NCBI RefSeq assembly: GCF_006475605.1
Contig: NZ_SSBC01000022.1
Span: 1-58,244 of the forward strand
DNA length: 58,244 nt
Direction: 5' to 3'
Source: Asticcacaulis tiandongensis
Lineage (GTDB): Bacteria > Pseudomonadota > Alphaproteobacteria > Caulobacterales > Caulobacteraceae
In this document: piece by piece, positions 1 through 58,244 of the stretch
How the letters are laid out: each line of letters begins with the position of its first letter
Position numbering within the stretch: position 1 is the stretch's first letter
Notes under the pieces: generated by a model
The model's input: only the letters and a program-made list of their open reading frames with translations
What the model was told of the DNA's origin: nothing
The model's database searches: none
Made by a program: the position numbers and the translations under genes

Positions 1-62
1 TTGGGAAAATAAGGCTGAAGCCGGGCCATCTGCTCGTCCGTCAGCCAATAAAGGTCACTCAT
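1..62 (-). CDS. IS5-family transposase, N-terminal fragment
   Basis: The minus strand from 62 reads MSDLYWLTDEQMARLQPYFP, the characteristic opening of a widespread proteobacterial IS5-family transposase, often encoded as two overlapping frames. Only about 20 residues are inside the window. The sequence tcctgaggag, about 10 nt upstream of the ATG, can serve as ribosome binding site. The C-terminal end of the same kind of transposase appears at 58132-58244 on the same strand. Confidence 0.85.
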   Translation of the reverse strand, partial: MSDLYWLTDEQMARLQPYFP

Positions 63-125
63 AATCCACACTCCTCAGGAGCATGAATCAGATCACTACA
101 ACAAAATCAATGGGTCCTGAGCCTA
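1..125 (-). mobile_element. IS5-family insertion sequence, transposase-5' end only
   Basis: This is the terminal part of an insertion sequence that continues beyond the left edge. The inverted repeat lies at about 106-125. Its outer part, read on the plus strand as atgRgtcctgagcctaa, matches the reverse complement of the IS end at 58120-58140 over 17 bases with one mismatch. The transposase start sits at 62, pointing out of the window. Both IS ends are flanked by a TA or TAA-like dinucleotide, which fits the TA or TNA target preference known in IS5 groups. The exact boundary (124 to 126) is inferred from the repeat comparison. Confidence 0.8.
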
Positions 126-607
126 AGCCGCACCTACAAAGTGAGCTCGCGCGATTAGAAGACCTGGATGACCGGTCGGAGCTTCTTGCGCTCTGGGCGA
201 CCCACTATGAGGGCGTCACGCCACCCCACAATATACGTAATGGTCTGCTCAGGCGGGCCATTGCCTATCGCCTGCAGGAACAGGCGTTGGGTGGCCTTAA
301 GCCCGCTCAACGGCGCATGCTTGAAGCGGTCGCGGCAGGAGAGGGTGAAGCCACCCTTAGGGCACCACCACCAGCATTGACGGTTAAGCCGGGTACCCGA
401 CTGGTCAGGGAATGGCATGGCCGTATCTATGAGGTGCAGGTCCTTGTCGATGGCGTGCAATTAAATGGTCAGACCTACAGATCACTGAGTGACGTTGCCC
501 GAGCGATTACCGGCGTTCGCTGGTCCGGACCACGGTTCTTCGGCCTTATGGCAGCGACTGCTCCCTCAGTTTCCCCCGATTCTTCATCTGGGGAAGCTGA
601 GGCATGA
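83..607 (+). CDS. DUF2924 family protein, N-terminus remade by IS insertion
   Basis: The protein matches the DUF2924 family, which is commonly encoded just upstream of large serine recombinases in alphaproteobacterial integrative elements. Recognisable family features are RRAIAYRLQEQALGGL near residues 52-67, KPGTRLVREWHGRIYEVQVL in the middle, and the C-terminal YRSLSDVARAITGVRWSGPRFFGL block. It overlaps the recombinase start by 4 bases (ATGA), so the two are probably translationally coupled. Both candidate ATG codons (83 and 110) lie inside the IS end, whose inverted repeat runs to about 125, so the first 9-14 residues are IS-derived and the original start is lost. The biochemical function of the family is not known to me. 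Whether it is still translated is open. Confidence 0.75.
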   Translation: MNQITTTKSMGPEPKPHLQSELARLEDLDDRSELLALWATHYEGVTPPHNIRNGLLRRAIAYRLQEQALGGLKPAQRRMLEAVAAGEGEATLRAPPPALTVKPGTRLVREWHGRIYEVQVLVDGVQLNGQTYRSLSDVARAITGVRWSGPRFFGLMAATAPSVSPDSSSGEAEA

Positions 608-2247
608 CCAAGGTCCAACGGCTGCGCTGCGCCATCTATACCCGCAAGTCGTCGGAAGAGGGGTTGGAGCAGGATTTCAATTCGCTGCATGCGCAACGCG
701 AAGCCTGTGAAGCCTTTATTCGCAGCCAGAAGCACGAAGGTTGGATACCCGTTTGTACGACCTATGATGATGGCGGGATATCAGGCGGGACCATGAACCG
801 CCCGGCCTTGCAAAGTCTGCTCAAGGATGTGGAGGCGCAGAAGGTCGATATCATCGTCGTGTATAAGGTTGACCGCCTGACACGCTCACTGGCTGACTTC
901 GCACGCATGGTTGAGTTGTTTGACCGACAGGGGGTGTCGTTTGTCTCGGTGACCCAGCAGTTTAACACGACATCGTCCATGGGCAGGCTAACTCTGAACG
1001 TGCTTCTGTCCTTTGCCCAGTTCGAGCGTGAGGTGACCGGCGAGCGTATCCGCGATAAGATCAGGGCATCAAAGGCCAAGGGCATGTTCATGGGCGGTAC
1101 GGTGCCCTTGGGATACGCGGTTAAGACCCGCAAGCTTCTGATCCAGCCCGAGGATGGAGAATTGGTACGTCTGATCTTCCGCCTATATCTGGAACTGGGC
1201 AATGTGCGTCTATTGAAAGCACATCTGGAAACGCACGGCCTCAAACGGCAAAACAATCCGTATCCTTGGTCAGCGGGCATGCTCTACGCTTTGCTGCGTA
1301 ATTCCATCTATATCGGCAAGATTGTCCATAAGGGTATACAGCATCAGGGCCTGCATGAGCCGTTGATCGATCAGGCGCTCTGGGATCAGGTCCAAGCACA
1401 GCTCACAGCTAATAAACAGGGTCGGCACACGAAACCGCGACTTACTGAGGCTACGCCACTGATCGGTAAGCTGTTTGACCCGCAGGGCGAGCCGATGGTC
1501 CCAAGCCATACCCAGAGGAAGGGCCGACGCTATCAGTACTATGTCTCCAAAAGCCTGACTAAAGGCGCAACGGAGGCCTCACAGGGCTGGCGATTATCCG
1601 CCCGCATGCTTGAAGGCATGATTATAAGTGCGAACAAATCGATACTGAAATCCGGCTGTGTCCAATGTCCGGACGATGGTCGCCACCTGACCCCACATCA
1701 GCATCTACGGCTGAACATGCGCATGCCGGAGGTTGTGGGCCAATTCTCAAGCGCCGAAATTCTGTCCCTAGTCCATCGCGTGGAAATCGAAGAGTCCGCC
1801 CTGAACATCACGCTTGATTTAACATCTCTCTTACAAGCCACTGGGATGCAAGCTGCTACGAAACTTGAGCTATCGGTATTATCTATACACGCCGTACCCG
1901 CCACACTCCAGCGCCGGCATAATGAATTACGCCTTGTACTGAATGCGGCAACGTCCCCAACCCTAAATAAGGATGATACGCTGATCCGTAATGTGGCGCG
2001 CGGCCATGTCTGGTTCCGGCAATGGCTAACGGGGGAGGTGCGCACCATCAAAGACATAGCTGAGCGCGAAGGTCTGGGCCGCGAATATGTTGCCGATGTG
2101 ATGCATCTGGCGTTTTTGTCACCGGAGATGGTTCAGTCGATTCTCGAAGGGAAGCAGCCCCAAGAACTTAATAGTCGGAAGCTGCTCAGCAAGGACGCCA
2201 TCCCCCTTAGTTGGGCGCAACAATCCCAACAGTGGATCAAGAGCTGA
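604..2247 (+). CDS. Large serine recombinase (resolvase/invertase family)
   Basis: At 547 residues the protein has the size and order of large serine recombinases, which integrate or excise mobile DNA through a serine-DNA intermediate. The N-terminal resolvase domain opens with CAIYTRKSSEEGLEQDFNSL; the serine following YTRK is the expected nucleophile. Further resolvase signatures are VYKVDRLTRSLADF near residue 85 and a FEREVTGERIRDKI helix near 140. A Recombinase domain follows (about 165-270, including NPYPWSAGMLYALLRNSIYIG). The C-terminal third is less conserved, and I do not see the full set of cysteines of a zinc ribbon. It is coupled to the DUF2924 gene upstream. The nearby tRNA-Ala would suit an integration target, but no duplicated att sequence was found. 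Confidence 0.9.
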   Translation: MTKVQRLRCAIYTRKSSEEGLEQDFNSLHAQREACEAFIRSQKHEGWIPVCTTYDDGGISGGTMNRPALQSLLKDVEAQKVDIIVVYKVDRLTRSLADFARMVELFDRQGVSFVSVTQQFNTTSSMGRLTLNVLLSFAQFEREVTGERIRDKIRASKAKGMFMGGTVPLGYAVKTRKLLIQPEDGELVRLIFRLYLELGNVRLLKAHLETHGLKRQNNPYPWSAGMLYALLRNSIYIGKIVHKGIQHQGLHEPLIDQALWDQVQAQLTANKQGRHTKPRLTEATPLIGKLFDPQGEPMVPSHTQRKGRRYQYYVSKSLTKGATEASQGWRLSARMLEGMIISANKSILKSGCVQCPDDGRHLTPHQHLRLNMRMPEVVGQFSSAEILSLVHRVEIEESALNITLDLTSLLQATGMQAATKLELSVLSIHAVPATLQRRHNELRLVLNAATSPTLNKDDTLIRNVARGHVWFRQWLTGEVRTIKDIAEREGLGREYVADVMHLAFLSPEMVQSILEGKQPQELNSRKLLSKDAIPLSWAQQSQQWIKS

Positions 2248-2423
2248 TCTTTTATTGGCCATAGACGCGCTCAAAACTGATCCAAAAAGAAGGATCAAGC
2301 CTCGATCTCGATCCTACCGGTTCTTCAATAATCTCAAAAATACCTCCTTCAGAAAGAACTGGACTTCCCGGTCAAAGGAAGCGGACCTGTCCGCCGCTGA
2401 CAGGTTGAGGACACACAGTCGAG

Positions 2424-2633
2424 ATGATGGAAGACGATGACATCGGTGAGTGGTTTGCCAGGCTGACGGCCTGTCTGGAAGATGCGACAGAGCTGGCCAT
2501 AGCGGGACAGAATCAACGCTTATCGCTAAATGAGCGAAAAGCCCTTCTGGCGGAGATACAACATCATCTGGCAGTCGCTCATCGCGTTACGGGCCAGCTT
2601 AAGCAAATGATGCAGGACACTGGGGCTTCGTAA
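2424..2633 (+). CDS. Small hypothetical protein of the recombinase island
   Basis: This 69-residue acidic and helical protein (MMEDDDIGEWFARLTACLED...) has no family that I recognise. ATG codons at 2424 and 2427 are both possible and a weak GAGG lies about 15 bases upstream. The frame is open to a TAA at 2631 and its amino-acid make-up looks like a real protein (two amphipathic helices). It sits between the serine recombinase and the tRNA gene, so it probably belongs to the same mobile remnant. The function is unknown. Confidence 0.5.
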   Translation: MMEDDDIGEWFARLTACLEDATELAIAGQNQRLSLNERKALLAEIQHHLAVAHRVTGQLKQMMQDTGAS

Positions 2634-2812
2634 CGAAGAGGTCAACCGAACTGGGCGGAGAGACGAGGGCGCTATTATGCGGGCTGAATTTCGGCTCAGG
2701 CACTGTCTCTGCGCGCATCGGCGCGCAAGTGTTAGAAAAAGCGTCGCGATTTCGGCGGTTTATCGACTGCCTGAAAATTACACAACCCGTTGAAAAGTAG
2801 CGGGAAAATGGG

Positions 2813-2888
2813 TGGTGGAGCTAAGCGGAATCGAACCGCTGACCTCGTCATTGCGAACGACGCGCTCTACCAACTGAGCTATAGCCCC
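2813..2888 (-). tRNA. tRNA-Ala (anticodon CGC)
   Basis: The minus strand folds into a complete 76-nt cloverleaf ending in an encoded CCA. The acceptor GGGGCTA pairs with TAGCTCC and contains the G3:U70 wobble pair that identifies alanine tRNA. The D stem is GCTC/GAGC, the anticodon stem CGTCG/TGACG encloses the loop TTCGCAA with anticodon CGC, and the T arm has the loop TTCGATT. The 3' end faces the recombinase island at 604-2633. Confidence 0.95.
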
Positions 2889-3042
2889 GCTTCACCAAGG
2901 CGAATATTTAGGGCAGCTTAACGGCCTGTCAAGGCAGGTTTCGTCTGTTATTCCGCTGCGGGCCGTGATATTCACCGATCTGCCCGTTTTCGCCATATGG
3001 CGTTGGGCAGAACATTTAGAACACAGCGGGTCAAAAGCAAGT

Positions 3043-3348
3043 ATGAGCGGGTTTATCTTTTATATTCTGACGGCGATTTTTAATCTTCTCGTCTGGGCGA
3101 TCATCATCAGCGCTGTTCTTAGCTGGCTTGTCGCGTTCAATGTCATCAATACCCGTAATCAGTTTGTTTATCAGGTTATGCGGACGCTTGACGCCATTAC
3201 CTATCCGCTGCTTGAGCCTTTCCGCCGTATCATCCCTAATCTGGGGGGCATCGACCTTAGCCCGATCGCCGCCATCATCGTGATTCAGGCAATGGTAATT
3301 CATCTGTTCCCGATTGGGCATCGGGCCTTGAGCCAGCTCATTGGCTAG
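3043..3348 (+). CDS. YggT family integral membrane protein
   Basis: The 101-residue protein has the two hydrophobic blocks of the YggT family: FIFYILTAIFNLLVWAIII at the N-terminus and IAAIIVIQAMVIHLFPI at the C-terminus. Between them is the conserved YPLLEPFRRIIPNLGGIDLSP stretch. The family is an inner-membrane protein of uncertain role, linked in some bacteria to cell division or osmotic stress. I chose the ATG at 3043 because the open frame upstream (from 2965) encodes no conserved sequence. It overlaps the following YggU-like gene by 8 bases, the usual yggT-yggU pairing. Confidence 0.88.
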   Translation: MSGFIFYILTAIFNLLVWAIIISAVLSWLVAFNVINTRNQFVYQVMRTLDAITYPLLEPFRRIIPNLGGIDLSPIAAIIVIQAMVIHLFPIGHRALSQLIG

Positions 3349-3622
3349 GCTGGTTGTGCGGTTAACGCCCAGGGCGGCGCAAGACCGTATTGACGGATGG
3401 GGTGTGGATGAACAGGGGCGTGAATTCCTGAAAGTGCGCGTGCGTGCCGCTCCGATTGAAGGGCAGGCAAATGCAGCCCTGATTGTCTTTTTGTCTAAGG
3501 TTCTTAACCTGCCCAGATCGCGTTTCAATCTCGTGGCCGGTGACGTATCTCGCCTTAAACAGATTGACATTGAGGGGCTGGAGGCGACGGCTTTAAAGGG
3601 CGTGATTGAAAAGGCCAGATAG
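3341..3622 (+). CDS. DUF167/YggU family protein
   Basis: The 93-residue protein matches the DUF167 (YggU) family, seen in VRLTPRAAQDRIDGW, FLKVRVRAAPIEGQANAALI and NLPRSRFNLVAGDVSRLKQI. The start is a TTG at 3341 that lies inside the last codons of yggT, giving an 8-base overlap and probable translational coupling. The family forms a small soluble alpha/beta fold of unknown biochemical role. After the stop there are about 350 bases before the next gene. Confidence 0.85.
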   Translation: MARLVVRLTPRAAQDRIDGWGVDEQGREFLKVRVRAAPIEGQANAALIVFLSKVLNLPRSRFNLVAGDVSRLKQIDIEGLEATALKGVIEKAR

Positions 3623-3974
3623 GCCGTTCCTGATGTCGTTTCGCTTGTTTTTTCTCTATAAAAATGAAGGTGGAAAAATGAAGGTGGCGATTTTTTTGCC
3701 ACACTCCTAATTAATTTAATCAAATTTATTTAATATGTTGCTTTTTGTCATGCAATTCGTATGGTCATATGCAGAGGATCGTGTCCGGATTCGGCATTTA
3801 TGTCCGTTATCGTTGCTGATTGGGCCTAAGGATAAACATATCCATCCCGACGGTTGACGCTGAAGGTTCCGGGGCGCTCTGGTCTGAATTTATAAAGGTC
3901 TGTGGGTTTGCCTGACGCGTTGTGCGGGTGAGGCTGAAAAAAGGGACCTAGGGATGAACAGGGAAGGATGTACT
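3623..3974 (+). other. Intergenic region upstream of TonB receptor
   Basis: This stretch holds no credible gene. A direct repeat of aaaatgaaggtgg occurs twice around 3660-3687 and is followed by a small hairpin (gtggc, T-rich loop, gccac) near 3685-3703 that could end yggU transcription. The rest is AT-rich and should hold the receptor's promoter, but I cannot assign -35 and -10 boxes. A GGGAAGGA ribosome binding site lies just before the ATG at 3975. Confidence 0.5.
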
Positions 3975-6900
3975 ATGAAGGTAGGTTTAAGGGGTGGAGT
4001 CTCACACACGGCTTTGGCGGTATGTGTGTCCTTGGCAATGGTCACTGGGGTGGCGGCTCAGGAAGCGCCGACGACTGAGGGTGCCGGTGAGACAACCGAG
4101 GTTGTCGTCGTGGGCGTGCGTAAGGCGCTTAGAAATGCGCAGGCTACAAAGCGCGATGCCGACACGGTGGTTGATTCAATTTCGGCAACTGATATCGGGG
4201 CATTCCCGGATAAGTCTGTGGCCGAAGCCTTGCAACGTGTGGCCGGTGTTTCGGTAACGCGTTTTGCGGCTAAAAATGACGTTATGCGCTTCTCGGCAGA
4301 GCCATCGGGCGTGGTTATCCGCGGCCTGTTGCAGGTGCGTTCGGAATTCAACGGTCGCGATTCTTTCTCGGCCAACTCAAGCTATGGCCTGAGCTGGTCT
4401 GATGTGTCGCCTGAACTGATGGGCGGGGTAGACGTTTATAAAAACGTTACGGCCGATATGATAGAAGGGGGTATTGCCGGTACGGTCAATCTGCGTACCC
4501 GCCTGCCATTCGATCAGCGCGGGCGTTTGCTGGCGGCCTCGGCCGAAGCCAATTATGGGGATCTGGCAAAGAAGACGACGCCAACGGTTTCGGCGCTCTA
4601 TGCGGATCGTTGGGACACTGAGCTTGGTGAATTTGGCTTTCTGGCAAACGTCACGCATTCGGAAATTACAACCAACTCTCAGGGAACGACGCTGCCGCGT
4701 ATAATGCCATTTGCGGCTGGCGTTCAGGCAGAACAAAAGACATTTATTCCGTCTGGGTTCTCAATTAATGACAATATGTATACGCGTACTCGTAAGGGCG
4801 CGTCGCTGGCTGGTCAGTGGGCGAATGCAGACCGTACGATTTTGGCGACCGTTCAGTATAATTATTCGAGCTACCGTAATAAGTGGTTTGAAGACTCCGT
4901 CTCAAGTGCCTTTAGCTGGGTCGATTCAGCCGTCTACACACAATCTTCAGTGTGGACTGATCCAATCATTATTACGCCAGCGGATATCGTAGCAGACAAT
5001 TTCCAGGACTATATTCCGGGCACACCCTTTACCTTCCGTAGTGACGGCCTGTTCCAGACAGGTGTTATTACGACGGGTAACGGCTGGGGTATGGGTACGC
5101 CTGAAGAAGGTTGGCCACCACCGGGCATCGTGGCCGGATCTACGGATCAATACGGGCATCACGACATACATGGTGTAAACTTACCATTAATTCAGCCCTG
5201 TATTAATGCGCCCAATTTGCACGGAAATCGCCCCTGCGAATATGGTGTAGGTTTTGTCACGCAATCGCGCTTCTCGGATGAAACACGCGTCGTTGAAGAC
5301 CTGGCGGTTAACCTGACCTGGAACGCGACAGACAAGCTGAAATTCAATTTTGATGCGCAGATAATTCGCGCGACCGCAGAAAAATACGACGTCAGTCTGG
5401 GGCTTAAAACCTTTGCTAACGTTAATCTTGATCTGCGTGGCAAATATCCAAAAGTCGCTCTTGAGGCACCCAACCGATATAACCTTATCGGCGACATGTT
5501 CTCGGATCCGCGCAACTATTCGCCGGAATGGGTCATGGATCACGTGACGGATTCTGACGGTGAAATGCAAGCTTATCGCGCCGATGTCGATTACGACATG
5601 GATAGCGTCTGGCTTAATAGTGTCCGCGCAGGTGTACGTATCGCCGATCGCGAGCAACAGCATCGCTGGTCAAATTATAACTGGTCAAATATCGCTGGCA
5701 TATGGTCCACCAATGCCCGCGATGCCTACTTCGTAGACTCAGGACCGACCTATAATGGTGATGGTTCCATTCGTTTCCAGGGCTATGAACCGGGTTATTA
5801 CGAATTGCGTAATATCGGCGGGGATATCCTCAGTGGGGACATCATTAACGTCAACGCATTCCCGTTTATCACGCATGATGTCATCTCGAATCCCGGTGAA
5901 CTGGCGCGTCGTTTCGCTATAAGCGGTCAAACGGATGAAGGCGGTGTTGCATCAACAAGCTGGAACCCCATTTGTGAGCGCCCCGGAGAAATATCAGACT
6001 CCTGCTTCACGGGCGGCGAAATTCTCGATGTGCGTGAGCAAACGAATTCAGCCTATTTCATGCTCAAATTTGGTGGGCCTGATGCGACCATTTTCAATGG
6101 GGTCGGTGTTTCGGGTAACATTGGTGTCCGAGTGGTTCGCAATCGCGTTTCCAGCAACGGGGGCATGAACTTTGCGCCGGTATTCACCGCAGATCAACTC
6201 AATTGCCAGCCATTGTCACCAGATGTCATAGCTGCGTTGCCAGACGGGGTATTGGCCATTTCACCGGCCTGTCTGGCTATAAACTCCTTTGACGATCAGG
6301 ACTTTAGTAACGCTTCCTTCTTAGCGCTGACATCAAATGTTGATCACAGATATACCCTGCCGAGTTTTAACGTTAAGTTTGATCTGACGGATCAATGGGT
6401 ACTGCGTTTTGCTGCGTCACGTGCCATGTCCAAGCCTGATATAGGTCTGCTGAGAAACTACATGCAGATTACAAGGGGCAACGTGAATCAGAATGATATC
6501 AGGCTTGATAACCCTAACCTCATTCTTGATTCTGATGGCGATCCGTTTGCCTATCGTTATAGCTATTCAGCCTCAATGGGTAATCCACGGTTGAGAGCCA
6601 TAACGGCGGATCAGGTGGATCTCAGCCTTGAGTATTACTTCGCGGCCGTCGGTTCGCTGACCATGAACGTCTTCCACAAGAAGTTTAACGACTATATTCA
6701 GAACGGAAATTATCTCCTTCCGATAACGAATAATGGCGTGACGCGCGATGTGTCGGTGACCCTGCCTGTAAATAGCGAAGGCGCTAAGATTTCAGGCTTC
6801 GAAATCGCTTATCAGCAATATTTCGACTTCCTACCAGCCCCTTGGGATGGCTTCGGCGTTCAGGCGAACTACACCCATATCAAAAACAGCGGCATTGAAA

Positions 6901-7340
6901 ATCAGGCGCTGTCAGTTGATACGGCTGACGGGTCAACCGTTACGGGGTCTGCACGTTCAGGTTCCATTAATGCGGGTCGCCTCGAAGGGCTTTCCGATCA
7001 TCAGTACAATCTTGTGCTGATGTATGAAAAAGCCAAGTTCGGTGCACGTCTGGCCTATAACTGGCGTTCGGAATATCTGATCTCGGTCAATGACTGCTGT
7101 ATCGGCCTGCCGGTATGGAACGATGCCGAAGGTTTCCTTGATGGCTCGGTACGCTATTCGGTTACACCGAATATCGAACTCAGCGTTCAGGGGTCTAACC
7201 TGCTCGGTACCAAGACGGTCTATAGACAGCAGGCGCAGGGTCCAAGCGCGGATAACCCTAACACCCCGTCTATCTTCCTGCCTGCGGGCTGGTATGAAAA
7301 TGACCGCCGCGTTCTGGTTGGGATACGTTTGAAATACTGA
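3975..7340 (+). CDS. TonB-dependent receptor (large, Caulobacter type)
   Basis: This outer-membrane active transporter has about 1121 residues. A signal peptide (MKVGLRGGVSHTALAVCVSL, cleavage after VAAQ) is followed by a TonB-box-like TEVVVVGVRKALRNAQ and a plug domain (DTVVDSISATDIGAFPDKSV, VAEALQRVAGVSVTR). The long beta-barrel ends in the aromatic-terminated strand RRVLVGIRLKY. The length and plug sequence resemble the subfamily often linked to carbohydrate or oligosaccharide uptake in Caulobacterales and Xanthomonas. No substrate-specific enzyme is adjacent, so the substrate is unknown. The ATG at 3975 is preferred over 3954 because it has a good ribosome binding site and begins the signal peptide. 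It is transcribed alone and followed by a strong terminator. Confidence 0.92.
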   Translation: MKVGLRGGVSHTALAVCVSLAMVTGVAAQEAPTTEGAGETTEVVVVGVRKALRNAQATKRDADTVVDSISATDIGAFPDKSVAEALQRVAGVSVTRFAAKNDVMRFSAEPSGVVIRGLLQVRSEFNGRDSFSANSSYGLSWSDVSPELMGGVDVYKNVTADMIEGGIAGTVNLRTRLPFDQRGRLLAASAEANYGDLAKKTTPTVSALYADRWDTELGEFGFLANVTHSEITTNSQGTTLPRIMPFAAGVQAEQKTFIPSGFSINDNMYTRTRKGASLAGQWANADRTILATVQYNYSSYRNKWFEDSVSSAFSWVDSAVYTQSSVWTDPIIITPADIVADNFQDYIPGTPFTFRSDGLFQTGVITTGNGWGMGTPEEGWPPPGIVAGSTDQYGHHDIHGVNLPLIQPCINAPNLHGNRPCEYGVGFVTQSRFSDETRVVEDLAVNLTWNATDKLKFNFDAQIIRATAEKYDVSLGLKTFANVNLDLRGKYPKVALEAPNRYNLIGDMFSDPRNYSPEWVMDHVTDSDGEMQAYRADVDYDMDSVWLNSVRAGVRIADREQQHRWSNYNWSNIAGIWSTNARDAYFVDSGPTYNGDGSIRFQGYEPGYYELRNIGGDILSGDIINVNAFPFITHDVISNPGELARRFAISGQTDEGGVASTSWNPICERPGEISDSCFTGGEILDVREQTNSAYFMLKFGGPDATIFNGVGVSGNIGVRVVRNRVSSNGGMNFAPVFTADQLNCQPLSPDVIAALPDGVLAISPACLAINSFDDQDFSNASFLALTSNVDHRYTLPSFNVKFDLTDQWVLRFAASRAMSKPDIGLLRNYMQITRGNVNQNDIRLDNPNLILDSDGDPFAYRYSYSASMGNPRLRAITADQVDLSLEYYFAAVGSLTMNVFHKKFNDYIQNGNYLLPITNNGVTRDVSVTLPVNSEGAKISGFEIAYQQYFDFLPAPWDGFGVQANYTHIKNSGIENQALSVDTADGSTVTGSARSGSINAGRLEGLSDHQYNLVLMYEKAKFGARLAYNWRSEYLISVNDCCIGLPVWNDAEGFLDGSVRYSVTPNIELSVQGSNLLGTKTVYRQQAQGPSADNPNTPSIFLPAGWYENDRRVLVGIRLKY

Positions 7341-7396
7341 TCTGTACCTGGCCTGCCTTGGGTTTTCCCTCCCCAGGCAGGTCTTTGTACTTTTGT

Positions 7397-7428
7397 AACG
7401 TCCGGTTCTCAGAACCGGACGTTTTTTA
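7397..7428 (+). terminator. Rho-independent terminator after TonB receptor
   Basis: A perfect 13-base inverted repeat (aacgtccggttct / agaaccggacgtt) with a minimal loop is followed by a T-run. A second, weaker hairpin (cctgcct/aggcagg) lies just upstream at about 7352-7381. Confidence 0.9.
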
Positions 7429-7593
7429 TGTCTGGTACATTGACGCGATTAGGGGTTTTGCCTTGCCATAATGTGATCACTTTAAAGTACTTCCATAGAT
7501 ACGCTCTAAAAGGCTATAAGCGAACGATTCCACGCAATGGTATGGAAATAATGTGTTATCAGAGACAACTGGTCATCATCGGAGCTAAGGGCT

Positions 7594-7794
7594 GTGGGTG
7601 AGGTTATCAATCTGAATAAGGCCCGAAAGGCGCAGGCCAAGGCGCAGAAAAGCCTGTCTACAGCGCAGAACCGTACCCTGTTTGGGCTGTCGGCAAAACT
7701 GCGAAAAACCGAGTTGCAAAAACGTGAAACCCGCGACAGGCAGCACGACGGTCACCGTCTTGATGACCGGAAAAAGGATAATAATTCAGAATAA
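7594..7794 (+). CDS. DUF4169 family protein
   Basis: This 66-residue, strongly basic protein starts with GTG and matches DUF4169: GEVINLNKARKAQAKAQKS at the N-terminus, an NRTLFGLSAKLRKTE centre and a C-terminal DGHRLDD. The family occurs in alphaproteobacteria next to a small ribbon-helix-helix protein, as here (7954-8190). The many Lys, Arg and Ala residues suggest a helical nucleic-acid-binding or ribosome-associated protein, but the function is unknown. The start is set by the conserved GEVINL motif. Confidence 0.8.
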   Translation: MGEVINLNKARKAQAKAQKSLSTAQNRTLFGLSAKLRKTELQKRETRDRQHDGHRLDDRKKDNNSE

Positions 7795-7953
7795 AATAAA
7801 GGCTTTCACGGGGTTGCAATAACTGTGCATCCCTTCCATGCCTCTCGATATATCGGCGTTATGCCATTGTCGTTGCAATCGTATTGAATTTTTAGAGGCC
7901 GAACCTCTATTGCTCATACCTGTACTATTCGCCCGCTCAAATGGAGAGACTCT

Positions 7954-8190
7954 ATGCCGGGACTGAAAAAGAGATCGGTTAATTTGGCCGGACATGCGAC
8001 CTCAGTCGCTCTGGAGCCGGAATTCTGGGCCGTGCTGGAAGTCATGGCCAAGGAGCAGCGCCTGAGCCTTGCGGCGCTGATCGGAGAACTTGATTCCCAG
8101 CGTGGTGAAAGCCTGCTGGCCTCTTTTTGTCGCCTTTCGGCCTTGGCCTATGTGCAGTCCAAAGGAGCGGGACGTAAGAAAAAAGCTTAG
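7954..8190 (+). CDS. Ribbon-helix-helix domain protein
   Basis: The 78-residue protein matches the RHH_4-type small DNA-binding family. A basic N-terminus (LKKRSVNLAGHATSVALEPEFW) gives the beta strand, followed by helices (AVLEVMAKEQRLSLAALIGELD and SLLASFCRLSALAYVQ). Such proteins bind DNA as dimers through the paired strand. The ATG at 7954 has GGAGAG about 7 bases upstream. It follows the DUF4169 gene by 159 bases, a pairing conserved in related genomes. Its targets are unknown. Confidence 0.85.
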   Translation: MPGLKKRSVNLAGHATSVALEPEFWAVLEVMAKEQRLSLAALIGELDSQRGESLLASFCRLSALAYVQSKGAGRKKKA

Positions 8191-8280
8191 ATTATAAATA
8201 GTTGTATTATTTTTGAATTATTTCTGCCGACCGGCATGTTTCTGTTTGGTTCCGGTTTGAGGAACGGCTAAACTTAAGAC

Positions 8281-10575
8281 ATGCCGAACGACATTTCCTC
8301 TATCCCCGCAAGCCTGCAAGCCTCGCTTGCGCCGGATTACCTGACAGGTCTCAATCCTGAACAACGCGCCGCCATTGAAGCCACCCAAGGCCCCTTACTG
8401 GTGCTGGCGGGGGCGGGGACGGGCAAGACACGCGTCCTGACCACCCGTATTGCCCATATTCTGGCGCAGGGTCTGGCGCGGCCCTGGGAAATACTATGCG
8501 TTACCTTCACCAATAAGGCGGCGCGCGAAATGCGTGAGCGGGCCACCCGTTTAATCGGGCCATCGGCTGAAGGCCTGCGCAATCTCGGCACGTTTCACTC
8601 GATTGCCGCGCAGATTTTGCGCCGCCATGCCGAGCTGGTCGGTTTGAAATCCAGCTTCAACATCATTGACGATGATGATCAGACGCGCCTCCTGAAACAG
8701 ATCATGGACGCCCGGCGTATCGACCTTAAGCGTTTTCCGCCCAAGACCATGGCGCATTTTATCGACCAATGGAAAAACAAGGGTCTGACGCCGGATAAGG
8801 TACTGAAACTGACGGCGGATGAGGGAACGCAATTTGCCTACAACAAGGGGCCGGAAATCTATGCCGAATATCAGGAGCGCCTGCGGGTGCTTAACGCCTG
8901 TGATTTTGGCGACCTGTTGCTGCATACGCTGAAAATTCTTAGTGAAAATAACGACCTTCTCGCGGATTATCACCGCCGCTTCAAATATGTGCTGGTCGAT
9001 GAGTATCAGGACACCAATGTCGCGCAATATCTGTGGCTCAGGCTTCTGACCAATGCCGATCGTAACCTGTGCTGCGTCGGCGACGATGACCAGTCGATCT
9101 ATGGCTGGCGTGGCGCTGAGGTTGATAATATCCTGAAATTCGAACGCGACTATCCGGGGGCCAAGGTCATCCGGCTTGAGCGCAACTATCGCTCGACGCA
9201 GCATATTTTGTCGGCGGCTTCGGGTCTGATCAAGGCCAATTCGGCGCGTCTGGGCAAGTCCCTATGGACCGAAGATACCGGCGGCGAAAAGGTGCAGGTG
9301 CGCGGCTTATGGGATGGTGCGGCAGAGGCGCAGCACATTGCCGAAGACATCGAACGCCTGAAAAAGCAGGGGCGCAACTATTCGGACTTTGCCGTTCTGG
9401 TGCGCGCCTCATTCCAGATGCGGGCGTTTGAAGAACGCTTCCTGATGCTGCAAATTCCCTATGTGGTGGTTGGCGGGCCGCGCTTTTTTGAGCGGGCGGA
9501 AATCAGGGATGCGCTGGCCTATCTCAGGCTCATTCAGTCGCCGGACGATGATCTGGCGTTTGAACGCATTATCAATGTCCCCAAGCGCGGTATTGGCGAC
9601 GCCACGGTGCAGAAACTGCTGATGCAGGCACGTCTGGGTGGCCAGAGCGTTATGGCGGCGGTGCGGGATCTGATTGAAACGGATGAATTGCCAACGCGGT
9701 CGAAAACCCCGCTTCAGGCCTTTATTCGTGATTATGATCGCTGGAAGACCTATGCGCCTCAGGTGACGCAGGACGAACTGCTTGAGCGTGTCCTGACCGA
9801 GACCGGCTATTTTGACATGCACCGTGCCGATAAGGTGTCGGGCCAGACGCGCCTTGATAACCTCAAGGAAATGCAGACGGCGATGCAGGATTTTGAAAAT
9901 CTTGAGGCCTATCTGGAGCATGTGTCTCTGGTCATGGAGCTTGAGCGGGCAGGGGGTGAGCACAGTGTGCGCATATCGACCCTGCATGCCGCCAAGGGGC
10001 TTGAGTTTCCGGTTGTTTTTCTGCCCGGCTGGGAGGAGGGCGTGTTCCCGTCTCAGCGCTCGCTTGATGAAACTGGCGTGCGCGGTCTGGAGGAGGAGCG
10101 GCGTCTCGCCTATGTCGGTCTGACGCGCGCGCGCGAACGGGCGACCGTCAGTTTTGTTGCCAATCGTCAGGTCTTTGGCCGCTGGACCAACCAGATACCG
10201 TCACGCTTTGTCGATGAAATGCCGATTGAGCATGTCGATGCCCAGTCGGCAACCGGCTATGCACAATCCGGCTGGCAGTCGCAGGAATCGCGCTGGGATC
10301 GGGCAGGCTATCAACCAAATCACGCCAAAAAGAGCGCAGGCTTTGGCGGCGAATTGTCCGGTGTCGATATGAGCCGCCTTGAGCGCAAACCGACCGCCCA
10401 CCGGGCCACCGCCGCCAAACCTCAAGCCGCCAAGGGACTGACCGTGGGGACACGCGTGTTCCACATCAAGTTCGGCTATGGCGAAGTGGTGTCCACCGAA
10501 GGCAATAAGCTGATCGTCAATTTCCAGACCTCAGGCGAAAAGAAGGTCATGGACAGCTTTGTCGAGAAGGCGTGA
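8281..10575 (+). CDS. pcrA: ATP-dependent DNA helicase, UvrD/PcrA family
   Basis: This 764-residue superfamily 1A helicase unwinds DNA 3' to 5' in nucleotide excision repair, mismatch repair and clearance of recombination intermediates or stalled RNA polymerase. Visible motifs are the Q-motif region LNPEQRAAI, Walker A GAGTGKT (44-50), motif Ia TFTNKAAREM, motif II DEYQDT (about 240-245), motif III GDDDQSIYGWRGA (about 267), motif IV LERNYRST, motif V TLHAAKGLEFPVVFLPG and motif VI EERRLAYVGLTRAR. The C-terminus carries the tudor-like RNA-polymerase-binding domain (VGTRVFHIKFGYGEVV). It may head a transcription unit with the three small genes that follow. Confidence 0.95.
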   Translation: MPNDISSIPASLQASLAPDYLTGLNPEQRAAIEATQGPLLVLAGAGTGKTRVLTTRIAHILAQGLARPWEILCVTFTNKAAREMRERATRLIGPSAEGLRNLGTFHSIAAQILRRHAELVGLKSSFNIIDDDDQTRLLKQIMDARRIDLKRFPPKTMAHFIDQWKNKGLTPDKVLKLTADEGTQFAYNKGPEIYAEYQERLRVLNACDFGDLLLHTLKILSENNDLLADYHRRFKYVLVDEYQDTNVAQYLWLRLLTNADRNLCCVGDDDQSIYGWRGAEVDNILKFERDYPGAKVIRLERNYRSTQHILSAASGLIKANSARLGKSLWTEDTGGEKVQVRGLWDGAAEAQHIAEDIERLKKQGRNYSDFAVLVRASFQMRAFEERFLMLQIPYVVVGGPRFFERAEIRDALAYLRLIQSPDDDLAFERIINVPKRGIGDATVQKLLMQARLGGQSVMAAVRDLIETDELPTRSKTPLQAFIRDYDRWKTYAPQVTQDELLERVLTETGYFDMHRADKVSGQTRLDNLKEMQTAMQDFENLEAYLEHVSLVMELERAGGEHSVRISTLHAAKGLEFPVVFLPGWEEGVFPSQRSLDETGVRGLEEERRLAYVGLTRARERATVSFVANRQVFGRWTNQIPSRFVDEMPIEHVDAQSATGYAQSGWQSQESRWDRAGYQPNHAKKSAGFGGELSGVDMSRLERKPTAHRATAAKPQAAKGLTVGTRVFHIKFGYGEVVSTEGNKLIVNFQTSGEKKVMDSFVEKA

Positions 10576-10623
10576 TTTTTATTGTGACTTGCAATTCTAA
10601 GGGTTCAGCCTGATATTGAAACC

Positions 10624-10812
10624 ATGGCCGATACACAACACATTGCCGCATCGAAGGCGGTTCGCAAGAAACCCAGTCCTTATCTTGGGGTTACCCGGGA
10701 AGGGATCAAGATCGTGCGACCTTCGGGACGGGTTGATAATGTGACCCTTGCCCAGGCCCGCGAAGCGGTAGCGACCCTACTGGCGGAAAAGGCCCCGAGG
10801 CGCGCAGACTAG
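10624..10812 (+). CDS. Small conserved-looking hypothetical protein
   Basis: This 62-residue protein (MADTQHIAASKAVRKKPSPY...) has a basic N-terminus and then YLGVTREGIKIVRPSGRVDN followed by a helix (LAQAREAVATLLAEK). I do not recognise a family. It lies 48 bases after the helicase gene and 9 bases before the TIR/DRHyd-like gene, so it is probably in the same operon. The spacing suggests a functional tie to the downstream pair, but none is proven. Confidence 0.65.
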   Translation: MADTQHIAASKAVRKKPSPYLGVTREGIKIVRPSGRVDNVTLAQAREAVATLLAEKAPRRAD

Positions 10813-10821
10813 GCCCTCCTG

Positions 10822-11424
10822 ATGCAAAAGACGGATGTTTTCATAAATTGTCCGTTTTCTGCGGATTATGACGAGCGTTTTCGGGCCATTGTGTTTGCCG
10901 TATTACGTACCGGTTTCGATCCGCGGTGCGCGCGCGAAGCCGATGATGCCGGCGAAAACCGCTATGAGAAAATCTGCCGAATCATAGAGGCCTGTCAGTA
11001 TGGTATCCACGACATCTCTAAAACGGAACCGGATGTGACCTCGGGTTTGCCGCGTTTCAATATGCCGTTTGAGCTGGGCCTGTTTCTGGGGGCGAACAAG
11101 TTCGGCGGCGCAGAGCAAAAGAAGAAGGCGACCCTTGTGCTGGATGTGCAGCCTTACCGCTATCAGCAATTTCTCTCGGATATTGCCGGACAGGACATTC
11201 GGGCCTATGAGGGCAATGTGGCTTCGCTTATCGAGCAGGTGGTAAACTGGCTGCGTCAGTTTTCGTCTGACCGGTTGCCGGGCGGTCGGGCTGTGGCCGA
11301 AGAATTTACCGTCTTTCGTACTAATCTACCCGAACTGTGCCGCATAAGCCGCCTGGAGCCGGAGGAAGTGACCTTCCTTGATTTCAGGCGTTTCGCCGTG
11401 GAATGGATTGCGCATACAGCATGA
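10822..11424 (+). CDS. TIR/nucleoside deoxyribosyltransferase-like protein
   Basis: The 200-residue protein starts with a hydrophobic strand and motif DVFINCPFSADYDERF, then GIHDISKTEPD (about 61-71) and RFNMPFELGLFLGANKFGG (78-96). This layout (an N-terminal strand, a DIS motif, then N-M-P-F-E-L-G) resembles the DRHyd superfamily, which links nucleoside deoxyribosyltransferases and TIR-like NAD-consuming domains. Glu84 is in the position where those families place a catalytic glutamate. Similar 'VFINCPF' proteins are scattered through bacteria as uncharacterised genes. The stop codon overlaps the start of a RusA-like nuclease (ATGA). A role in nucleotide or NAD+ cleavage, perhaps as a defence effector, is inferred from the fold pattern only; a non-enzymatic nucleotide sensor is possible too. 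Confidence 0.6.
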   Translation: MQKTDVFINCPFSADYDERFRAIVFAVLRTGFDPRCAREADDAGENRYEKICRIIEACQYGIHDISKTEPDVTSGLPRFNMPFELGLFLGANKFGGAEQKKKATLVLDVQPYRYQQFLSDIAGQDIRAYEGNVASLIEQVVNWLRQFSSDRLPGGRAVAEEFTVFRTNLPELCRISRLEPEEVTFLDFRRFAVEWIAHTA

Positions 11425-11774
11425 CGTGGATTAATTCGGGTAAGGTCAAGGCGCGGGAAACCGAGACGGGACTTGAGATCGTGATTGACGGTCTGACGAC
11501 GCAGGGGCGTTATTATAAACCGCTGGTCTATGAATTTTTCCGCAAGGAATGGCGGGGTTCAAGACCGGCGTGGGGTGACTATGCGGTGGAAATCCGCATG
11601 GAGCATATAGGCGATCCGCCGTGGATGGATCTCGACAATCTGGCCAAGGCTTTGCTGGATGCCATCAAGGGATTTGTCTTCCATGACGATTCACAGGTGG
11701 CGCGGTTACTGGTCGAGCGCTTTGAAGGCGAGCGCGAACAGATCCAGATTAAGGTCTATGCCCTGAAGCGGTGA
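11421..11774 (+). CDS. RusA-family Holliday junction resolvase-like endonuclease
   Basis: The 117-residue protein matches the RusA fold, a dimeric Mg2+-dependent nuclease that cuts Holliday junctions and is usually phage-derived. The motif MDLDNLAKALLDAIKGFVFHDD includes Asp70, Asp72, Lys76 and Asp89/Asp90, which line up with the catalytic Asp70, Asp72, Lys76 and Asp91 of E. coli RusA. The start is the ATG at 11421, inside the stop of the TIR/DRHyd-like gene, so the pair is translationally coupled. A longer frame from 11403 exists but has no support. No other phage genes are near. It ends one base before the convergent hydrolase gene. Confidence 0.82.
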   Translation: MTWINSGKVKARETETGLEIVIDGLTTQGRYYKPLVYEFFRKEWRGSRPAWGDYAVEIRMEHIGDPPWMDLDNLAKALLDAIKGFVFHDDSQVARLLVERFEGEREQIQIKVYALKR

Positions 11775-11775
11775 A

Positions 11776-13944
11776 TTAACGGCTCCACGGCTCCAGTGCG
11801 CCCCAGAGGGCCAGAAGACCGGCATAACCTAACCAGCTGAAAATCAGCAGGCAGTGCAGCCCCTTTTGCCACACGGCCCAACCGTCAGAATGAAAGCGCG
11901 CCTCGCGGAAGATGAACGGCAGATAGAACAGTTGCGCCACCGTGCCGAGCGCCGCCACAAGCGCCAGACCGGAAGCCAGCTTCACCTGACCACTTGGCCA
12001 GTCAATAAACAGGGCCGCGGGATCATTGCCGATGGCAGTTTTCCAGTCATAAAACACCCAGATCGCGCTGATCCACAATACAGCCAGAGCATAGGAGCCC
12101 CATGTGGCGACGCTCTGATGCGGGGTTGGTCGCTCATGGCCATTGTAATGGCGCGCAAAGCCCATCAGCACCAGTACACATATCCCGAGCATGACACGCG
12201 TCATGTCGGTCAGGGTCTGGGGTTTGTGCGCCCAGCCGACACGCTCAAAGCGGCCCATATTGCTGGCGGTTTCAAAGGCGTCCGCCTTACCCGCCGCCGG
12301 CAGCAGAAAGTGCAGGCTTTCGGTGGCGAGGCCTGAAGACAGAGGATTATTTTGCAAGGGCACGAAGAAGTCAGGCGCGGTCGCGGGCACAAAGGCCGAA
12401 AGATGATCGCGGCCAATCACCAGCAAATGGCCCTGATCGTCCGAACTGATATCAACCGTATTGATCAGACGGGTGATTGCGCCTTCCAGCCCGCCATAGG
12501 CCCTGCGCGTGCTGACATAGGTGCCGGTCAGTCGGCCATAATCGGCCTGATGCGGTGCGGCGCGTATAGTGGCGGTTGGCGGAATGCCTTCGATATGACG
12601 GATCAGCAGTTCCGGATAGGCGCGGGTCAGGCTGTCGGCGCTCGGGGCATTGGCGGCAATAAAAATACCGATATCCAGTTCGGGTATCAGAATGAGATTG
12701 GCATGGAACCACAAGGTCGCGCCGCTATGGCCATAGGTCGCCAGCCCTTGCGGCGTTTCCCGCATCATCAGGCCGGACGCCCAGCCATTATAGCCGTTGG
12801 GCATGTTCAGAAGCGGGGTGCGAAACGCCTTGGCCGATGTGGCATCATATAGCTGCACCCCCTCCAACTGGCCATCACGCAGCATCAGTGACATGAAGCG
12901 TGCCATATCTCCGGCGGTACTTGAGCCGCCAAGCGCGCCTGACATAGGCAGGGCGTGGTCATAGGGTTGCGTCCGCCAGGCGGCCCCGTCCCAGACAAAA
13001 CCCTGCGCCGTCTTTTGCGCCAGATCAGCTGACAGAGGCGCGGGCAGGGCGCCGTCAATCAGGCGCGGATTGAGACGTTTGGGGTCATAGGGTTCACGCA
13101 AGGTGGTGTGACGAAGGCCAAGCGGCGTAAATATCCGCGTTTCCATCAGGGTCGGTACATCCGCTGTGCGGGCGGTATCGGCCAGAGTGCGGGCGACCAG
13201 CGCCGTGCCATAGTTAGAATAGCTGGCAAACTGACCGCGTTCACGCACGCGTCGCGGGACATGGCGGCGCAGATAGGAATCCGTGGCTTCCAGCGCACCC
13301 GGGTGTATCTGAAACAGGTGCCCCAGCGCGGTTTCCTCATAGCCTTCGGTATGGGACAGAATATCGCGCAGACGTAACGGGCTATAGCTGTTGTCCTCAC
13401 GGAAAATTCCTGCGGGGGCGGTGTTGGATAAGGGGGCGTCGAGGCTGATGCGTCCGGCCTCCAGTTCCTGCCGCGCCACAACCCACGTAAATATTTTGGT
13501 GACAGAGCCAAGCCGGAACAGGCTGGTCTGCGGGTCAACCGGCCGCTGGGGCGTGAGGCGGTCATAGCCGTAGCCCTTGACCAGAAGCGGCGTCTGTCCC
13601 TGAACCACGGCGACGGTAACGCCCGGCACATGGTCACGCTGCATCAGGTTCGGAATCAGCGTGTCGGTAAAGGCTTCGATATCGGCGGCACTTACCGGAC
13701 GCGTATCCGCAGCGGGGGGAGCGGGCAGCGGCGCAGTAACCGCACGTGGCCTTGGGGTTGGGCGCGGTGCAACGGGAGCCTGTGGCTCAGGTTCGGCCTG
13801 AACCACAGGCTGAGTTGCTGACTGAGTTACAGGGGCCGGTGCGGCGGCAGGCGTGTCCACTGACGGCTCAGGCAGATTGGCGCTCACCGGCAGAGCCGCC
13901 AAAAGCGTAAGGCTTGTCAAGGACAGAAGAAGCTTACGCCACAT
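11776..13944 (-). CDS. Penicillin-binding-like serine hydrolase with membrane C-terminus
   Basis: The 722-residue exported protein begins with a signal peptide (MWRKLLLSLTSLTLLAALPV) and a Pro/Ala-rich linker to about residue 80. A class C beta-lactamase-fold domain follows, with S147-V-T-K150 as nucleophile and base, Y242-S-N244 as the second motif, and HSG (in YGHSGATLWFH) replacing KTG. After a beta-rich region, the last 150 residues contain four predicted membrane helices, as in eukaryotic-like LACTB or esterase EstB relatives with membrane anchors. Likely activities are a D-amino-peptidase, esterase or carboxypeptidase in the periplasm. True beta-lactamase activity cannot be inferred. 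It is convergent with the RusA gene and transcribed alone. Confidence 0.85.
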   Translation of the reverse strand: MWRKLLLSLTSLTLLAALPVSANLPEPSVDTPAAAPAPVTQSATQPVVQAEPEPQAPVAPRPTPRPRAVTAPLPAPPAADTRPVSAADIEAFTDTLIPNLMQRDHVPGVTVAVVQGQTPLLVKGYGYDRLTPQRPVDPQTSLFRLGSVTKIFTWVVARQELEAGRISLDAPLSNTAPAGIFREDNSYSPLRLRDILSHTEGYEETALGHLFQIHPGALEATDSYLRRHVPRRVRERGQFASYSNYGTALVARTLADTARTADVPTLMETRIFTPLGLRHTTLREPYDPKRLNPRLIDGALPAPLSADLAQKTAQGFVWDGAAWRTQPYDHALPMSGALGGSSTAGDMARFMSLMLRDGQLEGVQLYDATSAKAFRTPLLNMPNGYNGWASGLMMRETPQGLATYGHSGATLWFHANLILIPELDIGIFIAANAPSADSLTRAYPELLIRHIEGIPPTATIRAAPHQADYGRLTGTYVSTRRAYGGLEGAITRLINTVDISSDDQGHLLVIGRDHLSAFVPATAPDFFVPLQNNPLSSGLATESLHFLLPAAGKADAFETASNMGRFERVGWAHKPQTLTDMTRVMLGICVLVLMGFARHYNGHERPTPHQSVATWGSYALAVLWISAIWVFYDWKTAIGNDPAALFIDWPSGQVKLASGLALVAALGTVAQLFYLPFIFREARFHSDGWAVWQKGLHCLLIFSWLGYAGLLALWGALEPWSR

Positions 13945-14003
13945 GAATTGGTCTTAACCCCCGGACAAAATAGCGATGAACCTGAGCCTGTATAGCCAGA
14001 GTC

Positions 14004-14513
14004 TTACTTTTTGCGAAACTGATCGAGTGAGACCACCTTTGGCCCCTGATCGTCCGGTGTCGTTGGCGGCGTATCCGGTGTGTCGTCAGTTTCTTCGGTG
14101 GCCTCGGCATCGACGACATCCTCATCGTCGGTATCAGATACCTCGACGTCGAATTCCAGCAGGAACTGCACACTGGGATCATAGAAACGGGTGATGGCGG
14201 CAAAAGGAAAATTCAGTGTCTTGGGGACACCGCCAAAGCTCAAGGTAACGCTGACGGCATCTTCGGTGACCTTGAGATTCTGGTACTGATGCTGAAGGAC
14301 AATCGTAATGTCATCAGGATAACGCGCCAGAACATCCGGTGGAACGCTTACGCCTTCGGCGCGCGTCAGGAAGGTAATGTAGAAATGATGCTCACCGGGC
14401 AAACCCTGAGGCGCCGCCGCTCTGAGCAGGGCTTGCCGGATAACGCTCCTGAGAGCGTTCTGCGTCAGGAAGGCATAGTCCATGTGGTCAATGGGCAGGG
14501 GTTCTTCAGACAT
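14004..14513 (-). CDS. sspB: SspB-type ClpXP adaptor (alpha class)
   Basis: The 169-residue protein belongs to the alphaproteobacterial SspB family, whose members bind ssrA-tagged proteins and tether them to the ClpX N-domain for degradation by ClpXP. The N-terminal domain (DYAFLTQNALRSVIRQALLR, HHFYITFLTRAEGVSVPPDV, DITIVLQHQYQNLKV, VTLSFGGVPKTLNFPFAAIT) is the peptide-binding fold. An acidic linker (VSDTDDEDVVDAEATEETDD) leads to the C-terminal ClpX-binding tail PKVVSLDQFRKK. The gene lies only about 1.7 kb from the tmRNA gene that encodes its tag (16161-16480). Confidence 0.92.
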   Translation of the reverse strand: MSEEPLPIDHMDYAFLTQNALRSVIRQALLRAAAPQGLPGEHHFYITFLTRAEGVSVPPDVLARYPDDITIVLQHQYQNLKVTEDAVSVTLSFGGVPKTLNFPFAAITRFYDPSVQFLLEFDVEVSDTDDEDVVDAEATEETDDTPDTPPTTPDDQGPKVVSLDQFRKK

Positions 14514-14767
14514 ACGGCAATTTTTACATCAATGATTGGGCTGGGTTTACGGGTTTAACATGCCTGAGGCGAAACGGAACCGTAAAATGCGAAAAAAGGA
14601 CGTTTCATATCGGTTCTTCACAACGACCTATCCACAAAATAATGAACGCGGCGGACAAATAATCAATCCGCAGGCGGATTACTTCCATGTCCTGTTAACC
14701 GGTCTCTCCGATACTCCGCCGCTTGTATGGTTTTATTAACCTGTATTATGCAACCTTGGGGTGAGTT

Positions 14768-16150
14768 GTGGTTATTTCGATTTCTGAGCGCGAGGTTGCC
14801 GTGTCCCTTTCAGATACGACGGATATTAATCCGGCCCATAGACTGGCCTTTGCCCGCATTAGCGCGCGCGATATATCGGTTCTGCGCACCGTCTGGCCCA
14901 TAATCGAGCCGTCTCTGGATCAGATTCTCGACTCTTTTTACCGGCATATTCACGGCGAAGCGAAGCTGTCGACCATGATCGGCGATAGCGAGGGGCGGCT
15001 CAAGAACGCTCAGAAAAAGCATTGGAAAAACCTGTTTACCGATGGGTTCAGCGCCACCTATTTTGAAAATGCCCACCGCATAGGTCAGACCCATTACCGC
15101 ATCGGTCTTGAGCCGAAGTGGTATATTGCTGCCTATCAGTTCGTACTGGATGAGGTGGTCTATATTCTGACGCAGAAATACCGGTTCCGCCCCAAAGGTC
15201 TGGGTGAGGCATTAGCGGCGGTCAACAAGGCGGTGTTTCTTGATCTCGATATCGCTATTTCCACCTATCAGCAGGCGTCCGAGGCGGTGATTATCAACCG
15301 CGCCCAAACCACCGATAAGGCGATCGAGACCTTCAGGCATGAATTTGACGACATAACCGGCTTCTTCGCTCAGAGCGCGGCGGGGCTACAATCCACCTCA
15401 AACACCTTGAGTGAGATGGTGCAAAGCACGCAGAATACATCGCGTATTGTCGCCGAGGTCGCGGCCCGTTCACAGGTCGATGCGACCTCAGTTGCGGCGG
15501 CATCCGAGCAACTGACGCAATCGATTCATGAAATTACCTCTCAGGTGACCGGTGCTTCACAATCGATCCGGCGTGTGGTGCAAATGGCCGAGGTGTCTTC
15601 TGCCGAGGTCGGTTTGCTGTCCACGGCGGTCAATAAGATCGGTGAAATTCTGGGCCTTATTCAGGGCATTGCCTCTCAGACCAATCTTCTGGCGCTGAAT
15701 GCGACCATAGAAGCGGCGCGTGCGGGCGATGCCGGTAAGGGATTTGCCGTTGTCGCCACCGAGGTGAAGGCGCTGGCCGATCAGACGGCACGGGCGACCA
15801 CCGAAATCGCCAGCCACATTCAGGATATTCAGGCCTCAACCGGCAAGGCCGTAACCTCTATCCGTGACATCTCCGAAGCCGTCTCAGACGTTGAGGTGGT
15901 GGCCACCGCCATTGCCGCCGCCATGGAAGAGCAAAGCACGGCGACTAATGAGATCGCAGGCAGCATCCAGCATGTCTCGGACGCTTCGGCGCAATTGACG
16001 CATCATATTGCCACCCTTGATGAGGCGGTAACCGAGACCCGCTCGGCGTCGGTACAGGTGGACACATCTGCTGAAAATATGGGCACACAGTCAGATAAGC
16101 TGACCCGACAGGTCGAAGCCTTCTTCAATGATCTGCGTAAAGCATCCTAA
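14768..16150 (+). CDS. Globin-coupled methyl-accepting chemotaxis transducer
   Basis: The 460-residue soluble transducer has an N-terminal protoglobin domain (about 20-175) and a C-terminal signalling domain. Haem-sensor features include [40 protein letters not shown] and the helix with [20 protein letters not shown], in which the first histidine is a candidate proximal haem ligand. The MCP hairpin tip is unmistakable: [20 protein letters not shown] followed by [20 protein letters not shown]. There is no transmembrane segment, as in HemAT. It should sense oxygen or another gas and signal through CheA/CheW, which are not encoded nearby. The start is a GTG at 14768; another GTG near 14801 is possible. 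Confidence 0.92.
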
Positions 16151-16160
16151 AATGAAAAGT

Positions 16161-16480
16161 GGAGCGGCTTCTGTTGCAAGGCGCCGCTCCGGGGCCCCGC
16201 CTAGGGAGCTTAAGCCCTAGGAGTTAAGGTGGATTAGATCCGCCGCATTACGCAGCAAGAGCTTGATCCGAAGCGAAGTTATCGTTCGCAACTATAGTTT
16301 TGAGCCGATCGCGGAGGCTCAAACCGGGAGAAGGCGACACCTTTACACGTCTGTCGATGCTGATCGGCCCCATATGTATCCCTTAGCGGGGGAAGATGGT
16401 GGAGCCGCCGGGAATCGCACCCGGGTCCAGTCCGCTTATTACGTGGGCGTTTATCCCCATAGTCCACCGAAGCGGACACA
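16161..16480 (-). ncRNA. ssrA: Permuted two-piece tmRNA
   Basis: tmRNA rescues stalled ribosomes by acting as alanyl-tRNA and as template for a degradation tag. Here the gene is circularly permuted, as known in alphaproteobacteria. On the minus strand the acceptor piece comes first (about 16478 down to the CCA at 16397, with T loop TGCGATT), then a spacer of about 25 nt, then the coding piece from 16371 downward. The piece ends GGGGCCG and CGGCTCC pair perfectly with the alanine-specific G3:U70 pair. The acceptor piece is closed by the stem GTCCGCTT/AAGCGGAC. The 3' end is near the GC hairpin at 16161-16190 followed by a T-rich stretch, which may be terminator or pseudoknot. End positions are approximate. 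Confidence 0.9.
16248..16289 (-). other. tmRNA tag reading frame
   Basis: Within the coding piece the minus strand encodes ANDNFASDQALAA and TAA. With the alanine carried by tmRNA itself this gives a 14-residue tag that begins AANDNF, like Caulobacter's AANDNFAEEFAVAA, and ends in the ALAA type C-terminus recognised by ClpX. The resume codon is the GCG at 16289-16287. Confidence 0.9.
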
Positions 16481-16612
16481 CTCAATATAGGGGCATATGG
16501 CCCTAAGGTGAAGGGTCAGAACAAAAAATAATCTTACCATGTTCCCCTTTTGGTCTTAACAGTGATCGCAAATCCGTTCAGATAGGGGATAGACGTATCA
16601 GCAGGATTATCA

Positions 16613-17320
16613 ATGTCGCGGGCCGCACGCCTTCTGGATCTGTTACAGATATTGCGCCGTCATCGTTATCCGGTGACCGGTGAGGCACTGGCGCAGGAAC
16701 TGACGATTTCACTGCGTACGCTCTATCGTGACATTGATGCCTTACGCGCGCAGGGGGCGGATATCGAAGCCGAGGCCGGTGTCGGGTTCCTGCTCAGGCC
16801 CGGATTTATGCTGCCGCCGCTTATGCTGTCGCACGATGAGATCGAAGCCATTGCGCTGGGCATCCGCTGGGTGGCCGGTCGTTCGGACACTGACTTGTCG
16901 GGCGCGGCCTATAATGCACTGGCTAAGATCAGCGCCGTGCTTCCCGAAGACATGCGCGAAAATCTGCAAACCACGGGGCTGATGGTGCCGCCACCGTGGG
17001 AAGACAAGCAGGTAAAGGCCGCCGAGGATGCGCACCTGAAACTGATCCGTCAGGCGCTACGCTCGGAGCGTAAGCTGGTCATGTGCTACGGTGATGTCAA
17101 TGAAGCCGTAACCGAGCGCATCGTCTGGCCCGCGGTTCTGGGTTTTTTCGACCAGACGCGCATGCTGGTCGGCTGGTGCGAACTACGTAAGGATTTCCGC
17201 CATTTTCGCGCTGACCGTATCCGCGATCTGACCGTGAGTGCCGAACGTCTGCCGACGCGACGGCTGCACCTCCTGAAGCAGTGGCGGGAACAATGCGCGA
17301 ACGCTACTGACAAAACCTGA
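16613..17320 (+). CDS. YafY/WYL-domain transcriptional regulator
   Basis: The 235-residue protein has a DeoR-like winged HTH at the N-terminus (RAARLLDLLQILRRHRYPVT, EALAQELTISLRTLYRDIDA) and a WYL domain from about residue 135 (LIRQALRSERKLVMCYGDVN, RIVWPAVLGFFDQTRMLVGW, FRHFRADRIRDLTVSAER). WYL domains bind nucleic acid or small ligands, and such proteins act as regulators in DNA damage, phage defence or metabolism. It precedes the GFA gene by 46 bases and could be co-transcribed with it. Its ligand and targets are unknown. Confidence 0.9.
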   Translation: MSRAARLLDLLQILRRHRYPVTGEALAQELTISLRTLYRDIDALRAQGADIEAEAGVGFLLRPGFMLPPLMLSHDEIEAIALGIRWVAGRSDTDLSGAAYNALAKISAVLPEDMRENLQTTGLMVPPPWEDKQVKAAEDAHLKLIRQALRSERKLVMCYGDVNEAVTERIVWPAVLGFFDQTRMLVGWCELRKDFRHFRADRIRDLTVSAERLPTRRLHLLKQWREQCANATDKT

Positions 17321-17366
17321 CGTATCTCCGGTTAGTTCTGGTTGCTCTTATATATTGAGGGCTGAG

Positions 17367-17705
17367 ATGAGCAGGACGGAACCCGTCAGAGGCGGTTGTC
17401 ATTGCGGGGCCACGCGCTTTGCGGTCACGCATCAACCAGAAGACAGCTTCGTGTGCCGGTGCAGTCTGTGCCGCAAGCAGGGTACGCTGTGGGTCTGCTA
17501 TGCGCCTGAGGCGTTCCGGTTGCAAAAACCTTCGGATGATGTTGGCGTCTATCGCGCTGAGGACAAGGCCGCGCATCATTTCTGTCGCGGGTGCGGCTGT
17601 GTCACCTGGTCTTTAATGCCGGACGCGCAGGTATGGGTTAATGCGCGCCTGTTTGACGAGGCGGAGAGCCTGACAATACCCATTCATGACATGGCACATG
17701 CGTAA
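17367..17705 (+). CDS. GFA/CENP-V family zinc protein
   Basis: The 112-residue protein has the zinc-binding signature of the GFA family (Mss4 fold): GGCHCGATRF near residues 9-18, CRCSLCRKQGTLWVCY near 33-48 and HHFCRGCGCVTW near 70-82. The founding member was described as a glutathione-dependent formaldehyde-activating enzyme, but most members are uncharacterised, so a formaldehyde role is only a possibility. The ATG at 17367 is preferred over the TTG at 17355 because TTGAGGG serves as its ribosome binding site. It follows the WYL regulator. Confidence 0.87.
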   Translation: MSRTEPVRGGCHCGATRFAVTHQPEDSFVCRCSLCRKQGTLWVCYAPEAFRLQKPSDDVGVYRAEDKAAHHFCRGCGCVTWSLMPDAQVWVNARLFDEAESLTIPIHDMAHA

Positions 17706-17732
17706 AAAAAGAGCCTTGCGATCGCAAGGCTC
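17704..17732 (-). terminator. Terminator facing the hsp20 gene
   Basis: The inverted repeat gagccttgcga/tcgcaaggctc is perfect over 11 bases. On the minus strand it is followed by seven T residues, so it would end transcription coming from hsp20. It abuts the GFA stop codon, which has no T-run on its own strand. Confidence 0.8.
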
Positions 17733-17871
17733 AGTGACATCAGGGGAGGAGAAGGGGGGGGCCGCGCTCAGGTCAGAGAGTAACCCGAACGCAGCCTTTC
17801 GGTCGAAGAGGCCGGATCTGGCTGAAACCCTCGACCGAAGGGGATATCAGCAGACAACTCAGTCCTTAAGC

Positions 17872-18351
17872 CTATTCCGCCGCCTCAAGAATGGTCGGCG
17901 CAGCAGGCGCAGAGGTCTTGATCGGGATTTGCTTCGGCTTTAGCGCTTCGGGCACTTCAAGCGTCAGGGTAATGGTCAGAAGGCCATTAGCCATCTCGGC
18001 CTCGGTGACACGAATATGGTCGGCCAGCTGGAAGCGGCGCTCAAAGCTGCGTTCGGCAAGGCCACGGTGCAGGAAGGTACGGTTGGTATCTTCGGGGTCT
18101 TTGCGACCGGTGACGGTCAGGACATTTTCCTTCACTTCGATTCCCAGCTGATCTGGGCGGAAACCGGCCACCGCCAGTTCGATGCGATAGGAATCCCCTT
18201 CGGCTTCGTCGGTTGTGGCAAGGCGTTCGATATTATAGGGCGGCCATCCGGGCGCGCTATCGGAACGGCTGGCATTGTCCAGCAAACTGGCCAGACGGTC
18301 AAAGCCAACGGCGCTACGGTACAGTGGGGAAAAGTCGATCTGAGTACGCAT
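17872..18351 (-). CDS. Small heat-shock protein, Hsp20/alpha-crystallin family
   Basis: The 159-residue chaperone holds unfolding proteins without ATP. The N-terminus (MRTQIDFSPLYRSAVGFDRL) matches IbpA-type proteins. The alpha-crystallin domain includes YNIERLATTDEAEGDSYRIE, AVAGFRPDQLGIEVKENVLT and the IbpA hallmark HRGLAERSFERRFQLADHI, followed by ANGLLTITLTLEVPEALKPK with the oligomerisation motif I-P-I. The mRNA leader has a sigma32-like promoter and a ROSE-type hairpin over the ribosome binding site, so expression should be heat-induced at both transcription and translation. A terminator lies at 17704-17732. Confidence 0.93.
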   Translation of the reverse strand: MRTQIDFSPLYRSAVGFDRLASLLDNASRSDSAPGWPPYNIERLATTDEAEGDSYRIELAVAGFRPDQLGIEVKENVLTVTGRKDPEDTNRTFLHRGLAERSFERRFQLADHIRVTEAEMANGLLTITLTLEVPEALKPKQIPIKTSAPAAPTILEAAE

Positions 18352-18480
18352 AAAATAGTCTCCTTCAGAAGCGAGATCGGACAGCGCGTAAGCTGTCGCT
18401 ATGACATCATTGAACCGCGGGTCTCATCCCCGTTTCGGGCAATGAAGCGATCCGCAAAGGCCCGGTATCGGCGCCTTCGT
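18352..18480 (-). promoter_or_regulatory. ROSE-type RNA thermometer of hsp20
   Basis: The last leader hairpin (18359-18376) reads UCUCGCUUCUGAAGGAGA. UCUC pairs with GAGA and CUU with AAG, leaving one bulged G opposite the Shine-Dalgarno sequence, and UCGCU matches the U(U/C)GCU core of ROSE elements. A second hairpin just upstream is GACAGC/GCTGTC with a 6-base loop. ROSE elements melt on heating and are typical of alphaproteobacterial hsp20 genes. The 5' extent is inferred from the promoter. Confidence 0.7.
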
Positions 18481-18487
18481 GATTATG

Positions 18488-18515
18488 ATTTGGGAAGGAT
18501 TTTGCGTCCCGCAAG
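18488..18515 (-). promoter_or_regulatory. Sigma32-like heat-shock promoter
   Basis: On the minus strand CTTGCGG (18515-18509) is separated by 14 bases from CCCAAAT (18494-18488). This fits the heat-shock consensus CTTGAAA, 13-14 bases, CCCATNT. Transcription would start near 18480, about 130 bases before the hsp20 ATG. Confidence 0.65.
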
Positions 18516-18554
18516 AGGGGTGGTGCGAAAATTTAGAGAGTTGTTTCAAACGGG

Positions 18555-18660
18555 TTGGAGTCTGAGCCGAAAAGACGTGTTTTCGAGAACCGAAGCGCAG
18601 CGTACTTAAGTACGTGAGCCTCGGAAGCGCAGAAGGCGCGCCTTTGCAGGCCAGAAAACG
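18555..18660. repeat. Palindromic intergenic repeat-like element
   Basis: The segment holds the perfect palindrome cgtacttaagtacg (18602-18615), flanked by two direct copies of gaagcgcag and by GTTTTC/GAAAAC near its ends. This architecture resembles dispersed alphaproteobacterial intergenic repeats. Only one copy was noticed in the window. Confidence 0.4.
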
Positions 18661-18679
18661 ATCCGTTTCAACAGGTCTC

Positions 18680-19360
18680 TCACACCTCGCCCCACAGACG
18701 CAGTAGATTATGATAAACCCCCGTCAGGCGCACGACCTCAGGGTGGTTTGGCCCGTTTTCGGCCCCAAGCCGTTGAATGGCAACATCCATATCATACAGC
18801 AAACCGCGCTGGGTATTGTCGCGTATCATGCTTTGCAGCCAGAAAAACGAGCTTATGCGTTCGCCGCGTGTCACCGGTGTTACCTGATGCACACTGGTGG
18901 ACGGATAGAGGATCAGATGACCGGCCGGCAGCTTGATGCTGCGTGGCCCGAACGTGTCATCAACGATCAGTTCCCCGCCGTCATAGTCTTCAGGAGGGCT
19001 GAAAAACAGCGTGCAGGACAGGTCGGTGCGCATACGCTGACCATTGGGCAAAAAGCGCATGGCCCCGTCCACATGATTCCCAAAAGTCTCACCATCGCCA
19101 TAGCGGTTGAAGGTCGGCGGCAGCACATGCAGCGGCAGGGCGGCGGACATAAATAACGGGTTCTGCCCCAGCGCCTTGAGGATGATCTCACCCAATTGAC
19201 GGGCAATAGCGCTGTCGGGCGGCAATTGCCGGTTCTGTTTGACCTGTGCGCCCTGATGACCCGCCGTAATGCGCCCGTCTGTCCATTCGTCAGATTTCAG
19301 AAGGCGCAGACCTTCGGCGGCCTGTTCGGGGCTAAGCACATCAGGAATGGCAATCAGCAT
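18680..19360 (-). CDS. PKHD-type Fe(II)/2-oxoglutarate hydroxylase (PiuC/YbiX)
   Basis: The 226-residue enzyme belongs to the PKHD-type hydroxylases, 2-oxoglutarate-dependent dioxygenases found beside catecholate siderophore receptors. The iron ligands are visible as H96-x-D98 in [10 protein letters not shown] and H158 in [14 protein letters not shown], where the downstream arginine (about 168) should bind 2-oxoglutarate. Family blocks [19 protein letters not shown] and [10 protein letters not shown] are present. The gene is 76 bases downstream of the siderophore receptor in the same direction, matching the fiu-ybiX and piuA-piuC arrangement, so it is probably co-transcribed under iron control. 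Its substrate in this pathway is not established. Confidence 0.93.
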
Positions 19361-19436
19361 GGAGAGTGTCTTTCTGTCAGAAAAGGCCGCACTGCATAAA
19401 ACAGTGCGGCCCCTTAAGGTTCAAGCTGAAAACAGC

Positions 19437-21782
19437 CTATTTACGCAGGACGAGGGTCAGCAGCGCCGAACGGGCCGCGCCGGGTGTACCGCGCTGCACA
19501 GACCAGTTCAGGGACTGTGCGTAGAACTTGTCAGCGACGTTATCGACATTCAGACGCACCGAAACATTACGGTTCACGTCATATTCGGCCATCAGATTAG
19601 CCGTCCAGTAACCGGGCAGTTCACCGTTACGGCCATTCGGAATGATACGTTCCGCATCATCCGGACGCCCGACGACCGAGTCACCGACATAACGGGCGCC
19701 CCCGCCCAGAGTGATCCGGTCCGTAAGCTTATAGGATGTCCAGACATTGCCTGACCATTCAGGGGTGAAGGCCAGTTCGTCGCCATTGGTCTTATGCGTG
19801 GCGTCACAGGCGGCTGCGTTGGCGGCCCCGAAATCGGCCGGATTGGCACGGCAACGGCCAAGATCAAGCGCCGCTGAATGGCTGCGCTCGCTTTCAAGCC
19901 ACAGGACGCCGGCAAACACATCCCACTTCGGGGTGATCTTGCCGGTCAGGCCGAGTTCCAGGCCCTGAACGATCTGCTCACCATAGCCCATCAGTTCCAC
20001 AGGCGCGGTCACCGTCGGGCGACCCGAAATGGCGACGTTCTGACGTTCGGTCCGGAACAGGGCGGCGGTCAGGTTGAGATTATCCTGCGCCGATGCCCAC
20101 TTGGCACCGATTTCATAATTGACCGATTTCTGGGTCTTGGCGTCCTCGCTGTTCATGCCGGTGTTGTAGCCGGGGAAGCCATTGTCTCCGCCACGTGAAA
20201 TATCGGAGTTCGACAGGAATGACGCCGGTGGCTGGGCCGAAACGCCGTAAGACGCATAGAAGCTGGTGCTTTCAACCGGCTTGTACACCAGACCGAGACG
20301 ACCGCTATAGGTGGTTTCGGAGATATTCACGCCATTGGCACTGACCCCAAGACCAGCGGCATTACGGCTGCCGATCTTGACCTTGTATTTCTCAACACGA
20401 AGGCCGCCCGTCAGTTGCCAATGTTCAGACAGTTCCACGGTGTCATAGGCATAGGCCGCCAGCGTGCTCACCAGCACGCGGCTGCGCTCGGTTGGCGCAT
20501 TGGCAAAGGCCGCCGCACGGTTAGGATTCGGATTGGCCGCAGGTTGCGTGCCGCCACCGGGGTTTGTCTGGGTAGCGAAGGCATAGGCTACGGCCTTCTC
20601 GTCAGACAGTTCGACGCCGAAGCTGGCGCGGTGACGCAGTGCGCCCGTATTGAAACGGCTCGACAGGTTGGTCAGCCAGGACACGGTCTGGTTTTCACGC
20701 GCATAGGCCTGACGCAGGGTCGTTACCTGCTGCGTGCCAGCGGCGTAATTAGACGGCATGGTGAAGACGGCGTCACGATCCGTGTTCGACCAGCGCAATT
20801 GCGTTGAAAGCTCCAGATTGGGCGACAGGGTCTGCTCATAACGTGCCAGCAGCACATTAGAGGTCACATCGTCATGATCATTCGACAGGCCATAGGAAAC
20901 GTCGCGCAGGCTTTTGCCGCCAACAGCGGAATCATAATTGACCGTCCCCTTGAAGAATGCACCGGGCAGGCCCCAGTCGGGCAGATCTTCCTGACGGACA
21001 TATTGCGCGGCCAGCGTCAGGCGCTTGTCTGTGCCAAGACCCGTGGTGAATGAGGGGGCGAAACCAAAGCTCTTGACCGAGGCCAGAGCACGGCCCGGTA
21101 CGCCGCCATCTTCCAGCAACAGGTTCAGGCGCAAAGCCGTGGCATCAGCAATCTTGTGGTTGGCATCCAGCGTGGCGCGTACGCGTCCATCGCTGTCATA
21201 ATCGTCAAAGCCGTAGCTGACCGTGGCGCGCGCAAAGTCGTCGAGGCGCGGCGTCTTGGTGACGACATTGACATAACCGCCTGCGCCGCCACGGCCATTA
21301 TCACCGGCGGGGCCTTTGAAGACTTCGACCTGTTCGGTGTTGAAGGCATCGCGGTTATAGCTGCCTGAATCGCGCACGCCGTCGCTGAAGATGTTGCCGG
21401 AGGTGTCAAAACCGCGCATGCTGAAGTTCGACAGGCCCGTGGCAAAGCCGTTTTCACCAGCATTGAACGTAATGCCGGGTGTGTTATTTAGCACATCGGT
21501 CAGGTTGCGTGCGCCTTGCTGATCAAAGACGCCGGAAGGAATGACCGAAACAGTCTGAGGCGTATCCTTGAGGGGGGCGGTGGCCTTGGGCGAGGTGGCT
21601 CTGGCGATGCGCTGCCCAACAACCGTCACCGTCGCGTCCGAGTCGATATCGTCAGCCATGGCAGGGGCACCAAAGGCAGCGGCGACCGTCAGACCCGCCA
21701 GAGCGGCACCCAGAAGCGGGTTGCGGGGGCTGAAGCCATGGCCAGTGGCGAGGGCGCCTGGCGAGGATTTCTTATCGGACAT
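19437..21782 (-). CDS. TonB-dependent siderophore receptor (Fiu/PiuA-like)
   Basis: The 781-residue outer-membrane receptor has a long signal region (cleavage near GAPAMADDID), a TonB box (DATVTVVGQRI) and the siderophore-receptor plug signature LKDTPQTVSVIPSGVFDQQG, ARNLTDVLNNTPGITF and NFSMRGFDTSGNIF. The barrel ends with a final strand terminating in LTLVLRK. Pairing with a PKHD hydroxylase points to the Fiu/PiuA group, which takes up iron complexed with catecholates or their breakdown products. The upstream region has two palindromes that could be operators (21872-21923). The substrate assignment is an inference from synteny. Confidence 0.92.
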   Translation of the reverse strand: MSDKKSSPGALATGHGFSPRNPLLGAALAGLTVAAAFGAPAMADDIDSDATVTVVGQRIARATSPKATAPLKDTPQTVSVIPSGVFDQQGARNLTDVLNNTPGITFNAGENGFATGLSNFSMRGFDTSGNIFSDGVRDSGSYNRDAFNTEQVEVFKGPAGDNGRGGAGGYVNVVTKTPRLDDFARATVSYGFDDYDSDGRVRATLDANHKIADATALRLNLLLEDGGVPGRALASVKSFGFAPSFTTGLGTDKRLTLAAQYVRQEDLPDWGLPGAFFKGTVNYDSAVGGKSLRDVSYGLSNDHDDVTSNVLLARYEQTLSPNLELSTQLRWSNTDRDAVFTMPSNYAAGTQQVTTLRQAYARENQTVSWLTNLSSRFNTGALRHRASFGVELSDEKAVAYAFATQTNPGGGTQPAANPNPNRAAAFANAPTERSRVLVSTLAAYAYDTVELSEHWQLTGGLRVEKYKVKIGSRNAAGLGVSANGVNISETTYSGRLGLVYKPVESTSFYASYGVSAQPPASFLSNSDISRGGDNGFPGYNTGMNSEDAKTQKSVNYEIGAKWASAQDNLNLTAALFRTERQNVAISGRPTVTAPVELMGYGEQIVQGLELGLTGKITPKWDVFAGVLWLESERSHSAALDLGRCRANPADFGAANAAACDATHKTNGDELAFTPEWSGNVWTSYKLTDRITLGGGARYVGDSVVGRPDDAERIIPNGRNGELPGYWTANLMAEYDVNRNVSVRLNVDNVADKFYAQSLNWSVQRGTPGAARSALLTLVLRK

Positions 21783-21871
21783 CGGTTCTCCTTATGTGTT
21801 TTCTAATAATGCGTCGCAAGACGAAAATTCTTGAAACTCATTCTTAATTGCGCGCCGGAATGTCAATCTTT

Positions 21872-21923
21872 GATTGTGACAATCGGTCGCAATTAAGTAC
21901 ATTGTGTCATCATTGACACAATG
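21872..21923 (-). promoter_or_regulatory. Twin palindromic operators upstream of siderophore receptor
   Basis: Two separate symmetrical sites lie 90-140 bases before the receptor's start. One is GATTGT-G-ACAATC (21872-21884), a perfect 6+1+6 palindrome. The other is cattgtgtca-tcat-tgacacaatg (21900-21923), with perfect 10-base arms. Neither resembles a classic 19-bp Fur box, so another dimeric regulator may bind. Confidence 0.5.
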
Positions 21924-22017
21924 GTTCCCGAACGGAAAATAGAGTGATTTCAGATTCAACTATCTGTAATTATTAATTTTTCTTATGGCGCGCTGTTGAG
22001 GCGGTGACCAAAAACAA

Positions 22018-22051
22018 TTTCGCGGAGCCCGATGTACCGAGCTCCGCGAAA
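22018..22051 (-). terminator. Terminator downstream of fba
   Basis: Arms tttcgcggagc/gctccgcgaaa are perfect over 11 bases around a 12-base loop. On the minus strand the hairpin is followed by ttgtttttgg. It ends fba transcription. Confidence 0.75.
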
Positions 22052-22076
22052 AATGTATCAAACCTGAAATGGTCGC

Positions 22077-23117
22077 TTAGGACAGGTAATATTTCGCCAT
22101 GCTGGCCAGAGGCTTGGCCTTGATTTTCGATGACTGACCGGCGGTGCCAAACTGCACATAACGGTCATAACAGACCTGCTGCATGGCTTCCTTGGCAGGC
22201 TTAAGGTAGCCACGCGGGTCGAAATTAGCGGGGCTTTCCTTAAGGAATTTACGAACGGCACCAGTGATGGCCATGCGGCAGTCGGTGTCGATATTGATCT
22301 TGCGCACGCCGGTCTTGATGGCGCGTTGCAGTTCTTCAACCGGCACACCGTAGGTTTGTGGCATCTCACCACCATAGGCGTTGATGATGTCTTGAAGGTC
22401 CTGCGGCACCGAAGATGAACCGTGCATGACAAGGTGCGTATTCGGCAGGCGCTTGTGGATGGCTTCAATGATATTCATCGCCAGAATATCGCCGTCCGGC
22501 TTGCGTGAGAACTTATAGGCGCCATGCGACGTACCCATGGCGATGGCCAGAGCGTCAACGCCGGTTTTGGCGACAAATTCCACCGCCTGATCCGGATCGG
22601 TCAGAAGCTGAGAGTGATCAAGCACGCCTTCGGCGCCGTGACCATCCTCGGCTTCGCCCATACCGGTCTCAAGCGAACCAAGAACCCCCAGTTCACCTTC
22701 AACCGACACACCACAGGCATGGGCGAAATCAACCACCGTGCGGGTGACGTTGACGTTGTAATCAAAATCGGCAGGCGTCTTGGCGTCGGCCATAAGCGAG
22801 CCGTCCATCATGACCGACGTAAAGCCGTTCTGAATGGCGGTGGCGCAGGTTGCCGGTGAATTGCCGTGATCCTGATGCATGACGACCGGAATTTCCGGAT
22901 AGATTTCCACCAGCGCGTCAATCATCTTGGTCAGCATGATGTCGTGCGCATAGTTGCGCGCGCCACGTGAGGCCTGAATGATGACGGGGGCTTCGACCTT
23001 GCGCGCCGCATCCATGACGGCAAGCCCTTGTTCCATATTATTGATATTAAACGCAGGCACGCCGTAATCGTTCTCGGCCGCGTGGTCGAGAAGCTGACGT
23101 AAACTAATACGAGCCAT
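22077..23117 (-). CDS. fba: Fructose-bisphosphate aldolase, class II
   Basis: The 346-residue zinc enzyme cleaves fructose-1,6-bisphosphate into dihydroxyacetone phosphate and glyceraldehyde-3-phosphate. The class II Calvin-cycle subtype is recognisable from [20 protein letters not shown], the zinc motif [19 protein letters not shown], the acidic block [23 protein letters not shown] and [10 protein letters not shown], and the phosphate-binding [10 protein letters not shown]. It lies downstream of pgk and gap in the same direction. Gaps of 85 and 200 bases with hairpins in the second suggest separate or attenuated transcripts. Confidence 0.97.
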
Positions 23118-23202
23118 GATGTTTTCCCTCTTTCATTGCTCAAACAATAGTGTTGACCGCCGATTTGTTTCTGTACGGTCAGTCCATCGGTAAAATAAAA
23201 AC

Positions 23203-24399
23203 TCAGTTTTCCAGCGCGCGAACGCCCGGAAGTTCCTTACCTTCCATCCACTCAAGAAACGCGCCACCAGCCGTCGAGACAAAGCTCATATCCTCGATCA
23301 CACCGGCATGGTTCAGGGCTGCGACCGTATCGCCGCCACCGGCAACCGCCACCAGCTTAGCAGATTTGGTTTGCGATGCAGCAAATTTCGCCACATCGAC
23401 AGTCGCGGCGTCAAAGGGCGGTAATTCAAACACACCCAGTGGCCCGTTCCAGATCAGAGTCCTGGACGCAGCGATCTCTTTTTTGAGATTTTCCGCTGAA
23501 CGCGGGCCGGCGTCGAAAATCTTGTCCTGATCGCTTAAGGGCGTACCGGTCATAAAGGTACGGTGCGCGGCATTGACCTTGAATTCGGTGGCCACAACCA
23601 CATCGACCGGCAGCAGAATCTTGCAGCCCTTGGCTTCGGCTTCGGCGAGAATTTCAAGCGCGGTATCTTTCAGGTCCTTTTCACACAAAGAGCCGCCAAC
23701 ATCGACGCCCTGTGCAAAAAGGAAGGTATTGGCCATGCCACCACCGATGGCCAGCGCATCCAGCTTGCCGACCAGATTTTTCAGCAGATCAAGTTTGGTG
23801 GAGACTTTCGAACCGCCAACGATACCAATAACGGGACGTTCAGGCTGTCCCAAAGCGGCATTCAGCGCATCCAGTTCGCGGCGCATGGATTCACCCGCAT
23901 AGGCCGGCAGAAGCTTCGCGACCCCTTCGGTCGAGGCATGGGCGCGGTGCGCCGCTGAAAAGGCGTCATTGACATAGAGGTCACCCAGCTTCGCCAGTTC
24001 AGCGGCAAACTCAGGATCGTTCTTTTCTTCGCCCGCATGGAACCGCACGTTTTCCAGAAGCGCCACGCCACCCTGCGGCACAAGCTTAAGGACATCAGCC
24101 GCATCCTTACCGACGCAGTCATCGGCAAAGGCCACCGTTACGCCGAGCAATTCCGACAGGGCAGGGGCGACGAATTTCAGCGACATCTCCGGCACGACCT
24201 TGCCCTTGGGGCGGTCGAAGTGGGCCAGCAGAGCGACCTTGGCACCCAGTTTTTGCAGACGCTCGATGGTCGGCAGGGCGACGCGCAAACGGGTATCGTC
24301 GGTGATCTTGCCATCTTCGACCGGCACATTGAAATCGACGCGCACCAGCGCGGTTTTGCCAGATAGATCAGTAAGGTCGTCGAGGGTTTTGAAGGTCAT
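23203..24399 (-). CDS. pgk: Phosphoglycerate kinase
   Basis: The 398-residue enzyme transfers phosphate between 1,3-bisphosphoglycerate and ADP. Family landmarks are [81 protein letters not shown] and the C-terminal [13 protein letters not shown] with the final [19 protein letters not shown]. Length and motifs are complete. It is between gap and fba, a glycolysis/gluconeogenesis cluster. Confidence 0.97.
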
Positions 24400-24512
24400 G
24401 GTAGGGGCCTTAAGGAAGCAGCAATTACAAATAGAATTGTTTATCTGACGTCGGGTCGCGAACTACCCTGCAATGAAATGGATGATCATGAATCATTTGT
24501 AGGCAAAAACGT

Positions 24513-24595
24513 GAAAAAGTTCCGTAGGGCCGTCCCAAGGAACTTTTTCTCCGTATGGAAGGGGGCGCATGGGGGAAAACCGGTTTTCCCCCATG
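24513..24595. terminator. Two strong hairpins between gap and pgk
   Basis: Just after gap (minus strand) comes the perfect 28-base palindrome at 24568-24595, with arms catgggggaaaacc/ggttttcccccatg. Next is a hairpin at 24513-24549 with arms gaaaaagttcc/ggaactttttc. The second has A- and T-rich feet and may terminate in both directions. Together they could reduce readthrough from gap into pgk. Confidence 0.65.
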
Positions 24596-24599
24596 ATCA

Positions 24600-25622
24600 T
24601 CAAAGGAATTTTCCAAGCGCCAGAGCCGTGTCGGCCATACGCGTTGAGAAGCCCCATTCGTTGTCATACCACGTCAAGATGCGCACAAACTGACCGTCGA
24701 TGACTTGCGTCTGCTTGAGCGCAAAAGTAGAGGACGCCGGATTGTGATTGAAGTCCGAAGACACCAGCGGCTCATCCGTATAGGCCAGAACGCCCTTCAT
24801 CGGGCCGTCAGCGGCAGCGATAATGGCATTGTTGACTTCCTCAACCGTCACCGAACGCGACGGTACGATCTTGAGGTCAACCACCGAAACGTTCGGGGTC
24901 GGGACGCGGATCGACGAACCGTCAAGCTTGCCCTTAAGGTGCGGCAGCACCAGACCCACGGCCTTGGCGGCACCGGTCGAGGTCGGGATCATGCTGAGCG
25001 CGGCGGCGCGGGCGCGATACAGATCCTTGTGCATGGTATCAAGCGTCGGCTGATCACCCGTATAGGAGTGGATCGTCGTCATATAGCCGCGCTCAATGCC
25101 GCACAGATCAGACAGAACCTTGGCGACCGGCGACAGGCAGTTGGTGGTGCAGGACGCGTTGGAGATGACCGTATCTTCGGCCGTCAGGGTGTCATGGTTG
25201 ACGCCATAAACAATCGTTTTGTCGGCATTGTCGCCGGGGGCCGAGATAATGACCTTTTTGGCACCGGCCTCAAGGTGCGCGGACGCCTTTTCCTTTGAAG
25301 TGAAGATACCCGTACATTCAAACGCGATATCGACCCCAAGGTCCTTATGCGGCAATTCGGCAGGATTCTTGATCGCCGTGACCTTAATGGGCGTGTAGGT
25401 CTTACCGTTAGCAGTGATGATCAGGTTATCGCCATCGACCTTTACTTCGGCGGGGAACTTGCCATGAACGGAGTCGTAACGCAGCAGATGCGCATTGGTT
25501 TCGACCGGCCCAAGATCGTTAATGGAGACGACTTCGATATCGGTGCGGTTGTTCTCGACAATCGAACGCAGAACCAGACGGCCGATGCGGCCAAACCCGT
25601 TAATCGCAACTCTTAATACCAT
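24600..25622 (-). CDS. gap: Glyceraldehyde-3-phosphate dehydrogenase
   Basis: The 340-residue type I enzyme oxidises glyceraldehyde-3-phosphate with NAD+. The Rossmann motif [13 protein letters not shown] is at residues 8-20, the catalytic cysteine is Cys158 in [12 protein letters not shown], and the substrate-binding [20 protein letters not shown] and the C-terminal [13 protein letters not shown] are all present. It heads the gap-pgk-fba series and is divergent from a BOF-family gene. Two hairpins follow its stop codon. Confidence 0.97.
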
Positions 25623-25800
25623 GATCTCAGCTTCCCTTATATTTTGTCAGACCTTTGTGCGCCCTAAGAAAATACACACAGTCTCCGAACTTTGCGCGTT
25701 TCGTTTTGGCCCTATGTGCGCGTAAGTCAAGACATATTTGGTAACGAAAAGCTTATCTTAAAAGAATAGCGGCTCAAGCCTGACCGCTTCGGGCGCATAT

Positions 25801-25815
25801 ATTTGTCACATATTA
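25801..25815 (+). promoter_or_regulatory. TGTNACA box in BOF gene promoter
   Basis: The sequence atttgtcacatatt has TGT-C-ACA at its centre with nearly symmetrical AT-rich arms. The identical 14-mer occurs at 57607-57620, upstream of the 34-residue protein gene, and a variant (atatgtaacat) lies at 28446-28456 upstream of the response regulator. A shared regulator is inferred. Confidence 0.4.
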
Positions 25816-25865
25816 TTCTTACAAAAAAGTGGGCAATTATTCGGGGTAATTCAGAGGATACCACT

Positions 25866-26213
25866 ATGTTGAAAAAACTTATTCTGTCGGCGGTTGCCAT
25901 TGTCGCCATGTCCGGTGTGGCCCATGCCCAATATACGGGGCCGTCCGGTCACAAAGGGCCGAAATCGGTCGCCGATGTCCTCAAAAATCCGGTCGATGAT
26001 CAATATGTTCAGCTTAAGGGCCAACTGATCCGTCAGGTCGGCAACGAAAAATATATCTTCACTGACGGTACGGGCGAAATCCGCGTCGATATCGACAATA
26101 AGCTTCTGACCGGCCCGATTGACGACAAGACAACCGTCATCATTCGCGGCGAAGTCGAAAAAGATTTCCTTGAATCGCCTGAGATCGACGTCGATAGCGT
26201 CACCAGACCCTAA
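25866..26213 (+). CDS. BOF/YgiW family periplasmic stress protein
   Basis: The 115-residue protein has a signal peptide (MLKKLILSAVAIVAMSGVAHA) followed by an OB-fold of the BOF family: SVADVLKNPVDDQYVQLKG, LIRQVGNEKYIFTDGTGEIR, VDIDN and TTVIIRGEVEKDFLESPEID. E. coli YgiW, a family member, is linked to peroxide, cadmium and acid stress and sits beside qseBC. Here a sensor kinase and response regulator lie immediately downstream on the other strand, tail to tail with a 4-base overlap of coding regions. The ATG at 25866 has AGAGGA upstream. The longer open frame from 25803 includes promoter-like AT-rich sequence and is unlikely. Confidence 0.85.
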   Translation: MLKKLILSAVAIVAMSGVAHAQYTGPSGHKGPKSVADVLKNPVDDQYVQLKGQLIRQVGNEKYIFTDGTGEIRVDIDNKLLTGPIDDKTTVIIRGEVEKDFLESPEIDVDSVTRP

Positions 26214-27664
26214 GCCAACGGCAGATCCACAATGGCCACAAGCCCCGTGGGTTTGCCGTTTTCAAGCTTAAGCGTTCCCCCATGACTTTCAGTCAGGGCC
26301 TGCGCGATGCTCAAACCCAGACCCGCCCCGCCGGTATCGCGGTTGCGCGAGCTTTCCACCCGATAAAACGGCTCCAGAACGGCCTCAAGCTCTGAGGGCG
26401 CAATGCCGGGGCCCTGATCGGTCAGCCTAATGATGGCCCGGCCATTTTCGCTCCTAAGCCCAAGGCGCGAGTGACCGGCATAGCGGCAGGCATTTTCGAT
26501 CAGATTGGTCAGAATGCGCCGCAGGGTTTCCGTATTGCCGGAAACGGTCACGCCGTCCTCAATCGTTTCGGCCTCAACGCCATAAAGCTCTGACAGGTCG
26601 TCACACAGGCTTTGCACCAGCGCGCTCAGATCAAGACGGGCAAAGTCCTGCGCCGCCGTTCCGGCACTGGCGAACATCAGGGCCGAGCGGATCAGGCTGT
26701 CCATATCGGCAATATCCCTGACCATAGACTCGCGGTTGGCTTCGGGCAGGGTCTCGACCCTGAGCCTGAGCTTGGCCAGAGGTGTTTTCAGGTCATGCGC
26801 AATAGCTGCAATGATGGCGGTGCGGTTTTCCATCTGCTTGCGAATGCGTAACTGCATGGCATTGAGCGCTTCGGCAGCCGCCCTGACTTCCGACGGGCCT
26901 TCGGGCGTCAGAGGACGGGCGCGGGCCGTAAAGTTGATCTGTGCCGCCCCTCTGGCAAGTGTCGTAATCGGACGGGTAAGGCGCTGCGACAACAGCCAGG
27001 CCACAGGCGTAATAATCATCGCCGTCAGCGCAAAGCCGAGCAGTAGATTTATCTGCCAGGGCTCAAGCCAGGGTTTCGGGCGGATCAGGCTGCGATATTG
27101 ACCATCCGGCATTTTCCACGCCGCATAGAAAGCCGGAAAGGTAATCTGCTGCTTCAGATTTTCCGGCAGGGTATGCAAAGGCGCGCCCGAATGAACCCCT
27201 GACCTTTGACGCGATGTGGAGGTTTGTGCTGTGCCTGTTGTCGCTTCGTTGGTATGGGCAATAACCGGAGGCGTGGGCGGGCGCGAGGGGCGGCGGCCAT
27301 AGGGGCCATAAAACTGAGGCCGGTCATCGACCCACACATCTTCCAGCGGCACATTCAGCGCCCGCGCCAGCCGTTCGCGTAAGAACACCTCATAGGGCCT
27401 GAGAATGGGTTCGCCCTTATCATCCCGACGCATTTCAGGAATGAAGCCCGGCAGATCGCTGCCCGTTTCGGTCTTGAGGATACGCCCGTTACTCAGGCGG
27501 GTTTCACCGGTTTTCAGCGCCTTTGCCGCCTCCGTCAGCGTATAGCCTGCCGGACGCGGCTGCGGCGCCAGCAAAACGACCGCCGTGTTAATCGCCAGTG
27601 CCGTGATCAGTACAAACAGGCTTAAGGACAAGACCTGCCAGAAGATGGACGGGCGTGTTTTCAT
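26210..27664 (-). CDS. Two-component sensor histidine kinase
   Basis: The 484-residue inner-membrane kinase has a first membrane helix at about 8-32, a periplasmic region of about 170 residues rich in Pro, Thr and Arg, and a second helix at about 203-225. HAMP follows to about 280. The HisKA box IIAAIAHDLKTPLAKLRLRV carries the phospho-acceptor His290. The ATPase shows the N box NLIENACRYA, a G1-type LTDQGPGIAP and G2-type GGAGLGLSIAQALTESHGG. It is directly downstream of the response regulator, with the stop and start codons adjoining. The EnvZ/QseC-like architecture suggests sensing of an envelope signal, but the ligand is unknown. Confidence 0.92.
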   Translation of the reverse strand: MKTRPSIFWQVLSLSLFVLITALAINTAVVLLAPQPRPAGYTLTEAAKALKTGETRLSNGRILKTETGSDLPGFIPEMRRDDKGEPILRPYEVFLRERLARALNVPLEDVWVDDRPQFYGPYGRRPSRPPTPPVIAHTNEATTGTAQTSTSRQRSGVHSGAPLHTLPENLKQQITFPAFYAAWKMPDGQYRSLIRPKPWLEPWQINLLLGFALTAMIITPVAWLLSQRLTRPITTLARGAAQINFTARARPLTPEGPSEVRAAAEALNAMQLRIRKQMENRTAIIAAIAHDLKTPLAKLRLRVETLPEANRESMVRDIADMDSLIRSALMFASAGTAAQDFARLDLSALVQSLCDDLSELYGVEAETIEDGVTVSGNTETLRRILTNLIENACRYAGHSRLGLRSENGRAIIRLTDQGPGIAPSELEAVLEPFYRVESSRNRDTGGAGLGLSIAQALTESHGGTLKLENGKPTGLVAIVDLPLA

Positions 27665-28381
27665 CTACTTCAGGGGCCTGAACATATAGCCTATGCCCCG
27701 GATGGTGCGAATGATTTCATCCTGTGTGTCGTCGTTCAGCTTGCGGCGCAAACGCGATATCTGCACATCAATCGCCCGATCATAGTTTTCCGAATTGGCG
27801 CCGTGCAGGAAGTCGAGAATCTGATCGCGGCTCAGGGCGCGCCCCGGCCGGTCAAGAAACACGCGCAGCAACTCAAACTCGGTATTCGATAAGGCCACCT
27901 GTACGCCGTCAGGGCGGATCAGCAGGCGTTTGAGGTTATCAAGCTGCCAGCCAAAGAATTGCGTCAGTGCCGAATGTTCGCTCCGGTGCTTGTCGGCGCG
28001 TCTCATGACCGCCCGTATGCGCGCCAGCAATTCGCGCGGATGAAACGGCTTGCCGAGATAATCATCCGCCCCCAGTTCAAGCCCGACAATCCGGTCAACC
28101 TCCTCGCCACGGGCGCTGACCATAATGACCGGAGGCCCGCCCTGCGTAATCAGGCGCTTGCAGATCGACAGGCCATCTTCGCCGGGCATCATAAAATCAA
28201 GAATAATCAGGTCGATGGACTTCGCGCCCAGAGCCACGTCCATTTCCTGCCCGTTGGCCGCTTCGGAAACAGCATAGCCATTCTGGCTGAGGAACGAACT
28301 GATCAGTTCGCGCAGATCAGGATCGTCATCAACCACCAGAATATGCAGAGGTGTATCGGCAGCGGGCGCGGTGAGGGACAT
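27665..28381 (-). CDS. OmpR-family response regulator
   Basis: The regulator has a receiver domain (ILVVDDDPDLRELISSFLSQ, the phospho-acceptor in LIILDFMMPGEDG, and the conserved lysine in DDYLGKPFHPRELLARI) and a C-terminal winged helix (VALSNTEFELLRVFLDRPGR, LSRDQILDFLHG, AIDVQISRLRRKLNDD). I chose the ATG at 28381. The longer frame from 28414 begins within TATAATG, which looks like a -10 box. A TGTNACA-type site (28446-28456) lies upstream and might mean autoregulation. It is co-transcribed with the kinase. Confidence 0.9.
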   Translation of the reverse strand: MSLTAPAADTPLHILVVDDDPDLRELISSFLSQNGYAVSEAANGQEMDVALGAKSIDLIILDFMMPGEDGLSICKRLITQGGPPVIMVSARGEEVDRIVGLELGADDYLGKPFHPRELLARIRAVMRRADKHRSEHSALTQFFGWQLDNLKRLLIRPDGVQVALSNTEFELLRVFLDRPGRALSRDQILDFLHGANSENYDRAIDVQISRLRRKLNDDTQDEIIRTIRGIGYMFRPLK

Positions 28382-28465
28382 GGGGTAACTACACTTTGAC
28401 TGTCTTTGACACATTATACATCCAATCCGCGCAATTGAATGTCAGATATGTAACATGCGCAAAGT

Positions 28466-29170
28466 TTAGCCGTTAACCAGCAGCCCTTCTGCCTCTGCAG
28501 CAGCAAGCAAACGCCACTGTCCGGCCTTGAGCGTACCCAGCCCCAGATGGCCGACATGCGACCGGTGCAGGGCCTCCACATGGTTGCCTACAGCCGCAAA
28601 CATGCGCCGCACCTGATGATAGCGGCCTTCATGCAGGGTCAGACGCGCGGTTTTCTCGCCGGTCTGTGTCATCTCTGCCGGTTTAAGCGGCGTCGTTTCC
28701 GACTCTAAAAGCAACGCCCCTGAGGCAAAAATCGTCGCTTCATGGCCTTCGATGGGTCGGGCCAGCGTCACCTCATAGACCTTGGGGACATGGTTTTTTG
28801 GGGAAATGATCTTGTGCAGATATTGCCCGTCATCGGTAAACAGCAAAAGGCCGGACGTATCGGCATCAAGACGCCCGACGCTCGACAGGGCCGGTTTACG
28901 CTCCGAAAAGCGCGGCGGCAACAACTCATACACCAGCTGCCCACGATCCTTGGTCGAACAGACATAGCCCGTCGGCTTATGCAGCATCAGCACCATGCCC
29001 TGCGCCGGATCAAGCGGCTTGCCCTTATAGAGCAGTTGTTCGTGCGCAACGTCAGAATTATCCGTCAGGCGGTTACCCTCGGCATCGGTAAACACGCCCA
29101 TGCGCAAAAGCTTCTGCACATCCTTGCGACTGCCGTAGCCCAGATTGGCCAGATGCCGGATCAGCTTCAT
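28466..29170 (-). CDS. rsuA: Small-subunit rRNA pseudouridine synthase (RsuA/RluE type)
   Basis: The 234-residue enzyme has an N-terminal S4 RNA-binding domain (MKLIRHLANLGYGSRKDVQK) and the catalytic core. GRLDADTSGLLLFTDDG supplies the nucleophilic aspartate (Asp102), and further family motifs are LHKPTGYVCS, KVYEVTLARPIEGHE and EGRYHQVRRMFAAVGNHVEA. The RsuA subfamily makes pseudouridine 516 in 16S rRNA. The gene overlaps the upstream methyltransferase by 4 bases (ATGA), so two rRNA modifiers are translationally coupled. Confidence 0.88.
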   Translation of the reverse strand: MKLIRHLANLGYGSRKDVQKLLRMGVFTDAEGNRLTDNSDVAHEQLLYKGKPLDPAQGMVLMLHKPTGYVCSTKDRGQLVYELLPPRFSERKPALSSVGRLDADTSGLLLFTDDGQYLHKIISPKNHVPKVYEVTLARPIEGHEATIFASGALLLESETTPLKPAEMTQTGEKTARLTLHEGRYHQVRRMFAAVGNHVEALHRSHVGHLGLGTLKAGQWRLLAAAEAEGLLVNG

Positions 29171-30195
29171 TTGATGCCCCGATAGACCTTATAGGCCCCG
29201 TCATCGGCCAGCAGGGTCACGGTTTTAAAGGCGGCCTTAAGCGTGGCCTCATAGGGTAGGTGGCGGTTGGCAACCATATAGAGTGACCCACCAATCTTCA
29301 GATGGCTGGCTGCGGTACGAATAAAGCTCTGGCCCAGCGCGTGATTATCCGCGCGTGAGGTATGAAACGGTGGGTTCGAGATAATGAAGTCATAGGTGGC
29401 ATTAAGCCCCTTGCTGACATCGGCCCAGTGACTCTGGCTGCGTTCACCAAAAGCCTTAAGGTTAAGGTCGCTGGCTTCAATGGCCCGCCGCTCGGCCTCA
29501 TAGACATCGATGCGCGTAATTTCAGGATAACGGCCTAAGGCCTCGTGCGTCAGATAACCGAAACCGGCCCCCAGATCGGCCCCTACACCTTTGAGCTCAG
29601 GCAGGTGCTTCATCAGCAATTGCGATCCGGCATCAAGACGATCCCAGGCAAACAGGCCCGGACGGCTGACAAAGCGCCCGTCCACCACGGGACGCAACCG
29701 GTCAAGCCCGGCCCAATCGGCCTGAAGCGCCTGATCGGTCTGTTCGCCCACAACGGCCCACATCACGCGGCACTTATGCTTCGACAGACTGTGGACGGGG
29801 CCGCACAGCTGCTTCAAATCACCCTCAAGCGTTTTGGCACCTTCGGTATTGGCGGCGGCGGTAATGATCAGACCACCCTTTTCCGTCGCGGCCACGGCAC
29901 GGGCCAGAAGCGCGCGGGCTTCGTCACGCTGGCGCGGCGGCAGCACAAAGGTCACCGGATAAAGCGCTTTGTCCTCAGGCGCGCGCAAGGCATAACCGGC
30001 TTTCAACAGCGCATCGACATCGGGCTTGAAGCTCTGGTCGCACACCAGACGCGTGGTCTCAATCTCACTCAGGGCCGGACTTGGGCGCGCCCTCAGGAAC
30101 AGGGCTGGTTGTGTCTCCGGCCAATCGATCTGCCCTTGTTCAAACGGCAGAAACAGGGTTGCGGATACGGGGTCATCTGTGAAAAAATCGCTCAT
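29167..30195 (-). CDS. rsmC: RsmC-like 16S rRNA guanine methyltransferase
   Basis: The protein has about 342 residues from the ATG at 30195; a frame from 30228 is open but not supported. It has the two-domain layout of RsmC/RsmD-type class I methyltransferases. A degenerate N-terminal domain precedes the SAM fold, with motif I GVGADLGAGFGYLTHEAL and the base-flipping motif YDFIISNPPFHT, followed by SFIRTAASHLKIGGSLYMVA. E. coli RsmC methylates G1207 of 16S rRNA. Coupling to the pseudouridine synthase supports an rRNA target. Confidence 0.85.
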   Translation of the reverse strand: MSDFFTDDPVSATLFLPFEQGQIDWPETQPALFLRARPSPALSEIETTRLVCDQSFKPDVDALLKAGYALRAPEDKALYPVTFVLPPRQRDEARALLARAVAATEKGGLIITAAANTEGAKTLEGDLKQLCGPVHSLSKHKCRVMWAVVGEQTDQALQADWAGLDRLRPVVDGRFVSRPGLFAWDRLDAGSQLLMKHLPELKGVGADLGAGFGYLTHEALGRYPEITRIDVYEAERRAIEASDLNLKAFGERSQSHWADVSKGLNATYDFIISNPPFHTSRADNHALGQSFIRTAASHLKIGGSLYMVANRHLPYEATLKAAFKTVTLLADDGAYKVYRGIK

Positions 30196-30275
30196 TATCG
30201 GGGCGTAGGATAAGGCGGGGTAAAACACAAGCGTTCGTGTGCAAATTGTCTTTCATCACAACCAAGGAGGCGGGT

Positions 30276-30758
30276 ATGCGTGTGCATCTATCTATGGCCA
30301 TTGTTCTGGCTGGAATGAGTATGGCCTTACCAGCAACGGCGGCGGAAGACCCCGGCATGAAGCTGGTGCGGAAATATGTGGCGGGCTGGGACATCGACGC
30401 CCTTCTCAAGGAACCTACTGTCGCGGCGGGCCTCAACAAGATTCCGGCACCCGTCCGCACAAAGCTCAAGGCCAATCTTAATGTTACGGCGGGCGTCGAA
30501 TATGTCGGCGGGCATCTGAGAGTTGAGGGCAATGCGCCGCACGCCGGTGGCGAAGAAGCGGCAGTTCTGTGTGTTGATCCCTATGGCAACAAGGTTCAGG
30601 TCGGCATCTATTCCAAAGGCAATATTCAGGTCTATACGACCGAAACGCGCTATGATTACCTGACGACCTGCGTGCGCGACTGGATTGCTGTGGCCAATAC
30701 GAAATTTGCTATACGCCAGACCAAACCGGCTTCGGTGCAACTCATTACAGTGAAATAG
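30276..30758 (+). CDS. Exported protein of unknown function
   Basis: This 160-residue protein begins with a signal peptide (MRVHLSMAIVLAGMSMALPA, cleavage near ATAA-ED). The mature part has a helical start (PGMKLVRKYVAGWDIDALLK) and a beta-rich domain, with two cysteines (AVLCVD and LTTCVRDW) that could form a disulphide in the periplasm. I do not recognise a family. The ATG at 30276 has an excellent AAGGAGG site. The gene is divergent from rsmC and convergent with a cold-shock gene, sharing a two-way terminator. Confidence 0.75.
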   Translation: MRVHLSMAIVLAGMSMALPATAAEDPGMKLVRKYVAGWDIDALLKEPTVAAGLNKIPAPVRTKLKANLNVTAGVEYVGGHLRVEGNAPHAGGEEAAVLCVDPYGNKVQVGIYSKGNIQVYTTETRYDYLTTCVRDWIAVANTKFAIRQTKPASVQLITVK

Positions 30759-30767
30759 AGCGCATAA

Positions 30768-30797
30768 AAAAACGCAGGTCGGTTGACCTGCGTTTTT
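30768..30797. terminator. Bidirectional terminator
   Basis: Arms aaaaacgcaggtc/gacctgcgttttt are perfect over 13 bases with a ggtt loop. A- and T-runs on either side serve the secreted-protein gene on the plus strand and the cold-shock gene on the minus strand. Confidence 0.92.
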
Positions 30798-30818
30798 CCG
30801 AGATATTCAAATCGCTAA

Positions 30819-31028
30819 TTAAGCAACCTGAAGGTTCTCAGCAGACATCTTGCCCGAACGCTTGTCGCGTGCGAGTTCGAAGGACACTTTCTGACCTTCG
30901 TCAAGACCGCGCAGACCTGCGCGCTCTACGGCCGACACGTGAACGAACACGTCTTGCCCGCCGTCGTCCGGCTGAATGAAACCATAACCCTTGGTGGAGT
31001 TGAACCACTTTACTGTGCCGGTGCTCAT
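30819..31028 (-). CDS. Cold-shock domain protein (copy 1)
   Basis: The 69-residue CspA-type protein binds single-stranded RNA and DNA. RNP1 is [12 protein letters not shown] and RNP2 is [11 protein letters not shown], after the usual [12 protein letters not shown] start. The ATG at 31028 is chosen over an upstream ATG at 31046 because it begins the conserved MSTGTVKWF. It differs from copy 2 (31278-31487) at only a few positions, so a recent duplication is likely. Its leader shares a motif with copy 2 at the same distance. Confidence 0.95.
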
Positions 31029-31091
31029 ATGAGTAACCCTTTTCAATGGCAGTTTTAGAAAGACACAGACCCGAAAACCTGCGTGTTTAGC

Positions 31092-31104
31092 TTCGATAAT
31101 TGAA
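31092..31104 (-). promoter_or_regulatory. Cold-shock leader motif, copy 1
   Basis: TTCAATTATCGAA on the minus strand begins a partly palindromic 13-mer. Its near edge is 64 bases from the start codon of cold-shock copy 1. The same 13-mer is at the same distance in copy 2. It could be a promoter element or a leader RNA feature. Confidence 0.55.
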
Positions 31105-31214
31105 AGAGGTCGCTCGCCGCGCTTTACAAAAAACGCGAAAGAAATCCGCCGACAAGTATAGATCGCCCTCTAGCCGTACAGGCTTTATAGCGGCGCGTCA
31201 AATCAGGAAGGCAT

Positions 31215-31244
31215 AAAAAGGCCGCACCCATCAGGATGCGGCCT
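31215..31244 (-). terminator. Terminator of cold-shock copy 2
   Basis: Arms aggccgca/tgcggcct surround a 10-base loop. The minus strand continues with TTTTTA, so this ends transcription of the gene at 31278-31487. Confidence 0.85.
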
Positions 31245-31277
31245 CTCTGATATTCGTTTTTTTAAAGCAACGAACGC

Positions 31278-31487
31278 TTAGGCGTTCTCAAGCTTCTCAG
31301 CCGACATCTTGCCCGAACGCTGATCGCGAGCGAGTTCGTAGCTGATCTTCTGGCCTTCGTTCAGGCCACGGAAGCCTGCACGCTCAACAGCGGAGATGTG
31401 AACGAACACGTCTTGCCCGCCGTCATCAGGTTGAATGAAGCCGAAACCTTTGGTGGAATTAAACCATTTAACTGTGCCTGTGCTCAT
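31278..31487 (-). CDS. Cold-shock domain protein (copy 2)
   Basis: The 69-residue protein has the same cold-shock domain as copy 1, with RNP1 [12 protein letters not shown] and RNP2 [11 protein letters not shown], and a C-terminus ending [13 protein letters not shown]. The start at 31487 is the conserved MSTGTVKWF; an in-frame extension to 31616 crosses the leader and is not credible. It lies in tandem with copy 1 about 250 bases upstream on the minus strand, and each copy has its own leader and terminator. Confidence 0.95.
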
Positions 31488-31550
31488 GATGAACCCTTTC
31501 AATGACAGTAGTATACGCGCACCCGCACAATTGCGCCGCGCCTCTCTCGT

Positions 31551-31563
31551 TTCGATAATTGAA
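31551..31563 (-). promoter_or_regulatory. Cold-shock leader motif, copy 2
   Basis: The 13-mer TTCAATTATCGAA is identical to that of copy 1 and again begins 64 bases from the start codon. A short GGCGA lies just upstream of it in both genes, although the intervening leader sequence has diverged. Confidence 0.55.
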
Positions 31564-31677
31564 TGAAGTTCGCCGACAGAGCTTAAAAATAAACCCGATA
31601 ACAAAGTCGCAGACAAGTAAAGATCGAAATAGTATTGTGCGCGTTTATTGCGCTCAGGTCAAACCCTATAAAAATAA

Positions 31678-31715
31678 AAAAAGGCTGACGGAATATTTTT
31701 ACTCTGTCAGCCTTT
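31678..31715 (-). terminator. Terminator downstream of tkt
   Basis: Arms aaaggctgac/gtcagccttt are perfect over 10 bases. The minus strand runs into a long T-rich stretch, so the hairpin ends tkt transcription. Confidence 0.88.
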
Positions 31716-31741
31716 GATAATATTGAACTAATTAACTCAGT

Positions 31742-33742
31742 TTAGCCGATGCGGGCCTTAACCTTGGCCACAACATTATCTGCCGTAATGCCAAATTCTT
31801 TATAAAGGCGGTCTGCCGGTGCCGAGGCCCCAAAGCCCGACATGCCAACGAAAATGCCGTCCTGACCGATGAACTTTTCCCAGCCCAGCGATACCGCCGC
31901 CTCAACGGCGACATTGATCTCGGCCTTGCCCAGCACCTCAGCCTTATAGGCGTCAGACTGCGCATCAAACAGCTCCCAGCACGGCGTCGATACGACGCGG
32001 GTCGGAATGCCCGCCGCCTCAAGCTGCTCACGCGCCGCCACGGCTACCGACACTTCAGTGCCCGAAGCGAAGATCGACACCTTTGCCTTGGCTGAGGCCG
32101 GACGGATTTCATAGGCGCCCTTGGCCACGAGATCGCTGCCGCTTTCGCGTACCGCCGGTACCTTCTGGCGCGACAGCACCATCAGGGACGGGGTGTTGGC
32201 GGATTTCAGCGCGGTTTTCCAGGCTTCAGCGGCTTCGACCTGATCGGCGGGACGGAAGACCAGAAGGTTCGGCATGGCGCGGAAAGACGCCAGATGCTCG
32301 ACCGGCTGGTGGGTCGGGCCGTCTTCGCCAACGCCGATGGAATCGTGCGTCAGGACGTTGATCGTGCGCACACCCATCAGGGCCGACAGGCGGATGGCCG
32401 GACGGCTATAGTCCGAGAACACAAAGAAGGTGCCGGAATAGGGGATGACGCCGCCATGCAGGGCCAGACCATTAAGCGCCGCCGACATGCCGAATTCACG
32501 GACGCCATAGTGCACGTAACGACCGGTATAGTTCGGCGCGTCAAACGGCTCCATGCCCTTGACGAAGGTATTATTCGAGCCAGTCAGGTCGGCCGAGCCA
32601 CCCACCATATCATCAATATAGGGCACCAGTTGCGCCAGCGCCGCGCCCGAAGCCGAGCGAGTGGCGTCAGCAGGCTTAAGCTCAAGCGCCTTGGCAATAT
32701 GGGCATCCAGCGCCTCAAAGGCATTGGCCGGAAGTTCACCCTTCATTGCACGGGTGAAATCTGCCGCCTTGGGATGCGCCTTGAGGCGGGCTTCCCATTC
32801 CTTGCGCGGCTTTGCGGCCTTACGACCGGCGGATTCCCATGCCTTTTTGATCTCGACGGGCACCGTAAAGGCCTCAGCCGTCCAACCCATGGCCTGACGC
32901 GCCAGTTCGATATCGCTGTCAAACAGGGTGTAACCATGCGAATGCGGGTCGCCTTCCTTGGGACCAGCCCCCTTGGAAATCTTGGTCTTACAGGCGATCA
33001 TGACGGGCTTTGACTGCTGCTTGGCCCAGCGCAGCGCCGCTGCGATCTTGGAGTGGTCGTGACCGTCAACGGCCTTCACCGCCCAGCCTGCGGCTTTGAA
33101 ACGCGCCAATTGGTCGCCGGTCTCCGAAATGGTTGCCACGCCGTCAATCGTGACATTGTTGTCGTCGAATAAAACGATCAGCTTGTTGAGCTTCAGGCGA
33201 CCGGCCAGAGAAATCGCCTCGTGCGAGACCCCTTCCATCAGGCAGCCGTCACCGGCGATAACATAGGTGTAGTGATCAACCATGTCGTCACCAAAGCGCC
33301 CGTTCAGGTGACGCTCACCCATGGCCAGACCGACAGCCGTCGCCAGTCCCTGACCCAGCGGGCCGGTCGTGGTTTCAACACCCGGCGTATGACCATATTC
33401 AGGGTGACCGGCGGTGTTGGAACCCCACTGACGGAAGTTCTTGATCTGCTCCATGGTCACAGCCTTGAAGCCGGTCAGGTGCAGAAGCGAATAGATCAGC
33501 ATCGAGCCGTGGCCCGCCGACAGCACGAAACGGTCACGGTCGGCCCAGTCAGGGTTCTTCGGATCGTATTTCAGAAACTTCGTCCACAAAACGGTTGCCA
33601 CATCGGCCATACCCATGGGCATGCCCTGATGGCCGGACTTTGCCCGATGGACGGCTTCCATGGACAGTACGCGAACGGCGTCTGCCATTTGAACCGGTGT
33701 GGGTTTAAAGGTGGTGTCAGGCGCAGTGGGGCTTGTGGTCAT
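31742..33742 (-). CDS. tkt: Transketolase
   Basis: The 666-residue thiamine-diphosphate enzyme moves two-carbon units between sugar phosphates in the pentose phosphate pathway. Landmarks are AVHRAKSGHQGMPMGMADVA near the N-terminus, the PTGPLGQGLATAVGLA-type motif, the thiamine-diphosphate motif GDGCLMEGVSHEAISLAG through LIVLFDDN, and the central FFVFSDYSRPAIRLSALM with HDSIGVGEDGPTHQPVEHLA. Length is normal. It is transcribed alone, divergent from the DUF4164-zapA pair, and completes the carbon-metabolism theme with gap, pgk and fba 6 kb away. Confidence 0.97.
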   Translation of the reverse strand: MTTSPTAPDTTFKPTPVQMADAVRVLSMEAVHRAKSGHQGMPMGMADVATVLWTKFLKYDPKNPDWADRDRFVLSAGHGSMLIYSLLHLTGFKAVTMEQIKNFRQWGSNTAGHPEYGHTPGVETTTGPLGQGLATAVGLAMGERHLNGRFGDDMVDHYTYVIAGDGCLMEGVSHEAISLAGRLKLNKLIVLFDDNNVTIDGVATISETGDQLARFKAAGWAVKAVDGHDHSKIAAALRWAKQQSKPVMIACKTKISKGAGPKEGDPHSHGYTLFDSDIELARQAMGWTAEAFTVPVEIKKAWESAGRKAAKPRKEWEARLKAHPKAADFTRAMKGELPANAFEALDAHIAKALELKPADATRSASGAALAQLVPYIDDMVGGSADLTGSNNTFVKGMEPFDAPNYTGRYVHYGVREFGMSAALNGLALHGGVIPYSGTFFVFSDYSRPAIRLSALMGVRTINVLTHDSIGVGEDGPTHQPVEHLASFRAMPNLLVFRPADQVEAAEAWKTALKSANTPSLMVLSRQKVPAVRESGSDLVAKGAYEIRPASAKAKVSIFASGTEVSVAVAAREQLEAAGIPTRVVSTPCWELFDAQSDAYKAEVLGKAEINVAVEAAVSLGWEKFIGQDGIFVGMSGFGASAPADRLYKEFGITADNVVAKVKARIG

Positions 33743-33810
33743 GGGTGAGTCTCGATTAAGCTGTCGATGAAAGCCGGTGAAGCTGTGAATTTTGTCGCAG
33801 CCTTTACCCC

Positions 33811-33922
33811 ATGCTTACGGGGATAGCCATGCTTTAAGTAGGAAATTTGCTTAATTTCCGGCTCATATTCGCCGTTTTTAGCGGGTAGGGCTTTAACCGT
33901 AAGCATACGGACAAATTGTCCG
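33811..33922. promoter_or_regulatory. Symmetrical sites between tkt and zapA operon
   Basis: The divergent intergenic region contains atgcttacgg (33811-33820) and its reverse complement ccgtaagcat (33897-33906). Immediately after comes CGGACAA-A-TTGTCCG (33908-33922), a perfect 7+1+7 palindrome. They may be operators for one or both divergent units. No regulator can be named. Confidence 0.4.
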
Positions 33923-33999
33923 ATAATTGGCCCGAGTAATTACCCTGAGAAAGCCGTCTTTCTCGGATGTGTGCGTAAAAGTGCAGGAGACGTAAATTG

Positions 34000-34305
34000 A
34001 TGAGTCACGACAGAACCCTCAGGACAGCCGCGCCGGTTATTGGCGTAAGCCTGTCGCAGGCCGTGGAACGGCTTGATAAGGCGCTTCTGGCTCTTGAGGA
34101 GCGCCTGCGTAATCTTGATGAACGCACGCAACCGGCCGCGAACCCCATCAGCACCGATTCAGCCGCCGATCCGGATTTGCTGGGCGAAATCGAGGCCCTG
34201 CGTGAACGCGAACGCGTCCTCGAAGAAGCCGCCAACGGCGCCTATGCCGCTCTGGGTGAGGCCGCCGCCAATATCCGTCAGCTTATGGATGAGGAAGCGG
34301 CCTGA
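34000..34305 (+). CDS. DUF4164-like coiled-coil protein upstream of zapA
   Basis: The 101-residue protein is mostly helical, with heptad-like segments (SQAVERLDKALLALEERLRN and LGEIEALRERERVLEEAANG), typical of the DUF4164 family found before zapA in alphaproteobacteria. The ATG at 34000 follows GCAGGAGA with good spacing; the TTG at 33997 is directly in front. Its stop overlaps the zapA start by one base (TGATG). A role in division together with ZapA is suggested by the coupling only. Confidence 0.78.
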   Translation: MSHDRTLRTAAPVIGVSLSQAVERLDKALLALEERLRNLDERTQPAANPISTDSAADPDLLGEIEALRERERVLEEAANGAYAALGEAAANIRQLMDEEAA

Positions 34306-34634
34306 TGGGTGAGGTTACAGTAAAGGTCAACAATAAGCCCTATACGGTCGGTTGCGCCGACGGTCAGGAAGCGCGTGTCGCCGAACTCGCACGCATTTTC
34401 GATGAACATGTCAGCATGGTCGTGTCTGATGTCGGGACGATCGGCGAGGTCCGAACCTTCCTGATGGCCGCTTTGTTGCTGGTTGATGAAATGGACGAAA
34501 TGCGCCTTCAGATCGAAGCCGCCGAAGCGGCTCAGGCGCGCATTTCAGCGGGTGCCTTTGAGATCGAACGCAAGGCGGCCTTTGCCATTACCGACGCCGC
34601 TGAACGCCTCGAAAAACTGGTCAAGGACGCTTAA
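34305..34634 (+). CDS. zapA: Cell division protein ZapA
   Basis: The 109-residue protein bundles FtsZ filaments at the division site. It matches ZapA in GEVTVKVNNKPYTVGCADGQ, EARVAELARIFDEHVSMV and the coiled-coil tail (FLMAALLLVDEMDEMRLQIE onward). It is translationally coupled to the DUF4164 gene. In related genomes zapA is followed by 6S RNA and the 5-formyl-THF cyclo-ligase gene. Here both are present but 2.6 and 4.2 kb further on, separated by a GH3 gene and a TerC gene. Confidence 0.92.
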   Translation: MGEVTVKVNNKPYTVGCADGQEARVAELARIFDEHVSMVVSDVGTIGEVRTFLMAALLLVDEMDEMRLQIEAAEAAQARISAGAFEIERKAAFAITDAAERLEKLVKDA

Positions 34635-34639
34635 AAAAA

Positions 34640-34740
34640 CATCCTCCCTGCGCAGCGGGGCCATAATTTCTAGCATCCTCCCCTGCGCAGCGGAGGAGGT
34701 GCCGAGCGAAGTCGAGGCGGAGGGGGCATGCCTCTCCGCC
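34640..34740. repeat. Dispersed intergenic repeat, copy A (double)
   Basis: The segment holds a short copy (cctccctgcgcagcgggg) and a longer one at 34675-34735 built from cctcccctgcgcagcgg, a gaggaggtg arm and a gaggcggagggggca tail. Related copies occur at 38772-38831 and 52085-52138, all between genes. The self-complementary arms would fold as an RNA hairpin. Confidence 0.7.
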
Positions 34741-34745
34741 CCCTT

Positions 34746-37052
34746 TTACTTCCCGTTCACATCATATTTTTGCGCAGGCAGGCTCACCCTTACCGCCGCC
34801 ACCTGATCCGTGGCCGAGCGATTAAGCTTCACCTCATAATCACCGGCGGCAATATTCCATGTCTTTGACGCGGAGTCATAATTGGCCAGCAGGCGCGGAT
34901 CGACCGTGACGCTCACCGTCTGGCTTTCGCCGGCCTTCAGATGCACCTTATCGAAGGCCCCCAGCCGCTTGGGCGCTTCCCAGCCGCCACCCACCGGTGA
35001 CACATAGATCTGCGGCACATCAGACCCATCCCGCACGCCCGAATTAGTAACCGTAAAGCGCGCCGTCAGCCTGCCATCCACCACGTCGCTAGTCAGGCCC
35101 GAATAGGTGAACTGCGTATAGCTCAGGCCATGCCCGAACGGGAACAGCACCTTGTGACCGTGCTTGTCGTGCCAGCGATAACCGACCGCTGCCCCTTCGA
35201 TGTTATAGTTAGTCGTCGGGCGGAGATCAGGCTTGGTGATGTCGCCATCCAGTACCGGACGCGGCAACTGACTTTCTGAGGCAATAAAGGTCAGCGGCAG
35301 ACGACCTGACGGATTGACTTCACCGGTCAGGACGCGGGCAATAGCCGTGCCGCCCCGCGTGCCGGGATACCAGGCTTCTATGACCGCACCGGCATCTTTC
35401 AGCCAGGGCATCAGCACCGGCCCGCCGGTTTGCAGCACCACTACGGTCTTCTTGTTGGCCTTGGCGACTGCGGCAATCAGGTCATCGCCATTACCATCCA
35501 GCTTAAGCGGCGCATCAAAGGATTCGCCCATCCATTGCGTGCCAAAGACAATGACCACATCGGCCCCTCGGGCGGCACTGACGGCGGCCTTGATATCGGC
35601 CCCGTCATGATAAACCACTTCGGCGGATGTGCGCGCCTTAAGGGCAGCTACAGGCGAGTCCGGATAATAGGTGAGGGGGCCGGGGAAGTCGTTACCCGGC
35701 CCAAGCCCGAGGCCTTCGACGGGATTGCCCCCGACGCCATAGACCTGAGACGAACCGCCGCCGGAAATCACGCCCTTATCGGCATGCCCGCCAATGACAA
35801 CGATCTTTTTCGCCGTCGCCGCAAGCGGTAACAGATTGCGCTCGTTTTTCAAAAGCACGATCCCACCTTCGGCATCGGCCTGAGTGATTTTGGCGTGGGC
35901 CTCCAGATCGATGGTGCCTTCGGTGATCTCTTGCGCCACAGGATTATCGATCACACCGGTCTCAAACATCGCCCACAATATGCGCCGTGCCATGTCATCG
36001 AGACGCTCAGGCTTTACATGGCCATTATCAAGGGCTTCTTTCAACGGGCCTTTGAAATAAGGCCCCTTGTCGAACGGCCAGCCCGATTGCTGATCCAGCC
36101 CGTTATTGGCTGCCGGAATGGTCGAATGGGTCGCGCCCCAGTCCGACATCACATAGCCCTTATAGCCCCAGTCCTGCTTCAGAACCTCCGTCAGCAACCA
36201 CTGGTTTTCGCAGCCATATTGCCCGTTGACGATATTATAGGAACACATCACCGAGCCGGGGTTGCCGACCTCGATGCCGATTTGAAAGGCCAGAAGTTCT
36301 GACATGCGCGCAGGCGTATCATCGATCCTGACATCAATCGTAAAGCGGTTGGTTTCCTGATTGTTGAACGCCAGATGCTTGATGGTCGAGATGATATTAT
36401 TCGACTGAATGCCTTTGATCTGCTCACCGACCATGACACCAGCCAGCAACGGATCTTCACCGGCATATTCAAAGGTGCGCCCGTTGCGCGGGTCGCGGTT
36501 GGTATTGAGACTGCCCGCCAGATGCACATTGAAACCGGACAAACGTGCTTCACGTCCGATCATCGCGCCGCCATCATGGGCCAGTTTCCGATCCCACGTC
36601 GCGGCGGTGGCAATCCCCGAAGGCAGGGCGGTTCTGAGGCGCGGATTTGGCCCGCGTTGTGAGGCCACGCCAATACCGGCATCCGTCTGCCACTGATTAG
36701 GGATGCCAAGGCGCGGCACACCATAAACAAAGCCCGCCGACTGAGGGCGGCTTTCGGCAGGTTGCGTCCATTTCAGCCCCGGAATATCGCCGCGCGTATT
36801 CAGCCATTCACCGTCTGAGCCGAAATGGCCAAACACCAGCGTCAGCTTTTCGCTCTGGGTCATTTCTTTAAGCAAAAGTTCAGTGCGTTCTTCGGTGCTC
36901 AGGCTCTTATTGAGCCAGGGCGTTTGCGCCGGAGGGGCCAGCATCGTCGCCTGCGCGGCGTGACCCGCATCCTGTGCCCTGACCCCCAAGGGCGCACCAA
37001 AGGCCAGAGTCGTCACCGTGAGCATCAGCCCGATTTTTCCGTATAAACGCAT
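34746..37052 (-). CDS. Exported GH3 beta-glucosidase
   Basis: The 768-residue enzyme has a signal peptide (MRLYGKIGLMLTVTTLAFGA) and the three-part GH3 layout. The N-terminal barrel contains EMTQSEKLTLVFGH, the MIGREARLSGFNVHLAGSLN block and the nucleophile aspartate in GYVMSDWGATHST. The alpha/beta sandwich includes LLKNERNLLPL, VVIGGHAD and AYPGTRGG-like IEAWYPGTRGGTAIARVLTG. The C-terminus is a fibronectin III-like domain (FPFGHGLSYTQFTYSGL, GDYEVKLNRSA). It hydrolyses beta-linked glucosides or related oligosaccharides in the periplasm. It lies on the opposite strand inside the zapA - 6S - cyclo-ligase neighbourhood. Confidence 0.93.
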   Translation of the reverse strand: MRLYGKIGLMLTVTTLAFGAPLGVRAQDAGHAAQATMLAPPAQTPWLNKSLSTEERTELLLKEMTQSEKLTLVFGHFGSDGEWLNTRGDIPGLKWTQPAESRPQSAGFVYGVPRLGIPNQWQTDAGIGVASQRGPNPRLRTALPSGIATAATWDRKLAHDGGAMIGREARLSGFNVHLAGSLNTNRDPRNGRTFEYAGEDPLLAGVMVGEQIKGIQSNNIISTIKHLAFNNQETNRFTIDVRIDDTPARMSELLAFQIGIEVGNPGSVMCSYNIVNGQYGCENQWLLTEVLKQDWGYKGYVMSDWGATHSTIPAANNGLDQQSGWPFDKGPYFKGPLKEALDNGHVKPERLDDMARRILWAMFETGVIDNPVAQEITEGTIDLEAHAKITQADAEGGIVLLKNERNLLPLAATAKKIVVIGGHADKGVISGGGSSQVYGVGGNPVEGLGLGPGNDFPGPLTYYPDSPVAALKARTSAEVVYHDGADIKAAVSAARGADVVIVFGTQWMGESFDAPLKLDGNGDDLIAAVAKANKKTVVVLQTGGPVLMPWLKDAGAVIEAWYPGTRGGTAIARVLTGEVNPSGRLPLTFIASESQLPRPVLDGDITKPDLRPTTNYNIEGAAVGYRWHDKHGHKVLFPFGHGLSYTQFTYSGLTSDVVDGRLTARFTVTNSGVRDGSDVPQIYVSPVGGGWEAPKRLGAFDKVHLKAGESQTVSVTVDPRLLANYDSASKTWNIAAGDYEVKLNRSATDQVAAVRVSLPAQKYDVNGK

Positions 37053-37239
37053 TTTCCCTGCCCGATATGATTATGGATGGTTTATTATGGTCAGGCAGAT
37101 TACACGCCTTTTTATGTCTGTGAAGTCATTTTTATGACATCGATGTCTTTTTTAATTTTGCCCTTATCAATAAATGCTATCAATGCCCTTGTTTTCTTAA
37201 GAGTGTGGGCTTAAATTGAGGGTCGGCGGGTCTTGCTGC

Positions 37240-37400
37240 GGCTCTCGTCAGCGATCACCTAATCCTTCTGACCTTAATCTCTTAGAACGGGGACTGTCCC
37301 TGACTGGGGTCGTGGCCCCTATCACATGGTTCCCACCTGACTAGTCAGGTCTGAGTGGATTTAAACGCTTCGCAACGGTTCATACGCGGCGCCGCCACAT
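37240..37400 (+). ncRNA. ssrS: 6S RNA
   Basis: The region before terC has no gene but matches alphaproteobacterial 6S RNA by recalled consensus: the apical part with ggttcccacctga, the hairpin acctga-ctag-tcaggt, then gagtgga, aacgcttcgcaacggtt and gcggcgccgccac. The outer gtggc/gccac pairing would close the central rod. 6S RNA binds the housekeeping RNA polymerase and mimics an open promoter. The location between zapA and the cyclo-ligase gene is the classic one. The ends are approximate. Downstream hairpins at 37405-37447 and 37460-37496 would end the transcript. Confidence 0.72.
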
Positions 37401-37459
37401 GTTTCAGGCAAAAGTCCTTCGCCTTTGGCTCAGTGTACTTTTGCCTGCATCGGATTTGT

Positions 37460-37496
37460 GAAAAAGACCCTCGGGACGGCCCGACGGGTCTTTTTC
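37460..37496 (+). terminator. Terminator between 6S RNA and terC leader
   Basis: Arms gaaaaagaccc/gggtctttttc are perfect over 11 bases, with inner tcggg/cccga pairing, then gcttttt. A second hairpin, caggcaaaagt/acttttgcctg, lies upstream at 37405-37447 and may be a 3' part of the 6S transcript. Confidence 0.82.
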
Positions 37497-37571
37497 GCTT
37501 TTTGCCTTGTCTCAGAGGCGCACTTTCCCAACTTGACAGTGCACCTGCGAAAGTGGCAAAACCGCGGCTTC

Positions 37572-37705
37572 CTCAGGGAGTAGCCGGGGCTTTTGCCCGC
37601 CCGATGTCGTCAGCACGAGCGTAAGATTACGCTCCGGCATCAGGCACTGCTCAGATCGCCCGATCTGAACAGGCAGCGAGACTGGGGGCGGGTTCAGCCC
37701 ACCTG
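37572..37705 (+). promoter_or_regulatory. Mn2+ riboswitch (yybP-ykoY) of terC
   Basis: The leader carries the conserved elements of the yybP-ykoY motif: GGGAGTAGCC (37576-37585), gtcgtcagcac in the next internal loop, and GCGAGACTGGGGGCGGG near the 3' side (37676-37691). CCCGCCC near 37596 can pair with GGGCGGG at 37685. Side hairpins are agcgtaa/ttacgct and cagatc/gatctg. This class senses Mn2+ and controls alx/TerC-type exporters. A TTGACA at 37533-37538 could be the -35 box. Confidence 0.8.
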
Positions 37706-37737
37706 TCCTAACCTTAAGTCTCTGAGAGCATTCTATT

Positions 37738-38754
37738 ATGGAAACCATAGGCACGCCCCTGTTGTGGGGGACGTTCGCGGCCTTTTTTGTCGTCGCGCTA
37801 TTTGTCGATTTCTTCGTTATGAACCGTCAGGGGGCCCATAAGGTCTCCATGAAAGAAGCGGCCATATGGTCGGTCATCTGGGTCATCACCTCTTTCGTCT
37901 TTGTCGGCGTGATGTGGTGGGAACTGGGCGGGCTTGGCACAGATCAGGCCATGAAGACCCTTGCCGATACCAAGGCGCTTGAATTTATCACCGGTTATCT
38001 GGTTGAAAAGGCGCTGGCGGTCGACAATATCTTCGTCTTCCTGATGATTTTCACCTATTTCGCCGTACCTGCCGAACACCAGAAGCGTGTGCTGATGATC
38101 GGTATCCTGCTGGCGCTTGTCCTGCGGGCCGGTATGATCCTTATCGGCGCCTGGCTGGTATCGCAATTCCACTGGATTCTCTATATTTTTGGGGCCTTCC
38201 TCATCTATACCGGCTTCAAGATGTGGCGCGCTTCGGACGAAGAGCCTGACCTTGAATCCAGCCCTGTCCTTAAGTGGGTAAAAAAGCGTTTTGCCATTGC
38301 CCCCAACTATGACGGCGAGCGCTTCTTCACCCACATCAACGGCATCAAAATGGCGACCCCGCTGTTGCTGGTTGTCGTGCTGATCGGCATTATCGACGTG
38401 GTGTTTGCGGTCGATTCGATCCCCGCCATCTTCGCCATTACCACCGATCCGTTTATCGTCCTGACCTCGAACGTATTTGCCATTCTGGGCCTGCGCGCCA
38501 TGTACTTCCTGCTGGCGGGCATGCAGGAACGCTTCCACCTGCTGCCCTATGGTCTGGCGCTGGTTCTGGTGTTCATCGGTTCCAAGATGCTGCTGATCGA
38601 TATCTATAAGATACCCATCGTCTGGTCGCTGAGCGTCACCTTCGGCATTCTGGTCCTGACCATGATCCTGTCGCTGATCATCAAACCAAAGGAAGGCGTA
38701 CACCCGCATGGGGCCTTCCCGTTTGATGCCAAGAAAGACAAGGGCGAGGAATAA
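37738..38754 (+). CDS. TerC/Alx family membrane protein, probable Mn2+ exporter
   Basis: The 338-residue protein has about eight membrane helices and the two repeated acidic motifs of the TerC family: LVEKALAVDNIFVFLMIFTY and GIIDVVFAVDSIPAIFAITT, whose Glu and Asp residues are thought to bind metal. The N-terminus (GTFAAFFVVALFVDFFVMNR) and the LGLRAMYFLLAGM block fit Alx, which exports manganese in E. coli. The upstream yybP-ykoY riboswitch supports manganese homeostasis over a tellurite role. It is followed by a dispersed repeat and the cyclo-ligase gene. Confidence 0.92.
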   Translation: METIGTPLLWGTFAAFFVVALFVDFFVMNRQGAHKVSMKEAAIWSVIWVITSFVFVGVMWWELGGLGTDQAMKTLADTKALEFITGYLVEKALAVDNIFVFLMIFTYFAVPAEHQKRVLMIGILLALVLRAGMILIGAWLVSQFHWILYIFGAFLIYTGFKMWRASDEEPDLESSPVLKWVKKRFAIAPNYDGERFFTHINGIKMATPLLLVVVLIGIIDVVFAVDSIPAIFAITTDPFIVLTSNVFAILGLRAMYFLLAGMQERFHLLPYGLALVLVFIGSKMLLIDIYKIPIVWSLSVTFGILVLTMILSLIIKPKEGVHPHGAFPFDAKKDKGEE

Positions 38755-38771
38755 ACCCTTTTGGGTCCAAT

Positions 38772-38831
38772 CCTGCCACCTCCCCTGCGTAGCGGGGGAG
38801 GTGGCAGGCGAAGTCCCGCCAGAGGGGGCAT
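38772..38831. repeat. Dispersed intergenic repeat, copy B
   Basis: The segment contains tgccacctcccctgcgtagc, gggggaggtggca as the complementary arm and a tail ending ccagagggggca. It is the same repeat type as at 34675-34735 and 52085-52138. Confidence 0.75.
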
Positions 38832-38881
38832 TACGGGTTAGAGGCTTGCCAGACGGTACTTTCCATAGCCATAACAGCCCT

Positions 38882-39454
38882 ATGAAAGAAGCCAAGGCCG
38901 CCTTACGCAAAGACATGAAAGCCCGCCGCGCGGCCGCTTTTTCCGCTGATCCCTCAGCGGGTGAGCGACTGGCGGCGGGTTTTTCCATATGGCCGCCCTC
39001 AGGCACCGTAGTTGCGGGCTACAGTGCTTTTCGCAATGAAATGAATCCGCAACCCCTGATGCAGGCACTGGCCGAACACGGCTGTCATCTGGCGCTTCCG
39101 GCCCTGATCGATGCCGGCGCAGGGCTTTCAATGGTTTTCAGGGCCTTTGCTGTGACCGATCAGCTGGTCGAAGGTCCCTTCGGTATCCTTCAGCCTTCGG
39201 ATACGGCCCCTGAGGTTTTACCTGACCTTGTTCTGGTGCCGCTTCTGGCCTTTGACCGTCAGGGACGACGGCTTGGCTACGGCGGCGGTTTCTATGATCG
39301 TGGTTTACACTTTCTTAAATCGCAAAAACCTTTTAAGGCTTGGGGTATTGCCTATGCCGCGCAGGAGGTTCACCCTCTGCCGGTTGAACCCCATGATCAG
39401 CGTCTGGATGCCGTCATCACAGAAAGCGGCTTCATCCTGACGGAAACGGATTAG
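38882..39454 (+). CDS. ygfA: 5-formyltetrahydrofolate cyclo-ligase
   Basis: The 190-residue ATP-dependent enzyme converts 5-formyl-THF to 5,10-methenyl-THF. Family marks are EAKAALRKDMKARRAAAFSA at the start, VVAGYSAFRNEMNPQPLMQA, and the C-terminal LVLVPLLAFDRQGRRLGYGG through GFYDR with HDQRLDAVITESGF. The ATG at 38882 fits the family start; the frame extends upstream through the repeat without conservation. It completes the zapA - 6S - cyclo-ligase locus and is 3 bases before the next gene, so the two are an operon. Confidence 0.93.
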   Translation: MKEAKAALRKDMKARRAAAFSADPSAGERLAAGFSIWPPSGTVVAGYSAFRNEMNPQPLMQALAEHGCHLALPALIDAGAGLSMVFRAFAVTDQLVEGPFGILQPSDTAPEVLPDLVLVPLLAFDRQGRRLGYGGGFYDRGLHFLKSQKPFKAWGIAYAAQEVHPLPVEPHDQRLDAVITESGFILTETD

Positions 39455-39457
39455 TTT

Positions 39458-40291
39458 ATGCGCTTTGCTTTTTTCGGAGATGTAGTTGGTCGCTCAGGCC
39501 GTGACGGGCTTAGTGAGCATCTGCCGTTTATTCGCCGCGCTCTTGATCTTGAGTTCGTGATCGTCAACGCCGAAAATGCCGCCTCCGGTTTCGGGGTCTC
39601 GGAAAACACCGCTAAACAACTGTTTGATGCCGGTGCCGATTGCCTGACACTTGGCAACCATAGCTGGGATCAGAAAGAGGCCCTGACCTATATTGTGCGC
39701 GAACCGCGCCTGATCCGCCCGCTGAACTATCCGCGCCTGGCCGATGCGCCGGGGCGAGGGGCCAATCTGTTTGAAACCGCTTCGGGTAAGCGCATTCTGG
39801 TGATCAACCTTCTGGGTCTTGTACACATGGCCTCTATGGATGACCCGTTCGGCGCGGTCGATAAGACACTGGACGCCACGCCGCTTGGTCTGGTCGCCGA
39901 TGCCATTGTCGTTGACATGCACGCCGAAGCCACCTCCGAGAAAATGGCAATGGGCCATTTCTGCGATGGCCGCGCCAGCCTTGTGGTCGGCACCCATACC
40001 CATGTGCCGACCGCCGACGCCCAGATTCTGCCCGGCGGCACCGCCTATCAGACCGATGCCGGTGCCTGCGCCGATTACGACAGTGTAATCGGCATGGACA
40101 AGGAAGAACCCCTGCGTCGCTTCACCACCCGCATCGGCAAGGAGCGCTATAAACCGGCCTCAGGCCCTGCGACCGTATGCGGCGTCTTTGTCGAAACCGA
40201 TGACAAAACCGGTCTGGCCGTGCGCGTCGAAGCCATCCGTGTCGGCGGCCGTTTAAAGACGGTCTTGCCAGAGACGCAGGTTTCGGTTTAG
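39458..40291 (+). CDS. YmdB-like metallophosphoesterase (TIGR00282 family)
   Basis: The 277-residue protein matches the TIGR00282/YmdB family of binuclear metal phosphodiesterases, some of which hydrolyse cyclic nucleotides. Metal-binding motifs are FFGDVVGRSGRDGL (Asp), FVIVNAENAASGFGV (Asn, Glu), CLTLGNHSWDQKE (Asn-His), AIVVDMHAEATSEKM (His) and VVGTHTHVPTADAQ (two His). It lies 3 bases after the cyclo-ligase gene. The physiological substrate is unknown. Confidence 0.92.
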   Translation: MRFAFFGDVVGRSGRDGLSEHLPFIRRALDLEFVIVNAENAASGFGVSENTAKQLFDAGADCLTLGNHSWDQKEALTYIVREPRLIRPLNYPRLADAPGRGANLFETASGKRILVINLLGLVHMASMDDPFGAVDKTLDATPLGLVADAIVVDMHAEATSEKMAMGHFCDGRASLVVGTHTHVPTADAQILPGGTAYQTDAGACADYDSVIGMDKEEPLRRFTTRIGKERYKPASGPATVCGVFVETDDKTGLAVRVEAIRVGGRLKTVLPETQVSV

Positions 40292-40386
40292 AAAACCCCG
40301 GAATTTCAGACTTTATTCTATGTGACGCGCCGCCTTTGGCATCAGCTGTTTTAGGGCTGATTTGGCGAGCGTTTTTGTGAGGACTT

Positions 40387-41145
40387 ATGGCAGGCCATTC
40401 CAAATTCAAGAATATCATGCACAAAAAAGGGCGCGCGGATGCCGTGCGCTCGAAACTGTTTTCCAAATTATCGCGCGATATTACGGTTGCGGCCAAGTCA
40501 GGCATGCCTGATCCGGCGATGAACCCGCGCCTGCGTCTGGCGGTCAACAACGCCAAGGCCGAGTCCATGCCCAAGGACAATATCGACCGCGCCATCAAAA
40601 AGGGCGCGGCAGGCGATGCGGATACCCTCGAAGACATCCGCTACGAAGGCTTCGGCCCGGGCGGCGTCGGCATCATCGTTGAGGCTCTGACCGACAATCG
40701 CAACCGCAGCGGCGGCAATGTCCGTTCCTATTTCACCAAGCACGGCGGTAATCTGGGGGAAACCGGATCGGTCAGCTTCCTTTGGGATCGTCTGGGCCAG
40801 ATCGAATACCCCTTAAGCGCCGGTTCGGCAGACGACATCATGGAAGCGGCCATTGAGGCCGGTGCGCAGGATGTTGAAACGGACGAAGACCCCGAAGACG
40901 GCGGCCACATCATCTACACGGCCTATGAAGACCTCAACAGCGTGACCGAAGCCATTTCCAAGGCGCTCGGTGATCCGAAATCGACCAAGTTCGTCTGGAA
41001 GCCGCAAACCCTGACGCCTTTGTCCGGCGATCCGGTCAAGACGTTGTTCAAGCTGATTGATGCGCTCAATGATGATGATGACGTGCAAAACGTCTATGCC
41101 AATTTCGACGTATCCGACGAAGAACTTGAGGCCCTGGGCCTCTAA
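40387..41145 (+). CDS. yebC: YebC/TACO1 family protein
   Basis: The 252-residue protein is a complete YebC family member: [97 protein letters not shown] and a C-terminus ending [15 protein letters not shown]. The family was annotated as transcriptional regulators, and recent work ties members to translation of difficult sequences such as proline runs. It stands 95 bases after the phosphoesterase gene. Confidence 0.95.
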
Positions 41146-41247
41146 ATTCGCCACATCTAAAATCGGCGCAGCCCAAAGAATGTCTGCTTTGTTTTGCGCC
41201 GATTATATGCCACTATGCCGCTATTAACCATATTTCGGGGGATGGTC

Positions 41248-41646
41248 ATGAAGCGGTGGCTTGCGGTGTCTTTGGGGGTATCTGGGGCAATGGTGATGCT
41301 TGTGGGCTTAAGCGCCTGCTATCACGAACCTGCCTATTATCCGGTTGATAACCGCTCACAGGCCCAGAAGGCCGATGCCTGCGTGGAACGCTATGAACCC
41401 GATGGCAAAGCCCCTCAGGTCATGACCTATGATTCCGAAACCAGCACCGAAGTTCATCTCAATCAGGACGGCAAGGTCGTAACCGTCACCGCCCAGAACA
41501 AACCCGACGCCACCTCATTCGGCGTTGAAGGCAAGGTCGGCGGTGCACGCCCCGAAAGCTGCACCGACGCCACTATTGGCCGCAGCTATACGCGCAGTGA
41601 TGAATACACACCACCACAACAACGCCGTCGCGGCTGGTTCCGTTAA
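41248..41646 (+). CDS. Putative lipoprotein of unknown function
   Basis: The 132-residue protein has a lipoprotein signal (MKRWLAVSLGVSGAMVMLVG) ending in the lipobox LSAC, then a polar mature domain with ACVERYEPDGKAPQVMTYDS and a basic C-terminus (QRRRGWFR). I recognise no family. The ATG at 41248 follows GGGGATGG; an ATG at 41242 is equally possible. Its end overlaps the convergent hydrolase gene by 4 bases. Confidence 0.7.
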   Translation: MKRWLAVSLGVSGAMVMLVGLSACYHEPAYYPVDNRSQAQKADACVERYEPDGKAPQVMTYDSETSTEVHLNQDGKVVTVTAQNKPDATSFGVEGKVGGARPESCTDATIGRSYTRSDEYTPPQQRRRGWFR

Positions 41647-42644
41647 TTCTTACCGCCCAAAGCCCCAAGCAACGCCTCATGGAAACGATCCGGCGCTTCG
41701 ACCTGAGGTGAGTGCCCAAGATCAGGGAATTCGATCAGGTGCGAATTGGGAATGATGGCGGCAATGCGCTTGCCTAAGGCCGGATAATCCCCCAGCCGGT
41801 CGCGCAGTTCCGGTGCCGCCCGGTTGGCACCGGGGGCCGTACGATCCAGCTGCCCGATCATCAGAACCACAGGCATTTTCAGACGGTCAAATTCATATAC
41901 CACGGGCTGGGTGAAAATCATCTCTGAGGTCTGGGCCTGATTATAGGCGACAATGGCTTTACCCGAACCGGTATAAAGGCCCGCCTGCATACCTACCCAC
42001 CGGTCATATTCCGGCTTCCACTGATTGTTATAATAGAACTTAAGCTGATAGGTTTTGATGCTCTCAAAACTGGTCTTCTGTTCGTTCTGGTATAGTTGAT
42101 CAATGGTTGCGTAAGGAACCCCCAGAGCCTGCCAGTCCTCAAGCCCGATGGGGTTGACCAGCACAAGCTGCTCGACGACCTCAGGATAGGTCAGGCCGAA
42201 ACGGGTCGCCAGCATGCCGCCCATCGAATGGCCGATCAGCGTCACCTTTTCGACCTTCAGCGACTTAAGCAATTCCTGCGTATTGGTCGCCAGCTGGCTT
42301 AAGGAAAACTGATAGCCTTCCGGTTTCGAGGCTTTACAGAAACCAATCTGATCAATGGCGATAACGCGATATCCGGCCTGACTTAATCTGTTGATCGTCG
42401 CTTCCCATGTCGCGCCACAGAAATTTTTGCCGTGCAGCAAAACCGCCGTGCGCCCATTGGCTTCGCCCTGAGCAGGGACATCCATATAGGCCATTTCCAG
42501 CGCCTGTCCCTGCGTCGTCAGGGCAAAGGTCTTTACCGGATGCGGATAGTCAAATCCCTCAAGGCGCGGGCCATAGGTCTGGGCGTTTACAGAACCTGCC
42601 GCCAAAGCCGCAACCATCATCGTCGCCAGAATACGCATATCCAT
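41643..42644 (-). CDS. Exported alpha/beta hydrolase
   Basis: The 333-residue protein has a signal peptide (MDMRILATMMVAALAAGSVN) and an alpha/beta hydrolase fold. The oxyanion region is VLLHGKNFCGATWEATINRL, the nucleophile elbow is LIGHSMGGMLATRF, the acid lies in VLMIGQLDRTAPGANRA and the catalytic histidine in LIEFPDLGHSPQVEAP. The sequence YRVIAIDQIGFCKASKPEGY places it near haloalkane dehalogenase/epoxide hydrolase-like and esterase families. The substrate is unknown. It stands alone on the minus strand. Confidence 0.87.
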   Translation of the reverse strand: MDMRILATMMVAALAAGSVNAQTYGPRLEGFDYPHPVKTFALTTQGQALEMAYMDVPAQGEANGRTAVLLHGKNFCGATWEATINRLSQAGYRVIAIDQIGFCKASKPEGYQFSLSQLATNTQELLKSLKVEKVTLIGHSMGGMLATRFGLTYPEVVEQLVLVNPIGLEDWQALGVPYATIDQLYQNEQKTSFESIKTYQLKFYYNNQWKPEYDRWVGMQAGLYTGSGKAIVAYNQAQTSEMIFTQPVVYEFDRLKMPVVLMIGQLDRTAPGANRAAPELRDRLGDYPALGKRIAAIIPNSHLIEFPDLGHSPQVEAPDRFHEALLGALGGKN

Positions 42645-42704
42645 TCCCTGTAATACCTGAAGAAGACAGCATAGGCAGGGCAGGGTTAAAAAGCGATAGG
42701 TGGC

Positions 42705-43988
42705 CTAAATACGCGGCCAGTAATCACTGAACATATATTGACTGACGGCATTGGCGGGGATGTCGAATTCCGACCCGCGATACCAGGGCGTACAGACCCG
42801 CTGCGCCGGATCAAGATCACCCCACTTCAGATTGGGGCACCCTTCGGGAGCCGGATCAATCGCATTATCAACGGCGCGGATTTCACCCCGCGCGGTCGCC
42901 AGAATACCCGCCGTCCTGACCTTGGCGATGTAGTTTTTACCGATAAAGCCGGTGCCGCCGTCAACATTGATCGCAATCTCATCCGACAGGATACGGTTAT
43001 CGATAATGCGCACGCGATTAAGCTTAGACCGAATGCCGTGCTTGGAAAAATCAATCAATGAATTGGCCAGCAAGGCTTCACCGGCCCCACTCAAAACCAC
43101 GCCCTCTGCGAAGTGTTCGACCTTAAGGTCATCAATGCTCAGGATGGAGTCCGCAGAATCCAGCCGGATCTCAAGGCCCACCGCGTCTTCGCCACGTTCA
43201 AACCCCTTCCAGTCCGCCAGCTGCTGCACCGTCACGCCCTGAATGTGGGAATCGCCGTTCAGCGTGGCATAGACACCATCTGCCGTAGAGGTAATGCCGC
43301 TCTGCTCGGCAAACAGTTGCGACCCGTTAAGCGCCAGAGCCACAGACCTTGTACGCGCCACAATATAGGAATTGATCAGGTTGAACCGCCCGCCGGCCAC
43401 ATGCACCGCCGCACTTTCGCCCTCATAACGCACCGACGAATTTTGTAAAGTCAGCTCGGAATTAGAGGCGTAGATACAGGCCGACTGACCGCCGCGCGCC
43501 GAGGACAAGAGCACGTTTTTCAGGATCACCTTATCCGCCGACGGATTGATGCGCAGGCAGGATTCCCCGTTAGGGGCCACCAGCACCGGCAGGCGTGAGG
43601 GACTATCGCCGATAATAGTCAGGCTGCGGGTAATCTGCAAACTGCCGACGCAGGAGCGGTTTTTCGCCACCAGACGCAAGACCCCGCCCGAACGCATGCG
43701 CCGCACCGTATCCTCGACAAAGGCGCGGCTGGCAGTGTCGCAATTGATCGTGGCGTGCGATTTGGTGCCGTAATAACCATAATGATGCCCGCGCGTCTTA
43801 TAGCGCTTGCCACCACAGGTCTTGAGCTGATGATCCAGAAGCGCGCCAAAACAGGGCCGCGTCAGGGCTTCGGTACGCGCCGCATTATAGGAGGTGTCAT
43901 GCGCCGAAGCCGCCCCCGCACTCAGTAGCAGGCCGACACCGGCAGCCAGCGCAACAAAGCCCCTAAACGGAATGATTCTCATGGTCAT
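42705..43988 (-). CDS. Exported right-handed beta-helix protein
   Basis: The 427-residue protein has a signal peptide (MRIIPFRGFVALAAGVGLLL, cleavage after ASA). A Cys- and His-containing N-terminal segment (PCFGALLDHQLKTCGGKRY) precedes repeated parallel beta-helix turns such as SCLRINPSADKVILKNVLLS, IYASNSELTLQNSSVRYEG and GNGEALLANSLID-like rungs, as in pectate lyase-fold proteins. No catalytic residues of a known lyase are evident, so a structural or binding role is possible. The start at 43988 (MTMR) is preferred because GGAAGGATT precedes it. It begins 10 bases after the Sel1 protein gene and is probably co-transcribed. Confidence 0.75.
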   Translation of the reverse strand: MTMRIIPFRGFVALAAGVGLLLSAGAASAHDTSYNAARTEALTRPCFGALLDHQLKTCGGKRYKTRGHHYGYYGTKSHATINCDTASRAFVEDTVRRMRSGGVLRLVAKNRSCVGSLQITRSLTIIGDSPSRLPVLVAPNGESCLRINPSADKVILKNVLLSSARGGQSACIYASNSELTLQNSSVRYEGESAAVHVAGGRFNLINSYIVARTRSVALALNGSQLFAEQSGITSTADGVYATLNGDSHIQGVTVQQLADWKGFERGEDAVGLEIRLDSADSILSIDDLKVEHFAEGVVLSGAGEALLANSLIDFSKHGIRSKLNRVRIIDNRILSDEIAINVDGGTGFIGKNYIAKVRTAGILATARGEIRAVDNAIDPAPEGCPNLKWGDLDPAQRVCTPWYRGSEFDIPANAVSQYMFSDYWPRI

Positions 43989-43998
43989 AATCCTTCCA

Positions 43999-45462
43999 TT
44001 ACCGGTGAGGCGAGCGTGAAACTTCGTTAAGCACCGCCTGAAGCCGCGCCGCCGAAGGCCGGTAGCCATCAAGCGCCGACCCCAGCCTCAGGACAACGGC
44101 ACTGGCCTTGTCCTGATCGGCAACCCCTGACAGCCCCAGCGCAAAATAGGTCGACATGGCATAGCGCGCCTCAGCCGAGCCTTGCTTTTCGGCTTCCTGA
44201 TACCAGTGGAAGGCGCGGGCATAGTCGGCGGGGACACCCACCCCTTCGGAATACATTACCGCCAGCACCAGTTGCGCCTGAGCCGAGCCATTGGTCGCCG
44301 CCAGCTGAATGGCCCGTACACGATCCAGATTATTCAGACGCCCGCCGTCCTTACGGCCCAGTATGGCCCGAAGACCCATCACCGTGTGGTCGCTGACCTC
44401 GGAGGGGGCCTGCGCTACCTGATCGGTCAGATCGAGATAGACCAGCGCCCGCCCGACATGGATAAACGGCAACTCATCCATGCGCGTCAGGGCATAGCCG
44501 TAGATATCGCCGCGCGGGCGGCTTTCGTCGGCATGAGGCACGCCACCGGCGGGAGCCTGAGGCGGATAAAATTCAAACGGCGACACCCAGCGTTTGGCCT
44601 TGGCCTCAACAAAAGCGCCATATTTGCTGCGCTCACGCTCAGGCGAGGAGCGCTCAAAATCCTTGAGCATGACATAGGCCCCGACATCACCGGTCGCCGA
44701 GGCCTTATAGTTATAGAGATAGGCATCAACATCATTGCGCTGGAACAGCGAAATAACATTCGGACGCGCATAGGCTGGATCGCGCATGGTGGCGCGCACG
44801 CCTTCACGGTTATCGGCAGGCTCGCCCATCGGCCCGTACTGCGTGTCATAGAGCCGCCCCAGCGTGCGGAAACCATCGGCCCCAAGCTGTGACTGGACAT
44901 AGATGACACGGTTACGCACCTGATCGCGCTCTGAGGTATCCATACGCGCCAGAAGACGCTCAAGCTGACGATAGCCATTGGCCCGTTCTGCCGCCAGGCA
45001 TTTGTCAAAGCGTGAGGTGTGCTGACCATTACGTGCGGTGCGATTAATAGGGGCGTAGCCTTCGGGGTTGGACAGGGCCATAACCAGCCACACCGCCGCC
45101 TCAACCGGATCGGTCAGGTTCTCATCGGTGGCCCTCAGGCCCATATAGCGGTTGGAAAGCTCGATCTGGGCAAAGAAATCATTGCTGAAGGCGAGCTTGC
45201 GGAAATGGCGAATTTCACGTTCCTGATCGCCAAAATGGCTGTTGTCCGTCCCCGGCGGGCGCGGGCAGGTCGGGCCGATTCGGCTGTCGCGACCTTCGGT
45301 GGGCCAGTTGACGCCATTGGGACCGCAGCCCACCATAACTGAGGCTGCCGCAACCGCTGTAATCAGCCGGGTAAGGCGCACGACGCTCCGCCGCCCGGTC
45401 ACATGCCGGTCGGCACAGGTCGCCTTAGCCTTGAAGCGGACAGACAGGCCCCAGAACATCAC
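43999..45462 (-). CDS. Sel1-repeat lipoprotein
   Basis: The protein (487 residues as drawn) has a lipobox-like VMVGC after the hydrophobic stretch LITAVAAASVMVG. The ATG at 45462 leaves 45 residues before that Cys, unusually long. A GTG at 45381 with GGAG upstream gives a normal lipoprotein signal and may be the real start. The mature part has an N-terminal helical region (RKLAFSNDFFAQIELSNRYM) and Sel1-like repeats near the C-terminus (GSAQAQLVLAVMYSEGVGVP, DYARAFHWYQEAEKQGSAEA). Sel1 repeats mediate protein contacts. It precedes the beta-helix gene by 10 bases. Confidence 0.75.
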   Translation of the reverse strand: MMFWGLSVRFKAKATCADRHVTGRRSVVRLTRLITAVAAASVMVGCGPNGVNWPTEGRDSRIGPTCPRPPGTDNSHFGDQEREIRHFRKLAFSNDFFAQIELSNRYMGLRATDENLTDPVEAAVWLVMALSNPEGYAPINRTARNGQHTSRFDKCLAAERANGYRQLERLLARMDTSERDQVRNRVIYVQSQLGADGFRTLGRLYDTQYGPMGEPADNREGVRATMRDPAYARPNVISLFQRNDVDAYLYNYKASATGDVGAYVMLKDFERSSPERERSKYGAFVEAKAKRWVSPFEFYPPQAPAGGVPHADESRPRGDIYGYALTRMDELPFIHVGRALVYLDLTDQVAQAPSEVSDHTVMGLRAILGRKDGGRLNNLDRVRAIQLAATNGSAQAQLVLAVMYSEGVGVPADYARAFHWYQEAEKQGSAEARYAMSTYFALGLSGVADQDKASAVVLRLGSALDGYRPSAARLQAVLNEVSRSPHR

Positions 45463-47070
<1,608 letters not shown>

Positions 47071-47227
47071 TAAGGCCTGCCTCCCGTGCCCTGACGGTTC
47101 GGGAGCGGCTTGCGGCGGGGCAGACTAAGGGGGCGCATGTCCGTTACACCTGAGCGGTGAAACGACATGGGATATATAAGTGCCAAAGGTATCTTATAGT
47201 AAATGACGGTTTGTAAGGACGTCCGGC

Positions 47228-48397
47228 GTGCCATACGGGGAAAAGTCATCTTTTGAAGCGATCAAGGTCCCTCTGACCTGGGGGGTCATGGTTATTGTCG
47301 CGGGCCTCTGCATTATCGGGGTGCTGCTGTTCCTTGGCGACCGCCGCTCAGACATGACCGAGGCTAGCTATGGCAATCGCGCGGGCTTTGATGCCGCCGC
47401 CGGGCCTGCCAATAACCTCCTGTCGACACCGGCGCACTGGGTAGGCGGCATTGCCGGCTGGTTCGATGACTATCTGTTTGCGGTTTCGGAAAATCGCCGC
47501 CTGCGGAAGGAAGTGGCTGATCTTACGCAATATAAGAACAGCTTTCTTCAGGCAAAGGAATTGAACCGCCGCTACGAGACCCTGCTGCAATTACGCACCG
47601 ACCCTGAGGTGGCCATGGTCGCCGCCCGTTCGGTTTCCGTATCCCGCGGTCCGTTTAACAATACCCGCCTGATCAATGCCGGTCGCGAAGACGGCGTGAA
47701 ATTCGGCCATCCGGTGATCAATGAGCAAGGCCTTGTCGGGCGCGTGGTCGGCACCGGCGGTCAGGTCAGCCGTGTCCTGAGCGTCACCGATGTCGTCAGT
47801 CGTGTGCCCGTGGTCATCAGCCGTACCGACGCCCGCGCCATTATGGCTGGCGACGGCGGCGGCTATCCACGCCTTGAGTTCGTGCGTGGCAAGGATGCGG
47901 TCAAAAAAGGCGATCAGGTTCTGACCTCCGGCGATGGCGGAATCTTCCCGCGCGGCCTGCTGGTCGGTGAGGTCGTCCCGAGCGTTGACGGGGTCTGGCG
48001 CATCAATCTCTATACCAATCGCGGCCCTATCGATATGGTCAAGGTATTGAAATATGATGATTTTTCAAACCTGCCTGATTATACCATCCTGAGCACGCCG
48101 CCGGTTACAGACGTCCTGCCGCCGCCACCCGCGCCTGCGCAAGGCCAGACAACGGGGCAGGGGGCATCCTCTTCTTCTGCGTCGTCATCTGCTGCCGCAC
48201 CGGTTGCGGCTCCGGCAGCCGCACGCCCGGCGGCCACACGGGCAGCAACCCCTCCCGCAACACCCCCCGTTCAACCGGCCCCCCGCGCCGCGCCACAAAC
48301 CACAGCCCCACGTCCGGCACCTCCCCAGCCTCAGGCTGCTCCGGCGACGCCCGCCACCCCGCCTCAGGCCCCCGCCGCGCCAGCTGACGGAGACTAG
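47228..48397 (+). CDS. mreC: Rod-shape determining protein MreC
   Basis: The 389-residue protein has one membrane helix (LTWGVMVIVAGLCIIGVLLF), a coiled coil (ENRRLRKEVADLTQYKNSFL) and the two periplasmic beta-barrels that contact PBP2 (NAGREDGVKFGHPVINEQGL, GRVVGTGGQVSRVLSVTDVV, GDQVLTSGDGGIFPRGLLVG). The C-terminal 90 residues are a long Pro/Ala/Gln-rich tail, which is longer than in enterobacterial MreC but common in alphaproteobacteria. A GTG at 47228 starts the frame. It precedes mreD by 2 bases. Confidence 0.94.
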   Translation: MPYGEKSSFEAIKVPLTWGVMVIVAGLCIIGVLLFLGDRRSDMTEASYGNRAGFDAAAGPANNLLSTPAHWVGGIAGWFDDYLFAVSENRRLRKEVADLTQYKNSFLQAKELNRRYETLLQLRTDPEVAMVAARSVSVSRGPFNNTRLINAGREDGVKFGHPVINEQGLVGRVVGTGGQVSRVLSVTDVVSRVPVVISRTDARAIMAGDGGGYPRLEFVRGKDAVKKGDQVLTSGDGGIFPRGLLVGEVVPSVDGVWRINLYTNRGPIDMVKVLKYDDFSNLPDYTILSTPPVTDVLPPPPAPAQGQTTGQGASSSSASSSAAAPVAAPAAARPAATRAATPPATPPVQPAPRAAPQTTAPRPAPPQPQAAPATPATPPQAPAAPADGD

Positions 48398-48399
48398 GG

Positions 48400-48945
48400 G
48401 TGCGGACGCCGATCAACAAAAATATGCGGCGGGGGCTGGCAGGCAAAATTATAGGGCCGCACGAATGGATCGGTATGCCCGCTCTTCTGGCCATTGCTGC
48501 CACCCTGATCATGGCCACCAATATTCCCCTGCCGTGGGGACTGGTGCTGCCTGAGCCGGTCTGGCCTCTGGCCCTGGCCTTTAGCTGGCCGCTGATCCGC
48601 CCAAGCTATATCGCACCCTTTGTACTGGCTGCGCTTGGCCTGTTCCTTGATTTTTTCTGGGGTGCTCCGCTCGGATTCTACGTTCTGCTACTGATGATCG
48701 TCTTTAGCGTTACCTTCCTGATCCGCAGCTATATTGTCGGTCAGGACATGACCATTGTCGCAAGCGTTTATGTCATGTCGATTATCGGCTTTTTCATACT
48801 GGGCACGCTTCTGACGACGCTTTATGCCGGTCAGGTGCCCCGCCTTCTCGGCGTTGCCGAACAGATGTTCGCCAGCCTGATTACCGTGCCGGTCATGTGG
48901 TGGCTGCTGGATAAATATCTCCATGCCGATGTGAGGTTCCAGTGA
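48400..48945 (+). CDS. mreD: Rod-shape determining protein MreD
   Basis: The 181-residue protein is almost wholly membrane helices (LLAIAATLIMATNIPLPWGL, PLALAFSWPLIRPSYIAPFV, ALGLFLDFFWGAPLGFYVLL, TFLIRSYIVGQ), the pattern of MreD, which regulates elongasome activity with MreC. The start is a GTG at 48400 just after the mreC stop. Its stop overlaps the start of mrdA (GTGA), so the two are coupled. Confidence 0.88.
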   Translation: MRTPINKNMRRGLAGKIIGPHEWIGMPALLAIAATLIMATNIPLPWGLVLPEPVWPLALAFSWPLIRPSYIAPFVLAALGLFLDFFWGAPLGFYVLLLMIVFSVTFLIRSYIVGQDMTIVASVYVMSIIGFFILGTLLTTLYAGQVPRLLGVAEQMFASLITVPVMWWLLDKYLHADVRFQ

Positions 48946-50915
48946 ACGAAACCACCTTCCAGAACATGGGGGAACGGCAGGGGGTCTTTAACCGGCGCAT
49001 TTTCCTGATGGGCGGTGTGGTCGCCTTTGGGCTGTTTGCCCTGACCGGTCGTCTGGCGCACCTCCAGATTCTGCATGGCGGGCGCTATAAGCGCCTGTCG
49101 GCGGCCAACCAGTTCAATTTCCGTCTTATCCCGCCGCCGCGTGGCCAGATTCTTGATCGCAACGGCAGCGTTCTGGCCGGAAACCGGCCCTCGTTCCGCG
49201 TGGTGGTGCGCCGTAACGAAATCGAAGACATCGATAAGACGCTCGATCAGCTCAGCTATATCCTGCCTCAGACCGCCGCCAATCGCCGCCGTATTGTGCG
49301 CGATATCAACCAGTCCCAGCGCTTTGTGCCAACGATTGTCGCTGCTGATCTGAGCTGGGAGGATTTCTCGCGTGTTAATCTCTACGCCGCCGAAATCCCC
49401 GGTGTCGAAGCCGACATGAACGAGATGCGCGTCTATCACTATGGCGGGGCCTTCTCGCATGTGGTCGGCTATGTCGCCAAGGTCTCCGAATCCGACCTTA
49501 AGGCCGAGGGCGAAAACCCTGACCCCATGCTGCTGCACCCGGGTTTCCGCATCGGCAAGCAGGGCGTCGAAAAGGCCTTTGAAAAGCAGTTGCGTGGCGT
49601 ATCCGGCGCGCAAAAAGTTGAGGTCAATGCGGTGGGTGGCGTCGTCGCCGAAGACCCGACCGGCACTCGTCCGCCCGTGCCGGGTGAGGATATCACCCTG
49701 ACCATTGATGCCGAGGTGCAGCAACGCGCCCTCGAAATGTTCGGCGAAGACTCAGGTTCGGCCGTGCTGATGAATGTGCACAATGGCGAGGTCCTGTGCA
49801 TGGCCTCGGCCCCGTCCTTTGACCCGAACCTCTTTGTCTCGGGCATTTCGACCAAGGCCTATCGCCTGCTGGCTGACTATGAGCGCCGGCCCTTGCTGGA
49901 TAAGGCGATTGGGTCTACCTTTGCACCGGGTTCGACCTTTAAAATGGCGACGGCTCTGGCCTTTCTCGCCGCTGGCATCGACCCGAAGGAGCGCGTCGTC
50001 TGTCGCGGTTCATACCCCTTCGGGCGGCGTAATTTCCGATGCTGGCGCGCAGGCGGACATGGCTCAGTTGATATGAATGACGCCATCAAGCATTCGTGCG
50101 ACGTCTATTTCTACCACCTGTGTAACCGCGCGGGCGTCGACCGCATATCAGAGACCGCCCATAAGCTGGGTCTGGGCGAACTGTTCGACCTTGAGATTGC
50201 CGGACAAAAAAGCGGCGTCATACCTTCGACGGAATATAAGCGCAAGAATTTCAAAAACGATCCCAAGTGGCATCCGGGAGAAACCCTGTCTGTGGCCATT
50301 GGTCAGGGCTATACGCACGTTTCGGCCTTGCAACTGGCGGTCTATACGGCACGGATCGCCAATGGCCATAAGGCCGTGACGCCGCACCTTGTGAAAAAAA
50401 TCGGCAAGGTCGATCTCGATTTCAATTTTGCGGATATCGACATTCCACCGGAACATCTTCAACTGGTGCGTAACGGCATGAACGCCGTGAGTAACGACTC
50501 GGACGGTACGGCCTTCCGTAACTCGCAGCTTAATCTCGGCGACATTAAGATGGCCGGTAAGACCGGCACGGCTCAGGTCATCAACTATGATCGGGCAGGA
50601 ACACGTCGTGCCACCCAATGGCGTAACAAGGACCACGGCCTTTATGTCTGTTATGCGCCGGCGGATAATCCGAAATATGCGCTGGCCGTCGTGGTTCAGC
50701 ACGGGGTCGCCGGTGGCACGGTCGCCGCCCCCAAGGCGCGTGAGATCATGAAGGTGGCCCTGCTCAAGGACCCTGAGATGCAGGCCCGTATCGTCAGGCC
50801 GCCGCCCCCTGAGGTGCCGGATGAGCCGCTGATCATACCCGAAGCCGACGCCTCTGCCGACGTTTTGCAACCCGCTGCGCCTGCGGCGGACGATTTCGTT
50901 CCTCCAACCCCTTAA
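48942..50915 (+). CDS. mrdA: Penicillin-binding protein 2 (elongation transpeptidase)
   Basis: The 657-residue class B PBP crosslinks peptidoglycan in the elongasome. An N-terminal membrane anchor (RIFLMGGVVAFGLFALTGRL) is followed by the dimerisation/pedestal region (PPPRGQILDRNGSVLAGNRP) and the transpeptidase: S331-T-F-K334 in FAPGSTFKMATAL, SCD in HSCDVYFYHL, and KTGTAQ. A Pro/Ala-rich tail follows. It starts with GTG, overlapping mreD by 4 bases, and is 8 bases before rodA, its glycosyltransferase partner. Confidence 0.97.
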   Translation: MNETTFQNMGERQGVFNRRIFLMGGVVAFGLFALTGRLAHLQILHGGRYKRLSAANQFNFRLIPPPRGQILDRNGSVLAGNRPSFRVVVRRNEIEDIDKTLDQLSYILPQTAANRRRIVRDINQSQRFVPTIVAADLSWEDFSRVNLYAAEIPGVEADMNEMRVYHYGGAFSHVVGYVAKVSESDLKAEGENPDPMLLHPGFRIGKQGVEKAFEKQLRGVSGAQKVEVNAVGGVVAEDPTGTRPPVPGEDITLTIDAEVQQRALEMFGEDSGSAVLMNVHNGEVLCMASAPSFDPNLFVSGISTKAYRLLADYERRPLLDKAIGSTFAPGSTFKMATALAFLAAGIDPKERVVCRGSYPFGRRNFRCWRAGGHGSVDMNDAIKHSCDVYFYHLCNRAGVDRISETAHKLGLGELFDLEIAGQKSGVIPSTEYKRKNFKNDPKWHPGETLSVAIGQGYTHVSALQLAVYTARIANGHKAVTPHLVKKIGKVDLDFNFADIDIPPEHLQLVRNGMNAVSNDSDGTAFRNSQLNLGDIKMAGKTGTAQVINYDRAGTRRATQWRNKDHGLYVCYAPADNPKYALAVVVQHGVAGGTVAAPKAREIMKVALLKDPEMQARIVRPPPPEVPDEPLIIPEADASADVLQPAAPAADDFVPPTP

Positions 50916-50923
50916 GGATTATC

Positions 50924-52078
50924 ATGGCCGAAAGCGCAATGACCCGCCGGGGCGAGCGGGAAAGATACGACAACAAGCTGTTACAGATCGATACCGGTCT
51001 GGTGCTGTCCATCAGCGCCATTGCCGGTATCGGGGCCCTGATGCTTTACAGCGTCGGCGGCATGTCGTGGGAGCCGTGGGCCTATAACCACCTGCTACGC
51101 TTCGGCCTGTGTTTTGTGGTGATGATCGGACTGGCCATTGTCGACCTGAGGATCTGGCTGAGACTGAGCTATCCGTTCTATCTGTTTTCCCTGCTCCTGC
51201 TGATCGCCGTTGAGGTCGCCGGTGAGGTGCGCATGGGGGCGCAGCGCTGGCTGACACTGGGGCCGGTGACGCTTCAGCCGTCCGAGTTTATGAAGCTGGC
51301 CATCGTCATGGCGCTCGCACGCTGGTATCACGAAAGCTCTGCTGAAGAGGCGAAGCTGCACTGGAAACTGATCGTGCCGCTGATGATGATCGCCGTGCCG
51401 GTGCTTCTGGTGGCCCATCAGCCGGATTTGGGGACGGCCATGCTGATCCTGTTGACGGGACTGGCGGTGATGATTGTCGCAGGCCTGGACTGGCGTATTA
51501 TCGGGGCCTCGGTGGCGGCGGGGGTCGCCGTAGTGCCGTTCTTCGTCATCTTCGTCATGCATGACTATCAGCGCGAACGCGTGCTGACTTTCCTCAATCC
51601 CGAAGCCGACCCGTCAGGGGCCGGTTATCACATCCTGCAATCGAAGATCGCCATGGGTTCCGGTGGCCTGCTGGGCAAGGGACTGGGGCTGGGGTCACAG
51701 TCTCAGCTAAACTTCCTGCCGGAAAAACACACCGACTTCATTCTGGCGGCTGTGGCCGAAGAACTGGGCTTTGTCGGCGGTCTGACGGTGTTTCTGCTCT
51801 ATGCCGCCGTGGTGTTTATTTCTATCCGTATCGCCAACCTGTCGCATAACCACTTCGGGCGACTGGCGGTCGCAGGGGCCACCGCGACCTTCGCGCTCTA
51901 TGTGCTGATCAATGGCGCCATGGTCATGGGCATGGCCCCCGTCGTCGGCGTGCCGCAACCGCTTCTGTCCTATGGCGGCTCGGTCATGCTGACCGTGATG
52001 ATTGCCTTCGGGCTGGTGCTCGGCGTCAAGGTGCATCGCTATCAGGAACTGCCCCGCTCGGTCGGTTTATTCGACTAG
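50924..52078 (+). CDS. rodA: Peptidoglycan glycosyltransferase RodA
   Basis: The 384-residue SEDS protein polymerises lipid II together with PBP2. It has about ten membrane helices and the SEDS motifs GAQRWLTLGPVTLQPSEFMK, LLVAHQPDLGTAMLILLTGL, GAGYHILQSKIAMGSGGLLG, LPEKHTDFILAAVAEELGFV and the C-terminal VGVPQPLLSYGGSVMLTVMI. It closes the rod cluster; a dispersed repeat follows. Confidence 0.96.
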   Translation: MAESAMTRRGERERYDNKLLQIDTGLVLSISAIAGIGALMLYSVGGMSWEPWAYNHLLRFGLCFVVMIGLAIVDLRIWLRLSYPFYLFSLLLLIAVEVAGEVRMGAQRWLTLGPVTLQPSEFMKLAIVMALARWYHESSAEEAKLHWKLIVPLMMIAVPVLLVAHQPDLGTAMLILLTGLAVMIVAGLDWRIIGASVAAGVAVVPFFVIFVMHDYQRERVLTFLNPEADPSGAGYHILQSKIAMGSGGLLGKGLGLGSQSQLNFLPEKHTDFILAAVAEELGFVGGLTVFLLYAAVVFISIRIANLSHNHFGRLAVAGATATFALYVLINGAMVMGMAPVVGVPQPLLSYGGSVMLTVMIAFGLVLGVKVHRYQELPRSVGLFD

Positions 52079-52084
52079 CAGACT

Positions 52085-52138
52085 CATCCTCCCCTGCGCA
52101 GCGGGGGAGGTGGCCAGCTTGTCTGGCCAGAGGGGGCA
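52085..52138. repeat. Dispersed intergenic repeat, copy C
   Basis: The segment starts atcctcccctgcgcagcggg, continues with the complementary gggaggtggc arm, has an inner ggccagctt/tctggcc pairing and ends agagggggc. It lies 7 bases after rodA and is of the same type as the copies at 34675 and 38772. Confidence 0.75.
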
Positions 52139-52237
52139 AAACCCAGGACGTTTAATTGTCCGACATATTGATTTGGCAAACAGATGCCCCTATGGTCGTT
52201 TCATAAGCCAAAATATGAAACGCCTATCGAGAGAGCT

Positions 52238-53278
52238 ATGACAGACAATACCAATGCCCTTTCCCGCCGTTATTTCCTGATCACCACAGCCGGAGCGGGC
52301 GCGACGGTCGCCTCTGGCGTACAGGCAGGGGAGGCTCCGGTGCCAATCAATCCACTGGTGCGCCAACGCGCCGATTCTCAGATACATAAACACACCGACG
52401 GCTATTATTACTTCACCGGCACGGTGCCGGAATATGACCGCCTGATCGTGCGCCGTTCGCGTACACTGGCGGGACTGAGAACCGCCGGTGAGGCCGTGGT
52501 CTGGCGTCGCCCGACCGAGGGCAAGATGGGCGGCTATATCTGGGCGCCGGAAATCCATCACTTCGATGGTCAGTGGCATATCTATTTCGGTGCCGGTGAT
52601 AAGGACGAACCTTTCCGCGTACGTCTGCATGTCATTTCGACCTCTGATCCCGACCCGATGACCGCCCGTTGGTCAAAGCCTGTGCAGATGGAACTGCCAT
52701 GGGATACGTTCAATCTGGATGCCACGACCTTTGAACACAAAGGTGTGCGTTACTTCTGCTGGGCACAAAAAGAGCCAGGGATTGATACCAACTCAAACCT
52801 CTACCTTGCCCCTATGGCCTCGCCGTCGAAACTGGCGGCAACACCGGCACGTCTGACGATCCCGACCTATGACTGGGAGATCATCAAATACCGCGTCGCC
52901 GAAGCCCCCGCTCTGCTGGCGCGAAATGGCCGCCTGTTCCTGACCTATTCGGCCTCAGCGACCGATTCCAACTATTGTATGGGACTTCTGACGGCGGACG
53001 AAAATGCTGACATCATGGATCCGGCCTCATGGACGAAATCCCCTGAGCCGGTTTTCAAAAGCTCAGATGAAAACAAAGTCTGGGGGCCGGGGCACAACAG
53101 CTTCATCGTCGATGAGCAGGGCCGCGATGTTCTGGTGTATCACGGTCGCGACTATAAGGAGATCAAGGGCAATTCCCTGTTCGATCCGAACCGCCATACG
53201 CGTGTTCAGCTTATCAACTATCGCGCCGACGGTACGCCTGATTTCGGCGTCCCCCGCGCCAACGGGCCGATGATCTGA
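52238..53278 (+). CDS. Tat-exported GH43-like glycosidase
   Basis: The 346-residue protein begins with a twin-arginine signal (SRRYFLITTAGAGATVASGV). The mature part has five-bladed propeller features of clan GH-F (GH43): HKHTDGYYYFTGTVPEYDRL, YIWAPEIHHFDGQWHIYFGA (the WAPE block), NLDATTFEHKGVRYFCWAQK, YRVAEAPALLARNGRLFLTY (candidate acid Glu) and GPGHNSFIVDEQGRDVLVYH. GH43 enzymes act on arabinans, xylans and related plant polymers. The ATG at 52238 starts the signal peptide after GAGAG. The first acid (Asp) common in GH43 is not certain here. A hairpin follows the stop. Confidence 0.85.
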   Translation: MTDNTNALSRRYFLITTAGAGATVASGVQAGEAPVPINPLVRQRADSQIHKHTDGYYYFTGTVPEYDRLIVRRSRTLAGLRTAGEAVVWRRPTEGKMGGYIWAPEIHHFDGQWHIYFGAGDKDEPFRVRLHVISTSDPDPMTARWSKPVQMELPWDTFNLDATTFEHKGVRYFCWAQKEPGIDTNSNLYLAPMASPSKLAATPARLTIPTYDWEIIKYRVAEAPALLARNGRLFLTYSASATDSNYCMGLLTADENADIMDPASWTKSPEPVFKSSDENKVWGPGHNSFIVDEQGRDVLVYHGRDYKEIKGNSLFDPNRHTRVQLINYRADGTPDFGVPRANGPMI

Positions 53279-53289
53279 GGCTGAAATTC

Positions 53290-53325
53290 TAATGGCCTGT
53301 CTCCATCAGAGGAGGCAGGCCATTA
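53290..53325 (+). terminator. Hairpin downstream of the GH43-like gene
   Basis: Arms taatggcctgtctcc/ggaggcaggccatta pair in 14 of 15 positions with a 6-base loop. No long T-run follows, so it may be a terminator or 3' stabilising hairpin. Confidence 0.6.
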
Positions 53326-53339
53326 TATCGTATCTATCG

Positions 53340-53739
53340 TGAGCTGGAACTAAATCTGAGGATCAAGCCCCGCAAGCGATTGAAACACGACATGCCGGAA
53401 GCTCTGGCATGCCGGATCGCCCCAATCTGGTCTGGTCGATGAACTTTATGGTCGGCAGTTCCGGCTGTTGAACGTTCTGAATGACTTCAACAGCGAAGGA
53501 CGGGGCATTGAGGTGGATATCCGAAGCCTGAACCATATCTACCCGGGTCAGTCGCAGCAAAATGCTTATGTCGAACATTATACGGTCCGGCATAAATGCC
53601 TGGATCAGTATATCATCGGAAGTATTGAGGAGGCGCAGACTTTTACCACCACGCGGCTACGGACATACACAACGAACACCCCAACATGGGCATCGGCGTC
53701 ATAACACCCGCTCAGAAACTGAAACAGGCCGCGTGAATT
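53340..53739 (+). pseudogene. Decayed IS3-family transposase (OrfB) fragment
   Basis: Pieces of an IS3-type integrase domain appear in order but in different frames. First comes IKPRKRLKHDMPEALACR and APNLVWSMNFMVG, then LLNVLNDFNSEGRGIEVDI (from about 53466), PGQSQQNAYVEHYTVRHKCL, LDQYIIGSIEEAQTF, and finally PNMGIGVITPAQKLKQAA with a stop near 53739. In intact relatives these run continuously as WSMDFM, LNVLDDFNREGLGIEVD, GKPQQNAYVERYNRTVR and MGIGGITPAQKL. Several frameshifts and an internal deletion after IRSLNHI show that it is inactive. No clear terminal repeats were found. Confidence 0.85.
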
Positions 53740-53777
53740 TACAAACAAACCCATCTTTTACAGGGAGGATTACCTAT

Positions 53778-54137
53778 TCACTTAACTAAGTGCTTGATTT
53801 TGAGATACTTTGCAAAAAATAATTCAAAAATTAAAATTACGGTTAATGGCATCACAAGAGGTATAAATTTCTTGTCAACCAACATTTGAGAGCCGTAAAA
53901 TTTATAGTAAAATATATTTCCTGTCGCAATAATAGTAATAATAACCGGAAGTGCACCATGTATTGATTTATGTTTTATTGGATGTATATTTTCAAATTTT
54001 ACTGAGGCGGCGAAAAAAATAACTATCAGAAATGGAAAAATAAATGATGGTACTGAAATTATTTTTAGATAAAATATAATATAAATTACAATAAGTATAA
54101 CGGAAATATATCTGCAAACAATTCCCAAGTATACCAT
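53778..54137 (-). CDS. AT-rich orphan membrane protein
   Basis: The 119-residue protein consists largely of hydrophobic helices (RYISVILIVIYIIFYLKIIS, FIFPFLIVIFFAASVKF, ALPVIITIIATGNIFYY, FIPLVMPLTVILIFELFFAK), giving four predicted membrane spans. The gene is very AT-rich compared with its neighbours and lies beside a decayed IS3 transposase, which points to recent transfer. I recognise no family. The ATG at 54137 has only a weak upstream purine stretch, so translation is not certain. Confidence 0.5.
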   Translation of the reverse strand: MVYLGIVCRYISVILIVIYIIFYLKIISVPSFIFPFLIVIFFAASVKFENIHPIKHKSIHGALPVIITIIATGNIFYYKFYGSQMLVDKKFIPLVMPLTVILIFELFFAKYLKIKHLVK

Positions 54138-54223
54138 GGTTATTTTCCAGTCGTTTCGTTAACTACAAAGCAGTTATTTCCGCCCATAACCTTATCTCCA
54201 GCGGATGCACCTCAAGCTAATCA

Positions 54224-56029
54224 TCAGTCATTGTCCATCTTAAGCGCGGCGATGAAGGCCTCCTGCGGAATTTCGACCTTGCCGAACTGCCGCATCTTCT
54301 TCTTGCCTTCCTTCTGCTTTTCCAGAAGCTTCTTCTTCCGCGTGGCATCACCGCCGTAACATTTCGCCGTCACGTCCTTACGCAGGGCGCGTACGGTTTC
54401 ACGGGCAATAATGCGCCCACCGATAGCCGCCTGAATGGGGATGACAAACAGGTGCTGCGGGATCAGCTCGCGCATCTTCTCGCACATGCCACGCCCGCGT
54501 GATTCCGCACGGTCACGGTGCACCAGCATCGACAGGGCATCGACCGGCTCAGAGTTAACAAGGATCGACATCTTCACCAGTTCACCCGAGCGGTATTCCT
54601 CAATGGTGTAATCGAAGCTGGCATAGCCCTTCGAGATCGACTTCAGGCGGTCATAGAAATCGAACACCACCTCATTGAGCGGCAACTCATAGACGATCAT
54701 GGCGCGCGACCCGACGTAAGAAAGGTCGGTCTGAATGCCGCGACGATCCTGACATAGCTTGATGACCGCCCCCAGATAGTCGTCCGGCGTAAAGATGGTC
54801 GCCTTGATCCACGGCTCTTCGATATGGTCGATCTTGACGACATCGGGCATATCCGCAGGGTTGTGCAGGTCGATGACATCGCCATTGTTCATATAGATCT
54901 TATAGACAACCGACGGCGCGGTCGCGATCAGATCGAGATTGAACTCACGCGACAGACGTTCCTGAATGATCTCAAGGTGCAAAAGCCCCAAAAACCCGCA
55001 GCGGAACCCGAACCCGAGCGCCGCCGAGGTTTCCATCTCAAACGAGAAGCTGGCGTCATTGAGGCGCAGACGCCCCATGGCCGCGCGCAAATCCTCGAAA
55101 TCCGCCGCATCAACGGGGAAGATGCCGCAGAAAACAACCGGCTGCACTTCCTTAAAGCCCGTCATAGCCTGAGCGGTCGGTTTACGCTCATCGGTAATGG
55201 TGTCCCCCACAGCCGCATCGGACACTTCCTTGATCTGGGCTGTAAAGAATCCGACCTCACCGGGGCCAAGCGCCTCAACGTCCGTCGCCTTGGGCTGGAA
55301 AACACCGAGCTTATCGATCTTGTAGGTCGCACCGGCATTCATCAGCTTGACCTGCTGACCGGGCTTCATGAAGCCGTCAAACACCCGCACCAGAACCACA
55401 ACCCCCAGATAAGGGTCGTACCAGGCATCAACCAGCAGCGCCTTCAGCGGTGCGGTCGGGTCGCCCTTGGGGGCGGGCAGGCGGGTGACAACCGCCTCAA
55501 GCACGTCCTCGATGCCAATGCCGGACTTGGCCGAGGCCAGAACCGCGTCAGAGGCGTCAATGCCGATCACATCCTCGATCTGTGCCCGCACGCGCTCAGG
55601 CTCGGCGGCAGGCAGGTCGACCTTATTGAGAACCGGCACAATCTCATGGTTGTTATCAATGGCCTGATAAACATTGGCCAGGGTCTGGGCCTCAACGCCC
55701 TGAGAGGCATCGACCACCAGAATAGAGCCTTCACAGGCCGCCAGAGAGCGTGACACCTCATAGGCAAAGTCCACGTGACCCGGCGTATCCATCAGGTTGA
55801 GGATATAGGTCTGGCCATCCTTCGCCTTATAGCTCAGGCGCACGGTCTGGGCCTTGATGGTGATGCCGCGTTCGCGCTCGATATCCATATTATCGAGGAC
55901 CTGCTCCTTCATCTCACGCGCGGTGAGGCCGCCGGTGAACTGAATCAGGCGGTCGGACAGGGTCGATTTCCCGTGGTCGATGTGGGCGACGATGGAGAAA
56001 TTACGGATATTGGATAAATCAGTGCTCAT
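54224..56029 (-). CDS. lepA: Elongation factor 4 (LepA)
   Basis: The 601-residue translational GTPase back-translocates or remodels ribosomes and affects 30S assembly. GTPase motifs are G1 [14 protein letters not shown], switch I/G2 [13 protein letters not shown]3 [12 protein letters not shown] and G4 LNKVDLP. EF-G-like domains II, III and V follow, and the LepA-specific C-terminus is complete ([39 protein letters not shown]). It is 42 bases downstream of the GNAT/FemAB-like gene on the same strand. Confidence 0.97.
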
Positions 56030-56071
56030 GCCTCGGGCGATAGCATGAAGCGCACAACGGGGGAAGGGGGC

Positions 56072-57220
56072 TTAACCCGATGATTTCAGTCTTTGCGGCG
56101 CACTGAGAAGCGCCTGTGCCATCCCCAGAATACGTTGTGGCGTATCCAGTTCAAGCGTAGCGATCTGATCCATGCGCCGCCCGAGCCTTTGCAAGGCCGC
56201 CGCCGGTCGGTGACCGAACTGCGCGATGCGCCGGCTGCGCCATTGTGATAGGGCCTTGTCGCGCTGTCCCTGAGGCGTTGGCCCAAAGACGCGGCCATTA
56301 TAAACCTTATGGATCTGGTTGCAGTAGATGCCTTTATATTCCGGCGCGCCGGTTGCCATATCATAGACGCGGATACCGGCTTCGGTCATGGCCTCACGCG
56401 CATGCGTCAGGAACAAAAGGCCCGGCGAATAATCCCTTAAGGCCGGATCATAGGTCGATATCCACGAATGCAGATAATCCCCAAGCCGTACTCCGAACTT
56501 GCAGGCCACCAGACGCTCACCGGCATAGAGGCTGGTCATATGACCCTGCAACGGACTTTCCGGTGGCAGGGCGAACAGGTCGTGCATCAGCGCCTGAATC
56601 CATTTGGGTGCCAGAAAATCGGAGATGCCGGTCTGATGGGTTTGCGCCCGCTTCCAGGTCAGCATCCGCTCAAACGTCACCGCCTCACGGTCACCCACCC
56701 GAAACTGTAACGGGCCGTGGTCGCTGATCAGCTTCTGTTCGCGACGGCGCATTTTTTTTTGGCGCTTAGGCGATACGACATTATCGGGCTGGCTGAAATC
56801 AAAACCAAAGGCCGTGTCTTCAGCCCCGTTCATGTCGGAAAACAGATCATACGGATCAATCAGGCCAATGACCTGCAACTGACGAATGCCCGCCGTTTTA
56901 AGCGCCACTTCGATGGAAAAGCCAGCCTCAGGGCCGGTAATCAGGGCCGTATAATCGGAAAAGGGGGCGCCAATCGGGCGCGCCAGCCCATTCGGGCGAC
57001 GATGGTGCGCCAGAAACCCCACCGCCTCACCATTACGCCGGTAAACAGCGACATGTGCATCATCACGCACACGGGCAACCGCGTGGAAAAAGTCAGGCGA
57101 CAAAAGCGGGGAGCCAAAAGCCGGGTTCGACGCAGTCATGGCCCGCCAAAGGCTTTCATCTCGGGCACTCAGATCGACAGAACGGACAAGATCGCAGGTC
57201 AGCATGGAGATAACGCACAT
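56072..57220 (-). CDS. GNAT/FemAB-like transferase (Acetyltransf_6 type)
   Basis: The 382-residue cytosolic protein has two related GNAT-like halves. The C-terminal half is typical of Acetyltransf_6/FemAB-like proteins: MTSLYAGERLVACKFGVRLG, LHSWISTYDPALRDYSPGLL and RVYDMATGAPEYKGIYCNQI. The family includes polysaccharide-modifying enzymes such as the CelD/BcsL group and the Caulobacter holdfast protein HfsK. A role in exopolysaccharide or holdfast modification is inferred only from family and likely taxon. ATGs at 57220 and 57205 are both possible and neither has a good ribosome binding site. Confidence 0.75.
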   Translation of the reverse strand: MCVISMLTCDLVRSVDLSARDESLWRAMTASNPAFGSPLLSPDFFHAVARVRDDAHVAVYRRNGEAVGFLAHHRRPNGLARPIGAPFSDYTALITGPEAGFSIEVALKTAGIRQLQVIGLIDPYDLFSDMNGAEDTAFGFDFSQPDNVVSPKRQKKMRRREQKLISDHGPLQFRVGDREAVTFERMLTWKRAQTHQTGISDFLAPKWIQALMHDLFALPPESPLQGHMTSLYAGERLVACKFGVRLGDYLHSWISTYDPALRDYSPGLLFLTHAREAMTEAGIRVYDMATGAPEYKGIYCNQIHKVYNGRVFGPTPQGQRDKALSQWRSRRIAQFGHRPAAALQRLGRRMDQIATLELDTPQRILGMAQALLSAPQRLKSSG

Positions 57221-57340
57221 TACTAAGGTAAAGGCAGAATTAACGAATCTTTAAGGCAAAAGTTGGGGAGAACCGGCCGCTTAAAACGCGAATTGCGTCG
57301 AAACTGTAATAATTGGAGGCATTTTTCAGGTGTTCAGACG

Positions 57341-57376
57341 AAAAAAAAGCGACCTCAAAATGAAAGGTCGCTTTTT
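57341..57376. terminator. Bidirectional terminator
   Basis: Arms aaaaaagcgacct/aggtcgctttttt are perfect over 13 bases. It lies 53 bases downstream of the 34-residue protein gene on the minus strand and would insulate it from the GNAT gene. Confidence 0.9.
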
Positions 57377-57428
57377 TAAAGTATATTTTGTGTATTTATA
57401 TTCATTCTTTTGGGATGAATATAAATAA

Positions 57429-57533
57429 TCACAGGGCAGCCACTACGGCCAGAATGAGCGCAACAGGGAAAGTCGCGGCGACGGCCAGCGATGCGTTGCG
57501 ATCAATGTTTTCGATGATGTTCTGAATGCTCAT
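57429..57533 (-). CDS. 34-residue membrane micro-protein
   Basis: On the minus strand the frame reads MSIQNIIENIDRNASLAVAA and ends in a hydrophobic helix, FPVALILAVVAAL, before TGA. The AAGGAGA ribosome binding site sits 7 bases before the ATG. A strong terminator follows. One amphipathic helix plus one membrane span suggests a small inner-membrane protein or regulator. I recognise no family. It is too short for most gene callers. Confidence 0.7.
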   Translation of the reverse strand: MSIQNIIENIDRNASLAVAATFPVALILAVVAAL

Positions 57534-57606
57534 AATCAGTCTCCTTTAGTTTGATGCGCTCTATATATGCTGCGCTGCAAAATAGTAAAGGGGCTGATCG
57601 TGCGCA

Positions 57607-57620
57607 ATTTGTCACATATT
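57607..57620. promoter_or_regulatory. TGTNACA box upstream of the 34-residue gene
   Basis: The 14-mer atttgtcacatatt is identical to that in the BOF gene promoter (25801-25814). Its centre is about 80 bases upstream of the start codon at 57533. Confidence 0.4.
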
Positions 57621-57778
57621 GTTAGCCATAATGCCACAATGCGTTAAGTTTTGTGAGCAGGTGCAATAATTTTGCACAAGGTAGAGAAAAGTCTCAAAAA
57701 ATCCGGCATCACAACAAGATTTGCGCGTTTTTGGCACCTTTGACGCCGGTCTTGGAATTATGCCCCCGGAAACACCAA

Positions 57779-57805
57779 AGGCGCCGATCTCTCAGACCGG
57801 CGCCT
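57779..57805 (-). terminator. Terminator of the 24-residue gene
   Basis: Arms aggcgccg/cggcgcct enclose an 11-base loop. The minus strand continues TTGGTGTTT. The hairpin is 33 bases downstream of the micro-protein stop codon. Confidence 0.75.
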
Positions 57806-57837
57806 CAAAATGTATATTACCCATGTTTTCCTGTGGG

Positions 57838-57912
57838 TCAGAAGATCAGGAACAGCAAAATAATCACAGGAATGGGAATGCCCAACAGCCATAATAATAT
57901 GCCTTTACCCAT
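57838..57912 (-). CDS. 24-residue hydrophobic micro-protein
   Basis: The minus strand reads MGKGILLWLLGIPIPVIILL followed by FLIF and TGA, a single membrane helix with a Gly-Ile-Pro-Ile-Pro kink. AAAGGAGA lies 6 bases before the ATG and a GC hairpin follows the gene. Proteins of this kind occur as unannotated or hypothetical membrane peptides. The function is unknown. Confidence 0.65.
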   Translation of the reverse strand: MGKGILLWLLGIPIPVIILLFLIF

Positions 57913-58024
57913 AATTTTCTCCTTTATTCTGACTTGGTTATGCATCTCAGAATATCGGCCTCATTGTTTTTATGCTGTGGTAATATTCAGCCGGTGATGT
58001 AATTTTCATGTAAGGAAAAGCCCT

Positions 58025-58120
58025 ATGCTTACCCCCAAGCTCACTTACGAAGCCTTGCGTGACATTGTGCTGTCATTTCCCGACACCGAAGAAACCCAGT
58101 CGTGGGAGGCGCGGTCCTTT
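58025..58120 (+). pseudogene. MmcQ/YjbR-like gene, 5' fragment cut by IS
   Basis: The frame begins MLTPKLTYEALRDIVLSFPD and continues TEETQSWEARSF, matching the start of MmcQ/YjbR family proteins (typically ...LSLPGVEE.TSWG.PSF.V). These small CyaY-like or DNA-binding-fold proteins are usually about 110-120 residues. The IS end begins at 58120-58121, after about 32 codons, and the frame then runs on into IS sequence to a stop at about 58199. The gene is inactivated; its 3' part should lie beyond the element. Confidence 0.75.
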
Positions 58121-58244
58121 AGGCTCAGGACTCATAACCAGAAGAGCACTGTAGCAGCGAGTGCGATGGCGGACAGGAAGACAGTCGGGCATCTGTCATA
58201 GCGGGTTGCCACACGCCGCCAGTCCTTCAGCCGTCCAAACATGA
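58120..58244 (-). mobile_element. IS5-family insertion sequence, transposase-3' end
   Basis: The terminal inverted repeat begins taggctcaggactcat and mirrors the end at 106-125 with one mismatch in 17 bases. The element runs out of the right edge, is inserted in the MmcQ/YjbR-like gene, and has the same orientation as the left-edge copy. Confidence 0.85.
58132..58244 (-). CDS. IS5-family transposase, C-terminal fragment
   Basis: The minus strand encodes MFGRLKDWRRVATRYDRCPT followed by VFLSAIALAATVLFWL and TGA. This is the typical C-terminus of the same IS5 transposase family whose N-terminus is at 1-62. The methionine is internal to the domain, so the fragment is only the last 37 residues. 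The tail ends 12 bases inside the inverted repeat. Confidence 0.9.
   Translation of the reverse strand, partial: MFGRLKDWRRVATRYDRCPTVFLSAIALAATVLFWL

Follow-up and report, generated by a model that had tools for sequence, protein, structure and literature searches.

The window, by which we mean the whole 58,244-nucleotide stretch of Asticcacaulis tiandongensis DNA analysed here, carries a core gene for a UvrD/PcrA-type helicase (8281..10575, + strand, assigned by profile matches). On the same strand follow a gene for a 62-residue protein, A62 (10624..10812), a gene for a 200-residue protein, DRH (10822..11424), and a gene for a RusA-like resolvase (11421..11774). The A62 stop codon lies 9 nt ahead of the DRH start. 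On the opposite strand, 3' of RusA, is a gene for a beta-lactamase-fold serine hydrolase (PF00144; 11776..13944), which synteny shows to be kept downstream of RusA in the 25 loci of the genus. An ORF check bears out the three + strand frames described in an earlier note on this DNA, as the profile matches do for its helicase. Its statement that no phage genes are nearby agrees with a Pfam scan of the eight neighbouring proteins, a set that also holds no cyclase or ThsA gene; nor did one turn up when three flanking ORFs besides DRH were scanned in PADLOC. We considered a foreign base composition, but it is not striking: GC content is 57.5 in uvrD, 59.8 in A62, 53.7 in DRH, 54.2 in rusA and 56.1 in the window.

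The RusA frame is an ORF of 123 aa (11403-11774, + strand) with a second in-frame ATG at 11403. Its start is probably the ATG at 11421, which gives the residue numbering D70, D72, K76 and D90 and the ATGA overlap claimed earlier with the DRH stop codon (TGA, 11422-11424); the overlap is real if RusA starts there. The protein matches PF05866 with 46.2 bits against a cut-off of 22.8 (E 8.6e-12). In a weak alignment to 1q8r (E 0.079) the reported residue pattern falls on D70, D72, K76 and D91 of E. coli RusA, which we take to be its catalytic residues. RuvC is also encoded in this genome.

The earlier note had proposed a TIR/DRHyd-like fold for the 200-residue protein from three motifs, and the structure prediction it suggested supports that fold. 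VFINCPF (residues 6-12; 10837..10857) forms strand 1 (residues 5-9 in the model) and the next loop, HDIS (63-66; 11008..11019) the end of strand 3 (60-64) and the loop after it, and NMPFELG (11059..11079), within RFNMPFELG (78-86), the start of the helix that follows strand 3 (80-94). All three are present and nearly invariant in homologues. All 120 database homologues share N9, P11, R35, R47, I65, S66, N80, M81, P82, E84, L85 and G86, and 119 of them have H63 and D64. The AlphaFold2 model (pLDDT 89.2) matches SPARTA TIR, DNPH1, AbTir and MilB by Foldseek and VIA, the VIA list being one from which a missing family is not thereby excluded. By Foldseek the similarity is moderate (TM about 0.5-0.58 on the query), with SPARTA TIR the closest TIR fold, and the placement of HDIS and NMPxELG agrees with a TIR-DRHyd-SLOG-type fold. 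D64 and E84 are conserved. DRH is predicted to cleave an N-glycosidic bond in NAD or a nucleotide, and E84 is, from its conservation and its place in the model, the likely catalytic glutamate.

Sequence searches place DRH in a large unnamed family: 7,947 of 7,999 scored database candidates match it at E 0.001, and among the source names shown its relatives are called "hypothetical" or "uncharacterized" protein. It falls below the gathering cut-off of PF10137, CAP12-PCTIR_TIR (19.6 vs 24.7 bits, E 0.00096), and matches only at chance level in PADLOC (E 0.058) and in sequence searches of the PDB. Searches of open-licence papers returned nothing for VFINCPF, nor for nucleoside 2-deoxyribosyltransferase together with toxin-antitoxin and Phd.

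The slot between UvrD and RusA

The resolvase had been described as out of its usual context and coupled to DRH. In this clade it is instead a core chromosomal gene: all 25 genus genomes have it, with 85-92% identity to the window's copy, and across the family it occurs in 65 of 80 genomes (58 of the 68 better ones). With 1.5 kb viewed on each side, DRH lies near RusA in 9 of the 25 genus loci. Six of these read isomerase-partner-DRH-RusA, two read partner-DRH-isomerase-RusA, and the window reads UvrD-A62-DRH-RusA, so that RusA is directly 3' of DRH in 7 of the 25 genomes. In the other 16 loci RusA follows the isomerase gene (12), UvrD directly (3) or about 1.3 kb with a P450-like ORF (1). The DRH copies at this locus are 52-59% identical to the window's.

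Elsewhere, RusA is near DRH in 3 of 89 loci (the best 80 of at least 542 genome-contig loci plus nine on viral contigs, some clipped by contig ends), and all three are Asticcacaulis. The synteny survey that the earlier note had called for finds the pair recurring inside one genus only, close to the confinement to a single genome that the note itself had set against its proposal. On synteny across the genus, the family and the other DRH loci we reject RusA as the partner of DRH; it is an ordinary neighbour, and an ATGA overlap with a neighbouring frame does not count as evidence of partnership.

A UvrD-led operon is likewise rejected, as the UvrD-RusA interval is a variable slot across the genus. 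Depending on the genome it contains the isomerase gene or the A62-DRH cassette, both of these or neither of them, or else a long P450-like ORF, the last recognised by eye in one genome of the genus.

The small gene beside DRH

The earlier note recorded the 62-residue protein correctly as present and of unknown kind, but missed its role: A62 is a conserved partner of DRH. At the DRH loci looked at first, the end of a small ORF falls within a few bases of the DRH start. Of 104 non-redundant loci, 81 have an ORF of 45-140 aa that terminates at the DRH start; for control genes taken from these loci the figure is 165 of 763. The motif work could draw on candidate ORFs at 94 of the 104 loci and at 369 control genes. 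A 20-column motif was learned on half of the 94 loci and tested on the other half. At a threshold of 5 it was found in 26/47 and 31/47 held-out DRH loci, compared with 1/369 and 0/369 in the control sets and 1/47 in shuffled sets in each half-test; the halves were random, which leaves related loci on both sides of the split.

A later motif model was trained on upstream ORFs with the Poribacteria group excluded, and has the consensus ApKpGSFTraEIRKAVkkVL. It was applied to 108 non-redundant DRH loci, a set selected with a pattern containing the CP and NMP.E residues (loci lacking it were dropped, as were loci with identical first 60 residues). At a score of 6 or more the motif occurs on either flank in 85 of the 108 (78 upstream, 8 downstream, one both), against 0 of 661 control genes upstream and 1 of 661 downstream; at a laxer threshold of 4 the controls rise to 3/661 on each side. 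The 78 upstream loci are mostly training data, and the independent part is the Poribacteria, where the gene order is flipped and 7 of 9 loci carry the motif 3' of DRH. In 67 of the 78 upstream partners the stop codon is no more than 15 nt from the DRH start.

Of the 23 loci without the motif, about 13 have a partner that reads as DUF2188-type (7 by pattern, 6 by eye), and 10 of the 108 have no clear partner by these criteria, although two of the ten share what looks by eye like a third type. No natural fusions of partner and DRH were seen by eye in the loci viewed. Because a same-strand gene of at least 100 aa begins within 30 nt downstream of DRH in only 8 of 75 loci, we regard the module as one of two genes.

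A62 itself matches no family above chance in Pfam, NCBIfam, PADLOC or PHROG, and by Pfam it has no recognised DNA-binding domain. Its AlphaFold model, of low confidence (mean pLDDT 72, pTM 0.29), has two short strands and a C-terminal helix at residues 42-56 (10747..10791), the helix being part of the shared motif. Partners are rich in lysine and arginine, with a net charge of +5 or more in 98 of 107, a count that has no control and that the choice by motif favours.

Two further families are connected with the partner. Among the 107 chosen partner ORFs, 22 match DUF2188 in Pfam with an E of 0.01 or better, and by eye the partners at three loci look like DUF2188 followed by the same helix. Small DUF2188 genes occur in 16 of 143 genomes of the class, and since they also directly precede genes other than DRH, they are not specific to a DRH toxin. 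One such gene lies upstream of a classical TIR protein (L177; TIR_2, E 6.8e-19), two (L172, L174) upstream of similar proteins of about 390 aa that adjoin XRE and ImmA-like genes, one (L175) upstream of a gene with a weak Mrr_N match and one (L170) upstream of a gene with a weak multi-ubiquitin match. One such DUF2188 gene is present in the window's own genome, at a distance from DRH (G000:C10:1184099-1184281). Among open-licence papers on DUF2188, judged by title, none concerns DRH or its partner.

When the 119 family genomes are searched with a profile of A62-type partners (15 rows, built partly from loci it then finds), 10 give a match, and in nine the match is at a DRH locus. The tenth (G110, L163:1273-1647) has a PF02604 Phd/YefM domain (E 5.5e-11) followed by an A62-like tail, and no DRH lies on the 4.8 kb read there. 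A database search with this tail gave two proteins, P0121 and P0122, both with PF02604 and one identical in sequence, so that two protein clusters fuse a partner-like tail to this antitoxin domain; the fusion was not found on viral contigs. In Phd/YefM antitoxins it is the C-terminal part that binds the toxin. On that ground we favour an antitoxin reading of the partner.

Broken copies of DRH also occur. In one family genome (G100) a frame change breaks DRH in two, and the small gene retains an intact frame. On the Sinorhizobium fredii plasmid pSF25509a (L153) a DRH relative, not annotated as one gene, is interrupted by an insert, with the annotated DUF2188 gene upstream intact; three further Sinorhizobium plasmids give similar matches. 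A third broken copy (L016) lacks its initial portion, and no partner was seen there.

Distribution and genomic context

DRH is patchy, occurring in 20 of 119 family genomes; a class tally of 9/387, for which at most eight candidates were scored per genome, may undercount. Of 589 pattern-matched stretches in the genome collection, at least 542 were confirmed as DRH. The best 80 of these, which on that account lean towards the query, come from Planctomycetota, Acidobacteriota, Poribacteria, Verrucomicrobiota and others. The pairing with a small gene extends across phyla. DRH is also present in 17 plasmid records, 8 of them typed as conjugative. On a Rhizobium plasmid a TM0106-family RecB-like nuclease comes after the pair (L149:7605-12153), and on a Sphingomonas plasmid a restriction endonuclease begins 3 nt after DRH (L152:7317-8989). 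A phage origin was considered and rejected: the phage collection gave no DRH match, and nine IMG/VR loci carry the gene.

The A62-DRH pair probably moves horizontally between bacteria. In a 111-row DRH tree, in which bootstrap values are not fully settled, the copies at the Asticcacaulis locus fall into two clades (support 100/95 and 100/97), the second nested in a 99/97 group with copies from Phenylobacterium, Brevundimonas, Methylocystis and Aestuariivirga. An AU test on a 37-row tree rejected a single Asticcacaulis clade (p 0.007; p 0.038 with the Asticcacaulis MAG copy P0010). The group table of the larger tree shows one change for the Asticcacaulis copies, but it leaves ungrouped rows uncounted, whereas the 37-row test counts all. 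The two clades and the AU rejection make it probable that DRH entered the UvrD-RusA slot on two or more occasions, unless differential loss of old duplicates produced the pattern.

Membership of defence islands, a check that had been suggested for this pair, did not find support. PADLOC families number 55 from 122 DRH neighbours and 39 from 85 genes lying over 5 kb from it, a crude control taken at these loci. The neighbour set comprises 122 of 144 listed (73/73 downstream, 49/71 upstream); the 22 upstream neighbours left out are mostly short ORFs and possibly the partner itself. As the density beside DRH is no higher than at a distance, a defence role is unproven. Individual neighbours match Thoeris, Lamassu and viperin models in PADLOC, and by Pfam AbiJ_NTD4 and NACHT-associated domains are present in two members each.

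At one viral locus (L023/L142; IMGVR_UViG_2684623061_000002) a retron-type reverse transcriptase lies just upstream of the partner-DRH pair (PADLOC RT_VI, E 1.4e-75). A second small ORF with repeated KSAAGSAL segments is found there 3' of DRH. With that RT as query, one was found near DRH in 1 of 89 loci (the best 80 of at least 542 genome-contig loci and the nine viral ones), Rfam matches at the locus are all below gathering scores, and the window has no RT ORF; DRH as a retron effector is rejected. A toxin-antitoxin-like pair inside a retron operon has been reported (PMC12548924), so the RT at this locus need not make DRH a retron effector.

Interpretation and relation to known systems

We give about an even chance to the explanation that A62-DRH is a horizontally moving, two-gene, toxin-antitoxin-like module, widespread and uncatalogued, with DRH as the putative toxin and A62 as the protein that would neutralise it. 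DRH would break N-glycosidic bonds in NAD or a nucleotide. A62, made from the same operon, would keep DRH switched off, most probably through its conserved C-terminal helix, which would dock on the enzyme; the variable N-terminal part of A62 may sense a trigger or bind nucleic acid. Loss or titration of the partner would then free DRH and stop growth. We infer this activity, its substrate, its toxicity, the inhibition by the partner and the trigger; what the analysis shows is the fold, the set of conserved residues, the multi-phylum pairing with a small gene, the patchy occurrence and the status of RusA as a neighbour. Also in favour are the close spacing of the two genes, the partner tail on Phd/YefM domains, the broken DRH copies beside an intact small gene, the plasmid records and the two clades at one locus. 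Counting against the explanation are the lack of DRH on the read with the G110 fusion, the ten loci with no clear partner, A62's weak model and want of a recognised DNA-binding domain, the DUF2188 genes beside other genes, and the moderate Foldseek matches. A broader proposal, which we advance tentatively and put a little short of even, is that of a large, multi-phylum, unnamed toxin-antitoxin or abortive-infection family. Here a single exchangeable C-terminal helix would let a tiny basic protein control a DRHyd/TIR-fold N-glycosidase. That helix would be grafted onto hairpin-type, DUF2188 or Phd/YefM N-terminal parts, and the pair would be kept even when the gene order flips.

The main rival is a sensor-effector defence pair, in which the small protein would recognise an invader (e.g. 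phage DNA or protein) and switch DRH on, as partner modules do for TIR in SPARTA and Thoeris. The closeness of the fold to SPARTA TIR, the relative just downstream of a retron-type RT, the DUF2188 gene before the TIR protein of L177, the individual defence-related neighbours and the basic character of the partners (subject to the bias already given) are all consistent with it. It is nonetheless unlikely in our judgement, given that PADLOC families per protein are equal beside DRH and more than 5 kb away, that a partner-like tail is joined to an antitoxin domain in two clusters, and that a broken DRH occurs with an intact partner. It is less probable still that DRH, like DNPH1, serves nucleotide salvage or housecleaning as an N-hydrolase without a role in conflict, the small protein being a chaperone or regulator, as a patchy distribution, plasmid-borne copies and two apparent acquisitions at one locus argue against such a function. 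The joint defence or repair module of DRH and RusA that the earlier note envisaged draws on the overlap of the two frames and on the seven genus genomes with RusA directly after DRH. We consider it very improbable, since RusA is found without DRH nearby in 16 genus genomes, DRH sits upstream of the isomerase gene instead in two, RusA is rarely found by DRH elsewhere, and RusA is far more uniform within the genus than DRH.

If the toxin-antitoxin-like explanation is true, it assigns a function to a hypothetical-protein family that is very common, offers a clue to DUF2188, and adds to the toxin-antitoxin systems a regulated TIR-fold enzyme whose switch, a 20-residue helix, can be tested.

Among known systems, DRH has its fold in common with the TIR/DRHyd effectors (SPARTA TIR-APAZ, AbTir and the CAP12/Pycsar TIR of PF10137), and in these (PMC9503650) conserved residues likewise lie where strand 3 ends and in the helix that follows it. 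DRH differs from them in being a stand-alone protein of 200 aa with two extra C-terminal helices, and in contrast to SPARTA and Pycsar there is no Argonaute or cyclase gene among the window neighbours scanned. Compared with DNPH1, the nucleoside 2'-deoxyribosyltransferases and MilB, DRH has no above-chance sequence match in the PDB and travels with a small partner gene. Retron effectors of the NDT-like and RT-TIR kinds are approached by the one relative just 3' of a retron-type RT, but that locus has no convincing Rfam RNA match and the window no RT ORF. The type II toxin-antitoxin systems of Phd/YefM type likewise consist of two adjacent small genes in an operon-like arrangement, usually with the partner first, and the partner-like tail occurs joined to a Phd/YefM domain. 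In those systems the toxin is a RelE- or Doc-type protein, whereas the putative DRH toxin, which A62 would neutralise, has a TIR fold.
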